DNA of 64,000 nucleotides from Allobacillus saliphilus (GTDB lineage Bacteria > Bacillota > Bacilli > Bacillales > Alkalibacillaceae), in the NCBI RefSeq assembly GCF_018138385.1, contig NZ_JAGSIE010000024.1:1-64000 (forward strand), in the 5' to 3' direction. Below, piece by piece: positions 1 through 64,000 of the stretch. Made by a program: the position numbers and the translations under genes. The notes beneath the pieces are model-generated. The model saw only the letters and a list, made by a program, of their open reading frames with translations. It ran no database searches and was not told the DNA's origin. Position 1 is the stretch's first letter. Every line of letters begins with the position of its first letter.

Positions 1-240
1 CAACGCGGAAACCACCACATCCTGTGGAAGTACGTCCTGTGGCCAACGTTGACACTAGCCCGTCCTGGGCGTCGGGAGCAAAAGCCTAGGTGAGACCTCG
101 CAGTGCGTAGCACGAGGAGGCTCACCAGCTGCCCGCGATATAGAAGACACTGCGATTTATCGCAGATGTCGCCTTATGCCCTGTGGGTAAAAGTGAAGTA
201 TATTTCCGAAGCGAGTATTTCCACCGTACTGAATTAGAAT
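1..240. repeat. G+C-rich hairpin-rich intergenic element, probable dispersed Bacillaceae repeat
   Basis: This stretch has no convincing reading frame and is clearly richer in G+C than the genes beside it. It contains several strong hairpins: CCACATCCTGTGG near 15-27, GCCCGTCCTGGGC near 58-71, a long stem GGTGAG.CCTCG / CGAGG..CTCACC around 90-127, and CTGCGATTTATCGCAG near 150-166. The motif CCTGTGG recurs three times. From memory, similar GGTGAG/CTCACC elements occur many times between genes in Bacillaceae genomes, so I infer a dispersed repeat rather than a single-copy RNA gene. It lies at the window edge and may be truncated on the left. Confidence 0.5.
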
Positions 241-274
241 GGTTCGTATCTGTGTCAACTTTAAAGATTTTGTC

Positions 275-1516
275 TCAGTCTCTTTTTTCATTTTTAAAAT
301 CATTTAAAAAATCTTTCTGAAAACTCGTTGATAAATTTGGACGAGTTCTCTCTTTTGGCTGAATGAACACATCGTCGCCGTATTTTTCTTTCATATCTTC
401 AACCGTTTGATAAAGTTTTTCTTTTTCGGCTTCTTCTTGATATGTAAACAAATTTAATTGTTTGGACAGTTCATGCTTTGGTACAAGGTCTTGTGCAGTT
501 ATTCCTAGTAGTCTAATCGGCTCCCCATTCCAATGTTCATCAAATAACATCTTTGCATTTATGAAAACTTCATCTTTTTTTTCTACGAAGTCACGTAATT
601 GTCTACTACGTGTGACCGTTTTGCGATCGTGATAACGAATCATAATTTGAATGTTCTCAGAAACTACATCTTTATAACGTAATCTGGCTGAAACTTTATC
701 GGCCAATTGGTCTAATAACGAATCTATTTCTAGTTGGTCTGTTGTATCGTGTGGCAATGTTCGTGAATTCCCGATGCTCTTAAATTCATAAATGGCATCT
801 GGATCGACAGGACGATTATCATGTCCATTCGCACGGACGTGAAGTCGCTCTCCATTAATTCCTAAAAGCTGCTTCAATGCTACAACATCATGGTTTGCTA
901 AATCTCCAATTGTTTTAATTCCAAGCTTTTGTAGCTTCTCCTCTGTTCGTTCACCAACACCATACATTTCACCTATTGGCAATACCCATAACTTCTGCTC
1001 AATCTCTCGCTTGCGAAGGACAGTAATACCCATTGGTTTCTTCATATCAGATGCCATCTTGGCCAAAAACTTATTCGGTGCAATGCCAATACTACATGGC
1101 AAATTTAATTCATCATAAATCTTCTTTTGAAGCCATTCAGCAAGCTCGATTCCATTCATTCCGAAGTCATGGTCTGTCACATCGAGATATCCCTCATCAA
1201 TTGATACTGGTTGGACAATCGGTGAAACCTCATAAAGAATTGAAAATATCTTACTTGAAGCCTCTCGATATTTCTCGAAATTAGGTTGTAATGCAATTAA
1301 ATTCGGACATAACTCATAAGCTTTCCATAAAGGCATTGTCGTCTTGACACCTTTAGCCCTAGCTTCATAACTACTTGTTACAATAATTCCCTTTCGCTTT
1401 TCAGGAGCTCCAGCAATGGCAACCGGTTTCCCTTTCAGCTCTGGGCGATCTGCGATTTCAACGGAAGCATAGAAACTATTCATATCAACATGGAAAATTA
1501 CGCGACCTTTACTCAT
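275..1516 (-). CDS. dinB: DNA polymerase IV (Y-family translesion polymerase)
   Basis: Low-fidelity Y-family polymerase that copies damaged templates and extends mismatched ends. The 413-residue product starts with the catalytic motif FHVDMNSFYASVE, and the second carboxylate motif is SIDEGYLDVT near residue 105. A helix-hairpin-helix thumb (IGEMYGVGERTEEKLQKLG) and a little-finger domain follow, and the length fits the family. I chose the ATG at 1516, which gives MSKGRV, because AGGTGAG lies just upstream. The GTG three codons earlier is part of that ribosome binding site. It is the last gene of the leftward block and matches yqjH in B. subtilis gene order. Confidence 0.93.
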   Translation of the reverse strand: MSKGRVIFHVDMNSFYASVEIADRPELKGKPVAIAGAPEKRKGIIVTSSYEARAKGVKTTMPLWKAYELCPNLIALQPNFEKYREASSKIFSILYEVSPIVQPVSIDEGYLDVTDHDFGMNGIELAEWLQKKIYDELNLPCSIGIAPNKFLAKMASDMKKPMGITVLRKREIEQKLWVLPIGEMYGVGERTEEKLQKLGIKTIGDLANHDVVALKQLLGINGERLHVRANGHDNRPVDPDAIYEFKSIGNSRTLPHDTTDQLEIDSLLDQLADKVSARLRYKDVVSENIQIMIRYHDRKTVTRSRQLRDFVEKKDEVFINAKMLFDEHWNGEPIRLLGITAQDLVPKHELSKQLNLFTYQEEAEKEKLYQTVEDMKEKYGDDVFIQPKERTRPNLSTSFQKDFLNDFKNEKRD

Positions 1517-1597
1517 TTTTCTCACCTACATAATGGAAGCCCCATTCAATCATTGAATGAGGCTAGTTTACAACGGAAATAACTATTGTTCAATCGA

Positions 1598-2734
1598 TTA
1601 AGCTGAACCTTCTTCTGCAGCTTCAACCACAATCCCTGCAAGTAATGCAGAAATCTTCATCATTTCACTAATTGAAATTTCTTCTTCTGGAGTATGAATG
1701 TTCTTATAACCAACACATAAGTTTACCATTGGGAAACCATAGCTACTGATGACATTCGCATCACTACCACCGCCAGTTGCTTTCAGTTGTGGTTCCAATC
1801 CAACACGTCTGGCTGCTTGACTTGCCACTTTTACTACTTGTGTGTTCTCATCATGTTTATACCCTTTATACATAATGGTAACATCGACATCAATAGAGCC
1901 GCCAACTTCTTCCTCTGCTTGTCGGCAGGCATCCTTGATTTGTTCGATTTGGCGATCTAATTTTTCTGGAACAAGTGAGCGAGCCTCTGCAATAACAACG
2001 GCTTCATCGCTAACGATATTCGTTGCCTTTCCACCTTCAAATCGACCGATATTCGCAGTCGTGTCTTCATCAATCCGACCTAACTTCATTTTTGAGATGG
2101 CTTTTGAAGCTAGCGTAATCGCAGAGATCCCTTCTTCAGGTGCAACACCTGCATGAGCCGTTTTTCCATGGCAAGTAATTTCAAATTTTGCTTGAGTCGG
2201 AGAAGCGACGATTAAACCGCCTACATCCCCGTGACTATCCACGGCATACCCATATTTGGCATCGATGAGTGTGGCGTTCAGTGCTTTTGCACCAATTAAA
2301 CCAGACTCTTCACCAACAGTAAGAACAACTTGAATTTGGCCGTGGTCAATATCGTAATCTTTTAACAGACGAACCATTTCAATAATCGCAGCAATCCCCG
2401 CTTTATCATCAGCACCTAAAATAGTCGTACCATCAGATCGAATGATTTCATCGTCTATTTGTGGCTTGATATTTTTCCCAGGGACGACTGTGTCCATATG
2501 TGAGTTAAAGAAGATTGGGTCGACACCTTCTTTGGTACCTTCCAAAGTACAAATTAAGTTATTTGCTCCGTGGCCTGTTTTTTCCTTGGCGTCATCCTCG
2601 ACAACTGTAAAACCTAATGCTTCGAACTTTGCTCTGAGAACTACCGAAATTTTTTCTTCATTGCCTGTCTCTGAATCAATTTTGACCAGTTCAATGAATT
2701 CACTGACCAATCGATCTCGATCTGCTTGAATCAA
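1598..2734 (-). CDS. yqjE: M20 family metallopeptidase, tripeptidase T-like (YqjE)
   Basis: Cytoplasmic zinc aminopeptidase of the PepT/M20 group, probably cleaving small peptides. The 378-residue protein shows FNSHMDTVVPG (first zinc ligand and catalytic Asp near residue 80), GADDKAGIAAI (bridging Asp near 113), GEESGLIGA (catalytic Glu pair near 145) and an AVDSHGDVG motif. A dimerisation insert covers about 185-290. The start is TTG at 2734, preceded by AAGGAGG. It sits 12 bases behind the carboxyltransferase gene in the same orientation, the order of yqjD-yqjE in B. subtilis, so it is probably co-transcribed with the methylmalonyl-CoA genes. Its peptide substrate cannot be read from sequence. 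Confidence 0.88.
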   Translation of the reverse strand: MIQADRDRLVSEFIELVKIDSETGNEEKISVVLRAKFEALGFTVVEDDAKEKTGHGANNLICTLEGTKEGVDPIFFNSHMDTVVPGKNIKPQIDDEIIRSDGTTILGADDKAGIAAIIEMVRLLKDYDIDHGQIQVVLTVGEESGLIGAKALNATLIDAKYGYAVDSHGDVGGLIVASPTQAKFEITCHGKTAHAGVAPEEGISAITLASKAISKMKLGRIDEDTTANIGRFEGGKATNIVSDEAVVIAEARSLVPEKLDRQIEQIKDACRQAEEEVGGSIDVDVTIMYKGYKHDENTQVVKVASQAARRVGLEPQLKATGGGSDANVISSYGFPMVNLCVGYKNIHTPEEEISISEMMKISALLAGIVVEAAEEGSA

Positions 2735-2746
2735 ATGATGACCTCC

Positions 2747-4294
2747 TTACAATGGAATGTTTCCGTGTTTCTTTTTCGGTCGTTCTTCCTGTTTATTTTG
2801 TAAAATATCTAATGCTTGGACCAGTTTTTCTCTTGTCTCCCGTGGATCGATGACATCATCGACCATTCCAAGACCGGCAGCAACATAAGGGTTAGCGAAT
2901 TTTTCTCTATACTCATCAATCTTTTCTTTACGTGTCGTTTCAGGGTCGTCACTCTCGTTAATCTCACGAGCGAAGATAATATTCGCGGCTCCCTCTGGTC
3001 CCATTACTGCAATTTCCGCATTTGGCCACGCGTAAACCAAATCAGCGCCAATTGATTTACTATTCAAGGCAACATAAGCACCACCGTAAGCTTTACGTGT
3101 AATGACGGTAATCTTCGGTACAGTAGCTTCAGAGTAAGCATATAAAATCTTTGCTCCATGGCGAATAATTCCACCGTGCTCCTGTTTAACACCTGGGAAG
3201 AAACCAGTCACATCTTCAAATGTAATCAACGGTATATTAAAGGAGTCACAAAAACGAATAAATCTGGAAGCTTTGTCGCTTGAATCAATATCCAATCCAC
3301 CCGCCATAAATTTTGGTTGATTACAAACTAAACCGACCGTCTTTCCTTTTACTTTTGCAAAACCTACAACAATATTTTTCGCAAATTCTTTATGAATTTC
3401 AAAGAAAGAATTTTCATCAACGACTTCTTCGATAATGACACGTACATCATAAGGTCGAATGGAATCAAAAGGAATAATATCTGTCATATTCGGGCGGTAA
3501 TCATCCACTTCCTCCACTTCGGCTTCAGGAGGCTTTTCGTTATTGTTTTGTGGTAGATAACTAATTAAATCTTTTACTTGATCTAATGCCTCTTCCTCGG
3601 TAGCAGCTTTCAGATGCGCATTTCCGCTGATTGCATTATGTACATCCGCTCCACCTAAGTCTTCGGCAGAAATTTTTTCACCGGTAACCGTTTCAATGAC
3701 TTTTGGTCCTGTAATAAACATTTGAGATGTTTTTTCAACCATAACAACAAAATCGGTAATTGCTGGTGAATAGACAGCTCCACCTGCACTTGGTCCCATA
3801 ATAACCGAAATTTGCGGAATGACACCGGAATAGATGGAATTTCGGTAAAACACATGGCCATAGCCATCAAGCGAAGCGACACCTTCTTGAATTCGAGCGC
3901 CTCCCGAATCATTCAGTCCGATAAAAGGCGTTCCATTTTCCGCTGCTAAGTCCATGACTGCAGCGATCTTTTTACCGTGCATTTCACCAAGTGCTCCACC
4001 ATAAACCGTAAAATCTTGAGCGAATAAGTATACGGGTCTTCCATTAATCTTACCGAATCCCGTGACAACACCTTCACCTGGTGCTTTTTTGCCGGCCATC
4101 CCAAAATCGGTGACACGGTGTTCCATAAAAGCGTTCAGTTCCACAAAAGAGCCGTCATCTAGCAAATAATCGATTCGTTCTCGTGCGGTCATCTTTCCTT
4201 TTGCTTTTTGTTTTTCAATTTTGTCATCTCCGCCGCCTAATTCAACCTCACGGCGCTTGTCGTAGAGTTCATTAATTTTATCGTAAATATCCAT
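2747..4294 (-). CDS. yqjD: Acyl-CoA carboxylase carboxyltransferase (propionyl-/methylmalonyl-CoA type, YqjD)
   Basis: Carboxyltransferase subunit that moves CO2 between biotin and propionyl-CoA to form (S)-methylmalonyl-CoA, or the reverse in decarboxylases. The 515-residue protein has two crotonase-like halves. The N-half has the oxyanion motif SGGARIQEG near residue 132 and MGPSAGGAVYSPA near 167. The C-half has DVTGFFPG and ARKAYGGAYVAL-type motifs near 370-410. The start is ATG at 4294 behind AGGAGG; an upstream ATG would extend into mce. Two bases separate it from mce. No biotin carboxylase or biotin carrier gene lies in this operon, so partners must be encoded elsewhere. AccB/AccC at 34804-36694 are the nearest candidates, which is inference. 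Confidence 0.88.
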   Translation of the reverse strand: MDIYDKINELYDKRREVELGGGDDKIEKQKAKGKMTARERIDYLLDDGSFVELNAFMEHRVTDFGMAGKKAPGEGVVTGFGKINGRPVYLFAQDFTVYGGALGEMHGKKIAAVMDLAAENGTPFIGLNDSGGARIQEGVASLDGYGHVFYRNSIYSGVIPQISVIMGPSAGGAVYSPAITDFVVMVEKTSQMFITGPKVIETVTGEKISAEDLGGADVHNAISGNAHLKAATEEEALDQVKDLISYLPQNNNEKPPEAEVEEVDDYRPNMTDIIPFDSIRPYDVRVIIEEVVDENSFFEIHKEFAKNIVVGFAKVKGKTVGLVCNQPKFMAGGLDIDSSDKASRFIRFCDSFNIPLITFEDVTGFFPGVKQEHGGIIRHGAKILYAYSEATVPKITVITRKAYGGAYVALNSKSIGADLVYAWPNAEIAVMGPEGAANIIFAREINESDDPETTRKEKIDEYREKFANPYVAAGLGMVDDVIDPRETREKLVQALDILQNKQEERPKKKHGNIPL

Positions 4295-4296
4295 GA

Positions 4297-4704
4297 TTAA
4301 TCCTCCTGTTTCGGCTGACAAAGTTCTAATAGGACACCATTCGCTGCTTTTGGGTGTAAAAAGGCTACTTGCGTATCATGAGCTCCTTGCTTCGGCTGGT
4401 CATGGATCATACGTATGCCTTCGGATTTGAATTGTTCCAGTCTCGCATGGATGTCATCTACTTCTAGAGCGATGTGATGAATACCTTCGCCCCGCTTCTC
4501 GATAAATTTAGCAATTGGTGATTCTTCATGAAGAGGTTCCAACAACTCAAAATTACTTTCCCCAATTGATAAAAATGCTACTTTGACCCCTTCACTATCG
4601 ACTTCATCAACGCCTCTAAATGTTAAACCGAGCGTTTCGGTGTAGAAGGGCAACGTTTCATCTATGTTTTTTACAGCTATACCGATATGGTTGATTTTCT
4701 TCAT
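4297..4704 (-). CDS. mce: Methylmalonyl-CoA epimerase
   Basis: Converts (S)- to (R)-methylmalonyl-CoA, the form used by the mutase. The 135-residue protein is a vicinal-oxygen-chelate/glyoxalase fold with two beta-alpha-beta repeats. Metal ligands visible are His in INHIGIAVKN near residue 6, His in GIHHIALEVDD near residue 76 and Glu in VLLELCQP near residue 127. The usual length is about 135-145 residues. Its ATG overlaps the stop of the B12-binding subunit gene in an ATGA arrangement, which implies translational coupling. It corresponds to yqjC in B. subtilis. Position between mutase and carboxyltransferase genes makes the epimerase assignment firm. Confidence 0.92.
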   Translation of the reverse strand: MKKINHIGIAVKNIDETLPFYTETLGLTFRGVDEVDSEGVKVAFLSIGESNFELLEPLHEESPIAKFIEKRGEGIHHIALEVDDIHARLEQFKSEGIRMIHDQPKQGAHDTQVAFLHPKAANGVLLELCQPKQED

Positions 4705-5105
4705 ACGGAATCACCTTGTACTTTCTCCTCAATGAAGTCAGCAACAGCAGTCATTGGCGTACCTGGAGTAAAGATTCTTTGTATTCCATGATCCAATAAA
4801 AATTGTATATCTTCTTCCGGAATCACCCCGCCACCAATCACAGGAATGTCTTCCGCTTCCCTCTTTCTTAGCTCTTCCATTACTTTAGGAAATAATGACT
4901 TGTGAGCACCGGACAATGAGGATAGACCGATTACATCTACGTCTTCCTGAATAGCCGTCTGAGCAATCTGTGCGGCCGATTGCCTCAATCCCGTATAGAT
5001 TACTTCCATTCCACGATCTCTCAATGTCTGTGCAATGACTAAAGCACCACGGTCATGCCCATCAAGACCAGGCTTAGCGACTAATACACGTATCTTTCTA
5101 TTCAT
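4701..5105 (-). CDS. mcmA2: Methylmalonyl-CoA mutase, B12-binding small subunit
   Basis: Separate cobalamin-binding subunit of adenosylcobalamin-dependent methylmalonyl-CoA mutase. The 134-residue protein is a stand-alone B12-binding domain. KPGLDGHDRGA at residues 11-21 is the DxHxxG motif whose His is the lower axial ligand of cobalt. GLSSLSGAH near residue 60 and GGGVIPEED near residue 92 line the nucleotide-tail pocket. In many bacteria this domain is fused to the C-terminus of the large subunit. Here it is a separate gene 39 bases downstream of the large subunit and overlapping mce by four bases. Confidence 0.93.
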   Translation of the reverse strand: MNRKIRVLVAKPGLDGHDRGALVIAQTLRDRGMEVIYTGLRQSAAQIAQTAIQEDVDVIGLSSLSGAHKSLFPKVMEELRKREAEDIPVIGGGVIPEEDIQFLLDHGIQRIFTPGTPMTAVADFIEEKVQGDSV

Positions 5106-5144
5106 CTCTTCTTCACCTCTCTTAAAAACGATAAACTGTATTCA

Positions 5145-6803
5145 TTAAGCACCTGTATATTCACCGAAGACGTCACGCATTGTATGACAAATTTCTCCGA
5201 CTGTTGCATACGCTTTCACACAAGCTAAAATATGAGGCATTAAATTTTCATTTGGGTTTTCTGCCGCTTCTTTCAAATCTTTTAATCTTTCATCGACTAG
5301 TTGTTGATCTCGATTAGCCCGAATCTCTCCCAGTCGTTCGATTTGCTCTTGTTCTAACTTTTCATCGACTTTTAATAAATCTGCATGCGTTTCTTCATCC
5401 GTTGTAAATTCGTTCATCCCTACTATAATATCTTCTTTCGATTCAATTCGTTTTTGTGCTTCATAAGCTGCTTGGTGTATTTCTCGTTGCATATAACCCT
5501 CTTCAACAGCTTGTACAGCTCCCCCCATATCTTCAATTTTGTCTAAATACTCACGGATTTGCTTTTCTACTTCGTCTGTCATCTGTTCTACATAATAGGA
5601 ACCAGCTAATGGGTCGACCGTATCAGCTACACCACTCTCGTGTGCGATGATTTGTTGTGTACGTAAAGCAATTCTTGCAGACTCCTCTGTAGGTAATGCT
5701 AGCGCTTCATCACGGGAGTTTGTATGCAAGCTCTGTGTGCCTCCCATAACAGCCGATAAAGCTTGTAAGGCGACACGCACGATGTTATTATCCGGTTGCT
5801 GAGCAGTAAGTGTAGAACCGCCAGTTTGTGTATGGAAACGTAGGCGCCAGCTCTTTTCATTTTGCGCTTTATATTTATTTTTCATCAAATCTGCCCAAAC
5901 TCTTCTCGCAGCTCTAAATTTTGCTACTTCTTCAAAGAAGTTATTATGCGCATTGAAGAAGAATGCCAAACGTGGAGCGAATTCATCAATTTCTAAACCG
6001 CTTTCAAGTGCTGCATCAACATAAGCGAGTCCATCCGCAATGGTGAATGCTGCTTCTTGTACAGCGGTAGAGCCTGCTTCTCTAATGTGATAACCCGAAA
6101 TACTAATTGTATTAAATTTTGGAACGTTGTCACGGCAATATTCGAAAATATTTGTAATTAGCCGCATGGATGGTTTCGGCGGATAGATATATGTTCCTCT
6201 TGCGATATATTCTTTTAATATATCATTTTGAATCGTACCAGTAATTTTTTCTTTTGGCACGCCTTGTTTTTCAGCAACAGCGATATACATGCATAGCAAT
6301 ACGGATGCTGGCGCATTAATCGTCATAGACGTACTTACTTTGTCTAGTGGAATTTGATCAAGCAATATCTCCATATCTTCTAATGAGTCAATTGCCACAC
6401 CAACTTTCCCGACTTCACCTTCAGCCATCGAGTCGTCTGAATCATAACCGATTTGAGTCGGTAAATCGAATGCGACGGATAAACCTGTCTGTCCTTGATC
6501 TAATAAGTAACGGAAACGCTCATTCGTTTCTCTTGCGGAACCAAAACCAGCATATTGACGCATTGTCCAAAAACGGTTTCGATACATTGTCGGCTGGATT
6601 CCCCGCGTAAATGGATATTGTCCAGGAAAACCTAGTTTTTCTGCATAGTCATCAAAATTCGATTCATTTTCAGGTAGATATAAAGGTTCGATAGGAATTC
6701 CAGATAGATTTGTAAATGGATCTTTTCTTTCTGGAAAGCGTTCTTTAACTTTTTCACTCTGTTGTTCCCATGTCTTTTTTTGTTCTGTAAAATGTTCACT
6801 CAT
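5145..6803 (-). CDS. mcmA1: Methylmalonyl-CoA mutase, catalytic large subunit
   Basis: Radical enzyme isomerising (R)-methylmalonyl-CoA to succinyl-CoA, feeding propionyl units into the TCA cycle. The 552-residue TIM-barrel domain has [26 protein letters not shown] and [11 protein letters not shown] motifs. Two residues set specificity. Tyr84 in RQYAGF and Arg214 in PSMRLI match the carboxylate-binding Tyr and Arg of methylmalonyl-CoA mutase. Isobutyryl-CoA mutases carry Phe and Gln there, so the substrate call is firm. The cobalamin domain is in the next gene. No gene for the G-protein chaperone MeaB is adjacent. A promoter with TTGGAC and TAAAAT, 17 bases apart, lies upstream at 6869-6897. 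Confidence 0.94.
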
Positions 6804-6868
6804 TCATAGAACTCTCCCTTCTAATAACCATTCTACTATAAATATAAGGAATTTTTAATCTTCTTCAT

Positions 6869-6897
6869 ATTTTAATGGAAAAAATACACTTGTCCAA
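6869..6897 (-). promoter_or_regulatory. Sigma-A-type promoter of the methylmalonyl-CoA operon
   Basis: Read leftward, TTGGAC (6897-6892) and TAAAAT (6874-6869) are separated by 17 bases, a good sigma-A arrangement about 65 bases before the mutase start codon. Its -35 hexamer overlaps the -35 of the divergent prli42 promoter. This is a sequence match only. Confidence 0.6.
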
Positions 6898-6918
6898 TAG
6901 CGAATTTTTCTATAAAAT
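6890..6918 (+). promoter_or_regulatory. Sigma-A-type promoter of prli42
   Basis: TTGTCC (6890-6895) and TAAAAT (6913-6918) are spaced by 17 bases and lie 37 bases before the prli42 TTG start. The -35 hexamer overlaps that of the leftward mutase promoter, so the two polymerases would compete for the same site. No sigma-B-like GTTT/GGGTAT pair was seen. Confidence 0.5.
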
Positions 6919-6954
6919 AAGAAGTAATGGATCAGAATGCAGGGAGGAATACAC

Positions 6955-7098
6955 TTGGCTAATCAAAAAAAGAAAGCGAGAGCACCGTTTTCGTCAAATA
7001 GAAGAAAAAAAGCTAAATGGACGACTATTGTCATTTACGCAATGATTATCGCAATGCTTTTAAGCTCATTACTTGCTGGAGCAGCTATGTTCGTCTAA
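6955..7098 (+). CDS. prli42: Prli42-like stressosome-associated membrane mini-protein
   Basis: A 47-residue protein with a TTG start at 6955 behind AGGGAGGAAT. The first 22 residues are strongly basic (KKKAR, NRRKKAKW). They are followed by one membrane segment, IVIYAMIIAMLLSSLLAGAA, ending three residues from the C-terminus. This layout and the VxYxMxxAMLLSxLLAG pattern match Prli42, the mini-protein that anchors the stressosome to the membrane in Listeria and is widely conserved in Bacillales. Here the basic N-tail would face the cytosol and contact RsbR-type proteins. The stressosome genes are not in this window. It stands alone between two leftward genes, with its own promoter and terminator. 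Confidence 0.75.
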   Translation: MANQKKKARAPFSSNRRKKAKWTTIVIYAMIIAMLLSSLLAGAAMFV

Positions 7099-7102
7099 TA
7101 AA

Positions 7103-7150
7103 AGAAAGCAACCACCATGTTCACTAGTTGTTCTGGTGGTTGCTTTTTAT
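7103..7150. terminator. Bidirectional terminator between prli42 and yqjA
   Basis: A 13-bp perfect stem (AAAGCAACCACCA at 7105-7117 with 7134-7146) is followed by T-rich sequence in both directions. It serves prli42 rightward and yqjA leftward. Confidence 0.85.
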
Positions 7151-7172
7151 TTAAATTTCATGATTGTACCAA

Positions 7173-8123
7173 TTATTTAAAGCTCTTAATCGATCGTTTC
7201 AATGTTAAATATTGTTCGATTTCATTTAAAAGAATATATAAATTAGCTTGTCTTTCAAACTCTTCTCGGCTGACAGGCAATTCCTCTTTGTTAAATCGCT
7301 GTCGAATATTACGTAATCGCTCCAAATATTGAATGGATGTATCCCCTGGATGTACATTTTTTGATAAATCTTCAAACAGCTTAGCAATATATTTATACTG
7401 GTTATCCGTTGCATTAAGGTGAGTAATAAAAGGCAGCATTCGTTCCAATATTTCAAATTGCTTCTCACGCATATGAAAATAATCAATATATGCATGTCGC
7501 GTGCGCAGAAGATGATTTTCAACATCTTTATTTGCTAAATCTTGTGCTTTCTCCAATAATTGCGCAGTTTCAGCTAATTCTTCGCCTGACCATGAATGGT
7601 CTCCTGTTTCAATAAAACGTGCCACTTCGTGTAATATTCGCGAAAAATTATTTTCAATTTCTTTTCGAATTTTGACTAAATCATCAGTTAAGCTAGGCAT
7701 ATATAAATTCAGTACAATTCCAATGGTAATACCAATGGAAAGCAAAATCACTTCATTAATAAACAAACCTACCGTTAACGCACCCGCATTATATATATGA
7801 AGGATAATCACCGTACTTGTTATGATTCCTTCTGTCGCTTTCAGTTTTACTGCTAAAGGGATAAATAATAGTAACGTCAAACTAAACGTTAGTGGTGAAT
7901 AGCCGATAAATTCAAATACCAATCCACCTATTGTGACACCAATTAAAAATGAATAAAACCTGGACCACGCTTTTAAATAAGAGGCTCTGCGCGTTGTTTG
8001 AATACATAACATGGTTATGACTGCCGCAGAGATTGCATAATCCAGTTGAAGTAACTGCGCTATAAATATGGCTATGGGAGCGCCGATGGCTGTTTTGATC
8101 GTTCGGTAGCCTATTTTAAACAT
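7173..8123 (-). CDS. yqjA: YqjA-type membrane protein, aromatic acid exporter (DUF939) family
   Basis: A 316-residue integral membrane protein. The N-terminal half (residues about 1-130) has about five hydrophobic segments, for example GAPIAIFIAQLL, AAVITMLCIQTT and FYSFLIGVTIGGLVFEF. The C-terminal half is soluble and helical. This matches the ArAE_1 plus ArAE_1_C architecture of the YqjA family, half the size of the FUSC/AaeB exporters. Transport of aromatic acids is a family label, and the actual substrate is unknown. I chose ATG 8123 (MFKIGYRT), which has AGAGAGG upstream; a TTG seven codons earlier lacks a ribosome binding site. It stands between brxB and prli42 and shares the terminator at 7103-7150. 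Confidence 0.82.
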   Translation of the reverse strand: MFKIGYRTIKTAIGAPIAIFIAQLLQLDYAISAAVITMLCIQTTRRASYLKAWSRFYSFLIGVTIGGLVFEFIGYSPLTFSLTLLLFIPLAVKLKATEGIITSTVIILHIYNAGALTVGLFINEVILLSIGITIGIVLNLYMPSLTDDLVKIRKEIENNFSRILHEVARFIETGDHSWSGEELAETAQLLEKAQDLANKDVENHLLRTRHAYIDYFHMREKQFEILERMLPFITHLNATDNQYKYIAKLFEDLSKNVHPGDTSIQYLERLRNIRQRFNKEELPVSREEFERQANLYILLNEIEQYLTLKRSIKSFK

Positions 8124-8212
8124 AATTTTTCCTCTCTTACTCAATTTAGTCTTAAACGATTACTGCATTAATGATTATATTAAAATAGGAATGATTTTAG
8201 TCGTTTACAGAA

Positions 8213-8246
8213 AAAACTGACGGGATAGAATGTCACCGTCAGTTAT
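8213..8246 (-). terminator. Terminator of brxB
   Basis: Stem AACTGACGG (8215-8223) with CCGTCAGTT (8236-8244), followed leftward by six T residues. Confidence 0.8.
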
Positions 8247-8268
8247 CCCTTTCTATTCATAGAAAGAA

Positions 8269-8700
8269 TTAATATTCTTCACAATACTCATCAAACAATG
8301 ATTGAAGTCGCTGAACAACTTCCATTGGTGTGGAACTTTCGATTTCTTCACGCGGAACCATTGTAAGAATTTTTCCATCCTTCAATAGTGCAAACGATGG
8401 TGAAGATGGTGGAAAGCCTTCAAAATAATCTCTTGCTCTTTCGGTTGCTTCACGATCTTGACCTGCAAAAACAGTCACTAAATGATCTGGTCTTTTATCA
8501 AAATGAATCGAATTTGTCGCAGCTGGACGTGCAACACCACCAGCACAGCCACACATTGAGTTAATAGCTACAAGTGTAGTTCCTTTTCGAGTAAGTGCCT
8601 GATCGACTTCTTCAGGTGTTTTCAATTCTTCATAGCCAGAATTCGTAAGCTCTTCACGTGCTTGCTTAGACATATCTTCCATATATAGGCTAAAATCCAT
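8269..8700 (-). CDS. brxB: Bacilliredoxin BrxB (YqiW)
   Basis: Thiol-disulfide protein that removes bacillithiol from S-bacillithiolated proteins in the cytosol. The 143-residue, thioredoxin-like protein carries the diagnostic [13 protein letters not shown] motif near residues 48-60. Its CGC active site is the bacilliredoxin signature, and DUF1094-family features such as [17 protein letters not shown] follow. Length agrees with YqiW. It is a single gene between the bkd operon and yqjA with its own terminator. Its presence implies that the organism makes bacillithiol. Confidence 0.92.
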
Positions 8701-8819
8701 CTATGTGTACCCCCTAATTTTCTAAGTGTCAATTTCATCCTATCAGCTTCGAACAAGCTTTTCAATTTATTTGCTATAGCTATTTAACTATAAGATCAAA
8801 TGATTATATGCTTGTTTTA

Positions 8820-8862
8820 CAAAAGAACCAGCAAAAGACGATAAGCTTTGCTGGTTCCTTTG
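8820..8862 (-). terminator. Terminator of the bkd operon
   Basis: Stem AAAGAACCAGCAAA (8822-8835) pairs with TTTGCTGGTTCCTTT (8847-8861). The leftward transcript ends in TTCTTTTGT after the stem. Confidence 0.8.
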
Positions 8863-8873
8863 CTGCGTTTTAA

Positions 8874-10160
8874 TTAATAAATAGATGTGTTTTTCTCAGA
8901 CATATTTTCTAAAATTTCTTTCACACGAGCTAAGAACTGACCACAAATCAAGCCATCAAGTACACGGTGATCTAATGATAGACAGAGGTTTACCATGTCA
9001 CGTGCTCCGAACATTCCATTTTCCATGAAAACAGGTTTCTTCACAATGGATTCTACTTGAAGGATCGCTGCTTGTGGGTGATTAATGATACCCATTGATT
9101 GAACTGAACCGAATGAGCCTGTGTTATTTACGGTAAATGTTCCACCAGACATATCTGCGCTCGTTAACTTGCCAGATTTAGCTTTATTCGCAAGCTCTAC
9201 AATCTCTTTAGCAATTCCCTTAATGCTCTTGTCGTCAGCATTTTTGATCACTGGCACAAATAAACGGTCTTCATGTGCTACGGCAATCGATAAATTGATG
9301 TCCTTTTTCTGGATAATCTTATCTCCCGCCCAAGAGCTGTTCAATTGTGGGTATTCTTTCAATGCTTGAGCGACTGCTTTTACGAAAAATGCAAAATAAG
9401 TTAATGAGAAGCCTTCATTTTGTTTGAACTCTACTTTTTTCGCATCTCTAAATGCAACAAGGTCTGTTACATCCACTTCGACTGTCATCCAAGCGTGAGG
9501 AATTTCAGTTTTAGACGTAACCATATTTTGTGCAATTGCTTTTCTAACACCCGTGACAGGAATCTCGATATCTCCATCTTGCGTTGGCACAGAAGGTGAT
9601 TGAGATTGCGACTGCGTTTTAGCAGACATCGATTTCGTTTCATCTGCTACTTGTTGTGCAGGTGTTTCCTCTTGTGCAGATGGCTTTGGTATGTCACCAG
9701 AAGCAATAATTTTCTCAATATCCTTCCGTGTAATTCGTCCACCTTTTCCTGAACCATCTACTTGGTTCAGATCAATATCATTTTCTTGAGCCATGCGCAT
9801 CACTGCTGGTGAATAACGTTTTTTCATTGATTGATCTTTGTTTTCTTCTTCGGTTGTTTCACTTTTTTCTTGTGTTGAGGTTTCTTTATTTTCTTCTGTT
9901 GATGAATCTTCACCTGCTGATTCGGTTTCCATATAACAAATGAGCTCACCGACTTCGATTGTTTCTCCTTCTTTAGCAACAATCTCTTTGATGGTACCTG
10001 TAAAAGAAGAAGGTACTTCCGCATTTACTTTATCTGTTTCGACTTCTGCAATTGGATCATATTTATTAACGTGATCCCCAGCTTTCACAAGCCAAGAACT
10101 GATTGTGCCTTCTGTTACACTTTCCCCTAACTGAGGCATCGTAACTTTTTCTACCGCCAT
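8874..10160 (-). CDS. bkdB: Branched-chain 2-oxo acid dehydrogenase E2 (dihydrolipoyl transacylase)
   Basis: Core of the BKD complex, transferring branched acyl groups from lipoamide to CoA. In the 428-residue protein a lipoyl domain lies at residues 1-80 with the lipoylated Lys in VETDKVNAEV (Lys44). An acidic Glu/Thr linker follows, then a peripheral-subunit-binding domain at about 112-150 (SPAVMRMAQENDIDLNQV), a second flexible linker rich in Ser, Gln and Thr, and the catalytic domain from about 195. That domain has SLDHRVLDG (HxxxDG catalytic His and Asp) near residue 398. It is the last gene of the operon, after E1-alpha and E1-beta. Confidence 0.95.
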   Translation of the reverse strand: MAVEKVTMPQLGESVTEGTISSWLVKAGDHVNKYDPIAEVETDKVNAEVPSSFTGTIKEIVAKEGETIEVGELICYMETESAGEDSSTEENKETSTQEKSETTEEENKDQSMKKRYSPAVMRMAQENDIDLNQVDGSGKGGRITRKDIEKIIASGDIPKPSAQEETPAQQVADETKSMSAKTQSQSQSPSVPTQDGDIEIPVTGVRKAIAQNMVTSKTEIPHAWMTVEVDVTDLVAFRDAKKVEFKQNEGFSLTYFAFFVKAVAQALKEYPQLNSSWAGDKIIQKKDINLSIAVAHEDRLFVPVIKNADDKSIKGIAKEIVELANKAKSGKLTSADMSGGTFTVNNTGSFGSVQSMGIINHPQAAILQVESIVKKPVFMENGMFGARDMVNLCLSLDHRVLDGLICGQFLARVKEILENMSEKNTSIY

Positions 10161-10178
10161 GATTTTTACCTCCTTCGT

Positions 10179-11162
10179 TTAAAATTCAGCTAATTCACGC
10201 ATTGCTTTTTCAACTTTATCTGGATTGATCATAAAGAATTTTTCCATCGTTGGTGCATAAGGCATGGATGGTACATCTGGTCCTGCCAAACGCTGTATTG
10301 GTGCATCTAGATCAAATAGACAGTTTTCAGCGATAATCGCTGCGACTTCACCGATGATACTACCTTCTTTGTTATCTTCTGTTACGAGTAAAACTTTTCC
10401 TGTCTTCTTAGCCGCTTCAATAATCGCTTCTTGGTCAAGTGGATAAACTGTTCGAAGATCTAGAATATGTGCTGATATTCCTTCTTCCGCCAATTTTTCA
10501 GCGGCTTGTAAAGCAAAGTGTACACTTAAGCCATATGTGATCACGGTGATGTCTTCACCTTCGCGTTTTACATCAGCCTTTCCAATTGGCAATGTATAAT
10601 CATCTTCAGGTACTTCCCCTTTGATTAATCGATAAGCACGTTTATGTTCAAAGAATAGTACTGGATCTTCATCACGAATAGCTGCTTTCAACAATCCTTT
10701 AACATCATAAGGAGTCGATGGCATAACAATCTTTAAACCCGGTTGGTTAGCAAAAACAGCCTCAACAGATTGAGAATGATATAGAGCCCCGTGGACACCG
10801 CCACCATAAGGTGCACGAATGGTGATCGGTGCATTCCAATCATTGTTCGAACGATAACGAATTCGAGAAGCTTCGGAAATAATTTGGTTAACAGCCGGCA
10901 TAATAAAATCAGCAAACTGCATCTCAGCAACTGGGCGCATGCCGTACATGGCCGCACCAATCCCTACACCAGCGATTGCCGATTCGGCTAACGGTGTGTC
11001 AATGACACGAGCTTCGCCAAACTGATCATATAGACCTTCAGTCGCTTTAAAAACACCGCCCTTTTTACCAACATCTTCCCCTAAAACAAATACTTTCTCG
11101 TCACGTTCCATTTCTTCTTTCATTGCGAGCGTAACTGCTTGAATATAAGACATTACAGCCAT
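10179..11162 (-). CDS. bkdAB: Branched-chain 2-oxo acid dehydrogenase E1 beta
   Basis: Beta chain of the thiamine-diphosphate-dependent E1 that decarboxylates branched-chain 2-oxo acids. The 327-residue protein shows LGEDVGKKGGVFKATEGL, DTPLAESAIAGVGIGAAMYG and the C-terminal transketolase domain TVYPLDQEAI, all typical. I chose the ATG at 11162 (MAVMSYIQ), which has AAGGAGGGG upstream. An upstream ATG would overlap E1-alpha by 28 bases. One base separates it from the E1-alpha stop, so translation is coupled. It encodes no regulatory domain. Confidence 0.95.
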   Translation of the reverse strand: MAVMSYIQAVTLAMKEEMERDEKVFVLGEDVGKKGGVFKATEGLYDQFGEARVIDTPLAESAIAGVGIGAAMYGMRPVAEMQFADFIMPAVNQIISEASRIRYRSNNDWNAPITIRAPYGGGVHGALYHSQSVEAVFANQPGLKIVMPSTPYDVKGLLKAAIRDEDPVLFFEHKRAYRLIKGEVPEDDYTLPIGKADVKREGEDITVITYGLSVHFALQAAEKLAEEGISAHILDLRTVYPLDQEAIIEAAKKTGKVLLVTEDNKEGSIIGEVAAIIAENCLFDLDAPIQRLAGPDVPSMPYAPTMEKFFMINPDKVEKAMRELAEF

Positions 11163-11163
11163 C

Positions 11164-12174
11164 TTATTCCCCTCCTTCTTCAGCATATACATATTTCAAT
11201 GCATGCTCAGGCTCTGCATATGGTGCATTTTCAGCTTCGTCTGTTGCTTTATTCACTTCATCATCTAATTCTTTCATTAGCTTTTCTTCTGCTTCTTCTG
11301 TAAGAACGCCTACTTCTTTCAAATATCTACCAAACGCTAGTATGTTATCATTTTTCTTCATTTCTTCAATCTCTTCCGCATCACGATAAGCTTTATCGTT
11401 ATCATCGCTTGAGTGTGCGGTCATCCGGTCGGTCATCGCTTCGATCAAAGTCGGACCTTCTCCGTTCGTTGCGCGCTCATGTGCTTCTTTAACGACCTTA
11501 TAAACTTCCAGAGGGTCGTTACCGTTCACTTGATGTCCCGGCATTCCATAAGAGCTTCCTCGAATGGCTACAGACTCACTGGCAACTTGTTTTTCCAACG
11601 GTACCGAAATGGCATATTTATTGTTCTCAACCATTGTAATGACTGGCAATTTATGCACTCCTGCAAAGTTTAGGCCTTCATGGAAATCACCTTGGTTGGA
11701 AGAACCCTCTCCTAATGTAACAAAAGATACTGCTGGGTTCTTATCCATCCGTGCAGCTAGGGCTACCCCTACAGCATGCGGCAACTGAGTTGTAACAGGT
11801 GAAGATCCCGTTAAAATACGATTCTTTTTCTGCCCAAAGTGTCCTGGCATTTGACGGCCGCCTGAGTTTGGATCATCCGCTTTTGCGAATGCATGTAAAA
11901 ACAATTCTTTTGTTGTCATGCCGAACGCAAGCACAACTCCTACATCACGATAATATGGAGCGACATAATCTACATCTCTGTTCAGCGCGAATGATGCCCC
12001 AACTTGTGCCGCTTCTTGTCCTTGACAAGAAATAACAAATGGGATTTTCCCAGCACGATTGAGTAACCACATTCTCTCGTCAACTTTTCTTGCAAGCAAC
12101 ATGGTACGATACATTTCAATGACTTGTTCGTCACTCAACCCTAACTCTTTATGACGATTCTTCTTTTGAGCCAT
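11164..12174 (-). CDS. bkdAA: Branched-chain 2-oxo acid dehydrogenase E1 alpha
   Basis: Alpha chain of E1, holding the thiamine-diphosphate Mg2+ site. In the 336 residues the motif GEGSSNQGDFHEGLNFAGVHKLPVI sits in two parts near residues 150-175 and forms the GDG-type cofactor-binding signature (GEG here). EAMTDRMTAHSSDDN near 245 is the family's phosphorylation-loop region. SCQGQEAAQVG near residue 49 is also typical. It follows lpdV by 18 bases in one transcription unit. Confidence 0.94.
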   Translation of the reverse strand: MAQKKNRHKELGLSDEQVIEMYRTMLLARKVDERMWLLNRAGKIPFVISCQGQEAAQVGASFALNRDVDYVAPYYRDVGVVLAFGMTTKELFLHAFAKADDPNSGGRQMPGHFGQKKNRILTGSSPVTTQLPHAVGVALAARMDKNPAVSFVTLGEGSSNQGDFHEGLNFAGVHKLPVITMVENNKYAISVPLEKQVASESVAIRGSSYGMPGHQVNGNDPLEVYKVVKEAHERATNGEGPTLIEAMTDRMTAHSSDDNDKAYRDAEEIEEMKKNDNILAFGRYLKEVGVLTEEAEEKLMKELDDEVNKATDEAENAPYAEPEHALKYVYAEEGGE

Positions 12175-12192
12175 ACTATTTGCCTCCTTTAA

Positions 12193-13614
12193 TTATCCAT
12201 GAATTTGTTTTCCATCTACAGCTAAAGCTGCTTCACCTATTACTTCTGATAGTGTCGGATGAGGATGAATAGTCTCCCCGATTTCCCATGGTGTAGCATC
12301 AAGAACCATTGCAAGGCCTGCTTCGGAAATCATATCTGTCACGTGCGGGCCAATCATATGAACACCGAGTAAATCTTGATTTTCTTTATTTGATATCATT
12401 TTGACAAAACCGTCTGATTCCCCGTGAACTAATGCTTTTCCGACTGCTTTAAACGGAAACTTACCTACTTGCACATCATAGCCTTTCTCTTTTGCCTGCT
12501 TTTCTGTTAAGCCGACACTGGCAATCTCTGGGTTGGAATATACACAAGAAGCGACATGTTCATAGCGAATTGCTTCAGGTTCTTCATTTGTGATATGTTC
12601 CACGGCTAAAATTCCTTCGTGAGATGCGACGTGAGCCAATTGCATTCCACCGATCACATCACCGATTGCGTAGATATGACTTTCTTTTGTTTGGTTGAAC
12701 TGGTTGACTTTAATAGCTCCCCGGTCAATTTCAATATCTGTATTGTTCAAGCCGATATTGTCCACGTTCGGTTTTCTGCCAACAGATACTAAGAGGCGAT
12801 CCGCTTCAAACGTTTTCGTTTCATCATTGATTTTCGCTTGAATAGTTACGCCATTATCTACTTCCGCTGAATCACCAAGAACTTCTGCATCTGTGAAAAA
12901 TTCGATCCCTTTCTTTTTCAATTGCTTTAAAGCTTCTTTCGAGATCTCTTCGTCTTCTGTTGGTAAAATTGTAGAAGCATATTCAAGTACTGTTACTTTC
13001 ACTCCAAAGTCCGCAAGCATTGATGCCCATTCAATACCGATGACACCTCCGCCAACAATAATGATTGATTCAGGTAATTCATCCATTTCCAAGGCTTCCT
13101 CTGAAGTCATGATTGTTTGTCCATCAATTTCAAGTCCTGGAAGTGTGTTTGGAGAAGAACCTGTTGCGATAATGACATTCTTCGGTACGAGCATTTCATT
13201 CTCATCGCCGTTATTCATTTCAACTGAGATTGTTCCAGCTGTCGGTGAGAAAATACTTGGACCAAGGATTCTGCCATGTCCTACATAAACATCGATTTTT
13301 CCTTTTTTCATCAGTCCTTGAACACCTTTATGTAGTTGTTCAATGATGGATTCCTTCCGTTCCTGAACACGCGCAAAATTTACTGTTGGAGAGCCTGCTT
13401 CAACGCCAAATTCAGCGGCATTCTTTGTTTGCTTAAATATTTCTGCACTTCGCAGTAACGCTTTTGAAGGAATACATCCTCGGTGAAGACAAGTGCCACC
13501 TAGTTCTGTTTTTTCGACAATTGCTGTTTTTAATCCTAGTTGGCTAGCACGGATAGCAGCTACGTAACCACCAGTACCCCCGCCTAATATAACCAAATCA
13601 TACTCTGTAGCCAT
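12193..13614 (-). CDS. lpdV: Dihydrolipoyl dehydrogenase E3 of the BKD complex
   Basis: FAD flavoprotein that reoxidises the lipoamide of BkdB with NAD+. The 473 residues contain the N-terminal FAD Rossmann motif GGGTGGYVAA near residue 11, the redox disulfide GGTCLHRGCIPSK near residue 40 and the NAD motif GGGVIGIEWASM near 182. ATGSSP, AIGDV and the C-terminal HPHPTLSE follow, with the catalytic His-Glu pair near residue 450. I used ATG 13614 because GGGGAG lies seven bases upstream. It directly follows leucine dehydrogenase, whereas in B. subtilis buk lies between these genes. Confidence 0.95.
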   Translation of the reverse strand: MATEYDLVILGGGTGGYVAAIRASQLGLKTAIVEKTELGGTCLHRGCIPSKALLRSAEIFKQTKNAAEFGVEAGSPTVNFARVQERKESIIEQLHKGVQGLMKKGKIDVYVGHGRILGPSIFSPTAGTISVEMNNGDENEMLVPKNVIIATGSSPNTLPGLEIDGQTIMTSEEALEMDELPESIIIVGGGVIGIEWASMLADFGVKVTVLEYASTILPTEDEEISKEALKQLKKKGIEFFTDAEVLGDSAEVDNGVTIQAKINDETKTFEADRLLVSVGRKPNVDNIGLNNTDIEIDRGAIKVNQFNQTKESHIYAIGDVIGGMQLAHVASHEGILAVEHITNEEPEAIRYEHVASCVYSNPEIASVGLTEKQAKEKGYDVQVGKFPFKAVGKALVHGESDGFVKMISNKENQDLLGVHMIGPHVTDMISEAGLAMVLDATPWEIGETIHPHPTLSEVIGEAALAVDGKQIHG

Positions 13615-13701
13615 CAGTTTCTCCCCTTTCTTCATTAAACCAATTTCGGCCTGCCAAATACATGAGTGAAGAGGAAACCAAATAAGTTCCCTCTTTCATG
13701 T

Positions 13702-14799
13702 TTATTTTAATCTAGACAATGGATTCATTTCATTCGTTAAGAAAGTACTTCTAGAACGCTGAACACTAGCAATTCTTTCTTCAGCCATATGATCCGCTGC
13801 AGCTTGTGTCGGTATATTTTTCTCTTTGGATATTTCAAAGATCTTCTCCAAGCTTAAACCAATGTTTTCAACTTGTTTATAAGCACGTTCTTTATTGTAT
13901 CCATTCAATTCATCCGCAACATTTATGACGCCACCGGAATTAATGACAAAATCAGGGGCGAAAATGATACCTTTTTCATGGAGGATTTCACCATGTCGCT
14001 CTTCCTTCAATTGATTGTTTGCAGATCCTGCGATGACTTTCGCTTTTAACTTACCAATTGTTTCATCATTAATTGTTGCACCAAGAGCACACGGAGCAAA
14101 AATATCACAATCCACATCGTAAATTTCCTCAGTACCTACAGCTTTGGCACCAAAGTCTTCTACTGCACGATTGACAGCTTCTTCATTAATATCTGTGACA
14201 ATTAGATTTGCGCCTTCCTCATGCAAATATTTACACATCGTATACGCAACACTTCCAACACCTTGAACGGCAATGGTTTTTCCATTGAGTGAATCAGAAC
14301 CAAACGCTGCTTTCGCAGATGCTTTAATACCCAAATAGACACCATAAGCTGTTGCTGGTGATGGATTTCCAGCCGATCCGTGCTCTGGAGATTTACCGGT
14401 TACATAGTCTGTTTCCATATAAATAATGTCCATATCATCAGTGTTTGTGCCTACATCAACTGAAGTAATGTAACGACCTGCTAGTCCTTGAATATAACGA
14501 CCGAATGCACGGAATAATTCAGGGCTTTTATCTTTTTTCGGATCACCGATAATAACTGTTTTACCGCCACCTAAATTTAAGCCGGCAGCTGCGTTTTTAT
14601 AGGTCATTCCTCTTGCTAAGCGTAATGCATCTACTAATGCTTCTTCTTCAGATTCATATGTCCACATACGAGTACCGCCTAATGCTGGTCCTAATGTAGT
14701 ATCGTGAATCGCAATGATTCCTTTCAAGCCTGAGTTTTTATCCTGGCAAAATACCACCTGTTCGTAATCATATTCCTCTAAGTATTTAAAAAGTTCCAT
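13702..14799 (-). CDS. bcd: Leucine dehydrogenase
   Basis: NAD-dependent oxidative deaminase of leucine, valine and isoleucine, giving the 2-oxo acids used by BKD. The 365-residue protein has the catalytic Lys region [21 protein letters not shown] near 75-95 (split: [11 protein letters not shown] then NLGGGKTVI). The NAD-binding motif is [15 protein letters not shown] near residue 183. Length matches the family (364-367). The start is ATG 14799 behind GGAGGAATTAC. It is the first structural gene after bkdR, with a 62-base gap that shows no -24/-12 sigma-54 promoter. Confidence 0.95.
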
Positions 14800-14861
14800 A
14801 GTAATTCCTCCAATAATGTTTTTTTTATATTGAAAAACTTTCCATGAACCTAAGGATTGGG

Positions 14862-16928
14862 TCAACCATCCTCGGCTGAATTTAGCTGCTTTCCGATATT
14901 ATATTTATCCATTTTGTAATACAGATTCCGAATAGATATGTTTAACTGTTTTGCGGTTTTCGATTTGATGTAATCATTTGCTTCCAAGATTTCCAAAATG
15001 AATTGTTTCTCGAAATCATCCATCGCTTCTTGCAAAGTCGCATATTCTTCATCTCGTTGATCATGAAGTAAATCCAACTGATCAAACGTGTGTTTACGAA
15101 GTCTAGGGATGTGCTGCTCTTGGATTACACGTTCATGTGGGTGCATCTTAATGATTGCCTGCGCAATAATGTTTTCCAATTCCCTAACATTTCCCGGAAA
15201 GCTGTACTTCTGAAGTTTGTCTAAAGCTTCTTCAGAAATATCATTAATATGCCGACCATAACTTTCATTTAAATAATTCATTAAATGTTTCGTTAAAGGT
15301 TTTAAATCATCCATTCTCTCTCGTAATGGAGGTAAATGAATCGGCAGTCGATTTAAACGGTAAAACAGCGATTCTTTAAAAGATCCGTTAATGATCGCAC
15401 GTTCCAAGTTCACACTTGTTGCAGCTATGATTCGAACATCGACGGGTATACGTTCGTGTCCTCCAAATCGAACAACTTCTTGATCTTCGAGAACTTTTAA
15501 TAATTTACCTTGCATTGAAAGTGACATTTCACCTATATCATCGAGAAATACACTTCCGTTTCTGGCCTCTTCGAATAATCCCTTTTGTCTTTCTGGAGGA
15601 CCTAATTCATCACCGAAAAGTTCTTTCTGCAGCGTTTCATCATCCACCGTGCCGCAATTTACACGAATGAATTTATCAAACTTACGACGACTTTCATTGT
15701 GAATTGCATGAGCTAGCAATTCTTTTCCTGTGCCTGGTTCCCCTCTAAGCAGGATGGAAGTAGGCATTTTCGCACCGATTTTCGCTTGTTCAAGCGTTAA
15801 ACGCATATCCTCTGAGTTGGCAATGATGTCATCAAACGTGTACTTTGCTTCAAGGTTACGAATAATTCGTTTCGCTTTTTTTAATTCTGCACTAAGGGAT
15901 TCAATTTCTGACAAATCATGAATGACTCCTATGCTACCTTTTAATGCTCCATCGACGATGATCGGTGCTACATTGACAAGTACATCCTTGTTGAAAGGAC
16001 CAACTTTCATCTTTCGCCCTCTCACAGGCTTTCTCGTTCGTAACACCTCATAGTGAACACTATCACCTTCAGATATATCGATGGTGGCTGGCTTCCCGAT
16101 GATCTCCTTCTCATCAAGACCGGTTATCTTAGTATAAGCAGGATTAATCATTAAACCAACACCATTCTCATCGACTACAGAGATTGCTTCCTCACTAGAT
16201 TGGATAATTGCTTCAAGCATCGTTTGTACTTCTTTTAAATCAGTAACTTCCTCAGCAAGCCCCACGACTTCCGTTATGTCTTTAAAAACTGCGAAAGCAC
16301 CAATCAATTCGCCTGAGTCATCGATCATTGGAATTCTTGTCGTAATCACTTTCTTACCATTCTCAAGAGTTAATTGTTTATTAATTTCTTTCGTTCTCGT
16401 TTGGAGAATGTTTGGTAATGCTGAATCAGGAATAATTTCCCGAATGTTCTTTCCAAGCATCTCTGTTTCCTGCAGACTTAAAATATTTGCCGCAGACTGA
16501 TTAACAAATGTGATTTGCTCATCTGTATCGACAACAATCATCCCATCGTGAATAGAAGATAGTAGGATTTCCCGCATATTCACTTCATTTTCGATTTGAT
16601 TCATTAATCCTTCTTTTTCATACAATAGATCCGCAATGACATGTGCCACTGTTCCAGGAATTAATACGCAATTTGGGGGTTTCATTTGCCTTAATTCTTG
16701 AAAAACAGTCGCTTCACCAGTCGTTTCCACGATAATATCGACAGTGTCGTCAATTGCTTCATTGTAAGATAAGTATGTTGCAATACCATGCTCTCTTGCT
16801 TTAATCATACCAGGCGCATCTGGATCAATGTCTGCAACTTTTTGCACAGATAACAAATCAATATCTGAAAACAGATGTAAAATTGCAGTTCCGCCTTTTC
16901 CTGCTCCTACGATTAACACATTTTGCAT
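14862..16928 (-). CDS. bkdR: BkdR-like PAS/AAA+ transcriptional activator lacking the GAFTGA loop
   Basis: Regulator of the downstream bkd operon. The 688 residues contain an N-terminal Rossmann-like domain ([14 protein letters not shown]), two PAS domains (about 118-220 and 238-340), an AAA+ domain from about 365 and a C-terminal Fis-type helix-turn-helix ([21 protein letters not shown]). Walker A is GEPGTGK at 396-402. Walker B is VFLDDIGE near 460, and the arginine-finger region [14 protein letters not shown] is present. The GAFTGA loop that contacts sigma-54 is missing: the sequence runs [16 protein letters not shown], so about six residues are absent. The start is ATG 16928 with AAAGGTG upstream. 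It may work with sigma-A, as TyrR does. Confidence 0.9.
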
Positions 16929-16967
16929 CTTATTCACCTTTAACACTGCAATTTTTTGCATAGTTCT

Positions 16968-16997
16968 ATCATATATGAAAACGCTTTAATTTTTCAA
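16968..16997 (-). promoter_or_regulatory. Sigma-A promoter of bkdR with overlapping cre-like site
   Basis: TTGAAA (16997-16992) and TATGAT (16973-16968) are 18 bases apart on the leftward strand. A near-consensus CcpA operator, TGAAAACGCTTTAA (16976-16989), fills the spacer, so glucose repression of bkdR, and perhaps of the whole bkd operon, is likely. It is predicted from sequence only. Confidence 0.6.
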
Positions 16998-17067
16998 GTG
17001 TTTTCTCTGTGTTTTCGATATTTATTTGATATAATCATGAGGGGATATAGAGAAAAGAGGGTATGCA

Positions 17068-17331
17068 ATGATTCGTTTAATTGCTTTAATTATTTTATTG
17101 ATTCCCGGTATTTTAGCGGCTTACGGCATTAAATTACTTCGCGATTCTTTTTTTGGAGAAGTCGCTCCTCTATTTATTAATGTCATGATTCAATTTACAG
17201 CAGGTATACTGTTCATTATTATTGGTATTGGTTTTATTGGAGGGTTTATCTACCGGAGAGATCAGAAGAAAAATAAAACGAAAGACTCTAGGAATGATTG
17301 TGTGTTAGTCGACAATAAAAATAATGATTAA
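17068..17331 (+). CDS. yqzF: DUF2627 family membrane protein (YqzF)
   Basis: An 87-residue protein with two hydrophobic segments, at about 3-22 and 38-62, and a basic hydrophilic tail. Features such as PGILAAYGIKLLRDSFFGE and an IGFIGGFIYRRD end match the DUF2627/YqzF family of Bacillaceae, whose function is unknown. It is divergent from bkdR, as in B. subtilis, and starts 139 bases from the bkdR start codon. The tail after residue 68 is more variable and Lys/Asn-rich. Confidence 0.8.
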   Translation: MIRLIALIILLIPGILAAYGIKLLRDSFFGEVAPLFINVMIQFTAGILFIIIGIGFIGGFIYRRDQKKNKTKDSRNDCVLVDNKNND

Positions 17332-17394
17332 AAAGTAATGAAGAAAAAAATTAAATTTATTGGTTCATAATTTTCAATCTCTAATGAATGCAAA

Positions 17395-17427
17395 AACTGA
17401 GCAGTCGTTGACTGCTCAGCTTTTTTA
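17395..17427. terminator. Bidirectional terminator between yqzF and the ureohydrolase gene
   Basis: Perfect 10-bp stem CTGAGCAGTC (17397-17406) with GACTGCTCAG (17410-17419). It is T-rich on both sides, with TTTTTTATTT to the right. Confidence 0.85.
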
Positions 17428-18378
17428 TTTATTTTCTTTTTCGTGCAAAATATTTCCCGCTAATGCGTACAGGATAATTGTTGATGCCAAATGTGAAGAA
17501 AAATCATTCGGATCTTGGATTGGATAAATCTCGACCAAATCCATGCCAATGATTCCCTTTTTAGCGAAAGCATGTACTAATTCAACTAACTCAAAAGAAG
17601 TTAGACCATTTCCATCAACTGGCCCGCCCGGATTGAAAGCGAAATCTAACACATCACTACAAATGGATAAATAAACAGCTTCAGTACCTTCGCTTGCAAT
17701 TTGATATGCCTTATCTGCCATTGCTTGAATATCATTTGCATAACGAATTTCCCTCGACGTAATGGTTGTAGCACCTGCTTCAGCAGCAAACTTCCCTGTT
17801 TCTGGTTTATTTCTTGGTCCATGAATGCCCATATGGACGATACTTTCACTACGAACATTCTCATCTTCATACAAACGTTTGAATGGTGTTGACCGAGCAT
17901 ACATTTCACCTTGATAATCATTCATATTGTCATAATGCGCATCTAAGTGAATGATTCCCACTTTACCATCGATTTTTTTACCCAATGCACTGACGATCGG
18001 AAAAGTGATTCCATGATCTCCGCCAAATGCTACCGGAAACTTACCGGTGTCCCATACTTTGCCGGCAAAATTTTCGATTCGATTCATTGTGTCAGGAACG
18101 TCATGCGGAACGATATCAACATCACCTAAATCGCCTAGTTGATAATGAGCTAGTACATCAATCCCATCCAATTCAGGTAAATAACCGCTGTAACGAGCGG
18201 AATTTAAACGAATGGATTTTGGACCGAGCTCTGCTCCTGTATAGTCTCCCCAAGTCACAGCGCCCTCCCATGGCACTCCATAGATCAATACGTCTCGATC
18301 ATTTACTTGGTCGGTTCCAATCTGAACTTTTTTACCCCCTAAAAAACATGGGGTGTTACCGTAAATTTTATCTGTCAT
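17425..18378 (-). CDS. Atypical ureohydrolase (arginase/agmatinase/formiminoglutamase family)
   Basis: A 317-residue protein of the arginase fold, which normally hydrolyses guanidino or formimino groups with two Mn2+ ions. Metal motifs FGGDHGITFP (His122) and IHLDAHYDN (Asp146, His148, Asp150) are intact. The third motif, normally SxDxDxxDP, reads SICSDVLDFAF. Cys240 therefore replaces the bridging Asp, Asp242 is kept and the Pro is Phe. The substrate is uncertain; neither agmatine nor formiminoglutamate is supported by neighbours. I used ATG 18378, which is preceded by GAGG; the upstream extension overlaps the symporter terminator. It follows a sodium/solute symporter, which may import its substrate (inference). 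Confidence 0.8.
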   Translation of the reverse strand: MTDKIYGNTPCFLGGKKVQIGTDQVNDRDVLIYGVPWEGAVTWGDYTGAELGPKSIRLNSARYSGYLPELDGIDVLAHYQLGDLGDVDIVPHDVPDTMNRIENFAGKVWDTGKFPVAFGGDHGITFPIVSALGKKIDGKVGIIHLDAHYDNMNDYQGEMYARSTPFKRLYEDENVRSESIVHMGIHGPRNKPETGKFAAEAGATTITSREIRYANDIQAMADKAYQIASEGTEAVYLSICSDVLDFAFNPGGPVDGNGLTSFELVELVHAFAKKGIIGMDLVEIYPIQDPNDFSSHLASTIILYALAGNILHEKENK

Positions 18379-18404
18379 CGAAATCACATCCTCTTCTGTA
18401 TTCA

Positions 18405-18438
18405 AGAAAAGGCTTGGAGTGTACTCCAAACCTTTTCT
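18405..18438 (-). terminator. Hairpin terminator between symporter and ureohydrolase genes
   Basis: Stem AAAAGGCTTGGAGT (18407-18420) with ACTCCAAACCTTTT (18423-18436). The T-run is short, so termination may be partial and the two genes may share a transcript. Confidence 0.6.
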
Positions 18439-18464
18439 GTCGTTCTATGTCTATTTTATATTTA

Positions 18465-19964
18465 TTATAAGTTACTTACAACCTTATCATATTCTTCTGT
18501 AATCTCTTCTGAAGGGCCTTTGCCGATTACACTAACTAAGATAATCGTTAAACTACCGAACAGGAATCCTGGTACCATTTCATAAATTTCGAATCCGGTT
18601 AAGGACCATGTCATGACCGTTAACCCCCCGACAATCATACCAGCTAGAACACCGTTCCTTGTCGTTTTTCTCCAGAATAAAGAGAATAAAATTGGCGGTC
18701 CAAAAGTAGCACCAAAGCCAGCCCACGCATAAGAAACAAGATCTAGTACTGAGCTGCTTTCATTCCATGCCAGAATAACTGCAATCACTGCAATGAGTAA
18801 TACAGAAATCCGACCGACCCATACCAATTCTTTCTCTGATGCGGACCTTCTGAAAAACCTACGGTAAAAGTCTTCTGTTAACGCACTAGATGAAACTAAC
18901 AGCTGTGAGTCGACGGTACTCATGATGGCAGCCAATACAGCAGCTAATAAGAAGCCAGCAACCCATGGATTATAAGTCATTTGTACCAACACAATAAATA
19001 CTTGTTCCGGGTCAGCCAACGGCTCTGAAATTGAAACAATTCCAATCATCCCTACTAGTAAAGAGGAATATAGCGGAATGACAACACCCATGATCATTGC
19101 AATAAGTCTGGATTTTCGGATTTCCTTGTGACTTCGAATAGCCATAAAGCGGACTAAAATATGCGGCTGGCCGAAGTAACCAAGTCCCCATGCTAACGCC
19201 GAAATAATACCCACTATACCGATTGCGCCTGCTGACTCCCACAATATGCCATTACCTTGGTCATATGCTGTACCGGCAAATGCGTCCGTTAAGCTTTCTC
19301 GGACACTGCCCATACTCTCAAATAAAGCACCAAATCCGCCAATTTCGTACACACCTACAATGGCTGTGATCGCTAAAGCAACGAACATTAAAAAGGCTTG
19401 AATGAAGTCCGTAAAACTGACTGCTAAAAATCCTCCAAGGAATGTATAAGCAACGATAACGACAGCACCAATTAACAGTGCATTATGGTAATTAAAATCA
19501 AATGTTCCTTCAAATAACTTAGCTCCTGCAACAAGTCCTGATGCCGTATAGAAAAGGAAGAAAGCTAAAATAAATAAGGCCGAGATGAGACGCAATAAAT
19601 TTGAACGATCTCTAAAACGGTTTTCGAAGAACTCAGGTAAGGTGATTGAATCATTCGAAAACTGTGTATAAACGCGTAATCTTTTAGCAACGAATCTCCA
19701 GTTGAACATTGCACCAATCGCAAGACCGACAGCAAGCCATAAACTCCATTGTCCAAATCCTGCAGCATAAGCGGCACCTGGAAGTCCTAATAAAAGCCAT
19801 CCGCTAAAGTCACTGGCAGATGCAGAAAAAGCCGTTACCCAACTTCCTAGACGACGCCCTCCTAAGATATAATCGGACATCGTGTTTGTCATTCGATATG
19901 TCGTAATACCAATCGCAAGGAGGACAATTAAATACAGGAGAAAAGTAATATAAGTCGGGTTCAC
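18465..19964 (-). CDS. Sodium/solute symporter, PutP-like (SSS family)
   Basis: A 499-residue transporter with about 13 hydrophobic segments. The motifs YILGGRRLGSWVTAFSASASDFSGWLLLGLPGA (seen in parts near residues 32-65), SNDSITLPEFFENRFRD and GLGYFGQPHILVRFMAI are characteristic of the sodium/proline symporters PutP and OpuE. Sodium-site residues of the family lie in these helices. Proline is the most likely substrate, but a guanidino or other amino compound is possible because a ureohydrolase gene follows. The GTG start at 19964 overlaps the stop of a 40-codon reading frame, so its translation is coupled to that frame. Confidence 0.85.
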   Translation of the reverse strand: MNPTYITFLLYLIVLLAIGITTYRMTNTMSDYILGGRRLGSWVTAFSASASDFSGWLLLGLPGAAYAAGFGQWSLWLAVGLAIGAMFNWRFVAKRLRVYTQFSNDSITLPEFFENRFRDRSNLLRLISALFILAFFLFYTASGLVAGAKLFEGTFDFNYHNALLIGAVVIVAYTFLGGFLAVSFTDFIQAFLMFVALAITAIVGVYEIGGFGALFESMGSVRESLTDAFAGTAYDQGNGILWESAGAIGIVGIISALAWGLGYFGQPHILVRFMAIRSHKEIRKSRLIAMIMGVVIPLYSSLLVGMIGIVSISEPLADPEQVFIVLVQMTYNPWVAGFLLAAVLAAIMSTVDSQLLVSSSALTEDFYRRFFRRSASEKELVWVGRISVLLIAVIAVILAWNESSSVLDLVSYAWAGFGATFGPPILFSLFWRKTTRNGVLAGMIVGGLTVMTWSLTGFEIYEMVPGFLFGSLTIILVSVIGKGPSEEITEEYDKVVSNL

Positions 19965-20083
19965 TCTGAATCATCCTCCTTTGGTGCATCGGTAAAATAG
20001 GATATGACTGCCCAAATTGCCAATAATGGCATAGGCACAAGAAACCAGAACCAAGTCCAGTTTGTTAAGGTAAGTATTTCCAT
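19961..20083 (-). CDS. 40-residue membrane mini-protein coupled to the symporter
   Basis: This small frame begins at ATG 20083 behind an excellent GGGAGGAG and ends in a TGA that overlaps the symporter GTG (sequence GTGA). The product has a Trp-rich start (LTNWTWFWFLVP), one hydrophobic segment up to about residue 31, and an acidic tail ending in KEDDSE. Small subunits in front of SSS symporters are known, for example DUF997/YhdT before PanF and the small accessory proteins of other symporters. I do not recognise this family with certainty. The start signal, coupling and coherent membrane composition support a real gene. Confidence 0.7.
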   Translation of the reverse strand: MEILTLTNWTWFWFLVPMPLLAIWAVISYFTDAPKEDDSE

Positions 20084-20142
20084 AGCCAAGTCTCCTCCCA
20101 ATTATTTAGTCTTCTCTATTTTAGATTTATCAGATAATTAAG

Positions 20143-21504
20143 TCAACTTGATGTTGAATATTCAAAAAATTCACGATAAAGAGACTGAACGGTTTGCTGA
20201 AGTTTATCAGATTCTATTCCGAACATCATGGAAACTTCTGAAGACCCTTGATTGATCATTTCAATATTCGTTGTCGCTTCAGCAATCGCTTTTGTCGCTT
20301 TTGCTGCAACATTAATCCGTTGGCTCATCCCCTCGCCAACTAACATAATCATTGCTAAATCATGTTGAATGGATATTGTATCGACATTTAATTCAGCTTG
20401 AATTCGATTCAATACTTTCTCTTCTTTTTCTTTTGTCAGTTGGTGGGTTCGCACGATGACTGACATGTCGTCAATTCCAGATGGAGCATGCTCAAAAGAT
20501 ATGTTTTCATCCACTAAAATTTGTAATAATCGAAGTCCGAATCCTAACTCTCTGTTCATTAAGTATTTACGTACGTAAATGCTCGAGAACCCTTCATCAC
20601 TTGCTATTCCCACTACTGGTTTTGAGAAATCCTCTTTTTCAGCTTTAATCATTGTTCCTGGTAGTTCAGGTTGATTGGTATTTTTAACGACGACAGGAAT
20701 TTTCTTTTTAAAAGCAGGAATTAAAGCTTCGTCATGAAATACAGAAAACCCGGAATAAGACAACTCCCGCATTTCTTTATACGTGAGCATTGTAATTTCC
20801 TTCGGATGAGGTACAAGCTTCGGATTGACACAATAGACAGAGCTTACGTCCGTGAAATTTTCGTATAAATCAGCCTCAACACCTGCTGCAATAATAGAGC
20901 CCGTAATGTCTGAACCGCCGCGAGGGAAAGTTCTTAATTCGCCGTCTTTTGTATAACCAAAGAATCCTGGAATAACAATGACACCACGTTCATTTCGAAG
21001 TTGATGTATTTGCTCATAAGCTTCATCCAATATAGCGGCATTGCCATAATCATTGCTAACAATAATTCCCGCTTCTTTTGGGTTTTTATATGTAGATTCT
21101 ATTCCTAACTTAGACAAATAATCACTTAGAATTCTGGCTAATGTATCCTCGCCGAAGGATTTCAATTCATCTACCAATTGTTCATGACTTTTTTTCATCG
21201 TAAATAATTTTTCAATCTTTTTCTTCAGCTCGTTTGGAATATCATCTGATAAAGACAATTCTTCTGTAATCATTCGGTAACGATCTGTTACTTGATTTAA
21301 TGTGTCTTGATAGTCGACCCCGTCTTTGTATTGATTTAGGATTTGAATAAATAAGTCGGTTACTTTTTGGTCGCCTTCAAATCTTTTCCCAGGCGCTGAA
21401 ACAACAATAAATTTACGGGTTTCATCCGTTTGAATAATATTTGCTACTTTTTTCAACATCTCTGCATTTGCTACTGAACTTCCGCCAAACTTTGCAACTT
21501 TCAT
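20143..21504 (-). CDS. Aspartokinase (monofunctional, YclM/AK III type)
   Basis: First enzyme of the aspartate pathway to lysine, threonine, methionine and cell-wall diaminopimelate. The 453-residue protein opens with KVAKFGGSSVANAEML. It has FPRGGSDITGSIIAAGVEADLYENFTDVSSV features near residue 190 (kinase domain) and two C-terminal ACT domains from about 300 (for example SIYVRKYLMNRELGF). Length and insertions match B. subtilis YclM (aspartokinase III) rather than the shorter dual-start LysC. The 95-base region upstream shows no lysine riboswitch. The array of palindromic repeats lies just beyond that. Confidence 0.9.
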   Translation of the reverse strand: MKVAKFGGSSVANAEMLKKVANIIQTDETRKFIVVSAPGKRFEGDQKVTDLFIQILNQYKDGVDYQDTLNQVTDRYRMITEELSLSDDIPNELKKKIEKLFTMKKSHEQLVDELKSFGEDTLARILSDYLSKLGIESTYKNPKEAGIIVSNDYGNAAILDEAYEQIHQLRNERGVIVIPGFFGYTKDGELRTFPRGGSDITGSIIAAGVEADLYENFTDVSSVYCVNPKLVPHPKEITMLTYKEMRELSYSGFSVFHDEALIPAFKKKIPVVVKNTNQPELPGTMIKAEKEDFSKPVVGIASDEGFSSIYVRKYLMNRELGFGLRLLQILVDENISFEHAPSGIDDMSVIVRTHQLTKEKEEKVLNRIQAELNVDTISIQHDLAMIMLVGEGMSQRINVAAKATKAIAEATTNIEMINQGSSEVSMMFGIESDKLQQTVQSLYREFFEYSTSS

Positions 21505-21613
21505 GTAGACACCTTCTTTTCCTCACCTGAATTAAAGATGTTCTATTTTAACATGAAAGCAACATGATTAACATATCAGGATTTTCCAAACCAGGGTAAG
21601 ACGTCATATCTGT

Positions 21614-21850
21614 GCGCTCCCTTTGATTAGAACACGCCTATTCAAGGGTAGCGCACGTTATTTGATCGCTACCTTTGATTAGAGCACTTCTATTCGAAGA
21701 TAGCACACCATTTTTGTTCGCTACCTTTGATTAGAACACGCCTATTCAAGGATGGCGCACGTTATTTGATCGCTATCTTTGATTAGAGCACTTCTATTCG
21801 AGGGTAGCACATCATTTTGGATCGCTATCTTTGATTAGAACACTTCTACC
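21614..21850. repeat. Tandem array of 52-bp palindromic repeats with alternating A/B types
   Basis: The core CTTTGATTAG begins at 21621, 21673, 21725, 21777 and 21829, exactly 52 bases apart. Each unit is an imperfect palindrome. In the first, GCGCTCCCTTTGATTAG pairs with CTATTCAAGGGTAGCGC around a 7-base loop. Units 1 and 3 share AACACGCC and GGCGCAC-like right arms (type A). Units 2 and 4 share GAGCACTTC and TAGCACA arms (type B), so the true higher-order period is 104 bases. The fifth unit is cut off by the spo0A terminator. It has no reading frame of note. Dispersed palindromes of this kind are likely REP-like; function unknown. Confidence 0.85.
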
Positions 21851-21860
21851 CGGATAATTA

Positions 21861-21893
21861 AAATCAAAAAAGCGACCCGGAAGGCCGCTTTTG
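21861..21893 (-). terminator. Terminator of spo0A
   Basis: Leftward stem AAAGCGGCC / GGGTCGCTTT (about 21868-21892) followed by a run of T. One G-T pair is in the stem. Confidence 0.8.
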
Positions 21894-21899
21894 AATATT

Positions 21900-22679
21900 T
21901 TAGCTGACTTTATGTTCTAAACGAAGCTTATCCGCAATCATTGCAATAAACTCACTATTTGTTGGTTTCGCTTTGGAAACGCTTACTGTATAACCAAAAA
22001 TCGATGACAGCGAATCAATATTTCCACGGTTCCATGCAACTTCAATAGCGTGGCGGATTGCACGTTCTACACGTGATGCCGTTGTATTGAATTTTTTCGC
22101 GATATCCGGATAAAGTACTTTAGTAATCGAACCGAGTAATTCAATATCATGATAAACCATCGAAATTGCTTCCCGCAAATACATATACCCTTTGATATGT
22201 GCTGGAACGCCTACTTCATGAATGATTGAAGTAATATTGGAGTCTAAATCAATTTTCTTTGGCTGTGCTACGCCTCCACTGTATGATTTAGCCCGTGTCA
22301 TTGTTTGACCACCAGCCGCTTGAACAATTTGATCTCTCAAATGTTCCATGTCAAATGGCTTCATCATGTAGTATGTAGCTCCAAGATCAACAGCTTTTTT
22401 TGTAACCGACTCGTGTCCAAATGCAGTCAACATGATAACATTAGGTAATGTTTCAACATCTAATTGTTGCATATTTTCCAATACAGCTAAGCCATCGATA
22501 TGTGGCATGATAATATCCAATACTAAAACATCAGGAATGGTCTCCTCCAGCATGCTTAAACATTCTTTTCCATTATAAGCTGTTCCAACAACTTCCATTC
22601 CTTCTTCTGTTAAATACTTCTCTAACATATGCACTAAATCTTTGTTGTCATCTGCGATTGCTACATTAATCTTTTCCAT
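21900..22679 (-). CDS. spo0A: Sporulation master regulator Spo0A
   Basis: Response regulator at the end of the phosphorelay, activating sporulation genes and repressing abrB. The 259-residue protein has a receiver domain at 1-120. [11 protein letters not shown] supplies the acidic pocket, [13 protein letters not shown] the phosphorylated Asp near residue 56, and MLTAFGHE and MMKPFD the switch residues. The C-terminal effector domain carries the very conserved [18 protein letters not shown] recognition region near 210-228. Start ATG follows GGAGGGTAATT. It lies downstream of spoIVB as in B. subtilis, with its own 220-base upstream region. Confidence 0.98.
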
Positions 22680-22844
22680 AATTACCCTCCAAATTTGTAA
22701 TTTCCATTTCCTTCTACAGTATAACTTCTATAAATAACCTAAATCCCCTCTTTTTTCTTTAAATTTTTTTAAATTATCTATAAAAAGCGAGTTTTTCTTA
22801 TGAATGCTCAAGAATTCGTTTAGTTTCAACAAATTATGATGTAT

Positions 22845-22853
22845 TTTGTCGAA
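22845..22853. promoter_or_regulatory. 0A box upstream of spo0A
   Basis: TTTGTCGAA is a perfect Spo0A-binding 0A box, about 170 bases before the spo0A start codon. B. subtilis spo0A carries such boxes for autoregulation, so the same is inferred here. A sigma-H promoter was not clearly found. Confidence 0.5.
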
Positions 22854-22864
22854 AATATTATGTA

Positions 22865-22897
22865 AATTAACCAGTCGGTACATCCCGACTGGTTAAT
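22865..22897 (-). terminator. Hairpin after spoIVB
   Basis: Stem TTAACCAGTCGG (22867-22878) with CCGACTGGTTAA (22884-22895), just after the spoIVB stop. The T-run is weak, so readthrough into spo0A is possible. Confidence 0.6.
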
Positions 22898-22899
22898 CG

Positions 22900-23973
22900 T
22901 TAACTTGCTAATGCTGTTTGTTTATCAGCTATTTGTAGACCTGCTTCATTTAACATCCACTCAACATGTACACCATATCCGCTTTTTGAATCATTTAGAA
23001 ACACATGGGTAATTGCTCCTACCAATTTTCCATCCTGTATGATTGGGCTTCCGCTCATACCTTGCACAATTCCACCGGTTTTCTTAAGCAATCGTTCATC
23101 GGTAACTTTAATAATCATTCCCTTTGTTGCTGCTTTCTGAGAAGGCTTAGAACTAATTATTTCTACATCAAATGTTTCAACTTCATCGCCTTCAATTACC
23201 GTATAGATTTTTGCTTTACCTTTTTTGACTTCATCGGATGAAGCTACAGGAATAGGCTTTTTTTGTGAAAATAATTCGGATCCTTTTGTAATTTTACCAA
23301 ATATACCGAAATCGCTGTTCTTTTGTATTGTGCCTAAGCTTGAATCTTTCATGGAAAATCGCGCTTTTTTCTCACCGGGAACACCGTTTTCGCCCTTGTT
23401 TATAGATGTAACCTGCGATCGAACAATTTTACCATTATAAATATCCATCGGTTTTTTTGAATGTTGATCGGTTATCCTATGACCAAGTGCACCATATTTC
23501 TGAAATTTGGGATCGTAAAAGGTCATCGTTCCAATACCTGCTGTTGCATCTTTGATGAATAAACCTAATTTTAGTTCATCATCGATCTCGTATGGTTTTA
23601 AATTAATTGGAAAGATGTTTTCTTTTCTCTTGACCATTAATTCAACTGTATCGGATTTCTCGGTCATCCGTTCTAATAAGGAAGTGAATTCGCTCATGTT
23701 TTCAATTTTTGCTTGATTTACTCGGATAATGATGTCACCAACTTGAAGACCTGATTGCTTTGCCGGAGAAATTTCGCCATCTGACGTTTTAATTTCACTA
23801 AATCCTGCAACGACTACGCCAGAGGTGTGTAATTGTACACCGACTGATTGGCCACCAGGTATGACATGAGTTACTGTTGGTTGGTTTTCCGCTAAAATAA
23901 TGGTGCCGGATGCGAATGGAGTGATGAACGAAACAAGGAGGATCATAAAAAAGGTTACGCGGGAACGGATCAT
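22900..23973 (-). CDS. spoIVB: SpoIV B peptidase (S55 family signalling protease)
   Basis: Serine protease made in the forespore that cleaves SpoIVFA in the intermembrane space and so triggers pro-sigma-K processing. The 357-residue product has an N-terminal signal anchor (VTFFMILLVSFITPFASG), a PDZ domain at about 85-150 (AKQSGLQVGDIIIRVNQ) and the S55 domain. IDMTFYDP-like and LGHRITD features come before the catalytic GMSGSPIIQDGKLVGA, with Ser near 307. B. subtilis SpoIVB is about 425 residues, so the membrane-proximal part is shorter here. It lies between recN and spo0A, the usual order. Confidence 0.95.
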   Translation of the reverse strand: MIRSRVTFFMILLVSFITPFASGTIILAENQPTVTHVIPGGQSVGVQLHTSGVVVAGFSEIKTSDGEISPAKQSGLQVGDIIIRVNQAKIENMSEFTSLLERMTEKSDTVELMVKRKENIFPINLKPYEIDDELKLGLFIKDATAGIGTMTFYDPKFQKYGALGHRITDQHSKKPMDIYNGKIVRSQVTSINKGENGVPGEKKARFSMKDSSLGTIQKNSDFGIFGKITKGSELFSQKKPIPVASSDEVKKGKAKIYTVIEGDEVETFDVEIISSKPSQKAATKGMIIKVTDERLLKKTGGIVQGMSGSPIIQDGKLVGAITHVFLNDSKSGYGVHVEWMLNEAGLQIADKQTALAS

Positions 23974-24162
23974 ATATTCAACTCCTCATTTCATGGTGTT
24001 TTCATCTTCTGATGTTTCACCATTAATTTGAGCTAAATCGATGTTTTTTAAACGACTTAATACCATGCAATGAAGTTTAACTTTTCCTTTTATGAGTGAA
24101 ATTATGACGTATAGATCGTATTTTTGATGTATTTATGCTAAATCGAGAAATGATTGGACAAT

Positions 24163-24194
24163 AAAAAAGCTATCCGTTTATTGGATAGCTTTTG
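24163..24194 (-). terminator. Terminator of the recN operon
   Basis: Perfect 11-bp stem AAAAGCTATCC (24165-24175) with GGATAGCTTTT (24183-24193), followed leftward by TTTATT. Confidence 0.85.
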
Positions 24195-24202
24195 AATTAT
24201 GA

Positions 24203-25924
24203 TTATGCTTTTTTTAACTGAATCGATTGGTCAATCAATTCTTTGGCATGTTGTTTTGTTGATTCTGTCATTGTTTCCCCAGATATCATTCGACCAATCT
24301 CCTCAACTGCTTGATCGTCTGTCAATAAATTGACAGTTGTACGTGTCGAGTCATCACTTTTTTGATGTTTTTCAATACGATAATGGTGATCAGCCATTGC
24401 TGCCACTTGCGGTAAGTGGGAAATACAAAGGACTTGCGATCCCTTTGAAATGTCGACAATTTTTTGAGCTATCGCTTGTGCAACTCGCCCACTGACACCT
24501 GTATCGACTTCATCAAAAATGACACTTGTAATTCCTTGATGTTTAGAGAAAATTCGTTTTAGCGCAAGCATGATTCTCGAAATTTCTCCACCAGAAGCCA
24601 CTTTGTGGAGTGGTTTTAATGGCTCTCCAGGATTTGTACTTATTTTGAATTGAATCTGATCGAAACCTTCTTTAGTCAGTCTGATCGATTTATCTTTCCA
24701 ATTCACATCACCCGAAGGCTGGGAAAAATCAACTTCAAAAACTGCTTTTTCTAAGTATAAGTCTTTCAATTCCTGTTGAATTTCTTTTGTGAGGTCAACA
24801 CTAATTTTTTTTCGAAGTGTATGCAGCTGTTCTGCTTCAATCAGTGCATCCTTCGTAAGTTCGTCAATTTGCTTTTCATAAGACTGAAGATGGACTTCCC
24901 GATGTTGAAGCTGTTCAAGCTCTTCTTCCATCATTGCCATATGAGACATGAGGCCTTCTAGATCTTTATTGTACTTTCTTTTCAGTCGGTTTAATTCAAA
25001 TAATCTCGATTCAATTTCATTTAAGCGATCTGGATGAAATTCCATCTGATCCAATTCGTGACGAATATCAAAGCTTAATTCTTCTAAAGCGAAATAATGC
25101 GACTTCATTTGTTCTGAAATCTTTTGTAATTGATCATCTACATCTTCAATTTGTTCGAGTGCGTTCATTGCATTAGATAAGAAATCAAGTCCTCTGTTTT
25201 CACCATATAGAGAACCATAAGCTGTTTGAAGTCCATCAAAGATTCGTTCATAATTTGCTAATTGATTCCGTTCTTTTTCCAATTGCGTGTCCTCTTCAGG
25301 TTCCAATTGCGCCTCTTGTAGCTCAGTCAGTTGGAAAGTAAGCAAATCTAAACGTTCTGTCGTCTTATGTTCGCTTTCGGAAAGCTCTTTCATTCGTTCT
25401 TTAGCTTTTTTCAATTCATTAAATATCATTAAATAATCATTTTTAGAAGAAGCAATTTTCTTTGCATCAAATTGATCCATTAACTCAATATGCTGATCTG
25501 GATTCATTAATGATTGGGTCTCATGTTGACTATGTATATCGATCAGTTTGCTACCGACTTCTTTCAATATCGCTAAAGTCACTAATTTGTGATTAACACG
25601 ACATATGCTTTTTCCTTTAGCTGTTATAAACCGCTCTAAAATAATGTTTCCTTCTTCATCAATCGGTAAATTAAAATGTGAAAGAACATCATATACTTCA
25701 TGCTTTTCATCATCAATAAAGAAAAGTCCTTCAATCCTTGCTTGGTCTTGGTTGTGACGCACGTAATCGACTGATGCTCTCGCACCAGCCAACAATTGAA
25801 TGGCATCAATAATAATGGATTTACCGGCCCCAGTTTCTCCAGTAAGAACGGTTAATCCTTCTCTAAAATCCAATGTTATTTCATCAATAATTGCGAAATC
25901 TTTGATTGAAAGTTGACCAAGCAT
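24203..25924 (-). CDS. recN: DNA repair protein RecN
   Basis: SMC-like ATPase that acts early at DNA double-strand breaks. The 573-residue protein has Walker A in TGETGAGKSIIIDAI near residue 30. A long heptad-rich coiled-coil region covers about 155-365. The signature motif is VASGGEISRIMLALK near 428, and Walker B/D-loop motifs are VIFDEVDTGVSGRVA near 460. SHLPQVAAMADHHYRIEK is the H-loop region. The ATG start is preceded by GAGGTGACACA. It is 14 bases from argR, as in B. subtilis, and ends the long leftward operon. Confidence 0.96.
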   Translation of the reverse strand: MLGQLSIKDFAIIDEITLDFREGLTVLTGETGAGKSIIIDAIQLLAGARASVDYVRHNQDQARIEGLFFIDDEKHEVYDVLSHFNLPIDEEGNIILERFITAKGKSICRVNHKLVTLAILKEVGSKLIDIHSQHETQSLMNPDQHIELMDQFDAKKIASSKNDYLMIFNELKKAKERMKELSESEHKTTERLDLLTFQLTELQEAQLEPEEDTQLEKERNQLANYERIFDGLQTAYGSLYGENRGLDFLSNAMNALEQIEDVDDQLQKISEQMKSHYFALEELSFDIRHELDQMEFHPDRLNEIESRLFELNRLKRKYNKDLEGLMSHMAMMEEELEQLQHREVHLQSYEKQIDELTKDALIEAEQLHTLRKKISVDLTKEIQQELKDLYLEKAVFEVDFSQPSGDVNWKDKSIRLTKEGFDQIQFKISTNPGEPLKPLHKVASGGEISRIMLALKRIFSKHQGITSVIFDEVDTGVSGRVAQAIAQKIVDISKGSQVLCISHLPQVAAMADHHYRIEKHQKSDDSTRTTVNLLTDDQAVEEIGRMISGETMTESTKQHAKELIDQSIQLKKA

Positions 25925-25937
25925 TGTGTCACCTCAA

Positions 25938-26390
25938 TTAATAAATCATTTCCATAAACCGTTCATATACAGCCTCGCGACTTTCTTCCGAACGGCAAAT
26001 GATTAAACAAGTATCGTCTCCACAAATCGTTCCCATCATATTTTCCCAATCCAATTGATCAATTAAAGCGCCAACAGATTGTGCATTCCCAGGCAATGTT
26101 TTTAAAACAATAAAACAGTTAGCGTGATCGATTGTCACTAGGTTATCCACTAACGACCGAGAAAGTTTTTCACGTGGATTTCCGGTTGGTTTAATCGGTA
26201 AACTGTATTTATAAGTTCCTTTTTCCGTTGGTACTTTGACGAGTTGTAATTCCTTAATATCACGTGAGATTGTTGCTTGTGTCACATTGTACCCTTGTTC
26301 ATTAAACTGGCGAACGAGTTCATCTTGTGTCTCGATTTCATGCTTTGTAATAATTTCTCGCATTTTAATTAACCGTTGTGTCTTTTTCAC
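25938..26390 (-). CDS. argR: Arginine repressor (AhrC/ArgR)
   Basis: Hexameric, arginine-dependent repressor of arginine biosynthesis and activator of its catabolism. The 150-residue product has an N-terminal winged helix at 1-70 with [19 protein letters not shown]. The C-terminal oligomerisation and arginine-binding domain contains [14 protein letters not shown] near residue 120, with the two Asp residues that bind arginine. The start is GTG at 26390. It lies between tlyA and recN, the conserved Bacillales order. Confidence 0.95.
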
Positions 26391-26443
26391 TTGTCATTCC
26401 TCACTATTCCTAAAGGTTACGACATTTTAAAAAATAAAAGCAC

Positions 26444-27250
26444 TTAAAAAGATTCATGAGCAGATGATATGACCTCATTAATTTTTTCGCTGACATGATC
26501 AATATTTCCTGTTGAAGACCACCTTGCGTGAATTAAATATTCAATATTTCCATCACCACCGGTAATTGGTGAGTAACTTAAATCAACGGCTTGAAAGCCT
26601 TCAGACACGATAAACTCAGTAAGCTCACGAATTACTTTTTCATGTGTTTTAGGATTGCGTACGATCCCCTTTTTTCCGACTTCTTCTTTTCCCGCTTCAA
26701 ACTGTGGTTTAATTAATGCAATAATATCGGTATCGTCTTGAACAAGCTTTTTAATCGTTGGAAAAATCAATCGTAGGGAAATAAACGAAACATCGGTCAC
26801 AACAAAATTTGGTTCACCGTATTTCAAATCTTCAGGTGTGACGTAGCGGAAATTCATTCGTTCCATGACATGAACTCGTTCATCACTTCTCATTTTCCAA
26901 TCGAGCTGATTATAGCCTACATCGATGGCATATACTTCTTTTGCTCCGAAAGATAACGCACAATCGGTAAAGCCACCCGTAGATGAACCGATATCCATCA
27001 CTAACTTATCCGCTATATTTACGTCAAATTCCTTTAATGCTTTCTCTAACTTCAAACCACCTCTACTTACATAAGGAACAGCTTTTCCTTTCACAGTAAG
27101 TTTGGTGCTCGGATCAATCTTCACACCTGGCTTGTCCAATATCTCACTTTCAGAGTGAACAAGACCGGCCATAATAGATCGTTTCGCTTTTTCTCTCGTT
27201 TCAAAGTAACCTTTCTCGACTAAAAGGACGTCTAATCGAACTTTTTTCAT
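26444..27250 (-). CDS. TlyA-family rRNA 2'-O-methyltransferase (YqxC)
   Basis: Predicted cytidine-2'-O-methyltransferase acting on ribosomal RNA. The 268 residues contain an S4 RNA-binding domain at 1-65 (RLDVLLVEKGYFETREKAKRSI in part). An FtsJ/RrmJ-like methyltransferase domain follows, with SAM motif VMDIGSSTGGFTDCAL near residue 85 and a TDVSFISLR motif near 152. Length fits TlyA/YqxC. It starts four bases after the dxs stop, with only a weak ribosome binding site (AGAGC), which suggests translation coupled to dxs. Hemolysin annotations of this family are historical. Confidence 0.9.
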   Translation of the reverse strand: MKKVRLDVLLVEKGYFETREKAKRSIMAGLVHSESEILDKPGVKIDPSTKLTVKGKAVPYVSRGGLKLEKALKEFDVNIADKLVMDIGSSTGGFTDCALSFGAKEVYAIDVGYNQLDWKMRSDERVHVMERMNFRYVTPEDLKYGEPNFVVTDVSFISLRLIFPTIKKLVQDDTDIIALIKPQFEAGKEEVGKKGIVRNPKTHEKVIRELTEFIVSEGFQAVDLSYSPITGGDGNIEYLIHARWSSTGNIDHVSEKINEVISSAHESF

Positions 27251-27253
27251 TCG

Positions 27254-29146
27254 TTAAGCTCTTTTCTTTTGTAATGGTACGATTTGTTTAATTTTCTTTT
27301 TAACATTTTCTACGGTTAAGCCAGTTTCTTCGAGTAATTCGCCGACACTTCCATGCTCAACAAAATAATCTGGAAGACCCATTCGATAAACATATGGATA
27401 CAAATAGTCTTGTTGCTCAATAAATTCTAGAACAGCACTTCCAAATCCACCTTGTAACGCATGTTCTTCGATCGTTAAAATCGGGATATTTTCTTTGACG
27501 ATATGATGGATCATTTTCTCATCTAACGGTTTAATAAATCGTGCGTTGACTACTCGGACAGATAATCCATCTTCCCTCAATTGTTCTGCAGCTTCCATTG
27601 CCAAGTCAAGCATGGTTCCAAAAGTTAAGATGACGCTATCTTGTCCTTTTCTAAGAACTTCCCAAGAACCAATTGGAACTAGTTCAAATGCCACATCCTT
27701 AGGAGCTTCTTTTGCATTACCGCGAGGGTATCGAATAGCCATCGGACCATCTTTTTGACTTAATGCTGTATAAACCATGTTCTGAGCCTCTGTCGCATCT
27801 TTAGGCATCATAATTCTCATATTAGGCAAATGTCTTAAGAAGGAAATATCGAACACACCTTGGTGTGTTTCTCCGTCTGCTCCAACAAGGCCAGCACGGT
27901 CAATACCGAACGTTACAGGTAAATTTTGTCTAGCTATATCATGAACGACTTGATCAAATCCACGTTGTAAAAACGTTGAATAAATCGACAAGAAAGGTTT
28001 CATTCCAACAGCTGCCAATCCACCAGAAACAGTTGTCGCATGTTGTTCAGCAATCCCAACATCAAACAAGCGGTCAGGAAATTCTTTTTTAAAATCCTCT
28101 AATTTTGAACCAACCGTCATAGCAGGTGTAATCGCAACCACTTCTTCATCGTCTTTTGCGATTTTCATTAAGGAGTCACTGATTACCTTACTCCACGCAG
28201 GGCCAGAACCACTTTTTTTCAACGATTCACCGGAATCAATTTTATAAGGTCCAACACCATGCCACGTACCGATCTTATCGGATTCAGCCGGTCGATAACC
28301 CTTCCCTTTTTTCGTAATGACGTGAAGAATAATTGGTCCTTCAGTATTTTTCGCATAACGAATTGAACGGAATAAATCTTCATAGCTATGCCCATCAATC
28401 GGACCATAGTACGTAAATCCAAGCTCTTCAAAGAACATTCCAGGAACGACTAAATATTTCATGCTGTCCTTCAATCGCTCGGCTGTTGATGCTAGTCGAC
28501 CACCGATTGCTGGAACTTTCTTCAATAAGTATTCCATTTCGTCTTTTACATAATTGTATCTTTGACCGCTACGAAGTCGTCCTAAAACATTGTGCAAAGC
28601 GCCAACATTCGGTGCAATGGACATTTCGTTATCGTTTAAAATTACAATCATATTTTTTTGTTCATGACCGATATGATTCAATGCTTCAAGTGCCATTCCA
28701 CCGGTTAATGCACCATCACCAATAATTGGTACGACAGCGTGGTCTTCACCACGGATATCTCTAGCAATCGCCATTCCCATTGCTGCAGATAAAGAAGTGG
28801 AACTGTGTCCTGTTTCCCATACGTCATGTTCACTTTCTGAACGTTTTGGAAAACCACACAAGCCTCTATATTGTCTTAACGTATTGAAACCTTCCATACG
28901 TCCTGTCAGCATTTTATGCACATATGCCTGGTGTCCGACATCCCAAATAAACTTATCTTTTGGACTGTCAAATGCATGATGCAAAGCAATCGTCAATTCA
29001 ACTACACCTAAATTGGGACCAAGATGGCCACCAGTCTTAGAAAGTTCCTGAATAAGGAATTGACGAACTTCTTCACTCAGTTTTTTTAAATCATCGATCG
29101 AGCATTGCTTGATATCGGATGGAGTCTTAATATCTTTAAGATCCAT
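27254..29146 (-). CDS. dxs: 1-deoxy-D-xylulose-5-phosphate synthase
   Basis: Thiamine-diphosphate enzyme that condenses pyruvate with glyceraldehyde 3-phosphate, the first step of the MEP isoprenoid pathway. The 630-residue protein has [20 protein letters not shown] features near residue 40, [12 protein letters not shown], the cofactor signature [15 protein letters not shown] near 150, and [12 protein letters not shown] near 370 with the catalytic Glu. A C-terminal transketolase domain completes it. I chose ATG 29146 because AAGGTGAGG precedes it; the GTG five codons upstream is part of that site. It follows oapA by 22 bases, so isoprenoid synthesis and the OLE system are in one transcription unit. 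Confidence 0.97.
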
Positions 29147-29168
29147 ATGCGGATCCCTCACCTTATAA

Positions 29169-29768
29169 TTATATTTCTTTTCGCTTCTTTTTCTTCAAAT
29201 CGGGTAAAATTTTAATATGCAACTTTTTATCGAAAAAAGCAAACATTTTCCCCACAACCAAAATGATATTTGTTGATCGGTGAATGGCATATGTTTTGGC
29301 AATTGCCTTACCACCGACCGTCAATGCGGCGACAAAACTTGTTAATATGATATTCAATATGAATTGTAGGTTCGTTACATCAGACTGTAACACCACAGCC
29401 AATTGAATGACGACCAAAGTGGACGCTGCACCACTAATGATTCCCGAAATATCTCCGATTACATCATTACAAAACGTAGCAAATCTGTCTGCATTTCTGA
29501 CGATGACAATCGCTTCTCGTGCACCATTCACTTTTTCAGAAGCCATTGAGTGAAACGGTTTTTCATTAGCAGCAGCTGCAGCTACTCCCATCATATCAAA
29601 GAATACACCAATCAATACAATAAATAAAACAATAAGTAAGCCTAGATACCAGCTTGTACCTTCTAATGAAGCGTTTGATATAACTGAAAAAATGGCCGCT
29701 AACACAGCTGTGATAACGGCAATTCCAATACTAAATTTAATTGATCGTTTCAACAAACTTTTTTTCAT
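29169..29768 (-). CDS. oapA: OLE-associated membrane protein OapA
   Basis: Membrane partner of OLE RNA. The 199-residue protein has hydrophobic segments at about 11-30, 42-60, 115-130 and 138-160, and a very basic end (KKKKRKEI). The loop [20 protein letters not shown] resembles the CNNM/CorB (DUF21) domain of magnesium transport proteins, which is the known relationship of OapA. Its place directly after OLE RNA and before dxs is the arrangement known for this ribonucleoprotein. I used ATG 29768 with GAGG seven bases upstream. In known cases OapA dimers bind OLE RNA and bring it to the membrane. Confidence 0.88.
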
Positions 29769-29810
29769 AAATAACCTCATCTAAGCTCATACTAACAAAA
29801 TAATAACTAT

Positions 29811-30420
29811 GTATAGAGGGAATGGACACTTAAATGGTAAAAATTGTGGCTTAGGTCCAGTAGGTTTTCCCAAGCTGCTACCATGTGTTGCCACATTGGC
29901 GGTTTCCCTTTAAAGCAACCTTAGCCGCGTCACCGCCAGCTAGACTGGATTACCACTTAGTCCACACCATAATCCCATTTAAGTGCATGTTACGACAGTC
30001 TAGGAGATTTCCTCAACAACCTTTGACCATTTCCTAGCCTCTTTTGCAGTACTTATTTCATGCAATTGTGCTCACACACTGGTAACGACGGCCGATCGTT
30101 GTAGTATGTTAAATTGCAATCCCCTAACTACCACTCAAGGCAGGCTACGCTGCCGATAGAGTTTCCCCTATCCAGCAGGTTCATACCCCACTTCATATCT
30201 CGGTAAGCGCAATCACCGAAACACAATAGTGGGCCTCCGCGGAAGCAGGGTCTACGCCCACATGCCTTTGTGGATCGCCCTACGACCTTAACTCCCAGCA
30301 TTGACCCCAGGCTGGGCGCCTCAAGCCAACACAAGGAACTTCATCGATGTGCCCTTTGGCGGATTTTTAGGCCCGCCTTCAGAAATGGAGGGTCGACTAG
30401 AATACTGTTCCACTCCCTAT
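29811..30420 (-). ncRNA. ole: OLE RNA (ornate large extremophilic RNA)
   Basis: A G+C-rich segment of about 610 bases without a real gene, between ispA and oapA. Its ends pair: AUAGGGAGUGGA at the 5' end (30420-30409) with UCCAUUCCCUCUAU at the 3' end (29826-29813). Other helices are GGCGG/CCGCC (30358-30377), GAUAGGG closed by a GAAA tetraloop (30155-30172) and an 11-bp stem CACTTAAATGG/CCATTTAAGTG (29827-29837 with 29975-29985). Size, structure, strand and position beside a DUF21-like membrane protein in the ispA-dxs locus identify OLE. OLE forms a membrane ribonucleoprotein needed for tolerance to cold, short alcohols and metal imbalance. Reading frames inside it are chance. Confidence 0.9.
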
Positions 30421-30423
30421 TTA

Positions 30424-30429
30424 ATTATA
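30424..30429 (-). promoter_or_regulatory. Probable -10 element for OLE RNA
   Basis: TATAAT on the leftward strand lies about seven bases before the predicted OLE 5' end. A GAACGTTC palindrome sits just upstream (30441-30450 region), but no clear -35 hexamer is seen. OLE could equally be processed from the ispA transcript. Confidence 0.4.
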
Positions 30430-30467
30430 TATTATCACAGAACGAACGTTCATACAATTTATTGAAC

Positions 30468-31346
30468 CTAATTTGATCGGTTGCCAAACACATTAATAAG
30501 CTCTAAAAGACGCGGTTGATCAACATTAGAGGATAAATAGGCTTCCTTGGCCTTATCCATATATTGGTTTTTCTGATCTTTGGCACCTTGTAAACCGAGT
30601 AACTTTGGATAGGTACTTTTATTCCTAGCTAGATCACTTCCGGTTAGTTTCCCTAACTCATTTGAATCCCCTTCAACGTCCAATAAATCATCTTGAACTT
30701 GAAACGTTAACCCTAAATAGTAACCGAAAGTTTGTAATGATTCAATTTGTGGTGGAGTAGCTCCTCCTAAATAGGCACCGATCTTTATTGCCGCTTGTAT
30801 AAGCGCACCTGTTTTCTTGATATGGATAGTTGATAATTCATGTTCTTCAATCTCTTCGTTTTCTGCTTTTAAGTCTAAGTATTGGCCACCGACCATGCCA
30901 TTAACACCGCTCGCTTGACTTAATTGTTGGATGACATACACTTTTTCCTCTGCTTCAAGGAATGGTGAGGAAGAAATTAATTGAAAAGCATACGTTAATA
31001 ATCCATCACCAACTAATATCGCCGTAGCTTCATCGAACTGACGATGCAACGTCGGTTGACCTCGGCGTAAATCATCATCGTCCATAGCCGGTAAATCGTC
31101 GTGAATTAACGAATACGTATGGATAAGTTCCAAAGCAACTGCTGGGTGAGTTGCTTTTTTAAGCTCTGTTGAGAATCCTTCATATGTCGACATCAATAAT
31201 ATAGGGCGAAGTCGCTTCCCTCCAGCTTTTATTGCATATTCAATGGCTTCTTTTAAAAGGCTCGGTGCTTCGAGTTCTTCAACCAACTCAATTAGCTTCT
31301 TATCAATCAATTTTTGTTTATTTAAAATAAAACGATTAATTGTCAC
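30468..31346 (-). CDS. ispA: Polyprenyl (farnesyl) diphosphate synthase
   Basis: Condenses isopentenyl diphosphate with allylic diphosphates to make farnesyl diphosphate. The 292-residue protein contains GGKRLRPILLMSTYEG near residue 43, the first aspartate-rich motif DDLPAMDDDDLRRG near 82 and the second, QVQDDLLDVEGD, near 222. I chose GTG 31346, which overlaps the end of xseB and has GGAGG nine bases upstream. The longer frame to 31382 would overlap xseB by 47 bases. It is the last protein gene before OLE RNA. Confidence 0.93.
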   Translation of the reverse strand: MTINRFILNKQKLIDKKLIELVEELEAPSLLKEAIEYAIKAGGKRLRPILLMSTYEGFSTELKKATHPAVALELIHTYSLIHDDLPAMDDDDLRRGQPTLHRQFDEATAILVGDGLLTYAFQLISSSPFLEAEEKVYVIQQLSQASGVNGMVGGQYLDLKAENEEIEEHELSTIHIKKTGALIQAAIKIGAYLGGATPPQIESLQTFGYYLGLTFQVQDDLLDVEGDSNELGKLTGSDLARNKSTYPKLLGLQGAKDQKNQYMDKAKEAYLSSNVDQPRLLELINVFGNRSN

Positions 31347-31593
31347 CTGGTTCTTCCTCCATTGTGAAGTCTTCAGTAGCACCGTTTTCTTTCATAATCT
31401 GAGTCATCTCTTTTTCGACAGACGTCAATTTATGATTACATATTTTTGAAAGCTCCATACCTTTTTTATACAGTTCGATTGCTTTCTCCAAAGGTACATC
31501 ACCCTCTTCTAGTGCTCGGACAATCTCTTCCAATTGTTCCATTGCTTGTTCAAAGTTCAGTTCCTCGTTCTCCATCTTGGTCTCTTCAGTCAT
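31336..31593 (-). CDS. xseB: Exodeoxyribonuclease VII small subunit
   Basis: Small subunit of exonuclease VII, several copies of which bind one XseA. The 85-residue acidic protein has the family motif LNFEQAMEQLEEIVRALEEG near residue 12 (20 residues), then PLEKAIELYKKGMEL, with mostly helical heptads. It overlaps xseA by eight bases upstream and ispA by 11 bases downstream, so translation of the three is coupled. Confidence 0.92.
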   Translation of the reverse strand: MTEETKMENEELNFEQAMEQLEEIVRALEEGDVPLEKAIELYKKGMELSKICNHKLTSVEKEMTQIMKENGATEDFTMEEEPGDN

Positions 31594-32938
31594 CTAAATC
31601 ATCCCCTTCTATTAATTGTTCAACTTTACAATCCATCATTCCATCCGATAAAGATACACGAACTTGATCGCCGACTTTAACTTTCTCAGTTGATTTTATG
31701 AGTTTTCCAGAAGGTTCATAAACGATTCCGTATCCTCTTTTCATGGTTTCAAGCGGGCTTAAAATTGTTAATTTCTCCAGCTGATTAAAGAAGCTAGTCG
31801 CTTTATGATCAAAAAGATTTGAAGCTGATTTCACAATTGATTGCGATAAATAATGCAACTCACTTTTTTTCTCCGCTACAAGGTGACGGGGTGAATAGCT
31901 AATCATTTGCTCTTTACGACGTTCAAAATGTTGCTCCTTTCGCTCTAAAAGGATTCGCATATTTCGATCCAAACTAGCGACAAGCCGATCAAAATCTTGT
32001 TCTTTCTGTTGGGTTAGCTGAACTGGATACTTGAATGCGTACGTATTTTCCAATGATCTGAGTTGTTCTTTTTTTCGTCTAATCTCTGCGTTCAAGTGGT
32101 AACTTAATCGATTTTCCAGATGATTTAATTGATTATGTAATTCAAGCATAGATGGAACAGCTAGTTCTGCTGCGGCTGTCGGAGTAGGTGCGCGCAGGTC
32201 TGCAACAAAATCGCTTATTGTAAAATCTGTCTCATGACCTACTGCCGAGATAATTGGTATCGACGATTTCGCAATGGCACGAGCAACCTGTTCTTCATTG
32301 AAGGCCCAAAGTTCTTCAATTGAACCCCCACCTCTACCAATGATCAGCACATCAAATGACTCTTCATTCGCTTTTTCAATTGCTTTTACAATCGACGGTG
32401 CAGCATCTCGACCTTGCACGTTGACAGGAAGTAATGTTCGTTTAATAAATGGAAAACGTCGTTCAATCGTTGTTAAAATATCTCGAATAGCGGCCCCAGT
32501 CGGTGAAGTAATGATACCAATATGATTCGGAAATGATGGTATTTGTTTTTTTCGTTCATCCTGAAACAAACCTTCTTGTGTAAGCTTTTTCTTTAATTCT
32601 TCATAAGCTAAATAAAGGGAGCCGATTCCATCAGGTTCCATCGCCTGTACATAAAGCTGGTACTGTCCTTGTGGTTCGTATAAATTTACTTCTCCTTTAA
32701 CGAGAACTTTCATTCCATTTTCAGGTCGAAATTTCAAAAATTTATTTTGAAACGAGAACATTACCGCAGAAATCCTTGAATTTTGATCTTTTAACGTAAA
32801 ATACATATGACCCCGTGAGTGATGATTGAAATTTGAGATTTCCGCTTGTAACCATACACTTCGTAAATGTTTGTCTGTTTCAAGTTTTCTCTTTAGATAT
32901 TTTGTTAAGGCAGTAACTGTTAGATATCGTTTATCCAT
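31586..32938 (-). CDS. xseA: Exodeoxyribonuclease VII large subunit
   Basis: Catalytic subunit of exonuclease VII, which degrades single-stranded DNA from both ends. The 450-residue protein starts with an OB-fold (LTVTALTKYLKRKLETD) and has GHMYFTLKD near residue 48. The catalytic domain follows at about 120-310, with IITSPTGAAIRDIL, IIGRGGGSIEELWAFNEE and SAVGHETDFTISDFVADLRA. A long coiled coil and a C-terminal beta segment finish the protein. Length matches the family. Confidence 0.95.
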   Translation of the reverse strand: MDKRYLTVTALTKYLKRKLETDKHLRSVWLQAEISNFNHHSRGHMYFTLKDQNSRISAVMFSFQNKFLKFRPENGMKVLVKGEVNLYEPQGQYQLYVQAMEPDGIGSLYLAYEELKKKLTQEGLFQDERKKQIPSFPNHIGIITSPTGAAIRDILTTIERRFPFIKRTLLPVNVQGRDAAPSIVKAIEKANEESFDVLIIGRGGGSIEELWAFNEEQVARAIAKSSIPIISAVGHETDFTISDFVADLRAPTPTAAAELAVPSMLELHNQLNHLENRLSYHLNAEIRRKKEQLRSLENTYAFKYPVQLTQQKEQDFDRLVASLDRNMRILLERKEQHFERRKEQMISYSPRHLVAEKKSELHYLSQSIVKSASNLFDHKATSFFNQLEKLTILSPLETMKRGYGIVYEPSGKLIKSTEKVKVGDQVRVSLSDGMMDCKVEQLIEGDDLDD

Positions 32939-32964
32939 TCTTCTCCACCTTTTGAAGCAAAAAT

Positions 32965-33822
32965 TTACTTATCTGCACTGTTCCGAACTTTTGCAGAAAG
33001 AACTGTATTGTACAAAAGCATTGTGATCGTCATTGGCCCTACACCTTTCGGGACAGGTGTAATAAAACTCGCTTTTTCTTTTACTTCATCAAAAGCAACA
33101 TCCCCGACGACCTTTCCTGATTCAAGATAAGTATTTCCTACATCAACAATGACTGCTCCTTCTTTAATCATATCATCAGTAATTGTATTTGCCTGACCAA
33201 CGGCAACAATCAATAGGTCTGCTTGCTTCGTCATCTCTTTTAAGTTTTTTGTCTTTGAATGGCAATAAGTAACTGTCGCATCGTTGTTTAATAAAATTTG
33301 TCCAATAGGCTTCCCGACTATGTTACTTCTTCCAACTATGACTGCATGTTTACCGGCAACTTCTACTCCATAATAACCAAGCATTTTTTCAATACCTAAT
33401 GGTGTACAAGGAATAAATCCAGGTTGATTATTGGATAATCGGCCGACATTGATTGGATGAAATCCATCAACATCTTTCTCTGGTTTAATGGTTTCTAACA
33501 CTTTACGTTCGTCAATTTGCGGTGGAAGTGGAAGTTGAACCAGTATTCCATGTATGTTTTCATCTTCATTGAATTCATTAATTTTATCTAAAAGTGTCTC
33601 TTCTTTTAGATCTTCTGGGAATTCTACTACCTTAGAATAAATCCCAATTTTTTCAGCTGCGTTTCGTTTAATTCGCACATAAGTTTTAGATGCATAATCA
33701 TCCCCTACAATAATGACTGCCAACCCCGGTTGAATATTCTTTCTTGATAAAGCTTCTACTTCATCTTTTAAGTCGGAACGCATTTTATTGGCTAATTCTG
33801 TTCCGTACATAACTGTTGTCAT
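32965..33822 (-). CDS. folD: Bifunctional methylenetetrahydrofolate dehydrogenase/cyclohydrolase
   Basis: Interconverts 5,10-methylene- and 10-formyl-tetrahydrofolate for one-carbon supply. The 285-residue protein has KTYVRIKRNAAEKIGI near residue 48 with the catalytic Tyr and Lys. It also shows QLPLPPQIDE, PEKDVDGFHPINVGRL and the NADP motif VGRSNIVGKPIGQ near 160, and ends in PVPKGVGPMTITMLLYNT. I used ATG 33822 behind GGGGGAACG; the longer frame overlaps nusB. The gene is part of the nusB-folD-xseA-xseB-ispA run. Confidence 0.95.
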   Translation of the reverse strand: MTTVMYGTELANKMRSDLKDEVEALSRKNIQPGLAVIIVGDDYASKTYVRIKRNAAEKIGIYSKVVEFPEDLKEETLLDKINEFNEDENIHGILVQLPLPPQIDERKVLETIKPEKDVDGFHPINVGRLSNNQPGFIPCTPLGIEKMLGYYGVEVAGKHAVIVGRSNIVGKPIGQILLNNDATVTYCHSKTKNLKEMTKQADLLIVAVGQANTITDDMIKEGAVIVDVGNTYLESGKVVGDVAFDEVKEKASFITPVPKGVGPMTITMLLYNTVLSAKVRNSADK

Positions 33823-33835
33823 CGTGCGTTCCCCC

Positions 33836-34219
33836 TTATTTTGTAGTAAATTTCGATAAAATACCGTTAATGAATTTTCCCGATTGTTCTTCATTAAATC
33901 GCTTCGCTAGATCAACAGCTTCATTAATCGAGACTTTGACTGGTACATTATCTATATATAATATTTCATACACAGCAATTCTTAGCACTGTTTTTTCAAC
34001 AGTACCGATACGATTAAAAGACCATTTTTCTAATTTTTCACTGATTGCTGTGTCAATTTTCTGTTGATGTGTAAAGACACCTTCAATAAGTTCATGAGCA
34101 TATAAATCCACTTCCTCCTCAATTGCTCGGAACAAATCCTTATAATTCACTGTTTCATTAATATCTAGTTGGTACAATGCCTGAAATGCTTTTTCTCTTG
34201 CGTGTTTTCTTGAAATCAT
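33836..34219 (-). CDS. nusB: Transcription antitermination factor NusB
   Basis: Binds boxA RNA with NusE in rRNA antitermination complexes. The 127-residue, all-helical protein begins with SRKHAREKAFQALYQLDIN. It ends with motifs LRIAVYEILYIDNVPVKVSI and NEAVDLAKRFNEEQSGKFINGIL (shown in two pieces), as in other NusB proteins. It begins the second part of the leftward operon, after the terminator at 34347-34394. Confidence 0.95.
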   Translation of the reverse strand: MISRKHAREKAFQALYQLDINETVNYKDLFRAIEEEVDLYAHELIEGVFTHQQKIDTAISEKLEKWSFNRIGTVEKTVLRIAVYEILYIDNVPVKVSINEAVDLAKRFNEEQSGKFINGILSKFTTK

Positions 34220-34346
34220 ATATAAACTCCTTAACTAACCACTATTTCACTTTATTATATACATAATATCCTTCGTTAGTTTACCATGAAACATGAGAAA
34301 TAAAAAAGAATATATTGAACAAGTTGGTCTGATGGCAGACGACAAT

Positions 34347-34394
34347 AAAAAAGCCTAACAATAGAAAGTATCCTTTCCATTGTTAGACTTTTTA
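34347..34394 (-). terminator. Terminator of accB-accC-asp23
   Basis: Long stem of about 19 bp (AAAAAGTCTAACAATGGAAAG leftward, with two mismatches) around GATA, followed by TTTTTTATTG. Confidence 0.85.
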
Positions 34395-34397
34395 CAT

Positions 34398-34787
34398 TTA
34401 TGCTTTTTCTTCAGCTTTATCCTCGATTTGTACGCCTACCACATGAACATTGACCTCAAGAATCTCTAATGCTGTCATATTTCGTAGTGTTGTCCGGATG
34501 CTATCTTGAATTTTTTGAGCGACCGTTGGCACAGAAACTCCATAATCAAGAACGGTAAAGATATCAATCTTAATACCATCATTTTTCAATTCCACTTTAA
34601 CGCCTTTTCCATGTCTTTTCTTACCTAGCTTTTCAGAGACATTGGATGCAATGTTACCGCGCATGTTTGCAACACCACTTACGTCATTGGCAGCAATTCC
34701 CGCAATGACTTCAATAACTTCTGGTGCAATTTCAACACGACCTAATGATTCGTCATCACTGACATTCAACAGTTGTTTATCGTCCAT
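34398..34787 (-). CDS. yqhY: Asp23/Gls24 family protein (YqhY)
   Basis: A 129-residue Asp23 (DUF322) protein with the family motifs IAPEVIEVIAGIAANDVSGV near residue 20 and VDIFTVLDYGVSVPTVAQKI-like sequence near 85. In B. subtilis YqhY is encoded with accBC and influences acetyl-CoA carboxylase activity; the same order here supports that role. Lysine-rich middle residues (GKKRHGKGVK) are a usual family feature. It starts 17 bases after accC. Confidence 0.9.
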   Translation of the reverse strand: MDDKQLLNVSDDESLGRVEIAPEVIEVIAGIAANDVSGVANMRGNIASNVSEKLGKKRHGKGVKVELKNDGIKIDIFTVLDYGVSVPTVAQKIQDSIRTTLRNMTALEILEVNVHVVGVQIEDKAEEKA

Positions 34788-34803
34788 TATTGCTCACCTC
34801 TTT

Positions 34804-36165
34804 CTACTCTCCATCTTCTTCCATAACTTTATAATTTTCAAGGAATTTAGTATTGAAATCACCTGAAACGAATACAGAATGATTCATCATACGTTGATGA
34901 AAAGGAATTGTTGAGTGAATACCTTCAATCATAAATTCATCTAAGGCACGTTTCATTTTATCAATCGCTTCTTGTCTTGTCGCGCCATGTGTTATTAGTT
35001 TTGCAATCATGGAATCATAGTAAGGCGGAATCATCCAACCGGAATAAGCGGCAGAATCAACGCGGACTCCGAAACCACCAGGAGGCAAATACATCTCAAT
35101 TCTACCTGCAGATGGCATAAAGTTCTTAAAAGGATCCTCTGCGTTAATCCGACATTCAATCGACCAACCCTCAAATTGAATATCCTCTTGTTTAACAGAT
35201 AGCACTTCTCCACTTGAAACTCGGATCATCTCCTTGATTAAGTCAATCCCCGTAACCATCTCTGTAACAGGGTGTTCAACCTGGATCCTTGTATTCATTT
35301 CCATGAAATAGTACGTATTATCTTCCAAGTCATAAATAAATTCGACTGTGCCTGCGCCAATATAGCCAACAGCCTGTGCTGCTCGAACGGCCGCTTGTCC
35401 CATGTCAGCTCTTGTTTTCTCATCAATGGCAGGTGAAGGGGTTTCTTCGATTAATTTCTGCAAACGTCTTTGCACTGAACAATCTCTTTCACCTAAGTGA
35501 ACGGCATTCCCATGACCATCAGCCATTATTTGAATTTCAACATGACGGAAATTTTCAATGTATTTTTCTAAATATACACCTGGATTACCGAAAGCTGTTT
35601 CAGCTTCATTTTGAGTAATTCGAATCCCTTTGACCAACTCTTCTTCGTCTTTAGCGACTCGAATCCCTTTCCCACCGCCACCAGCTGTAGCTTTGATAAT
35701 TACTGGATAACCGATTTCTTCAGCTACTTTTTTACCTTCCTCTACGTCAGCGATAATTCCGTCTGACCCAGGAACGATCGGAACCCCTGCATCTTTCATC
35801 GTTTCTCGAGCAACATCTTTTGTACCCATTTTGGAAATCGCTTCAGCACTTGGCCCGATGAAAATGACATTACATTCTTCACACATCTCTGCAAAATCAG
35901 CGTTTTCAGCTAAGAAACCATATCCTGGATGAATCGCATCGCAATTGGTCAACTTCGCGACACTCATAATATTCGTCTTATTTAAATAACTATCTTTACT
36001 AGAGGCTGGTCCGATACAGTATGCTTCATCAGCCAATTGAACATGTAGTGATTCTTTATCGGCTTCTGAATATACAGCGACACTTTCAATGCCCATTTCT
36101 TTACAAGCTCGAATAATTCGCACCGCAATTTCGCCACGGTTGGCAACTAATATTCGTTCGATCAC
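34804..36165 (-). CDS. accC: Acetyl-CoA carboxylase biotin carboxylase subunit
   Basis: ATP-dependent carboxylation of the biotin on AccB, for fatty-acid synthesis. The 453-residue ATP-grasp protein has LVANRGEIAVRIIRAC near the start, the glycine-rich KATAGGGGKGIRV near 160, and ERDCSVQRRLQKLIEETPS-type motifs near 235. EMNTRIQVEHPVTEMVTG near 287 carries the catalytic residues. I chose GTG 36165, with AAGGAGG eight bases upstream. It could also serve the carboxyltransferase at 2747, for which no dedicated biotin carboxylase is seen (inference). Confidence 0.95.
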   Translation of the reverse strand: MIERILVANRGEIAVRIIRACKEMGIESVAVYSEADKESLHVQLADEAYCIGPASSKDSYLNKTNIMSVAKLTNCDAIHPGYGFLAENADFAEMCEECNVIFIGPSAEAISKMGTKDVARETMKDAGVPIVPGSDGIIADVEEGKKVAEEIGYPVIIKATAGGGGKGIRVAKDEEELVKGIRITQNEAETAFGNPGVYLEKYIENFRHVEIQIMADGHGNAVHLGERDCSVQRRLQKLIEETPSPAIDEKTRADMGQAAVRAAQAVGYIGAGTVEFIYDLEDNTYYFMEMNTRIQVEHPVTEMVTGIDLIKEMIRVSSGEVLSVKQEDIQFEGWSIECRINAEDPFKNFMPSAGRIEMYLPPGGFGVRVDSAAYSGWMIPPYYDSMIAKLITHGATRQEAIDKMKRALDEFMIEGIHSTIPFHQRMMNHSVFVSGDFNTKFLENYKVMEEDGE

Positions 36166-36178
36166 GGACAATCCCTCC

Positions 36179-36694
36179 TTACGCTTTTTTAATTCTAAAC
36201 AACGGTTGTCCGTATTCAACCAACTCGCCGTCTTCAACTAATATTTCTACAATTTCTCCGTTTACTTCGGCTTCGATTTCATTGAATAACTTCATTGCTT
36301 CTACGATACATACGATAGAGCTGCTTTCGACTCGATCTCCAATATTTACATACGGGCCTTCTTCTGGTGAAGGAGCAGCATAAAATGTTCCGACCATTGG
36401 TGAGGTAATCTCATGATCATAATCTGTACGAGTGGCTGTCTCTTCTTGCTTTTCTGATGATTCGTCAGTTGCTTTTTCTGTTTGATTAGCAGATTCAGAC
36501 TTTTCAACCGTAGGAACTGAAGCTTGCTGCTCAGTTCGCTGTGCAACAGATGGCTGAACGACTGGAGCAGCTTGTACTTCTCCTGTTGCTTTCTTTAAAT
36601 GAACCTCTGCATTTTCAGTTTCATACTTAAATTCTGTAATGGATGACTCATCAATTAGTTTTATTAGCTCCCGAATCTCTTGTACCTTTAGCAT
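36179..36694 (-). CDS. accB: Acetyl-CoA carboxylase biotin carboxyl carrier protein
   Basis: Biotinylated carrier of acetyl-CoA carboxylase. In the 171-residue protein an N-terminal region ([16 protein letters not shown]) is followed by a Pro/Ala/Gln/Glu-rich linker at about 45-95. The biotinyl domain has [16 protein letters not shown] near residue 135, Lys of EAMK being the biotin site. I used ATG 36694 (MLKVQEI) with AAGGAG upstream. A promoter with TTGAAC and TACAAT 18 bases apart (36741-36770) precedes it. Confidence 0.94.
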
Positions 36695-36740
36695 ATTGAT
36701 TGGCACTCCTTTTCGATTTTAATCATGCGTTAATGATTTA

Positions 36741-36770
36741 ATTGTACGATAAATGATGTTCCATGTTCAA
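36741..36770 (-). promoter_or_regulatory. Sigma-A promoter of accB-accC
   Basis: Leftward TTGAAC (36770-36765) and TACAAT (36746-36741), spaced by 18 bases, lie 47 bases before the accB start. Confidence 0.55.
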
Positions 36771-36882
36771 CTTAATTTTCACAACAATTTGCCAACAGTA
36801 AATATAATCGAATTCAGTTTGCCCGCTGATCTCTCTCATTCCAACAACTATCACACCACATTTTTTGGAATAACACATAAAA

Positions 36883-36918
36883 AACACCAACCAAGATTCA
36901 ATAATCCCGATTGGTGAT
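36883..36918 (-). terminator. Terminator of the spoIIIA operon
   Basis: Imperfect stem CACCAACCAAGATT (36885-36898) with AATCCCGATTGGTG (36903-36916), followed leftward by a run of six T. Confidence 0.75.
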
Positions 36919-36941
36919 TAGTAGGTTGTATCAATTCTATT

Positions 36942-37646
36942 TTAAGCTTGGTCTTCTTGATTTTGTTCCTGGTCTTGTTCATCTTCCTCTTCTTGTTCTT
37001 GCTGCTGGGCATCATCCGATTGTTCATCATCATATTCTTGCTCTTGATTTTGAGCATCATCCGATTGTTCATCATCATCGGACTCCTCTTGCTGACTTAC
37101 CTCTCCTTGGTACTTGACTGTAACGTCCAACATACCAAATTCATCACGTGCCATTTGCATAATGTGGTTGGCATCAGTTTTAGATAATTCATTAGCCATA
37201 ACCGTGACATTTACTTTATCATCGGCTTTTCGAACAAGGACATCTTCATAATTTTTCTCTTGAATAATCATCTTCTCAAGCAGAGATTCTTTTTGAGACA
37301 TTGTTTCAATCGAATAGATTTGATCCATCGCATCATTTTTTTCTTCACTAGTTGCTGTAGTGGAAGATATGACTTCTGATAGCTTTTCTTTCATTTCACT
37401 TCTAGAGTCTTCCGTCTCAAGACGAATCGTTTGAAAGTAATCTCCCGTAGGCAATTCAGATACGACAAAGTTCTCACTTTCAGCCCCGTCCCCTTCTTCT
37501 TCATCTGAACGTTCTTCCTCTGTTTGCTCATCCTCTAAATCGGTCATTGCCGCCTGATCATCGCCCGGAAGCATATAATAAACACTTAACACAATCAATA
37601 AACTCAACATCGTAATTAACCAGACTGTCTGTTTTTTTAAAACCAT
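36942..37646 (-). CDS. spoIIIAH: Stage III sporulation protein AH with acidic C-terminal tail
   Basis: Mother-cell half of the SpoIIQ-SpoIIIAH channel across the two spore membranes. The 234-residue protein has one N-terminal membrane segment (VWLITMLSLLIVLSVYYML) and an acidic linker. The YscJ/FliF-like ring domain covers about 68-182 and ends in LDVTVKYQGE. Beyond it lies an unusual tail at 183-234 made almost only of Asp, Glu, Gln and Ser. A 45-base direct repeat (copies at 37009 and 37054, encoding DDEQSDDAQ twice) built part of it. B. subtilis SpoIIIAH ends near the ring domain. It is the last gene of the operon. Confidence 0.92.
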   Translation of the reverse strand: MVLKKQTVWLITMLSLLIVLSVYYMLPGDDQAAMTDLEDEQTEEERSDEEEGDGAESENFVVSELPTGDYFQTIRLETEDSRSEMKEKLSEVISSTTATSEEKNDAMDQIYSIETMSQKESLLEKMIIQEKNYEDVLVRKADDKVNVTVMANELSKTDANHIMQMARDEFGMLDVTVKYQGEVSQQEESDDDEQSDDAQNQEQEYDDEQSDDAQQQEQEEEDEQDQEQNQEDQA

Positions 37647-37647
37647 T

Positions 37648-38268
37648 TTATTCCTCCTGACTTTTTGGCATTACTGCTATTCGGTGTGTAGATACATCTA
37701 GTAAACGTGAAACTGAATCGATTACCATTTGCTTAACTTGAATTTGATCAACCCCCTCTGCAATGACTAACACCCCTCTGATTTCTGGGTTTCTTGTTTG
37801 TATCAACAATGGTTCTTCATTATTGTTTTTTCGGATAAGTACTGTTTGGTCTTCGACTGTCTCGTCATCAACGGTCCTTGTACCGCCATTTTGATCATTT
37901 TCATCTGTTTTTTGATAGCTAGTCGTTTGATTCTTTTCGTAGATTTTTAAATCCGACGCATTTAATTGAACGACAACTTGTACATTCGATACGCCGGCCA
38001 AAGAGTTCAACGCTTCTGTCAGCATATTTTCTGTTTCTTCTTGAATTTGTGTAATATTTCGTTCATTCGTTTCTTTTGTGGCTTCTTTCTTCAGAAAAAC
38101 TTCTTGTTCGTCTGTCATTGGTTGCTCATCCTCTTTCGAAGAATCCGAGAAGATATTTGAAACGAGTATGAACAAAATTCCAACTAGCCCAATTAATAAA
38201 ATATATGATTTTTTAGTAGGTTTTTGACCTTTTTCCGAGTCAGTTTGAAACCATTGTTTAAGACCCAT
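37648..38268 (-). CDS. spoIIIAG: Stage III sporulation protein AG
   Basis: Ring-forming component of the feeding-tube channel. The 206-residue product has a cytosolic start (MGLKQWFQTDSEKG), one membrane segment (ILLIGLVGILFILVSNIF), a variable linker and the C-terminal ring-building motif (VQVVVQLNASDLKIYE). GVLVIAEGVDQIQVKQMV near residue 170 follows. ATG 38268 has AAGGAGG eight bases upstream. It is one base from spoIIIAH. Confidence 0.94.
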   Translation of the reverse strand: MGLKQWFQTDSEKGQKPTKKSYILLIGLVGILFILVSNIFSDSSKEDEQPMTDEQEVFLKKEATKETNERNITQIQEETENMLTEALNSLAGVSNVQVVVQLNASDLKIYEKNQTTSYQKTDENDQNGGTRTVDDETVEDQTVLIRKNNNEEPLLIQTRNPEIRGVLVIAEGVDQIQVKQMVIDSVSRLLDVSTHRIAVMPKSQEE

Positions 38269-38272
38269 CGGA

Positions 38273-38869
38273 TCATCCTCCTTCCCATTCAATTTCAATT
38301 GCCTGAAGAGGAAGATCTAATAATGAAGAAATCGACTTTGCGATTTCTATATCACGATCTCTCCGGTCTGTATGGTTATTAGCAGGGATTGATATCGTTT
38401 TAACTGGTTCGACCATATCTTGTTGCTGTTCTTCAAGCTTAAATGTTATTTCATCCATTTGCGGTTCTTCTTCGGATGTACTTTCTTGCATTTGGATAGA
38501 AATGTCTTGAATATTCACACCATATGTAGCCATCAACTCCTCACCTACCGTATTTTCTACTTGCTTTTCTAGCTGTTCTAATATATATGCATCAGTAGAG
38601 GCTTGTATTTCTATTTTTTTATCAGAAATCTCTTCTTTTATTGCATCTTCTCCTTGCATGAATTGCTCCAACTGAATTTGAGAGATGATTTGATCAGGAT
38701 TTACTTGAAATATCATCTTTAAAGGATGAAGAAATAATAGAAATACAATTAACCCAAATACGAGCTTTATCACTTTTTCATGCGAATTTTTTGGAATCAA
38801 TAAGGAGACGATTGTCGCCAAGAATATGAATAAAACAATTTGTGAAACCCAGTTCATCAAAAATGACAT
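38273..38869 (-). CDS. spoIIIAF: Stage III sporulation protein AF
   Basis: A 198-residue membrane protein with two N-terminal membrane segments (WVSQIVLFIFLATIVSLLIP and VFGLIVFLLFLHPL). A soluble ring-building-type domain faces the intermembrane space. The start is ATG 38869; the ATG two codons earlier lies too close to the GGGGG site. It fits between spoIIIAE and spoIIIAG with short gaps. B. subtilis SpoIIIAF has the same size and topology. Confidence 0.92.
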   Translation of the reverse strand: MSFLMNWVSQIVLFIFLATIVSLLIPKNSHEKVIKLVFGLIVFLLFLHPLKMIFQVNPDQIISQIQLEQFMQGEDAIKEEISDKKIEIQASTDAYILEQLEKQVENTVGEELMATYGVNIQDISIQMQESTSEEEPQMDEITFKLEEQQQDMVEPVKTISIPANNHTDRRDRDIEIAKSISSLLDLPLQAIEIEWEGG

Positions 38870-38881
38870 CGCCATTCCCCC

Positions 38882-40048
38882 TTATCGGATCATCAGTGTC
38901 ATGTTACTGACGATTATCAACATGACAATCGCAAAGAAAAACATAAGTGACATTAGTAATAGAGCTACTAGAATATAAAGAATATATCTCCCCATCACAT
39001 CGATTAAATCGACGACTGGACCATCAGCAATTGGCTGAAGGACTGCAGAGGTCACTTTAAAAATCAATCCAATAACAAGCACTTTAATGACTGGGAATAA
39101 AGTAATTAATAGGATGATGATGACACCTGCTATGCCAATTGAATTTTTTAGTAATATGGAAGCGGATAACACGGTATCCGTAGCATCCGTGAACATCCGA
39201 CCGATGACTGGAATAAAATTACTCGTTACATACTTGGCAGCTCTAATGGCAACACCATCAGTTACAGCCGCATTTACACCTTGCAAAGACATGAGTGAGA
39301 CAAATAGCGTTAAAAATGCACCCATTATGACGAATGCAACATATTTAAATAAATCAGCCAGCCGTGAAACGTTAAACTCTTCATTAATGAAACTAGCAAT
39401 ATGTAAAATGGCTGAAATGAATAGTAATGGCAATACCAATTTACTGATCAACACGCCCGAAACTTGTGTAAACAAAAGAATTAATGGTTGGAAAAAAGCA
39501 ACCGTCGCTATATTTCCGAATGAAGCCATTAAACTTAGCATGAGCGGCAATAAGGCAAACATGAAATGACTTAAGGACTCAATTGTTTCCGTCGTGTAAT
39601 TAACGGCTTTATAAAAGCTGGAAATTGCTATTGTCAATAAAACTCCAAAGATTACTAAGTAACTAATTTTACTGACTGAACTATTTTCAAATGAACCGAC
39701 AAGAATTTTCAAAAAAACACTCAATAAAGAGAGTAAAAAAAGCATGCCGATCAACTTGCCATTCGTTCGCCATTCTTCTAAAAAAAATAATAGAAAACCG
39801 TTAACCCAATCTTTAATTGAAAAAATTGAACCATCCTTTACAGCATCTAACCAATGTTCCTCTGCTGAAAATGGTATGAATTCACGGTATTGTCTGAGTG
39901 CATCCTGCCAATAGACTTGCATCTCACCAGTATCAATCCATTGCTCATTCAGTTCCAAGTCCGTTTGCTGTCCCTCCGCAGTTGTATATACAGGAATAAA
40001 AACGAAGAGCATAAAGACAACGACAGAGAAAGCGACGAAAAACCGCAT
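38882..40048 (-). CDS. spoIIIAE: Stage III sporulation protein AE
   Basis: Polytopic membrane protein of the mother-cell channel. The 388-residue protein starts with a likely signal peptide (FVAFSVVVFMLFVFIPVYTTAEG in part) and then has about seven to eight hydrophobic segments. Motifs VSKISYLVIFGVLL, LMLSLMASFGN and FIPVIGRMFTDATDTVLSASILLKN (in part) match SpoIIIAE. Start ATG 40048 has AAGGAG nine bases upstream. Confidence 0.94.
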   Translation of the reverse strand: MRFFVAFSVVVFMLFVFIPVYTTAEGQQTDLELNEQWIDTGEMQVYWQDALRQYREFIPFSAEEHWLDAVKDGSIFSIKDWVNGFLLFFLEEWRTNGKLIGMLFLLSLLSVFLKILVGSFENSSVSKISYLVIFGVLLTIAISSFYKAVNYTTETIESLSHFMFALLPLMLSLMASFGNIATVAFFQPLILLFTQVSGVLISKLVLPLLFISAILHIASFINEEFNVSRLADLFKYVAFVIMGAFLTLFVSLMSLQGVNAAVTDGVAIRAAKYVTSNFIPVIGRMFTDATDTVLSASILLKNSIGIAGVIIILLITLFPVIKVLVIGLIFKVTSAVLQPIADGPVVDLIDVMGRYILYILVALLLMSLMFFFAIVMLIIVSNMTLMIR

Positions 40049-40064
40049 CGATCTAAACTCCTTC

Positions 40065-40457
40065 TTATTGCGGGATAAATGACATCAATGTTTCAAGAAC
40101 TGAGATGAAAATGGGTAAAGCAAGCAACAATATGAAAAGTTTGCCAACAATTTCAACCTTGACGGCGACTGAATTCAACTGAGCATCTTTTAAAAGTTGT
40201 GAGATAAATTCGGTTAAATATGCCACGCCGATTACTTTGATCATCGTATCTAAATGAAGCAGTGATACATCGAATTTAGAGACAATGGACTGAAATAAAT
40301 TGAAGAGTTGTTCGACTTGTTTTAGCACAAACAGAAAGACAAAAATGCCAAGGAGCAAAACGAGCAAAAAACTAATAGACTCATTTTGTTCGCGTACGAT
40401 GATGACCAACATTGCTGCAACCATGATGATAACGAAAAGCTGTAAAATTGACCCCAT
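40065..40457 (-). CDS. spoIIIAD: Stage III sporulation protein AD
   Basis: A 130-residue membrane protein with four hydrophobic segments, related to SpoIIIAC. Motifs LLLVLLLGIFVFLFVLKQVE-like sequence near 30-50 and MIKVIGVAYLTEFISQLLKDA near 88 are typical. It lies 13 bases after spoIIIAC and 16 before spoIIIAE. Its exact role in the complex is not known from sequence. Confidence 0.93.
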   Translation of the reverse strand: MGSILQLFVIIMVAAMLVIIVREQNESISFLLVLLLGIFVFLFVLKQVEQLFNLFQSIVSKFDVSLLHLDTMIKVIGVAYLTEFISQLLKDAQLNSVAVKVEIVGKLFILLLALPIFISVLETLMSFIPQ

Positions 40458-40470
40458 GTATACCGTTCCT

Positions 40471-40680
40471 TTACAAGATCATTTGTAAGATAAAGACGGA
40501 TTTAATTTGATTGAACAAACGGGATAAGTAATCGATGACGATAACTAAGACGATAATAAACCCAATTAACGTTGCCCAGTGAGCAATATCTTCCTTACCC
40601 ATTTGTTTCAGAACGGTATGAATGATCGCGACAATAATGCCAACACCTGCCACTTGAAACAAAATATAAATATCTTGCAT
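40471..40680 (-). CDS. spoIIIAC: Stage III sporulation protein AC
   Basis: A 69-residue protein with two membrane segments (FQVAGVGIIVAIIHTVL and WATLIGFIIVLVIVIDYL). It has the family features KQMGKEDIAHWATLIGF and a FNQIKSVFILQ end. ATG 40680 follows GGAGGG by eight bases. Small size is normal for the family. Confidence 0.94.
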   Translation of the reverse strand: MQDIYILFQVAGVGIIVAIIHTVLKQMGKEDIAHWATLIGFIIVLVIVIDYLSRLFNQIKSVFILQMIL

Positions 40681-40698
40681 CGATTCATCCCTCCTCTC

Positions 40699-41211
40699 CT
40701 ATATCAAAACCAATACAATCAAAACGCCAGTCAGCAAGCCCAATGTTCGACTCATATTCGCAAAGCGTTTCTCCTCTTCAACAGACTCATTCAACTGTTT
40801 GTGTAAATGAATCGATGCTAACTCAATTTGTTTCTTTTGTTGTACTAGATCATGCAAACCTAACGTATTCCCAAATTGCTTCAATACATGAAGATCTTTT
40901 TTTGTAAGCGCCAATCGGTGGGAATGACTTTGGAGTGACTCCTCCCAGACTTCTTGAAGTGACTCATCAACGTGTAAAAGTCGTTTATTTAGATCATCGA
41001 AAAACTTGCTGACCGGCTGACTCAGTTGTTCAGAAAGTAACTGAAACACTGATTGTATTGGCAACTTTCCAAAAGTCATTTCTGCCTCCATTAGTTGCAA
41101 CGCTTGAATGAACTCTCGTAGTTGATTCGTTCTACCTTTATATTTATTTGATTTATCTAGCCCTACCCACGTGCACGTGAACAGGATGAGCAGCATGCCG
41201 ATCCATTTCAT
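40699..41211 (-). CDS. spoIIIAB: Stage III sporulation protein AB
   Basis: A 170-residue protein with a membrane segment at each end (MLLILFTCTWVGLD and LGLLTGVLIVLVLI) and a helical soluble middle, related to the T2SS/type IV pilus GspF fold. Motif LREFIQALQLMEAEMTFGKLP near residue 32 (seen in two parts) is characteristic. I chose ATG 41211, which has AAGGAG eight bases upstream. It overlaps the spoIIIAA end by 59 bases, more than usual, because SpoIIIAA runs on beyond its expected end. Confidence 0.92.
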   Translation of the reverse strand: MKWIGMLLILFTCTWVGLDKSNKYKGRTNQLREFIQALQLMEAEMTFGKLPIQSVFQLLSEQLSQPVSKFFDDLNKRLLHVDESLQEVWEESLQSHSHRLALTKKDLHVLKQFGNTLGLHDLVQQKKQIELASIHLHKQLNESVEEEKRFANMSRTLGLLTGVLIVLVLI

Positions 41212-42148
41212 GCTGTACACTCCTTATCCTCTTGTCTCTTTTGATTTCTTCAAATCGATGGTCATATACACTTTTGACTGTACCTGGAGTCGACAGTCGA
41301 TCTAGAAAAACAAAGCGTTCGATCGCTCTTTCACGAATCAATGTTTGAATAGAAGGGCGTTTCTGTACGTCCTCTATTGAATCTCCGTGAACAGTGCAAA
41401 TTAACTTAACTCCTGCATAGATTGCTTCAAGCAGACCGCGTGTGTCTTTTTCATGGCCGATTTCATCGACAACAATCACTTCTGGTGACATCGATCGAAT
41501 CATCATTAAGATTCCTTCTGCCTTAGGACAATCAGACATAACATCCGTTCGATTCCCAACAGGATGTTGCGGAATGCCGTTTAGCGTCGCTGCAATTTCA
41601 TTTCGTTCATCGATTAATCCGACTCGATGATGACGAAAACCATTCTCAGCATCGCTTATTTGTCTGATGATATCCCGTAAGATAGTCGTTTTACCTGTTT
41701 TTGGCGGACCGACGATTAACGTATTCAACACGTTCGATTGGTTGTCCATAATCAAGGGGCTGATCATTTGAGCTGAACCGATGACTGCTTTCGCCACCCG
41801 GATATTAAAAGATGAAACATGACTAATGGCCTTAACTGAACCATCCTGAACATTCACTGAACCACTCAGTCCAATCCGGTGACCACCTTGCAACGTAATG
41901 AATCCTTTTTTCAACTCTTCTTCTAAGCGGTATACAGAATGTTGACTGATTCGAGCTAAAAATCTTTTCGACTCCTCTTGTGTAAGCTGAATGGAACGAA
42001 TAACAATCGATTTGGACGTTAAAACGACTTCAGTCGGCCGATGTACGCGAAGTCGAATTTCTTCTAATTCTTTCAAATCTTTTTCTGAAACAGATTCTTT
42101 AATTTTACTTGCAATATATGGTGGCAATACGTTAAATATCTCTTCCAA
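41153..42148 (-). CDS. spoIIIAA: Stage III sporulation protein AA (ATPase)
   Basis: Secretion-type ATPase thought to energise the SpoIIIA channel. The 331-residue protein has Walker A VGPPKTGKTTILRDI near residue 146, GLIDERNEIAAT near 177, and Walker B PEVIVVDEIGHE near 225. TVHGDSIEDVQKRP follows. The start is TTG 42148 with GGGGG upstream. The last 20 residues (HEMDRHAAHPVHVHVGRAR) have unusual composition and read through the spoIIIAB start, so the natural end may have been lost by a frameshift or stop change. Confidence 0.95.
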   Translation of the reverse strand: MEEIFNVLPPYIASKIKESVSEKDLKELEEIRLRVHRPTEVVLTSKSIVIRSIQLTQEESKRFLARISQHSVYRLEEELKKGFITLQGGHRIGLSGSVNVQDGSVKAISHVSSFNIRVAKAVIGSAQMISPLIMDNQSNVLNTLIVGPPKTGKTTILRDIIRQISDAENGFRHHRVGLIDERNEIAATLNGIPQHPVGNRTDVMSDCPKAEGILMMIRSMSPEVIVVDEIGHEKDTRGLLEAIYAGVKLICTVHGDSIEDVQKRPSIQTLIRERAIERFVFLDRLSTPGTVKSVYDHRFEEIKRDKRIRSVQHEMDRHAAHPVHVHVGRAR

Positions 42149-42176
42149 AAGACTTCCCCCTTGCTTGTCTTATCTC

Positions 42177-42205
42177 ATTCTATGAGTCCTCTGTTTCAGT
42201 TATGC
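42177..42205 (-). promoter_or_regulatory. Sigma-E-type promoter of the spoIIIA operon
   Basis: Leftward GCATAACT (42205-42198) and CATAGAAT (42184-42177), 13 bases apart, fit the sigma-E pattern (GKMATATT, CATANNNT). They lie 29 bases before the spoIIIAA start. Sigma-E control of spoIIIA is established in B. subtilis. Confidence 0.6.
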
Positions 42206-42349
42206 GTTTGAAATCTATTAAGCGAAGTATAATATTTGAGTATTTGGTAAGATAGTTTAAAGAGGATTGGAAAAAACTTTTGTGAGGAATGATCTTATAA
42301 ATAAAGGGATCCTAGAATTGCTAATTGAATTGATATCATCATTTTGAAT

Positions 42350-42399
42350 ATAAAAAAACCTGCTATGAAAGTTAACATTCAACTTTCATAACAGGCATA
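42350..42399 (-). terminator. Terminator of efp
   Basis: Stem CCTGCTATGAAAGTT with AACTTTCATAACAGG (one mismatch) at about 42360-42396, followed leftward by seven T. The rest of the 42206-42349 gap shows no gene. Confidence 0.85.
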
Positions 42400-42414
42400 T
42401 GTTGAAATCAAATT

Positions 42415-42975
42415 TTAGTGAGCTCTCGATACATATTTACCTTCGCTCGTACTGATGATCAATCGGTCTCCTTTGTTCACAAAGAAAGGTACTTGTACGG
42501 AATATCCTGTTTCCAATTTGGCAGGCTTTGTTCCGCCACTGGCTGTATCTCCTTTAATTCCTGGTTCAGTTTCAATAACTTCAAGCTCTACGTTTTTCGG
42601 TAATTCGATACCTAATGTTTTTCCGTCATAAATCATAACGGTAACTTGGCTATTTTCCTTCATGAAATTTAGTTCTTCTTCGATTATATCTCCTGGAATA
42701 TCCAGTTGCTCATACGTTTCTGTATCCATAAATGTATGGTTGTTATCTGATGCATATAAATATTGCATTGGACGACGGTCCAGATGTGCTGTATTCACCT
42801 TTTCTCCTGCTCGAAATGTTTTTTCTTGTGTATTTCCGTTTTCAAGATTTTTTAATTTTGAGCGAACGAACGCTGCACCTTTACCTGGCTTTACGTGTTG
42901 AAATTCAAGAACTTGCCAAATGGAGCCATCTAATTCTATCGTTTGTCCTGTTTTAAAGTCGTTTACTGAGATCAT
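42415..42975 (-). CDS. efp: Elongation factor P
   Basis: Rescues ribosomes stalled on polyproline. The 186-residue protein has three beta-barrel domains and starts [16 protein letters not shown]. The modified lysine lies in [14 protein letters not shown] (Lys32), as in Bacillus EF-P, which is 5-aminopentanolylated. The C-terminal signature is [20 protein letters not shown]-like. The gene follows the yqhT peptidase by 23 bases as in B. subtilis. Confidence 0.97.
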
Positions 42976-42998
42976 TTATATTCCTCCTCTACTCTGAT

Positions 42999-44060
42999 TT
43001 ACAGAGTAATTAATTCTTTTGTTGAAAAGTTCAATGGTTCATTGCCATTTTCGGTAATAACAAGGTCATCCTCAATACGGCAACCGCCGACATTAGGAAC
43101 GTAAATACCTGGCTCGATTGTTACTACCATGCCCGGCTTCAACTCGGTATCTGACTTCAATGATAAGCTTGGAGATTCGTGTACATCCATACCTAAACCG
43201 TGACCTGTTGAATGGCCGAAATAAGAACCATATCCTTTTTCTTCGATGTAATCACGAGTAAGTGCGTCTGCTTCTCTACCAGTAATACCCGCTTTAGTTC
43301 CTTCCATTCCTTTGAGTTGCGCTTGCAAAACCGTGTCATAAATCTCTTTTAATTGATCACTAACCTCACCAACAGCTACCGTACGTGTAATATCTGAGCA
43401 ATAACCTTTATACAACGCACCAAAATCAAGCGTTACTAACTCTCCTGTTTGAATCTCTTTATCCGAAGCAACTCCATGCGGTAAAGCTCCTCGGTAACCC
43501 GAAGCAACAATGATGTCAAAAGATGAGGATGTCGCTCCTTGCTTTCTCATAAAGAATTCCAATTCATTCGACACATCAATTTCTTTGACGCCTGGTTTAA
43601 TAAAACCTTGAATATGTTCAAAAGCAGCATCTGCAATTTTTCCAGCTTCTTTCATAATGGCAAGCTCTTCTTCAGATTTAATAATACGTAATCTCTCTAC
43701 TAGACCATTAACCGGAACAAATTCACACGTTAATTCTTTTTGATACTGTTCAAAAATTGCGTAAGTCAGATTTTGTTTTTCAAATCCTAATTGTTTGATT
43801 CCAAGTTGATCAACTTGTGAAGCTACTTCAAGGTGAACTGGACCTTTATGTTCTACAATCGTAAAGCCCTTTACTTGATCCTTCGCTTGCACTGTATAAC
43901 GAAAATCAGTAATGAAAACAGCATCATTTTCAGTTACTAGTACGACACCGGCAGTTCCTGTAAATCCGGTCATATAACGTCTGTTCTGTCCATTTGTAAT
44001 CAACATACCATCAACATTTTCTTCTTTCATGATTTGTCTGAGCTTATGTAGTTTCTCCAT
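42999..44060 (-). CDS. yqhT: Xaa-Pro dipeptidase/aminopeptidase (M24B, YqhT)
   Basis: Metallopeptidase that cleaves next to proline. The 353-residue protein has a creatinase-like N-domain (1-125) and a pita-bread catalytic domain. Metal ligands are Asp in LDFGALYKG near residue 211 and SDITRTV near 222, His in HSTGHGLGMDVHE near 280-290, and Glu in VTIEPGIYVP near 317 and CRIEDD near 331. It is encoded together with efp, whose substrate stalls also involve proline. Confidence 0.93.
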   Translation of the reverse strand: MEKLHKLRQIMKEENVDGMLITNGQNRRYMTGFTGTAGVVLVTENDAVFITDFRYTVQAKDQVKGFTIVEHKGPVHLEVASQVDQLGIKQLGFEKQNLTYAIFEQYQKELTCEFVPVNGLVERLRIIKSEEELAIMKEAGKIADAAFEHIQGFIKPGVKEIDVSNELEFFMRKQGATSSSFDIIVASGYRGALPHGVASDKEIQTGELVTLDFGALYKGYCSDITRTVAVGEVSDQLKEIYDTVLQAQLKGMEGTKAGITGREADALTRDYIEEKGYGSYFGHSTGHGLGMDVHESPSLSLKSDTELKPGMVVTIEPGIYVPNVGGCRIEDDLVITENGNEPLNFSTKELITL

Positions 44061-44073
44061 GATTTTCTCCCCT

Positions 44074-44508
44074 TTATGATTGTTTGTTCAAGAATGAATA
44101 AGCAGCCATTAAGTATCCATCAATACCGAAACCAGTAATTTGTCCGGAGACGACAGGAGATAGATACGAATGTTGTCGAAAAGATTCTCTCGCATAAATA
44201 TTCGAAATATGCACTTCCACGACAGGTGTCGCAATGGCCTCCACAGCATCTCTAATTGCAATGCTTGTGTGTGCATAAGCACCAGGATTAAAGATGATCC
44301 CTCCATATTGACCATTCGCCTCATGAAGCGCGTCAATGAGTTCACCTTCATGATTTGATTGAAAACTCACCAACGAAACATTGTGCTCAGCTAACAACTC
44401 ACGCACATGTTTTTCAATCGAATCCAAATCAACCGTGCCATACACTTGAGGATTTCTTTTTCCAAGCATATTTAAGTTCGGTCCATTGAGAAGTAGAATC
44501 TTTTCCAT
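44074..44508 (-). CDS. aroQ: Type II 3-dehydroquinate dehydratase
   Basis: Third step of the shikimate pathway, as a dodecameric type II enzyme. The 144-residue protein has the catalytic PNLNMLGKRNPQVYGT region with Arg and Tyr near residues 18-24. Other motifs are QSNHEGELID near 50, NPGAYAHTSIAIRDA with the catalytic His near 82, and EVHISNIYAREXFR-like sequence near 100 (EVHISNIYARESFR). It pairs functionally with shikimate kinase at 57872. Confidence 0.96.
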   Translation of the reverse strand: MEKILLLNGPNLNMLGKRNPQVYGTVDLDSIEKHVRELLAEHNVSLVSFQSNHEGELIDALHEANGQYGGIIFNPGAYAHTSIAIRDAVEAIATPVVEVHISNIYARESFRQHSYLSPVVSGQITGFGIDGYLMAAYSFLNKQS

Positions 44509-44588
44509 GCCTATTCCCCTTTTTTTCTACAATAAATTTAGTTTATCATAAAATGTGCAGGCATGTTATTCATCCGATTATTGGCACC

Positions 44589-45071
44589 TTATTCTTGAAA
44601 AGTAATTCGTTCACCATTGGCGTCAAAGGCAATTGTATAGGCGACAAAAACACCGTACATAACAAATTGGCAAACTGTTGCCGTTATCGTATCCATCTCT
44701 AATTCATTAAAATTTGGAACATAAGAAAAATAAGGATTAAGAACAATGAAAAAGATTGCCCATAATATCAATCCATAGATTACACCATGAATGACTCGTG
44801 CAAACTTTTTAAAGAAATAATAATAAATAATTGCCGGTATTGTACCTAATAAGCCAAGAATAAAGAGGCTGATCAGTTCGCCGGTCATCCCTTCTGTCCA
44901 ACTACCTGAGAAAAATGAACGTAGAATAAAACTCGCATGTGATACGGTTGAAAATGACATAAAATAACCAACCGAACTCATTGCTCCCCATAGTAATGCG
45001 CCCACAAAACCCGTTACCAAGCTTTTAACCAGTAAATTTTGGTTTTTTCTTGGATAATTCTCCTCAGTCAT
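44589..45071 (-). CDS. yqhR: YqhR family membrane protein
   Basis: A 160-residue protein with four hydrophobic segments (about 15-35, 68-88, 95-115 and 128-148), matching conserved Bacillaceae protein YqhR in size and place. Motifs are GFVGALLWGAMSSVGYFMSF and YGLILWAIFFIVLNP. The function is unknown. I chose ATG 45071, which follows GAGGTGATTTG; a TTG is directly before it. yqhQ, its neighbour in B. subtilis, is not here. Confidence 0.82.
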   Translation of the reverse strand: MTEENYPRKNQNLLVKSLVTGFVGALLWGAMSSVGYFMSFSTVSHASFILRSFFSGSWTEGMTGELISLFILGLLGTIPAIIYYYFFKKFARVIHGVIYGLILWAIFFIVLNPYFSYVPNFNELEMDTITATVCQFVMYGVFVAYTIAFDANGERITFQE

Positions 45072-45146
45072 CAAATCACCTCGGTTTTAATTTGGACAAA
45101 TTAGGGAAAATCATACTATGGAAATAAGTATATAGATATCTAAAAG

Positions 45147-45155
45147 TGGTATAAT
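45147..45155 (+). promoter_or_regulatory. Extended -10 promoter element of yqhP
   Basis: TGGTATAAT is an extended -10 element, 39 bases before the yqhP start. No good -35 hexamer is seen. Confidence 0.45.
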
Positions 45156-45194
45156 GATGATAAATAAAGTTCGGACCGAAAGGAGTGCCTAGTC

Positions 45195-45554
45195 ATGAAG
45201 TGGGGTAAATGGATAGCTTATGGGATTGCCATTCTAGCTGTAATTGGATTAGTAGGTCAATTGATTATGAATCCTGGTGGCTTTATGCGCAACATGTTGA
45301 TGATGGTCGGCGCTGCAGTTGTGATTGGATTTCTACTCTATTTCTTCTTAATTCGCAGAAGAAGCAATGTGAGTAGTGGTTATAAAAAGGCACTGAAACA
45401 ATCAAAGCAAATGTACGGAAAGTCAGGCTCTAAAGTTAAGCCAAATATGAATGCGAAGACGAGTGGCCAACCGAAACTACAACGCATGCCACGAATAAGA
45501 AAGAAATCGGGTAATCAACCAAATTTACGTGTAATCGAAGGCAATAAAAAATAA
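45195..45554 (+). CDS. yqhP: SA1362/YqhP family membrane protein
   Basis: A 119-residue protein with two membrane segments near the start (WIAYGIAILAVIGLVGQLI and MMVGAAVVIGFLLYFFLI). A long, strongly basic tail follows (LRRRSN-type, KKALKQSKQMYGKSGSKV, RIRKKSGNQ). This matches the SA1362 family of Bacillales (YqhP), of unknown function. It is divergent from yqhR and starts behind AAAGGAGTG. The basic tail would face the cytosol. Confidence 0.8.
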   Translation: MKWGKWIAYGIAILAVIGLVGQLIMNPGGFMRNMLMMVGAAVVIGFLLYFFLIRRRSNVSSGYKKALKQSKQMYGKSGSKVKPNMNAKTSGQPKLQRMPRIRKKSGNQPNLRVIEGNKK

Positions 45555-45587
45555 AATTCGTTTCACGACAAACATCTATGATTAAAT

Positions 45588-45634
45588 ATAACCCCCCAGA
45601 TTTGGATTATTGAAATCAAAATCTGGGGGTTTAT
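45588..45634 (+). terminator. Terminator of yqhP
   Basis: Stem CCCCCAGATTT with AATCTGGGGG (about 45593-45628) followed by TTTATTT. Confidence 0.7.
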
Positions 45635-45667
45635 TTGGATATCTAGCTACCTAAATAAGATGAAAAA

Positions 45668-45712
45668 CTTAAAAAAGATGATCCCGCCTGAATAACGAGA
45701 TCATCTTTTTGT
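45668..45712 (-). terminator. Terminator of nrdJ
   Basis: Perfect 12-bp stem AAAAAGATGATC (45672-45683) with GATCATCTTTTT (45699-45710), followed leftward by TTAAGTTTTTC. Confidence 0.8.
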
Positions 45713-45718
45713 TATTTC

Positions 45719-48700
45719 TTACAATCCACACTTCAACTGTGCACCACAGTTTGTACAAGTATTACATCCGCCGACGTCTTCTATACTTCCTTTACGACAA
45801 ACCGGACAAGTATCACCGATTTCAGAACCGATGTTCATATTCGTCTTTTCCAATTCCTTAACAGTGTCGACAAGAACAACTTTCTTTTCTTCTTCCTCGA
45901 ACAATTCTGTCTGCTCAGAGAAATCATTTTCTTCGGCTTTCAAGGTTAATACTTGGCTATCTCGACTACCGTCTACATAAACCGTACCACCTTTTGCACC
46001 GCCCTTATAAAGTCGTCTGTATACTTGTTCTACTTGATCAACACGGTATCCTTTAGGCGCATTGACCGTTTTTGAAATAGAGCTGTCTACCCACCGTTGA
46101 ATAACACATTGTGTATCAGCATGTGCTTCTGGCGATAGACTCATTGCTGTAACAAACCATCTCGGAAGGTTATCTGGATCTTGCTCTGGGTGAAGTTCTA
46201 AATATTCATTCACGATATCCGCTTTAACTTCGATAAATTTACCGAGTCGTCCACTTCGATAGTAAGTGAAGGAGAAATATGGCTCCAATCCTGTTGACAC
46301 ACCGACCATCGTTCCTGTGGATCCGGTTGGCGCAACTGTTAATAAGTGCGAATTTCTAATTCCATATTGTAAGACACCTTCGCGAATATCTTTAGGCATC
46401 TTCTGCATATATCCTGTATTAATAAATCGCTGTCTAAGTTCTTTCGTTTCTTCTTCAGTTTCTCCGACTAAGAATGGGAAGCTTCCTTTTTCTTTAGCCA
46501 GTTCAATTGATTCACGGTAGGCAGTCGTAGCAATCGTTTCAAAAATCTCATCGACTAATTGATTGCCTTCCTCGGAACCATATTCAGTTTCACAGTAAAT
46601 CAAGAGATCGTGTAGCCCCATGACGCCTAAGCCAATTCTTCTTTCCCCTAAAGCTTGTACTCTATTGTCTTCAAGAAAATACGGCGTTGAGTCAATGACA
46701 TTATCTTGCATACGGACACCGACTTTTACAGTTTCTTTCAACTTTTCAAAGTCAGGTTTCGCTTGTTGCTTGTCAGCAATTGCTGCAAGATTGACTGCTG
46801 CCAAGTTACAGACGGAATAAGGTGCTAGTGGTTGCTCTCCACAATTGTGAACAACAACCCCATTCGCAATTAATGAATGAGTCTCTGGTTCTGTAATATC
46901 GTAGACAGTAACTAACTCGCCATCCTCAATTCGATTAACTGTTGTAATGAATTTTTCGTTTTTACGAGAGGATTTAGGGACAACTGCTAACAAATCTTCT
47001 TTTCGTTGAATGTGTTTGAAACCAATTTCTTTTTTAAACAATGACAAGTTGTTTCCTGAAATTATTAGTTCATAGAATGGTTTGCTCTCATAAACTTTTT
47101 CTTCATTATTTTTTGTTACATAACGGAATTGTGTTTGATTATTCTTTTTACGGAAATAGATTTTACTATGGATTCCATAATTTAATAAAAGTAATTGCGC
47201 GTCTTGTAATAATTCCTTAGACGAAGAAGTCAAACGAACCGTGCGATGGTTTTTATCCTTTGTATAAACTGTACCATCCGCACAGAATAGTCCGCGTAAG
47301 TAATTCGTTACCGTTGATTTGGAAGCGGTGAAAATCGCTTCTGGAACTCTTTTTTCGTGAGCCCGGCATGCTTTCATTCCTAGCGCTTTCATTTTCTCTG
47401 TGAAAGCCTTTCGGTTATAGCTTACTTGGAAAGTACCGTTTTGCCTCTCCATCACTTTTGGTGTGAAACCACTTAATTCACGTCCGATATCAAGTATTTC
47501 AGGAATGATTTCTTGATCGTCTTTACCAAAAACAAGTCCAACACGGTTATCCTTTGAAAGCCATCCATCGCCAGTTAACCACCCAAGGAATAATCCAGTT
47601 CTTTCACCAATCTCATCTGTTTCAGCGAATCCCCCTTCGCCGGATTGAATATAGACAAGATCTTCTTTCGTTAATTCCTGTGCTTCTTTCCATCCTTGGT
47701 CGGTATATATTCGATGGTCAGGCGTGACGTTCAACTCCATGCCATTTTTTAAGAGAACTTTTAATGTTTGTTTTTCTCCGGTTGGAAACACAATAGCTTT
47801 ACGGTGTGCAATGCCTGATGCTTCGTATTCCCGTCCATTGACAACCTTTGCCTGTTCTATCAAACGATTGTCTGTCGCTGTCAGAAATGATTGCCCGCCT
47901 ACTTTTTTATATAAATCTTCAATCGTTATTAATCCGAATTCTGTAGAGATTCGTGTAGATGGATGGAAACACGGATTCGTGGCGACTACTTTTTGACCAT
48001 AAGCAGTAGCATTTGTTTCCTTATTCGCATTATCGATAAAGAAGATTCCTGGTTCTGCAGAATAAGTCGCACAAATATTAATTAGATTCCATAAATCGTT
48101 AGCTTTTATCGTTTTGTACGTACGTACCCCGAAACCTTGCTTTTCCCATTCACGAACATCTCCAACTTCATGCCAATTGTCATTGTAATAATCCATTTCT
48201 GAGTCTGTATAATTTTCAACATCTGGAAATCTTAATTCATACACATCATCCTGCTCGACAGCTTCCATAAATTCATCCGTTATACAAACTGAAATATTGG
48301 CTCCGGTCAAAAATTCCGGGTGGTGTACACTGTAAGTTCCTCCGTCACGAAGCTTTTCTTCGGCATCTTTTATGTTTTGGTCAGAAAAACCTCCCTGACC
48401 GGGAATGTGCTTATAATTGACAACACCTTGATACATTTGTGCTTCTGTTTCATTCAGCGGTGTGAATTTAAGCTTGTCTTTGGCCATTTGCTGGATGGTT
48501 TCATCTTCAATATTCTCAATAAGATATCTTAGAATTCTCGGATTTTGCATTTTAGAGATAATGAATTCAATAATGTCTGGATGCCAATCATTTAACATAA
48601 TCATTTGCGCACCGCGTCTAGAACCACCTTGCTCGACCAAATGTGTTAGTTTAGCAATATCATCCAGCCAAGATACGGAACCTGAAGATTTTCCATTTAC

Positions 48701-49405
48701 ACCTCTTGCTAGTGCGTTACGAGGTCGAAGAGTCGATCCATTTGTTCCGACACCACCTCCACGTGACATAATTTCCATCACTTGTTTACGGTGGTCGCTA
48801 ATCCCTTCACGTGAGTCTTTTACGAATGGCATGACGTAGCAATTGAAGTACGTTACATCTGTATTTGAACCTGCACCGTATAAAACACGACCAGCAGGAA
48901 TAAAGTTCAAATTAGAAAGCTCATGATAAAATTTCTTAAACCATTCTTGCTTTTTATTAGGGTTGGTCTCTACTTCAGCAAGTCCCGTCGCGTTTCTCAA
49001 AGCAATTTGTTCATAAAAAACTTCAAGTGGTTTATCAATCGTACTTAATGGACGAACAATTTTGCCGCTTTCTCGCTCTTCTTCTTTTTCGAGAACGTGT
49101 AAAAATTCTTTCTCAACCTGTACAGTAGCCTGATTGTTATTTTTATTAATCTCTGTAATGAATCCAGTTCCTCTGGCAGGGAATTTCGGATCTTCTTTAA
49201 TGGTTAGGACGACAAAATCGCCCACTTTCAATGTTTTTTTCTCCGTGTCTTTAAAAGCATATCGATCTAACATGACTAGACGGGATACACCTTGATGTGT
49301 CGTTTTCATATCCGATGTAATTGGATGTACCTGTGTGAATTGTTTAATATCTTCATTTAATTGTTCAATATCCAATGTAGCGGTTTTTTCTTTTAAACTT
49401 TGCAT
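45719..49405 (-). CDS. nrdJ: Adenosylcobalamin-dependent ribonucleotide reductase (class II) containing an intein
   Basis: Makes deoxyribonucleotides without oxygen using B12. The 1228-residue precursor splices to 852 residues, a usual size. Extein features are RGGGVGTNGSTLRPRNALARG in part near 212, the radical-cysteine motif NPCGEQPLAPYSVCNLAAVNL (in parts, at the intein junction), and APTGSTGTMVGVSTGLEPYF-like substrate-loop sequence. The C-terminal zinc-ribbon tail has CPVCRKG and CNTCTNCGAQLKCGL. An intein interrupts NP/CGE at residues 479-854. The ATG start follows GGAGTGTAACGG. Tandem NrdR boxes lie upstream, which predicts repression when dATP is high. Confidence 0.95.
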   Translation of the reverse strand: MQSLKEKTATLDIEQLNEDIKQFTQVHPITSDMKTTHQGVSRLVMLDRYAFKDTEKKTLKVGDFVVLTIKEDPKFPARGTGFITEINKNNNQATVQVEKEFLHVLEKEEERESGKIVRPLSTIDKPLEVFYEQIALRNATGLAEVETNPNKKQEWFKKFYHELSNLNFIPAGRVLYGAGSNTDVTYFNCYVMPFVKDSREGISDHRKQVMEIMSRGGGVGTNGSTLRPRNALARGVNGKSSGSVSWLDDIAKLTHLVEQGGSRRGAQMIMLNDWHPDIIEFIISKMQNPRILRYLIENIEDETIQQMAKDKLKFTPLNETEAQMYQGVVNYKHIPGQGGFSDQNIKDAEEKLRDGGTYSVHHPEFLTGANISVCITDEFMEAVEQDDVYELRFPDVENYTDSEMDYYNDNWHEVGDVREWEKQGFGVRTYKTIKANDLWNLINICATYSAEPGIFFIDNANKETNATAYGQKVVATNPCFHPSTRISTEFGLITIEDLYKKVGGQSFLTATDNRLIEQAKVVNGREYEASGIAHRKAIVFPTGEKQTLKVLLKNGMELNVTPDHRIYTDQGWKEAQELTKEDLVYIQSGEGGFAETDEIGERTGLFLGWLTGDGWLSKDNRVGLVFGKDDQEIIPEILDIGRELSGFTPKVMERQNGTFQVSYNRKAFTEKMKALGMKACRAHEKRVPEAIFTASKSTVTNYLRGLFCADGTVYTKDKNHRTVRLTSSSKELLQDAQLLLLNYGIHSKIYFRKKNNQTQFRYVTKNNEEKVYESKPFYELIISGNNLSLFKKEIGFKHIQRKEDLLAVVPKSSRKNEKFITTVNRIEDGELVTVYDITEPETHSLIANGVVVHNCGEQPLAPYSVCNLAAVNLAAIADKQQAKPDFEKLKETVKVGVRMQDNVIDSTPYFLEDNRVQALGERRIGLGVMGLHDLLIYCETEYGSEEGNQLVDEIFETIATTAYRESIELAKEKGSFPFLVGETEEETKELRQRFINTGYMQKMPKDIREGVLQYGIRNSHLLTVAPTGSTGTMVGVSTGLEPYFSFTYYRSGRLGKFIEVKADIVNEYLELHPEQDPDNLPRWFVTAMSLSPEAHADTQCVIQRWVDSSISKTVNAPKGYRVDQVEQVYRRLYKGGAKGGTVYVDGSRDSQVLTLKAEENDFSEQTELFEEEEKKVVLVDTVKELEKTNMNIGSEIGDTCPVCRKGSIEDVGGCNTCTNCGAQLKCGL
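46844..47971 (-). mobile_element. Intein with LAGLIDADG homing endonuclease in NrdJ
   Basis: A 376-residue insertion in frame. It begins with Cys1 (CFHPSTRIST, block A) and has block B TPDHRIYTDQGW near residue 84. Two LAGLIDADG-type motifs are LFLGWLTGDGW (127-137) and YLRGLFCADGT (224-234), both with their acidic residue. It ends in block F (VYDITEPETHSLI) and the splice residues HN, followed by Cys+1 of the extein. All splicing residues and both endonuclease acids are present, so it appears active in splicing and perhaps in homing. It sits directly before the thiyl-radical cysteine, a conserved site that inteins favour. Confidence 0.95.
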
Positions 49406-49507
49406 CCGTTACACTCCTTCATCCAAGAATTCGACAAAGATCATCGATTTCTGCTATTATTATATTGTTTTCACCATACCAAACCAGTTACAAAAAAGCA
49501 ATACATT

Positions 49508-49555
49508 TTTCCATATATAGTTCTTTAATATCAATATTACCACTATATATGGTGT
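49508..49555. promoter_or_regulatory. Tandem NrdR boxes upstream of nrdJ
   Basis: The box CCACTATATATGGTGT (49540-49555) matches the NrdR consensus ACACWATATWTWGTGT at 14 of 16 positions. A weaker box at 49508-49523 (TTTCCATATATAGTTC) lies 32 bases away, centre to centre, which is the spacing of known NrdR pairs. They are about 100-150 bases before the nrdJ start. Confidence 0.65.
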
Positions 49556-49697
49556 TCGAAACATTTTGATTCGATATAATAAAAAAATGTTTACCCATTG
49601 GGTTTAAGCCATTTAAAAAAATTCATGATATACCTTTGAATCTTATATAAAATCTATTTATAATATACAGTAGAGAAAAGAAAAGAGGGGAATTCAA

Positions 49698-50090
49698 TTG
49701 GATATTTTATTTACAATCTTAGTCATCGCAGCGATATTGATTGTATTCGTTGTCATTCAAAATATACGACGTCAACGTTATTTGAAAACATTAACGGAAG
49801 ATCAATTTATCGAGGGATATCGTAAAGCACAATTAATTGATGTCCGAGAACCACAAGAATTTGAAAGAGGACATATTCTTGGCGCTCGCAATATTCCTAT
49901 GACACAAATGAAACAACGGTTGAATGAGATTCGTAAAGATAAACCCGTCTATTTATATTGCCAAAGAAGTTCACGTTCAAATCGTGCAGCAAGCCTTTTG
50001 CACAAAAGAGGTTATGAAGATCTGAATCAACTAAAAGGCGGATTCAGTAAGTGGACAGGTAAAGTAAAAACGAAGAAAAAAGGATATTAA
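49698..50090 (+). CDS. yqhL: Rhodanese-like domain membrane protein (YqhL)
   Basis: A 130-residue protein with one N-terminal membrane segment (ILFTILVIAAILIVFVVIQ) and a rhodanese domain. The active-site loop is YLYCQRSSRSNRAA near residue 90, with catalytic Cys. A LIDVREPQEFERGHILGARNIP substrate-side motif is seen in parts near 50. The loop CQRSSRS is the sulfurtransferase type. The TTG start at 49698 follows AGAGGGGAATTCAA. The physiological sulfur donor is unknown. Confidence 0.88.
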   Translation: MDILFTILVIAAILIVFVVIQNIRRQRYLKTLTEDQFIEGYRKAQLIDVREPQEFERGHILGARNIPMTQMKQRLNEIRKDKPVYLYCQRSSRSNRAASLLHKRGYEDLNQLKGGFSKWTGKVKTKKKGY

Positions 50091-50097
50091 ATAAAAA

Positions 50098-50138
50098 GAT
50101 GTCAGCCGAGGACAAAAACCCTGGCTGACACTTTTTTG
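50098..50138. terminator. Bidirectional terminator between yqhL and the SDR gene
   Basis: Stem TGTCAGCC (50100-50107) with GGCTGACA (50123-50130), with T-runs on both sides. Confidence 0.8.
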
Positions 50139-50139
50139 T

Positions 50140-50925
50140 TTAGAGTTCAGCTTCCCATCTCTCTTGTTGCATTTCTTTCATTTTGTCTTCGGTTTCTTGT
50201 GGGAAAGCAGTTCGATATTTATGATGATCTTGGGGAATCACTTCAATCATTTTATCAATCATTTCTTTCGGATCGAATTGGTTATTTAAACCTTCTTCTT
50301 TCTCCTTCATATCTTCTGCATCACTAAAGTTAGTTTCTGGATCGAACCATTTCCATTGTTCTTCTGCAGCCCGATCATTAAAGCCGGTATTAAATGGACC
50401 TGGATTAATCGTGCCTACTTGCACGTTAAAAGGCTTTAACTCTTTTGATAAGCTAGACGCCATTGCTTCAATCGCATGCTTTGTTGCAGCATAAGGTCCG
50501 CCATACGGAGCTCCAAGAATCCCGGCAATCGAACTCATAAATAAAATTTTTCCTCTTTTCTTACCAACAAATTGTTTTGCTGCGAATTGGACTGATTTTA
50601 AAGTTGCGAATACGTTGATTTCAAAAATTTGACGGAAACGTTCCATAGGGACTTCAGCCAATGGACCACGTTCATTAATCGCTGCATTAGCAACAAATAC
50701 ATCAAAATCATATCGATTAATCTGATTTAAATCGATTTCATTCGTAATATCTAATTTAAAAACTTCGATTGATAATTTGTTATCATTTGCCTCACGGAGT
50801 AGGTCCGTTTTTTGTGAAGTTGTTTCTGTCGTTGCAATCACTTGGTGACCTTTTTTTGCTAAGCCAATTGCGGTTCCTCTACCTAAGCCGCTTCCTGCAC
50901 CTGTAATGAATATCGTCTTGCTCAT
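50140..50925 (-). CDS. SDR family NAD(P)-dependent oxidoreductase
   Basis: A 261-residue classical short-chain dehydrogenase of unknown substrate. Features are the nucleotide-binding motif ITGAGSGLGRGTAIGLA near residue 7, NAANINE-type NAAINERG near 84, Ser in FMSSIAG near 130 and the catalytic YAATK near 144. A C-terminal extension rich in charged residues follows. It is a single gene with its own terminator, between yqhL and the glycine cleavage operon; it is not obviously linked to either. Confidence 0.85.
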   Translation of the reverse strand: MSKTIFITGAGSGLGRGTAIGLAKKGHQVIATTETTSQKTDLLREANDNKLSIEVFKLDITNEIDLNQINRYDFDVFVANAAINERGPLAEVPMERFRQIFEINVFATLKSVQFAAKQFVGKKRGKILFMSSIAGILGAPYGGPYAATKHAIEAMASSLSKELKPFNVQVGTINPGPFNTGFNDRAAEEQWKWFDPETNFSDAEDMKEKEEGLNNQFDPKEMIDKMIEVIPQDHHKYRTAFPQETEDKMKEMQQERWEAEL

Positions 50926-51035
50926 AAACGAAACCTCCTTCTTTTATTGCTCTACAATCATTTTCTTCCCTTTTCACATAGACATAAACGATTACTTGTT
51001 CGACACAATTCGGATTGCCATCAAAGATAAAAGAA

Positions 51036-51072
51036 AACCCGAACGTGCAATGATTATTGCTTCGTTCGGGTT
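51036..51072 (-). terminator. Terminator of the glycine cleavage operon
   Basis: Stem CCCGAACG (51038-51045) with CGTTCGGG (51063-51070), followed leftward by TTTTCTTTT. Confidence 0.75.
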
Positions 51073-51083
51073 ACGTTCATTCA

Positions 51084-52547
51084 TTATTCTTTTTCGTACT
51101 TCAAAACAGGTTTTCTTGCTGCCAATGTCTCATCCATTCGACTAACTACCGTCGTATGAGGTGCATCTTGGACGATTTCAGGTTCTTCTTTTGCTTCGTT
51201 GGAAATTGAGATCAATGCATCGATAAACTCATCCAAGGTTTCTTTTGATTCCGTTTCTGTCGGTTCAATCATCATAGCTTCCTCCACATTAAGTGGGAAG
51301 TAAATGGTTGGTGGGTGAAACCCAAAATCAAGTAGACGTTTCGCTATGTCCAGTGTACGAACACCCATTTTTTTCTGTTTCTTACCAGATATAACGAATT
51401 CGTGCTTACAATGTTGTTCGAATGGTAATTCAAATTCTCCCTGTAAGCGGCGCATCATATAGTTTGCGTTCAATACGGCATTTTCACTAACTTGCTTCAA
51501 ACCATCAGGTCCCATCGAACGGATATACGTATATGCACGTACGTTAATACCAAAGTTTCCATAATAAGGTTTAATGCGTCCAATGGAGTCTGGACGGTTG
51601 TAATCAAAAGTGTATTGATTGTCTTTCTTCGTCAATACAGGTTTTGGCAAAAATTTTGCCATCTCTTCGGTAACACCTACTGGCCCTGAACCAGGACCCC
51701 CACCGCCGTGAGGACCAGTGAACGTTTTGTGTAAGTTTAAATGCACAACGTCAAAGCCCATATCACCTGGTCTTGCATATCCCATAATGGCATTTAAATT
51801 CGCTCCATCATAATATAAGCGTCCGCCAGCTCCGTGTACGACTTCAGCCATTTCAATAATTTCTTCTTCAAATAAGCCGAGCGTATTTGGATTCGTCAAC
51901 ATTAGTGCTGCTGTTTTCTCGCTGACGACCCGCTTTAAATCGTCTAAATCAACAAGACCGCGCTCATTTGTTTTTACAGTGACCGCTTTAAAACCAGCTA
52001 CCGCTGCGGATGCTGGGTTTGTACCGTGTGCAGAGTCAGGAACGATGACTTCCGTACGCTCTGTGTCCCCGTTGGACTCATGATAAGCACGAATCATCAT
52101 CAATCCAGCCCATTCCCCTTGAGCACCTGCTGCTGATTGTAGGGTAAATTGGTGCATACCTGTAATGTTTTCCAATGAAGTTTGCAAGTCGTACATCAAT
52201 TCCATTGCTCCTTGAGCAGTCTCTTCGGCTTGATACGGATGTACAAAACTGAAACCAGGCAAGCGAACGATCTCTTCGTTGACTTTCGGGTTATATTTCA
52301 TCGTACAAGAGCCCAATGGATAAAACCCTGAATCAATTCCGTGGTTTCTTTTTGATAGTGCTGTATAGTGACGAACGATTTGTAGTTCACTCACTTCAGG
52401 TAATTCTGGAGCTTCTTTACGGATATACTCATCCTCAAAATCTGCATCCAAATCTACATCCGGAACATCTAGTTCAGGTAATTGATATCCTTTTCGTCCT
52501 TCTTTACTCATTTCAAAAATCAACGGAAAGTCTTTTTCTTTAGCCAT
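51084..52547 (-). CDS. gcvPB: Glycine dehydrogenase (P-protein) subunit 2
   Basis: Pyridoxal-phosphate half of the glycine decarboxylase. The 487-residue protein starts [13 protein letters not shown]. It carries [15 protein letters not shown] near residue 60 and [16 protein letters not shown] near 165. The cofactor-lysine motif [20 protein letters not shown] (20 residues) lies near 255-275, and the Lys of LHKTF binds PLP. I used ATG 52547, with GGTGATATCC upstream. It overlaps gcvPA by eight bases, so translation is coupled. Glycine cleavage yields methylene-tetrahydrofolate, CO2 and ammonia. Confidence 0.95.
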
Positions 52548-53889
52548 GGATATCACCCAATTCTTTAACAAATTGATCGATCTCTTCTTTCGTTCGTATT
52601 TCTGTGACAGCAATTAACATATGGTTCTTTAACGATTCATCTACTTTACCTAGGTCAAAGCCTCCGATGAAGCCTTTATCAATTAATTGATTATTCACAT
52701 GGTTTACGTCTTGGTCCAGTTTTACGACAAACTCATTGAAGAAACGGTTACTGTATAACACTTCAAACCCTGCATCTTCCAATGCTTTTTTAGCATAACG
52801 GGCTTTTTTCATATTTTTTGTCGCCATTTCCTGAATTCCACGCTTACCAATCACACTGAGAAATACGGATGTTGCCAGTGCGTTTAACGCTTGGTTCGAA
52901 CAAATATTGGATGTGGCTTTATCACGGCGAATATGTTGCTCACGTGCTTGTAACGTTAAAACAAAGCCCCGGCGTCCATCATCATCAACAGTTTGACCAA
53001 CTAGACGACCTGGTACTTTACGCATTAGTTTTTTGTTCGTCGCAAAGTATCCACAGTGCGGTCCGCCAAACTGTGCTGGAATACCAAACACTTGTGTATC
53101 ACCAACAACAATATCAACTCCAAATTCTCCTGGTGGAGTTAGATAGCCTAGAGCAAGTGGGTTGCTCGATACAATCGTCATCGTCTTTTTCTGTTCGCCA
53201 ACCAATTCCTGGACCTCTTTTAACGGCTCCATTTGTCCATAAAAGTTTGGATATTGAACGACAACACTTGCCGTGTTATCATCCAACTCAGCTTTTAAAT
53301 GATCTAAATCAGTCAACCCATCTTTGACGTCAATTTCTACAACTTCTACATTCGGTCCGGCTGTGTATGTTTTAATGACATCCATGGACTCAGGATGAAT
53401 CGCTTTAGAGACTAATACTTTGCTTCTTTTCGTTTGACCTGCACTCAAATTCACCGCCTCAGCAAGCGCAGTTCCTCCGTCATACATGGATGAATTTGCA
53501 ACGTCCATGCCAGTCAATTCACAAATCATCGTTTGAAATTCAAAAATAGCTTGAAGCTCACCTTGTGAGATTTCTGGTTGATAAGGCGTATAAGCTGTAT
53601 AAAACTCAGAACGGGATATCATGTGATCGACAACGGACGGCATGTAGTGATCATACACACCCGCTCCCAAGAACGATACATGCGATTTTGTATTTACGTT
53701 TTTAGCTGCAAGTTGTGTCAGTTCTTTCGTTAACTCATGTTCGTCTTTGGCTGGTTTCACATTCAATTCGCCACGAAAGCGAACTTTTTCAGGTATGTCA
53801 GCGAATAGCTCATCGGTTGATGTAACGCCAACTGTATCTAGCATTTCCTTTTTATCTGTTTCTGTCATAGGAATATAACGATGTTGCAT
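52540..53889 (-). CDS. gcvPA: Glycine dehydrogenase (P-protein) subunit 1
   Basis: Non-PLP half of the split P-protein of Bacillota. The 449-residue product begins [15 protein letters not shown]. It contains [19 protein letters not shown] near residue 75, [17 protein letters not shown] near 98 and [14 protein letters not shown] near 140, all typical. [20 protein letters not shown] near 310 completes the set. It lies 14 bases after gcvT. Two-gene P-proteins are normal in this group. Confidence 0.95.
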
Positions 53890-53903
53890 AGATCAATCAC
53901 CTC

Positions 53904-55007
53904 TTACTTTCGTTTATAAAATGGAGTAGGTATAATTTTTGCTTTTAACGTTTTTTTGCGGACTTGAATGTCGATTTCTTCTCCTTCATTCGCAAGATCA
54001 CTTGGAATGAGCGCCGTACCTAAATTTTTGCCGAGTGTCGGTGACTGTGTACCTGAAGTCACATGACCAATGACATTCTCGTTTTTTAAAACTTCATACC
54101 CATGTCTAGGAATCCCTTTATCAAGCATCTCAAATCCGACAAGTTTTCGAGAAGAGCCGTTCGTTTTTTGCTCGGTTAAGGCTTCTTTTCCGATAAAATC
54201 GGCTTCTTTGTCAATCTTTACTGCAAAACCTAAACCTGCTTCAATAGGCGTAATTTCTTCAGAGAGATCCTGACCGTATAGTGCAAGTCCTGCTTCAAAG
54301 CGAAGTGTATCACGAGCTCCCAAACCAACAGGTTGAATTCCTTCTTCCTCACCAGCTTCGAGAATCGCTTTCCAAAGAGCGGCAACAGAAGATGATTGCA
54401 AATAAATTTCGAAACCATCTTCACCTGTGTAGCCCGTTCTAGAAACAATCGCTTTACCTTCAATTCCGTGAAATTCCACGGAAGCATCAAATCGGAAAAA
54501 CTTAATTTCTTTCAAATTAGAATCTGTTAGCTTTTGTAAGATTTGTTCAGCTTTCGGGCCTTGAAGTGCAAGTTGTGCATATTGTGGAGATACATCTTCA
54601 ACGTCGACCCCATTCGTTTGGTGTCGCTTTAACCAATTAAAATCTTTTTCGGTATTTGCAGCATTCACTACGAGTAAGTAATCATTTTCATCCAGTTTGT
54701 ATATAAGGAAATCATCAATGACACCACCATGCTCATTGCACATAAACGTATACTGTGCTTGACCGATTTTGATCTTAGACACATTGTTGGTGACCATCTT
54801 TTGTAAAAAGCTTTCGCTGTTTTCTCCTTTTACAGCGATTTCACCCATGTGAGAAACATCAAATAAACCAGCTTTCTCTCGAGTTGTGTGATGTTCTTCT
54901 TTAATTCCCGCAAATTGGACAGGTAATGCCCATCCCCCAAAATCAATTGTTTTTCCTCCATATTCCTTATAGACCGAATATAAAGGTGTTTGCTTTAACT
55001 CACTCAT
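53904..55007 (-). CDS. gcvT: Glycine cleavage system T-protein (aminomethyltransferase)
   Basis: Transfers the methylene carbon from the aminomethyl-H-protein to tetrahydrofolate. The 367-residue protein has [21 protein letters not shown] in part near residue 22, FDVSHMGEI with the catalytic Asp region near 50, and [14 protein letters not shown] near 190. The C-terminal [11 protein letters not shown] motif closes the barrel. GGAGGAGGGG precedes the ATG. It is the first gene after the glycine riboswitch. The H-protein gene gcvH is not in this window, as is usual for Bacillus. Confidence 0.95.
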
Positions 55008-55030
55008 AAGTCCCCTCCTCCATTAAACAT

Positions 55031-55069
55031 AAAAAAAGAGAATACCAAATAAAAGCATTCGGAATTCTC
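55031..55069 (-). terminator. Riboswitch-controlled terminator before gcvT
   Basis: GAGAATACC (55038-55046) pairs with GGAATTCTC (55061-55069), and a run of seven T follows leftward. It overlaps the end of the second glycine aptamer, so glycine binding should block this stem. Confidence 0.7.
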
Positions 55070-55235
55070 TCTGTCCTGTCACCTGAAAGTTTCACAGAAA
55101 TCAATCACTGCTTACATCTTTGGTGGTCTATCGATTTAGACTCTCTCCAGAGGTGCGTCATACAAGGGTCTTTTTGCCTGAGAGATTCGTATTCCTACTT
55201 GCTCCGTCGGCGCTGGCTATCCCAGTCTCTCCCCT
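55067..55235 (-). promoter_or_regulatory. Tandem glycine riboswitch
   Basis: Two glycine aptamers in series lie before gcvT. The first (about 55138-55235) has GGGGAGAGACTGG, CGCCGACGGAGCAAGT, CTCTCAGGCAAAAAGAC and CCTCTGGAGAGAGTCT. The second (about 55067-55137) has ACCACCAAAGATGTAAGC, AACTTTCAGGTGACAGGACAGAGAG. The ACCNCC/CAGGNNAC pattern and the short linker are diagnostic. Followed by a terminator, it is expected to be an ON switch: glycine turns on the cleavage operon. Confidence 0.95.
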
Positions 55236-55369
55236 TATAATCATTCGCGTGTTGATATTCTATTTTTTGCACATACTACTCTTAGGATTCTTTATTTATA
55301 TTATACCATAATAATCATTTGACTGTAAGCGATTTTAAGAACTCGTCAGAAAAGGAGGAATTGTTTGGC

Positions 55370-56974
55370 ATGAAAGTTCAAATCAATCAACATCTCGTGT
55401 CAGAGTGTCAAGAACTAAAGGAACAGACAAGTTGTGATTGGCGGACATTCAAGCAAGCCTGTCAAATTACAAAGATGAAAAGCACCCAGGGTGAACGACT
55501 TGCATCCCTTTCTTTCTTGCCTGAACTACAACCGATGCCACACCAAAAAGAAGCTGCTGAGAAAGTCCTTCATGAAATGCACGGGCGTGCTATATTAGCT
55601 GATGAAGTTGGACTTGGTAAAACAATAGAAGCTGGCTTGATCCTAAAAGAATTAATGATTAAAGGTCTTGTAAAGAAAGTATTGATCCTGACGCCTTCTT
55701 CGTTAATTCGTCAATGGGAACAAGAAATGAATCAAAAGTTTTATATTCCCGCAAGGGCCAAGCACCGTTCCTACGATTGGACGTTATATGAAGTTGTAGT
55801 GACTTCTATTGATTTGGCGAAAAAATCACCTCATCAGGAAGAGATTCTCCAACAAGATTATGACATGTTAATTGTTGACGAGGCCCATCGTTTAAAAAAT
55901 AGTCAAACGAAAAATTATCAATTCGTCAAAAAGATTAAAGCAACTTATTGTTTATTACTGACAGCGACACCTATACAAAATAAGTTGGACGAAATCTATA
56001 ACTTAGTTCAAATTGTAAGACCCGGTCTATTGGGTGAGAAAAAGGCGTTTAAACAGCAATTAAAAAAAGATCCCGAAACACAAGAAGCAATGAAGCAATT
56101 AATACAAACATCAATGGTGAGAAACTTACGTAAAGAAACCCAAAACCAGTGGACTGAACGAAACATTGAAACAATATACGCTCAATTTTCTGATGAAGAA
56201 CAAGCATTTTACAACTCGATTGATAATGAACAATCCAATCATGCATTGACACAATTAACGATGAAGAGAGGATTTTGTTCGAGTAGGGAAGCTTGCTTTC
56301 AAATGTTAGCAAAAAATCAAACGCAGCATGCGATTGATCGTATTAATGAATTAAAAGAGCTTCCTCAACATGCAAAAGCGATTCAAATGATGAACTTTGT
56401 AAAAGAGCTCGGTGAGAAATGCATTATTTTCACTGAATATAAAGCTACGCAAATATATTTACAATGGTTACTTCATCAACACGGTTTATTAGCTGTTACT
56501 TATAACGGTGATTTTCGGAAAAGCAAAAAACAATGGATGCTGCATTTGTTTGAGACGAAAGCCGATGTATTAATTACAACAGATGCAGGAGCAGAAGGTC
56601 TTAATCTACAACATTGTCGAAACATGATTCACTATGACCTTCCTTGGAATCCGATGAAATTAGAACAACGGATCGGAAGAATTCATCGATACGGTCAAAC
56701 GAGAAACGTCCAAATATTTTATATGATTCTTAAAAACACAGTGGATGAAAAAATACTCAATCTTCTTTATGATAAGCTCGATTTATTCGAAGGTGTCGTT
56801 GGAGAGCTCGATCAAATTTTAAGCGATATCGGGGTAGGTAATTTTGAAGATGAAATGAAAGAAATTCTATCTGAGTCTGCAAGTGATCAAGAAGCATCCA
56901 TCAAACTAGATAATTTAATTGAAGTGGCTAAATCGCATCAATCTGAAAGGAAGGCTATTAATGAAACAAGCTGA
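55370..56974 (+). CDS. yqhH: SNF2/RapA-type DEAH helicase (YqhH)
   Basis: A 534-residue SWI2/SNF2-like ATPase of unknown target, related to RNA-polymerase-associated RapA. Motif I DEVGLGKTIEAGL lies near residue 80, motif II IVDEAHRLKN near 173, and LTATPIQNKLDEIYNL near 200. The C-terminal helicase half has IIFTEYKATQ, TTDAGAEGLNLQ and the box QRIGRIHRYGQTR near 445. I chose ATG 55370, with AAGGAGG upstream; a TTG five codons before is possible. It is followed with overlap by yqhG, as in B. subtilis. Confidence 0.9.
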   Translation: MKVQINQHLVSECQELKEQTSCDWRTFKQACQITKMKSTQGERLASLSFLPELQPMPHQKEAAEKVLHEMHGRAILADEVGLGKTIEAGLILKELMIKGLVKKVLILTPSSLIRQWEQEMNQKFYIPARAKHRSYDWTLYEVVVTSIDLAKKSPHQEEILQQDYDMLIVDEAHRLKNSQTKNYQFVKKIKATYCLLLTATPIQNKLDEIYNLVQIVRPGLLGEKKAFKQQLKKDPETQEAMKQLIQTSMVRNLRKETQNQWTERNIETIYAQFSDEEQAFYNSIDNEQSNHALTQLTMKRGFCSSREACFQMLAKNQTQHAIDRINELKELPQHAKAIQMMNFVKELGEKCIIFTEYKATQIYLQWLLHQHGLLAVTYNGDFRKSKKQWMLHLFETKADVLITTDAGAEGLNLQHCRNMIHYDLPWNPMKLEQRIGRIHRYGQTRNVQIFYMILKNTVDEKILNLLYDKLDLFEGVVGELDQILSDIGVGNFEDEMKEILSESASDQEASIKLDNLIEVAKSHQSERKAINETS

Positions 56975-57767
56975 TATTCAACCATTTTTAATAGAGTTCT
57001 TTACATCAAGACAAGCATCCATTGTAGAAAAATCGGACGGTATTTTAACGGTTAAATTAACGGAACAACTAGATGAGCAATTGATGAATCGACCTTTTTA
57101 TTGGCAGTATGTAAAGAAACTCGGTAAAGTCGGCGAAACAATGAGTGTCACTTTCATTACAGATGAAGAAAAAAGAGATCAACAAAAAGGTGAATGGATT
57201 CATTTTGGTTCTCCTCGGCTGGACCAAATCTTCCACATTATTCAAAGAGAAGGTGCATATACCGTTCTTTATGAAGGTTGCCAGTCCAACAGTACAACGA
57301 AAACGCCACTGCACCCATGGTTAATATGCAATATACGTGTAAAATACCGTGGTTTTCTTTCCAAAGATGAGCTGGTGAGTGTGGGCATTCGGTTAATCGA
57401 TGGAACAATGCGCTTTCAAATGATGGATGAGATTGAACACAAAAACTTTGTTTCATCTGTTCCAAATTTTTGTTTCACTTTACCGACGATTATTTCTACC
57501 GAACGAGCTGTTGAGCGAGTGACCGAAGAGCTTCAACAACGCATCAAACAAAAATCAACGCACTTTGTGAATAAATCCCATCGACTTTATGAACGTGAAA
57601 TGGATATGCTGAAAAAATTGATCATAGATGACGAAAAAGACGATGCGGAACATCAACACGCAAAGGATCAAATATTTGAACGATTGTATCCACAAGTAGA
57701 TTTAGAATGGATTAATTTAGGTTACTTTTATGTATCTGAGCAAATGTCGAAAGAATTAATTTCTTAA
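56961..57767 (+). CDS. yqhG: YqhG family protein
   Basis: A 268-residue protein that matches Bacillus YqhG in length and in position after yqhH. Sequence features include FLIEFFTSRQASIVEK near the start, ITDEEKRDQQKGEWIHFGSPRLDQI (in parts) and a charged helical end. No enzyme motif is visible and the function is unknown. ATG 56961 has AAGGAAGG six bases upstream and overlaps yqhH by 14 bases, which suggests the two proteins act together. Confidence 0.82.
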   Translation: MKQADIQPFLIEFFTSRQASIVEKSDGILTVKLTEQLDEQLMNRPFYWQYVKKLGKVGETMSVTFITDEEKRDQQKGEWIHFGSPRLDQIFHIIQREGAYTVLYEGCQSNSTTKTPLHPWLICNIRVKYRGFLSKDELVSVGIRLIDGTMRFQMMDEIEHKNFVSSVPNFCFTLPTIISTERAVERVTEELQQRIKQKSTHFVNKSHRLYEREMDMLKKLIIDDEKDDAEHQHAKDQIFERLYPQVDLEWINLGYFYVSEQMSKELIS

Positions 57768-57838
57768 AAAGTGATAATGTGATTACCTTCGTTTTATTGT
57801 AGATTTTGTTAATATTAAGCATCATAATAAGAAGTACT

Positions 57839-57872
57839 TAAGGAGATAAGCTCATTATCTCCTTTTGACTTT
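57839..57872. terminator. Terminator of yqhG (also serving aroK)
   Basis: Stem AAGGAGATAA (57840-57849) with TTATCTCCTT (57855-57864), T-rich to the right. The leftward aroK transcript also passes it. Confidence 0.75.
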
Positions 57873-58387
57873 TATTTTTCCGTTTTGTATAACTGTAATA
57901 GATTGATAATCTCTTGAGCTATTTCGTCTTGTGATCGACCATCTGTCGAAATGATGTAGTGAGCAACTTGTTTGTACAAGCTCTCTCGGTCTAAAAACAG
58001 CTGTCTTCTTTCTTTCACCGGCTTTCGCCAAAGTGGCCTCGTGTCCTGTTCTCCTGCTAACCGCTTCATAATCTCTTCAAAAGATGTTCGTAGCCATATT
58101 GTATTGAACTGTTCTTTTAATTGATTTCGATTTTGCTCTTTCGTTATAATTCCGCCACCTGTACTTACAATCACATTTTGATCAACCCATTTATTGAGTT
58201 CCTCTCCCTCTTTCTCTCGGAACCAATTTTCTCCTTTTGTTTCGAATATTTTTTTGATTGTCATATTGGTTTTTTTCTCAATCTGTTCATCTACGTCAAT
58301 TACAGGATAAGTTAATTCTTTTCCTAATATCTGACCAATCGTTGTTTTACCCGATCCCATAAACCCAATGAGAGCAATTGACTTCAT
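57872..58387 (-). CDS. aroK: Shikimate kinase
   Basis: ATP-dependent phosphorylation of shikimate, a step of aromatic amino-acid synthesis. The 171-residue P-loop protein begins with SIALIGFMGSGKTTIGQILG. It shows VIDVDEQIEKK near residue 30, the shikimate-binding FREKEGEEL near 55 and STGGGIITKEQ near 75, and a lid with RPLW near 117. ATG 58387 follows AAAGGATGATAAAT. It is leftward, back-to-back with comGA. Confidence 0.95.
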   Translation of the reverse strand: MKSIALIGFMGSGKTTIGQILGKELTYPVIDVDEQIEKKTNMTIKKIFETKGENWFREKEGEELNKWVDQNVIVSTGGGIITKEQNRNQLKEQFNTIWLRTSFEEIMKRLAGEQDTRPLWRKPVKERRQLFLDRESLYKQVAHYIISTDGRSQDEIAQEIINLLQLYKTEK

Positions 58388-58420
58388 ATTTATCATCCTT
58401 TCATAAGGAGGTTGTCATTA

Positions 58421-59440
58421 TTGAAGCAACCTGAAGTGTTATCCAATACTATACTAACGGACGCTACAACGTATTTAGCAACAGACATTCACTTCTCTCC
58501 TGGACCAAATGAATGTCATATTTATTTTCGCATTAATGGCTATCGCTGGTTCTATAAAAAGATTCCTCGCAAACAATATCAATCATTATTAAGTTACTAT
58601 AAGTTTCGATCAGGGATGGACATTGCAGAGAATCGTTTACCTCAAGATGGCACACTCTCTTCACAAGTAAAAGATAACACTTATTTCTTACGCTTATCCA
58701 CTCTTCCTCTGAAAGACACAGAAAGTTTAGCTATTCGTGTGCTACCAGAGCAATATGAACCGAACATTGAAGAACTTTTTGTTTTTTCAAAACAAGCTCG
58801 ACAACTAATGAAATGGTTGAAAAGCTCATCAGGCATCATATTATTCACAGGCCCAACAGGTAGCGGTAAGTCCTCGACAATGTATGCTTTACTAAAACAA
58901 GCAACGAAGGAATATGGGTATCAATCGATTACGTTAGAAGATCCGATTGAGCAATCCGTAGAAAAGATTTTGCAAGTTCAAGTGAATGAAAAATCAGGAT
59001 TTGATTATGATGTTGGCTTGAAAGCAGCCTTGCGACATGATCCGGACATTATTATGGTCGGTGAAATCAGAGATGATAAAACAGCAAAATTTGCGATACG
59101 AGCAGCCCTCACTGGTCACCTCGTTTTATCCACGATTCATGCAAGGAATACATTCGGTACCTTAACTAGGTTAAAACAGATGGGCATTCCTTCGAGTGAT
59201 TTACACGAATCAATTATTGGTATTGTTGCTCAGCAACTTGTTGAGTTATCACCGACCTATAAAGAAGTAAATCATTCCTCAAGATCTGCTATAGCTGAAT
59301 TACTCTCAGGTCAGGCTCTCGAACGTGCAATTAATGGAATCTCACCAAACAATTCTAAAGAATTCCTTTCACTCGATCGAATAAGGAGGAAGGCTCATGC
59401 TGAAGGGATTATTCAGATCGAATCAGACCAAAAAGCTTAA
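58421..59440 (+). CDS. comGA: Competence protein ComGA (traffic ATPase)
   Basis: Type IV pilus-like assembly ATPase of the DNA-uptake pseudopilus. The 339-residue protein has Walker A FTGPTGSGKSSTMYAL near residue 148, an Asp box ITLEDPIEQ near 178 and Walker B HDPDIIMVGEIRDDKTA near 215. The His box is LTGHLVLSTIHARN near 237. I chose TTG 58421, which is nine bases after AAGGAGG. The whole comG operon follows. ComK boxes were not clearly seen in the short upstream region, which is occupied by aroK. Confidence 0.93.
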   Translation: MKQPEVLSNTILTDATTYLATDIHFSPGPNECHIYFRINGYRWFYKKIPRKQYQSLLSYYKFRSGMDIAENRLPQDGTLSSQVKDNTYFLRLSTLPLKDTESLAIRVLPEQYEPNIEELFVFSKQARQLMKWLKSSSGIILFTGPTGSGKSSTMYALLKQATKEYGYQSITLEDPIEQSVEKILQVQVNEKSGFDYDVGLKAALRHDPDIIMVGEIRDDKTAKFAIRAALTGHLVLSTIHARNTFGTLTRLKQMGIPSSDLHESIIGIVAQQLVELSPTYKEVNHSSRSAIAELLSGQALERAINGISPNNSKEFLSLDRIRRKAHAEGIIQIESDQKA

Positions 59441-60440
59441 CCTTACCACCCAAGTGACTTTTTTAAATCGGATGGCCAAATTGCTCGAACGAGACCATTC
59501 TATGAAGCAAGCATTGGAATTTCTAACGTATGATCCACAGCTCGGACAGCTTGCTAAACAATTTGTCGGTTCGTTAGAAAATGGCACATCGTTAAAAGAA
59601 TGTTTTAAACTATATGACTTCCAGCCGATTGTTGTATCTTTCCTGTTTTTCTCTAACGAATCCGGGAATTTAAGTGGGCATCTCATTCATTTGAACAGAT
59701 TACTGACGATGAGACTGGAATTTCAAACAAAACTTAAGAAACTACTTAGGTATCCTCTTTTTCTCCTGACTGTATGTATTATTCTGTTAATAGCCCTAAA
59801 TACATTTTTATTACCTATGTTTGAAAGGTCGTTCCGTAGTATGGGAACAGTTGGTTCACTACCAACTTACCAGTTAATTCTACAAGTTACGCAAACACTA
59901 TTTCTTATTTTTCTAATTGGTGGTGTAATTACTGCGCTGCTTTTTTATAGATTTCACCGACAATCCACAGTCGAACAAAAAATTGCAATGTATGAAAAAA
60001 CTCCACTTCTTCACGGCATTTTTAAGATGCTCATTACTGCACAGCTATCCTATCAATTAGCTTCACTATTACAAAGCGGCAAAACAATCAAAGAAGCTAT
60101 AATGATTATTCAACAGCAAGACTATATGCCATCCATCCAATATTTCGCCTCATTGCTTACCGATCACCTGCAAACAGGAATGTCCTTATACAACGCTTTT
60201 AAAGATCTCCCTCTTATTGAGTCAGAGTTTAAATTGATGATCAAACGCTCTACTGAGCAAGGTACATTAGCGAAAGACCTTCAGAACTATACAAACCTTG
60301 CCATTGATTCGATGGAGGAAAAATTAAAAAGCGTGATGATGATGATACAGCCTGTTGTTTATATCATATTGGGACTGATGATTGTCTTGATCTATTCGTT
60401 CACCTTATTTCCTATGTTTCAAATGATTAACCAATTATAA
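59397..60440 (+). CDS. comGB: Competence protein ComGB (platform membrane protein)
   Basis: GspF/PilC-type inner-membrane platform of the competence pseudopilus. The 347-residue protein has two GspF domains separated by a membrane hairpin. Hydrophobic segments are YPLFLLTVCIILLIALNTFLLP in part near residue 120, LFLIFLIGGVITALLFY near 175, and VVYIILGLMIVLIYSFTLFP near the end. It overlaps comGA by 44 bases; GGAGGAAGGCTC precedes its ATG. Confidence 0.93.
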   Translation: MLKGLFRSNQTKKLNLTTQVTFLNRMAKLLERDHSMKQALEFLTYDPQLGQLAKQFVGSLENGTSLKECFKLYDFQPIVVSFLFFSNESGNLSGHLIHLNRLLTMRLEFQTKLKKLLRYPLFLLTVCIILLIALNTFLLPMFERSFRSMGTVGSLPTYQLILQVTQTLFLIFLIGGVITALLFYRFHRQSTVEQKIAMYEKTPLLHGIFKMLITAQLSYQLASLLQSGKTIKEAIMIIQQQDYMPSIQYFASLLTDHLQTGMSLYNAFKDLPLIESEFKLMIKRSTEQGTLAKDLQNYTNLAIDSMEEKLKSVMMMIQPVVYIILGLMIVLIYSFTLFPMFQMINQL

Positions 60441-60457
60441 CGATAAAAAGGAGCTTA

Positions 60458-60787
60458 ATGATGAAAAATATATTTAATCAAAAAGGATTCACGCTTATAG
60501 AAATGCTAATTGTATTACTAATTATTTCAGTATTAATTTTAATTACTGTACCTAATCTAACAAAACATAATGATACCGTAGACGATAAGGGCTGCGAAGC
60601 ATATAAGAAAATTGTATCTTCACAAGTTCAATTATATAAACTCGAAAATCAGAAATTCCCGACTATTGATCAACTGGTCGACGGTGCTTATATTGAACAA
60701 CCTGCATGTCCAAATGGATCTCATTTATCCATTAACACAACCACAGGTGAAGTAACAGAAGTAAGTGGGGCTTCCAGTGGAAGTTAA
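60458..60787 (+). CDS. comGC: Competence pseudopilin ComGC
   Basis: Major pseudopilin. The 109-residue prepilin has the peptidase ComC cleavage site QKGFTLIEML, followed by a hydrophobic helix (IVLLIISVLILITVPNL). The mature domain has two cysteines (KGCEAYKK, QPACPNG), a disulfide pair conserved in ComGC. GGAG lies before a double ATG; either could start translation. Confidence 0.95.
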   Translation: MMKNIFNQKGFTLIEMLIVLLIISVLILITVPNLTKHNDTVDDKGCEAYKKIVSSQVQLYKLENQKFPTIDQLVDGAYIEQPACPNGSHLSINTTTGEVTEVSGASSGS

Positions 60788-61259
60788 AGCCTCCAATCAA
60801 GAAGGTTTTACTCTAATTGAAATACTCGTTGTATTATCCATTATTTTAATCCTCTCTCACTTCTACCTGTTGGCTCACAGCCAAAAACCAACTAAACAAA
60901 CAATGGATCAATTCCTGGAAACATTCGAAAATGATCTTTTTTACTTGCAACAATACACAATGACGTACCAAATTATTCCCCAATTGTTTTTCGACCCATC
61001 TAATCATATGTATACCATTCGCCATGCTTCCTTAGATCAACCTCTTCTAGAGAGGAAATATCGTAAAGACATACGTATTCAGCTCAATAACTTTAAAAAT
61101 CCTCTTACATTTACTACCCGAGGAAATTTATCAAGTCCAGGAACTTTTTTTATCCATTTCGGTGAGCAAATATATGAATTAAAATTCCCATTCGGAAAAG
61201 GACAATTCCATGTTGAAAAACTCGAAGCTAATGTGCGTCCATATCACACGGTCATCTAA
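60777..61259 (+). CDS. comGD: Competence minor pseudopilin ComGD
   Basis: A 160-residue prepilin-like protein with the N-terminal NQEGFTLIEILVVLSIILIL signal, cut after Gly, and an extended beta-rich body. I placed the start at GTG 60777, which overlaps comGC and has GGGG six bases upstream; GTG 60765 is a weaker alternative. Order and size fit the comG operon. Confidence 0.85.
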   Translation: MEVKASNQEGFTLIEILVVLSIILILSHFYLLAHSQKPTKQTMDQFLETFENDLFYLQQYTMTYQIIPQLFFDPSNHMYTIRHASLDQPLLERKYRKDIRIQLNNFKNPLTFTTRGNLSSPGTFFIHFGEQIYELKFPFGKGQFHVEKLEANVRPYHTVI

Positions 61260-61578
61260 AGGATATTTTTTAGTAGATGTTTTGTTAGCGTTTAGTTGTC
61301 TGCTGATCATTACTACTTTTATTTTACCGGTGATACACCATGCCATGAACCATACCGAAACAATACGGCAAGCGATGATTGCAGAAGAACATATATCACG
61401 GTTGGTAATCCGTTCAATTGGCAGCAATGTGCAAAATGAAAAAGTGATAATTGATGGTTTTTATTTCACTTGGAATACAGAAAATCTTGAGAATAAACAA
61501 GTTGGATGTTTGTCATGGATAGATCGACGCAACAACGAAGAAAGTATGTGTCTTTATGTACCTATATACAAAGAATAA
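61210..61578 (+). CDS. comGE: Competence minor pseudopilin ComGE
   Basis: A 122-residue prepilin-like protein with the site SSKGYFLVDVLLAFSCLLII and a short soluble domain. ATG 61210 has AAAGGA seven bases upstream and overlaps the comGD end by 50 bases; ATG 61231 is another possibility. As in other comGE genes, the sequence is poorly conserved and is recognised by order and by the pilin signal. Confidence 0.8.
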   Translation: MLKNSKLMCVHITRSSKGYFLVDVLLAFSCLLIITTFILPVIHHAMNHTETIRQAMIAEEHISRLVIRSIGSNVQNEKVIIDGFYFTWNTENLENKQVGCLSWIDRRNNEESMCLYVPIYKE

Positions 61579-62002
61579 TCAAGGATTCACGTTACTGTCC
61601 ACTTTGATTGCTTTGACAATTCTTATGTTGCTTTCATCTCTTATCCTTCCACTATTGGTTACCGTACAAAAGATTGAGAGTCCATCTTATAAAAAAGATT
61701 ACGAATGGAGACAATTTCATTTCTATTTAATGAAAGAGTTCAATGAAGCTCAGTTTGTAACCATTGAAGAACATGCCATACAATTTCATTTACCTAATGA
61801 TGTTACTAACCGTTATGAATTGTATTTTGATAAAATCCGTCGTCGGGGAAACGAAAGTGGACATGAAGTTATCCTAAGTGATGTAATCGAATTTTCGGTA
61901 CGAAGATTTGGTAACCACACATTCTCGATCTATGGTGAAAGGGAACATGGCTATGCATATACTAAATATTATTCATTTCCGATTAAAACGATCGATCACT
62001 AA
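61556..62002 (+). CDS. comGF: Competence minor pseudopilin ComGF
   Basis: A 148-residue protein with the pilin-like start NNQGFTLLSTLIALTILMLL and the ComGF domain, including VQKIESPSYKKDYEWRQF near residue 35. It overlaps comGE by 23 bases. No strong ribosome binding site is visible, so it is probably translated by coupling. Confidence 0.85.
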   Translation: MYLYTKNNQGFTLLSTLIALTILMLLSSLILPLLVTVQKIESPSYKKDYEWRQFHFYLMKEFNEAQFVTIEEHAIQFHLPNDVTNRYELYFDKIRRRGNESGHEVILSDVIEFSVRRFGNHTFSIYGEREHGYAYTKYYSFPIKTIDH

Positions 62003-62360
62003 TGAACAAGGTTTTGTTTTTGTGTACTTGTTAACCATTTTGTTAGTCGTTACGACGGTTCTTCTACACCATCTTAGCTTACAACATATACAGACAGAGA
62101 ACTTATTATTAATTCAAGAACAGCAGAAAATCCAACAATTAATTCAGATTGCACAGCATGATCTTCAAGATATTATTGACCAAACTTCAGAAACTGAAGG
62201 AACTGTTCTTTTGGAATATCTCGTTGGTTATGTAATGACTCATTATACACTTGAATCTCCATCGACTTATCGAGTACAATTAACTGTAGAAACACCACGA
62301 GGAACGACATATAAAAATACGACATTGATGAATAAAAGTGAAGCAATACGGCCAGAATAG
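61953..62360 (+). CDS. comGG: Competence protein ComGG
   Basis: Last gene of the comG operon. The 135-residue product has a pilin-like NEQGFVFVYLLTILLVVTTVLLHH segment (shown in parts) and a helical, Gln-rich body. I placed the start at ATG 61953 with AAAGGG nine bases upstream; ATG 61947 is also possible. It overlaps comGF by 50 bases. Sequence similarity in this family is low, so identity rests on order and the pilin-like segment. Confidence 0.75.
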   Translation: MHILNIIHFRLKRSITNEQGFVFVYLLTILLVVTTVLLHHLSLQHIQTENLLLIQEQQKIQQLIQIAQHDLQDIIDQTSETEGTVLLEYLVGYVMTHYTLESPSTYRVQLTVETPRGTTYKNTTLMNKSEAIRPE

Positions 62361-62372
62361 TGTTGTATCAAT

Positions 62373-62444
62373 TGGGCTGTAGCCAAGCGGTAAGGCAACG
62401 GGTTTTGGTCTCGTCATGCCCAGGTTCGAATCCTGGCAGCCCAG
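62373..62444 (+). tRNA. trnQ: tRNA-Gln (anticodon TTG)
   Basis: A complete cloverleaf. Acceptor TGGGCTG (62373-62379) pairs with CAGCCCA (62437-62443). The anticodon stem-loop is CGGG-TTTTGGT-CTCG with TTG at positions 34-36, and the T-loop is GGTTCGAATCC. G follows as discriminator, and CCA is not encoded. It lies between comGG and yqgY. Confidence 0.97.
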
Positions 62445-62535
62445 TTTGCTTTTCCGTCATAATTTATTCATTTACAATAAACATTGCTTCGTATATAATA
62501 TGTCTGACGAGTTCCTATGAGAAGGAGGAATAGAC

Positions 62536-62778
62536 ATGGATCGCGTTTTTCGCGGAATAGCATTTTGGACGGGTATATTCGCCGTCATGTTCTATGTTGG
62601 TGACATGATCAACATGTCTCTATTATTCTTAGCACAAACGGTCTTCTTCTTGGGAATTGGTTACTTAAACCTATCTGAGCGTCTTTATATGTATATCTTT
62701 GGTGCTTATTTAACAGTCTTTATGATAGGTTTCACATACTATGTAACCTTCCTTTTAGAACCTGGATTTGCTTCTTAA
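62536..62778 (+). CDS. yqgY: DUF2626 family membrane protein (YqgY)
   Basis: An 80-residue protein with three hydrophobic segments and features typical of DUF2626/YqgY (RVFRGIAFWTGIFAVMFYVG, LNLSERLYMYIFGAYLTVF). The function is unknown. Start ATG follows AGAAGGAGGAATAGAC. A likely -10 TATAAT lies at 62494-62499. It is followed by a strong terminator. Confidence 0.85.
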   Translation: MDRVFRGIAFWTGIFAVMFYVGDMINMSLLFLAQTVFFLGIGYLNLSERLYMYIFGAYLTVFMIGFTYYVTFLLEPGFAS

Positions 62779-62837
62779 ATCAAAGAAAACAGAGACTAAC
62801 TTGCACGAAAGCAGATTTGTATCTGCTAAATGAAAAA

Positions 62838-62878
62838 AGAAGGCAACCGACCAATAATCGGTTGCCTTCTTTTTTGTT
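62838..62878. terminator. Bidirectional terminator between yqgY and yqgX
   Basis: Perfect 14-bp stem AAGAAGGCAACCGA with TCGGTTGCCTTCTT (about 62839-62873) followed by TTTT. Confidence 0.9.
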
Positions 62879-62890
62879 CTCCGTTTGGAT

Positions 62891-63514
62891 TCAAATTAAA
62901 AATGAATTGGTTCTCTTCTCTTCGCCAACTTGTGTAGCAGGTCCGTGCCCCGGATATACCGTTGTGTTCTCTGGTAGTGAAAGAATATGCTCTGTAATTG
63001 ATTGAATCAATGTCGCATGATCTCCGAAAGGTAAATCCGTTCTACCGATCCCTTGGCTGAATAGCGTGTCCCCTGCAAATATGACAGCATCATCTTTAAA
63101 CCAAAAAGAAACACTACCTGGTGAATGACCTGGTGTATGAAAAGCCTCGAATGAAAAGTTTCCAATTTTGTGCTGTCCTGGTTTGATTGAATAATCTGCA
63201 GGTTGTGACGTCGAAATAGTACCGACTTGAAAAAACTCAGAACCATTCAAAGATGGATCTGTTAACCATGAGGATTCTTCTTCATGTATGTATACAGGTG
63301 CATTTGTTTCTTCGCGCAATGACTCAACCCCACCGATGTGATCAAAGTGTGCATGAGTTAAAAGAATGGCTTGTAACTTGAGGTTGTTCTCTTCTATCGT
63401 ATTTAATACGATTTCAGGGTCCCCTCCTGGATCAATTACAAGAGCTTCACCATCTTTTTCTAACAGATAACAATTCGTACCTAACAATCCCAGTTGAAAT
63501 ATTTGGATATTCAT
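62891..63514 (-). CDS. yqgX: Metallo-beta-lactamase fold hydrolase, glyoxalase II-like (YqgX)
   Basis: A 207-residue MBL-fold protein with the two-metal motif LTHAHFDHIGGVE near residue 52, HTPGHSPGSVSFW near 128, an AGDTLFSQGIGRTD region near 150 and a TVYPGHGPAT end. It belongs to the YqgX/GloB-like group, which hydrolyses thioesters; a role in bacillithiol or methylglyoxal metabolism is possible but not shown. It is a single leftward gene. Confidence 0.88.
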   Translation of the reverse strand: MNIQIFQLGLLGTNCYLLEKDGEALVIDPGGDPEIVLNTIEENNLKLQAILLTHAHFDHIGGVESLREETNAPVYIHEEESSWLTDPSLNGSEFFQVGTISTSQPADYSIKPGQHKIGNFSFEAFHTPGHSPGSVSFWFKDDAVIFAGDTLFSQGIGRTDLPFGDHATLIQSITEHILSLPENTTVYPGHGPATQVGEEKRTNSFLI

Positions 63515-63673
63515 ATCTTCTCCTCCTTGATATGTGTATTTTTGGTGAAAATACTCGACAGGATAGTCTTTTTCTTATAAAATAGATTTTAGCTTGTGAA
63601 TACGTATATTTTTATCTTAATGGACTATGTTATCATAACAATAGGAACTATGGCATTCAAGGAGGACTATAAA

Positions 63674-63847
63674 ATGGTATTGGCAATTATATTTCTACTC
63701 GTTGCAATTGTATGTATTTTTGGTACGTTACGTTCAATCAAAAACCGTAATTTCTTAGCAGTATTTTTTGCAGGTGCAACTACACTTTTATTTGGTTGGT
63801 TCTCAATTATGACAATCATCTCTGAGATCTCATCCATGGTATCTTAA
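63674..63847 (+). CDS. yqgW: DUF2759 family small membrane protein (YqgW)
   Basis: A 57-residue protein with two hydrophobic segments (VLAIIFLLVAIVCIFGTL and NFLAVFFAGATTLLFGWFSI) joined by RSIKNR. It matches the DUF2759 (YqgW) family, of unknown function. I chose ATG 63674, which follows AAGGAGGACTATAAA; the longer upstream frame lacks support. It is divergent from yqgX. Confidence 0.8.
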   Translation: MVLAIIFLLVAIVCIFGTLRSIKNRNFLAVFFAGATTLLFGWFSIMTIISEISSMVS

Positions 63848-63919
63848 TCAACACTTTAGTGATTAAGTATTCTTTACTTAAAAAACTTAGTTGTAAACAA
63901 GTACTTATATCTTAACACG

Positions 63920-63957
63920 AAGGGGACAAATCTTAATGATTTGTCCCCTTTTTTACA
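63920..63957 (+). terminator. Terminator of yqgW
   Basis: Perfect stem AGGGGACAAATC with GATTTGTCCCCTT (about 63922-63951) followed by six T. The final 40 bases of the window show nothing recognisable. Confidence 0.9.
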
Positions 63958-64000
63958 GACTACTTTCTCAACGGCAAAACAAAACATACTAAGATTAGTG

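Follow-up and report, generated by a model that had tools for sequence, protein, structure and literature searches.

The window, a stretch of 64,000 nucleotides of the Allobacillus saliphilus genome, contains bkdR on the minus strand at 14862-16928, placed from the open reading frame (ORF) list, Pfam matches and motif coordinates. The longest ORF runs from 14862 to 16961 (minus strand), and its ATG at 16961 overlaps both a putative operator and the expected transcription start. Translation more likely begins at the ATG at 16926-16928, which lies behind AAAGGTG. According to Pfam, BkdR is composed of an N-terminal Rossmann-like segment, two successive PAS domains, an AAA+ domain (Sigma54_activat) and a Fis-type helix-turn-helix (HTH), in that order. 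The N-terminal segment (16600-16926), of nucleotide-binding type and with a weak CoA_binding match (E 0.0046), is common to the BkdR proteins examined and could possibly be a metabolite sensor. Downstream, bcd (13702-14799, minus strand; leucine/valine dehydrogenase type) is the first structural gene after bkdR and is itself followed by ORFs for an lpdV-type dihydrolipoyl dehydrogenase and for bkdAA, bkdAB and bkdB-type genes (8874-13635, minus strand); the names of these genes, bcd included, are presumptive and given by similarity. The usual next gene, ptb, does not stand between bkdR and bcd in Allobacillus, and the same holds for Tenuibacillus and some Oceanobacillus.

The protein is orthologous to the BkdR regulators of Bacillales by its domain order, by its best-match identities (mostly 48-66% with other BkdR in the order, rising to 91% inside the genus and 96% in Allobacillus salarius, the closest named relative) and by the position of its gene, since bkdR of an orthologous locus directly precedes ptb or bcd of the bkd operon, here bcd. 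It is also the sole strong Sigma54_activat match in the A. saliphilus genome. An AF2 model (mean pLDDT 70.3, pTM 0.41) is usable mainly in the AAA+ part, and a fold search with this model retrieved known bacterial enhancer-binding proteins (bEBPs), FleQ (6jdi, TMt 0.83) and VpsR (7v2b, TMt 0.56). These structures have an AAA+ fold like that of BkdR here, while their sensors and targets differ. FleQ is longer than BkdR at the L1 loop in the alignment; it keeps the motif there and also represses sigma-70 promoters.

The L1 loop is where this BkdR departs from its sigma-54-dependent orthologues. Between ELFG and GLFEE, translation and alignment give 10 residues (15582-15611, minus strand) in place of the GAF(S/T)GA loop, as against 15 in the GAF(S/T)GA-bearing BkdR proteins, a net change of five residues. 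That the GAFTGA loop is missing had been claimed in a sequence-only reading of this DNA, and the claim holds; the orthologue alignment that it proposed as a check shows the short loop to be clade-wide, and the search for a GAFTGA orthologue in a close strain yielded none within the clade. The same kind of short loop is present in A. salarius, A. halotolerans, four Alkalibacillus, Piscibacillus halophilus, Filobacillus, Aquisalibacillus, Tenuibacillus and relatives, and in all 13 intact sequences of the Allobacillus/Alkalibacillus/Piscibacillus clade. A GAFSGA BkdR is found in eight genomes of the family, each from a genus outside the clade and each with rpoN. An AAA+ bEBP domain with a deletion in L1, as found here, is also what characterizes the loop-less bEBP relatives of sigma-70 type. 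Two other loci have loops altered by substitution without change of length, DAFPFA (L115, genome G202, rpoN not found) and GAYPGV (L029, genome G052, rpoN present); neither has a -24/-12 promoter, and both are possible early stages.

Loss of the loop is accompanied by loss of the promoter that it would serve. BkdR loci were collected from named genomes (80), relatives, genomes of the order without sigma-54 and further members of the order, giving 127 rows (including one identical pair), and the -24/-12 pattern TGGYAN6YTGC was sought just after bkdR. Across these order-wide loci, loop and promoter are jointly present in 90 and jointly absent in 37, without exception, while the pattern occurred by chance in 5 of 5050 mononucleotide-shuffled regions. 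Several rows were left out because of broken frames (L045, L204, L206), as near-copies (L048, L050, L051, L079, L089, L091) or because a named row already represented their genome (L006, L007, L009-L012, L014-L017, L019, L022, L023, L026, L028, L032); L024 and L030 are also outside the 127. Each of the rows left out fits the pattern. Parsimony counts seven loop changes on a tree of 101 rows (at least five on starred branches) and five on a tree of all 127 (at least three); long branches meet in both trees, and the estimates range from three to seven changes. In an independent-pairs test, promoter and loop changed together in 5/5 pairs with 101 rows (p 0.0625) and in 3/3 with 127 rows (p 0.25), too few pairs for significance; for rpoN and loop, three of five pairs agree and two do not differ, and with 127 rows 0-2 of three agree. 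The differing loop shapes, including those with substitutions only, suggest that the loop may have been lost in several independent events. In the tree, BkdR from a genome recorded as Roseburia sp. 1XD42-34 (L090) clusters with Virgibacillus, and this record is probably misnamed.

Sigma-54 itself was not found in most of the genomes with a loop-less BkdR. The rpoN/sigL check that the sequence-only reading had called for gave no match to either the DNA-binding or the core-binding domain of sigma-54 in the A. saliphilus genome (98% complete; Pfam, with positive controls detected). In the family of 22 genomes, nine carry sigma-54 above cut-off by either domain; the 13 without it, from Allobacillus, Alkalibacillus, Piscibacillus, Filobacillus, Tenuibacillus and one further genus, all have the short loop. 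Among the 14 clade genomes, neither domain exceeds the cut-off in 13, the exception being Aquisalibacillus, which combines a short-loop BkdR with rpoN. A sub-cut-off PF04552 match in Piscibacillus salipiscarius (G014) was considered as an rpoN remnant and rejected, because it is a LacI-type HTH. For the order as a whole, rpoN status was entered for 95 of the 127 rows: 59 have both loop and rpoN, 29 have neither (13 of them called absent by elimination, since the listing leaves out 31 genomes lacking a match and theirs are among the exactly 31 that do not appear in it, and one, L119 of G311, scored as absent with a sub-cut-off match of E 4.7e-4), seven have rpoN without the loop, and the reverse combination does not occur. 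L117 and L118 (G174 and G224) were kept out of this table; loop and promoter are present and rpoN was not found, in genomes that are 80% and 62% complete.

The seven genomes with rpoN and a loop-less BkdR (Salimicrobium halophilum, S. flavidum, Oceanobacillus sojae, Aquisalibacillus, G052, G050 and G059) show that uncoupling from sigma-54 need not follow the loss of rpoN, and loop loss as a mere result of rpoN loss was therefore rejected as a general rule. In five of them (Aquisalibacillus, the two Salimicrobium, O. sojae and G052), loop loss is specific to BkdR, because the eight other bEBPs inspected there retain the motif, as GAF(T/S)GA in seven and GSFTGA in one. In Aquisalibacillus (region L141 239-7949), some 5 kb separate rpoN from another bEBP that carries GAFSGA (L155), and presumptive proline-racemase-like genes are nearby, an arrangement that resembles a self-contained set; this rpoN may have been regained. 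The rpoN neighbourhoods of G006, G012, G016 and G026 have only rpoN in common with that of G008, and synteny speaks neither for nor against a regain.

The remainder of the AAA+ domain is altered in a selective manner. Motif alignment on the minus strand gives an intact Walker A (GEPGTGKE, 15720-15743), a Walker B (FLDDIGE, 15528-15548) in which the catalytic Glu has become Asp, and an arginine-finger segment (FKESLFYRL, 15354-15380) in which the first Arg is replaced by Lys and the second kept; the arginine-finger positions are taken from PspF. The recognition part of the Fis-type HTH lies at 14913-14942 (minus strand). All four elements had been described as intact from the sequence alone. 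This is correct for Walker A and the HTH, but not for Walker B, which is FLDD here while the second acidic residue is Glu in each of the 90 BkdR with GAF(S/T)GA, nor for the arginine-finger region, where all 90 have Arg in place of the Lys. Three residues are invariant in the 127 aligned BkdR, the Walker A Lys, the Walker B Asp and the HTH Arg. Among the 37 loop-less proteins, in contrast, the catalytic Glu is changed in eight, the first arginine finger in 22 and the second in 18, so that at least one of these three is replaced in 25/37 loop-less but 0/90 loop-bearing BkdR; 12 of the 37 retain all three. Given that the changes from Glu to Asp and from Arg to Lys are conservative, residual ATPase activity is possible in A. 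saliphilus BkdR. Lowered ATPase activity is reported for PspF E108D, E108Q and E108A (PMC4132715), E108 being taken, by its place in the motif, as the counterpart of the Walker B position changed here.

Selection on the gene points to a working protein. Over the whole of bkdR, dN/dS is 0.013-0.106 in seven loop-less pairs, compared to 0.019-0.066 in seven loop-bearing pairs (one further loop-less and two loop-bearing pairs gave no finite estimate), and within Allobacillus it is 0.034 and 0.065. In the AAA+ part, the finite estimates are 0.006-0.108 for loop-less and 0-0.026 for loop-bearing pairs, thus somewhat higher without the loop, yet still low. The gene, which looked otherwise healthy from the sequence alone, is under purifying selection. 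Selection maintains BkdR, with conserved ATP binding and apparently dispensable hydrolysis.

The layout of the operon differs along the same line. Between the bkdR stop and the start of the gene that follows it (ptb or bcd, starts estimated by alignment) lie 74-387 bp in loci with the loop (median 115, n=90) versus -31 to 137 bp in loop-less ones (median 7, n=37), and 35 of the 37 loop-less gaps fall below the loop-bearing minimum. Operon fusion does not extend to every loop-less locus, because Tenuibacillus (135 bp) and Oceanobacillus sojae (137 bp), both loop-less, have retained a long gap, and O. sojae has kept the downstream box described below rather than the upstream one. In A. saliphilus, the bkdR-bcd gap (14800-14861, minus strand) contains no -24/-12 site, no box, no terminator and no promoter match, in agreement with the earlier statement that a -24/-12 promoter is lacking before bcd, and read-through from bkdR into bcd is expected. 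Upstream of bkdR, in contrast, a sigma-A-type promoter can be read at 16968-16997 on the minus strand, with TTGAAA (16997-16992) and TATGAT (16973-16968) separated by 18 bp. This is the top-scoring minus-strand promoter match in 13600-17450, a region whose nine sigma-70-type matches are not above chance in number (mean 12.6 in shuffles). Reading by eye, we find a similar promoter in 14 clade rows (TATGAT, TATCAT or TAAGAT), mostly with 17-bp spacing.

A 14-bp dyad, TGCAA-N4-TTGCA (16947-16960), follows the -10 element at a distance of 7 nt and so coincides with the expected start of transcription; we call this putative BkdR operator O1. A second exact copy, putative O2, lies inside bkdR (16833-16846), 114 bp from O1. 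The genome has six exact copies, of which O1 is the only intergenic one, one is inside bkdR and four are in unrelated ORFs. With at most one mismatch, the dyad occurs upstream of bkdR in 76/90 loop-bearing and 32/37 loop-less loci (53/2540 dinucleotide shuffles), the best upstream box in the other five loop-less loci having two mismatches; L205 lacks its N-terminal part and its upstream box is not meaningful. Downstream of bkdR, beside the sigma-54 promoter, the dyad is present at the same stringency in 86/90 loop-bearing but only 4/37 loop-less loci. From its position and conservation, we infer that the dyad is a putative BkdR box with an enhancer copy and an autoregulatory copy, and that mainly the autoregulatory copy would survive loop loss. 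O2 is exact in eight of the 37 loop-less rows, all of this clade, and in one of the 90 loop-bearing rows; it lies within the bkdR reading frame, and the encoded peptide VQxVAD could account for it. In Piscibacillus (G009, C42), two exact boxes at 157228 and 157464 are 236 bp apart, with the second copy upstream of bkdR, not inside it. A wider BkdR regulon is not claimed, because the box is no more frequent than expected by chance in 21 genomes of the family (2-8 copies per genome versus 1-11 for a reversed control). We found no published BkdR binding site in the literature searched, mostly outside subscription papers. The promoter spacer also holds a weak CcpA cre-like sequence, ATTAAAGCGTTTTCA (16976-16990, minus strand), called with the general cre consensus; such a site with at most one mismatch is present in 11/13 clade rows, yet also in 11/90 loop-bearing rows.

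What a sigma-54-dependent bEBP would have is thus missing in several respects: (i), GAF(S/T)GA in L1; (ii), sigma-54 in the genome; (iii), a -24/-12 promoter at the target operon; (iv), the Walker B DE and both arginine fingers. It is near certain that BkdR here is a former sigma-54 activator that has become sigma-54-independent. The sequences directly record the loss of the loop, of the -24/-12 promoter that it served and of the adjoining box, in a genome in which no rpoN was found. The sequence-only reading had suggested that BkdR may be a rewired activator or repressor and that such proteins can work with the housekeeping sigma factor, an interpretation supported by the missing sigma-54 match, the clade-wide loop loss and the purifying selection. 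We hypothesize, with a probability of roughly 0.7, that bkdR and the bkd genes have become a single sigma-A operon and that an ancestral autorepression has become operon control. Most likely, the BkdR proteins of this clade would thus be ordinary repressors of their own operon in salt-loving Bacillus relatives. A repressor is favoured over an activator because the sole intergenic box sits at the expected sigma-A start.

In the ancestor, BkdR would have activated the bkd operon through sigma-54 and repressed its own gene at the upstream box; this autorepression site looks ancestral, as most sigma-54-dependent relatives also have it upstream of bkdR. Once the sigma-54 promoter was deleted, this would have placed the bkd operon under bkdR's own sigma-A promoter, so that autorepression would now control the operon, leaving the loop and the hydrolysis machinery free to decay. 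The bkd genes are probably read from that promoter, given that there is no recognisable promoter or terminator between bkdR and bcd. BkdR would occupy O1 across the start site, perhaps aided by O2 114 bp away inside the gene, and block RNA polymerase until a signal reporting on branched-chain amino acid supply occupies its PAS/Rossmann sensor part. ATP would probably be a structural ligand, hydrolysed poorly if at all, because Walker A is conserved and the catalytic residues are altered. The order of the losses, the repression, its release by a ligand and the read-through are inferred. Whether this is a stereotyped route from sigma-54 activator to sigma-A repressor is, in our estimate, an even bet: the target promoter would be deleted, the regulator fused to the operon and the ancestral autorepression site turned to operon control, followed by decay of the loop and then of ATP hydrolysis, ATP binding being kept as a ligand function. 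BkdR would have taken this route several times, partly with rpoN still present, so that it would clear the way for rpoN loss rather than result from it.

As the main rival to a repressor, BkdR might activate with sigma-A in the manner of TyrR or of Rhodobacter NtrC, binding its box and recruiting or stimulating the housekeeping polymerase at the bkdR promoter or a bcd promoter. Loop-less bEBPs acting at sigma-70 promoters are known (PMC10274813, PMC3162934), and purifying selection on the AAA+ domain and the HTH would suit such a role. We nevertheless consider it unlikely: the only intergenic exact box begins 7 nt after the -10 element, a position that suits blocking rather than recruiting polymerase, the bkdR-bcd gap is devoid of a promoter match, and the box that was lost is the one beside the former target promoter. 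Alternatively, BkdR might control itself alone, the bkd genes being constitutive or under CcpA/CodY from an unrecognised promoter. The cre-like sequence in the promoter spacer across the clade and the 60-63 bp gaps of Allobacillus, which could conceal a weak promoter, speak for this, but no sigma-70-type match is seen in the gap here and most loop-less gaps (median 7 bp) are too short to hold a separate promoter outside coding sequence, making it improbable.

That BkdR is a decaying, functionless remnant appears more doubtful still. Several loop-less lineages have long branches, catalytic residues are changed, AAA+ dN/dS is somewhat higher in loop-less pairs, and the Piscibacillus salipiscarius draft has disrupted bkdR reading frames. 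Set against this, whole-gene dN/dS is low in the seven loop-less pairs (0.013-0.106), all 37 loop-less proteins retain the HTH Arg and the Walker A Lys, and the P. salipiscarius genome is 82% complete, so that its breaks may be sequencing errors. Finally, the A. saliphilus assembly is an 80-contig draft (98% complete), and a sequencing or assembly error or an overlooked sigma-54 could in principle mimic the pattern. The chance of this is negligible: error as the cause of the short loop was rejected because every clade member examined has it, and an overlooked sigma-54 was rejected using two domains, both below cut-off in 13 of the 14 clade genomes when positive controls were detected.

The preferred reading, a repressor derived from a sigma-54 activator, can be set beside known systems. 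In B. subtilis and B. thuringiensis, BkdR is the sigma-54 activator of the bkd operon. The B. thuringiensis protein is a tested sigma-54 activator that drives the TTGGCACGGTATTTGCT promoter of isoleucine/valine degradation genes (PMC4428206). Allobacillus BkdR shares the domains and the type of gene neighbourhood with the B. subtilis and B. thuringiensis proteins, but differs from them in having no GAF(S/T)GA, no -24/-12 promoter and no sigma-54, altered catalytic residues and a bkdR gene close to the operon. Loop loss as such is not new: TyrR, DhaR and HupR are sigma-70-dependent bEBP relatives with a changed GAFTGA, VpsR and YplP are probable cases, and Francke and co-workers suggested that the EBPs of two species lacking sigma-54 depend on sigma-70 (PMC3162934). 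With BkdR here, these five proteins share an L1 deletion or change, and their sigma-70 dependence is shown (TyrR, DhaR, HupR) or proposed; unlike theirs, as far as those sources describe them, loop loss in BkdR is tracked by target-promoter loss and a shorter gap across many genomes. The accessible part of that article names BkdR solely in its B. subtilis form, whose motif carries Ser (PMC3162934). NtrC of Rhodobacter capsulatus and of Caulobacter is likewise loop-less and acts at sigma-70 promoters, in R. capsulatus with ATP binding rather than hydrolysis (PMC10274813, PMC3162934), and Caulobacter NtrC also represses some genes (PMC10274813). These are loop-less bEBPs like BkdR, but they are response regulators, and rpoN loss with operon fusion, as in the BkdR clade, is not described for them in the accessible text (PMC10274813). 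The accessible part of a 2025 survey of sigma-54 regulons does not mention BkdR (PMC12316311).

In the literature searched, again mostly without subscription papers, there was no report of BkdR without the loop, nor of a promoter lost in step with it; loop-less bEBPs are already known (TyrR, NtrC, VpsR), while a loop-less BkdR with coupled promoter loss is new as far as we have seen. Among the related genomes, the loop, the promoter, the intergenic distance, the catalytic residues and rpoN differ in state from one genome to another, and the predicted mechanism is simple, autorepression becoming operon repression. To our knowledge, how bacteria lose an alternative sigma factor with its attached activators and operons is poorly documented. 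For BkdR of rpoN-less Bacilli, the annotation "sigma-54-dependent regulator" is likely wrong as to function. Further degenerate bEBP-like proteins without GAFTGA are present in the sigma-54-less genomes G092, G098 and G123 (L173, L174 and L175).
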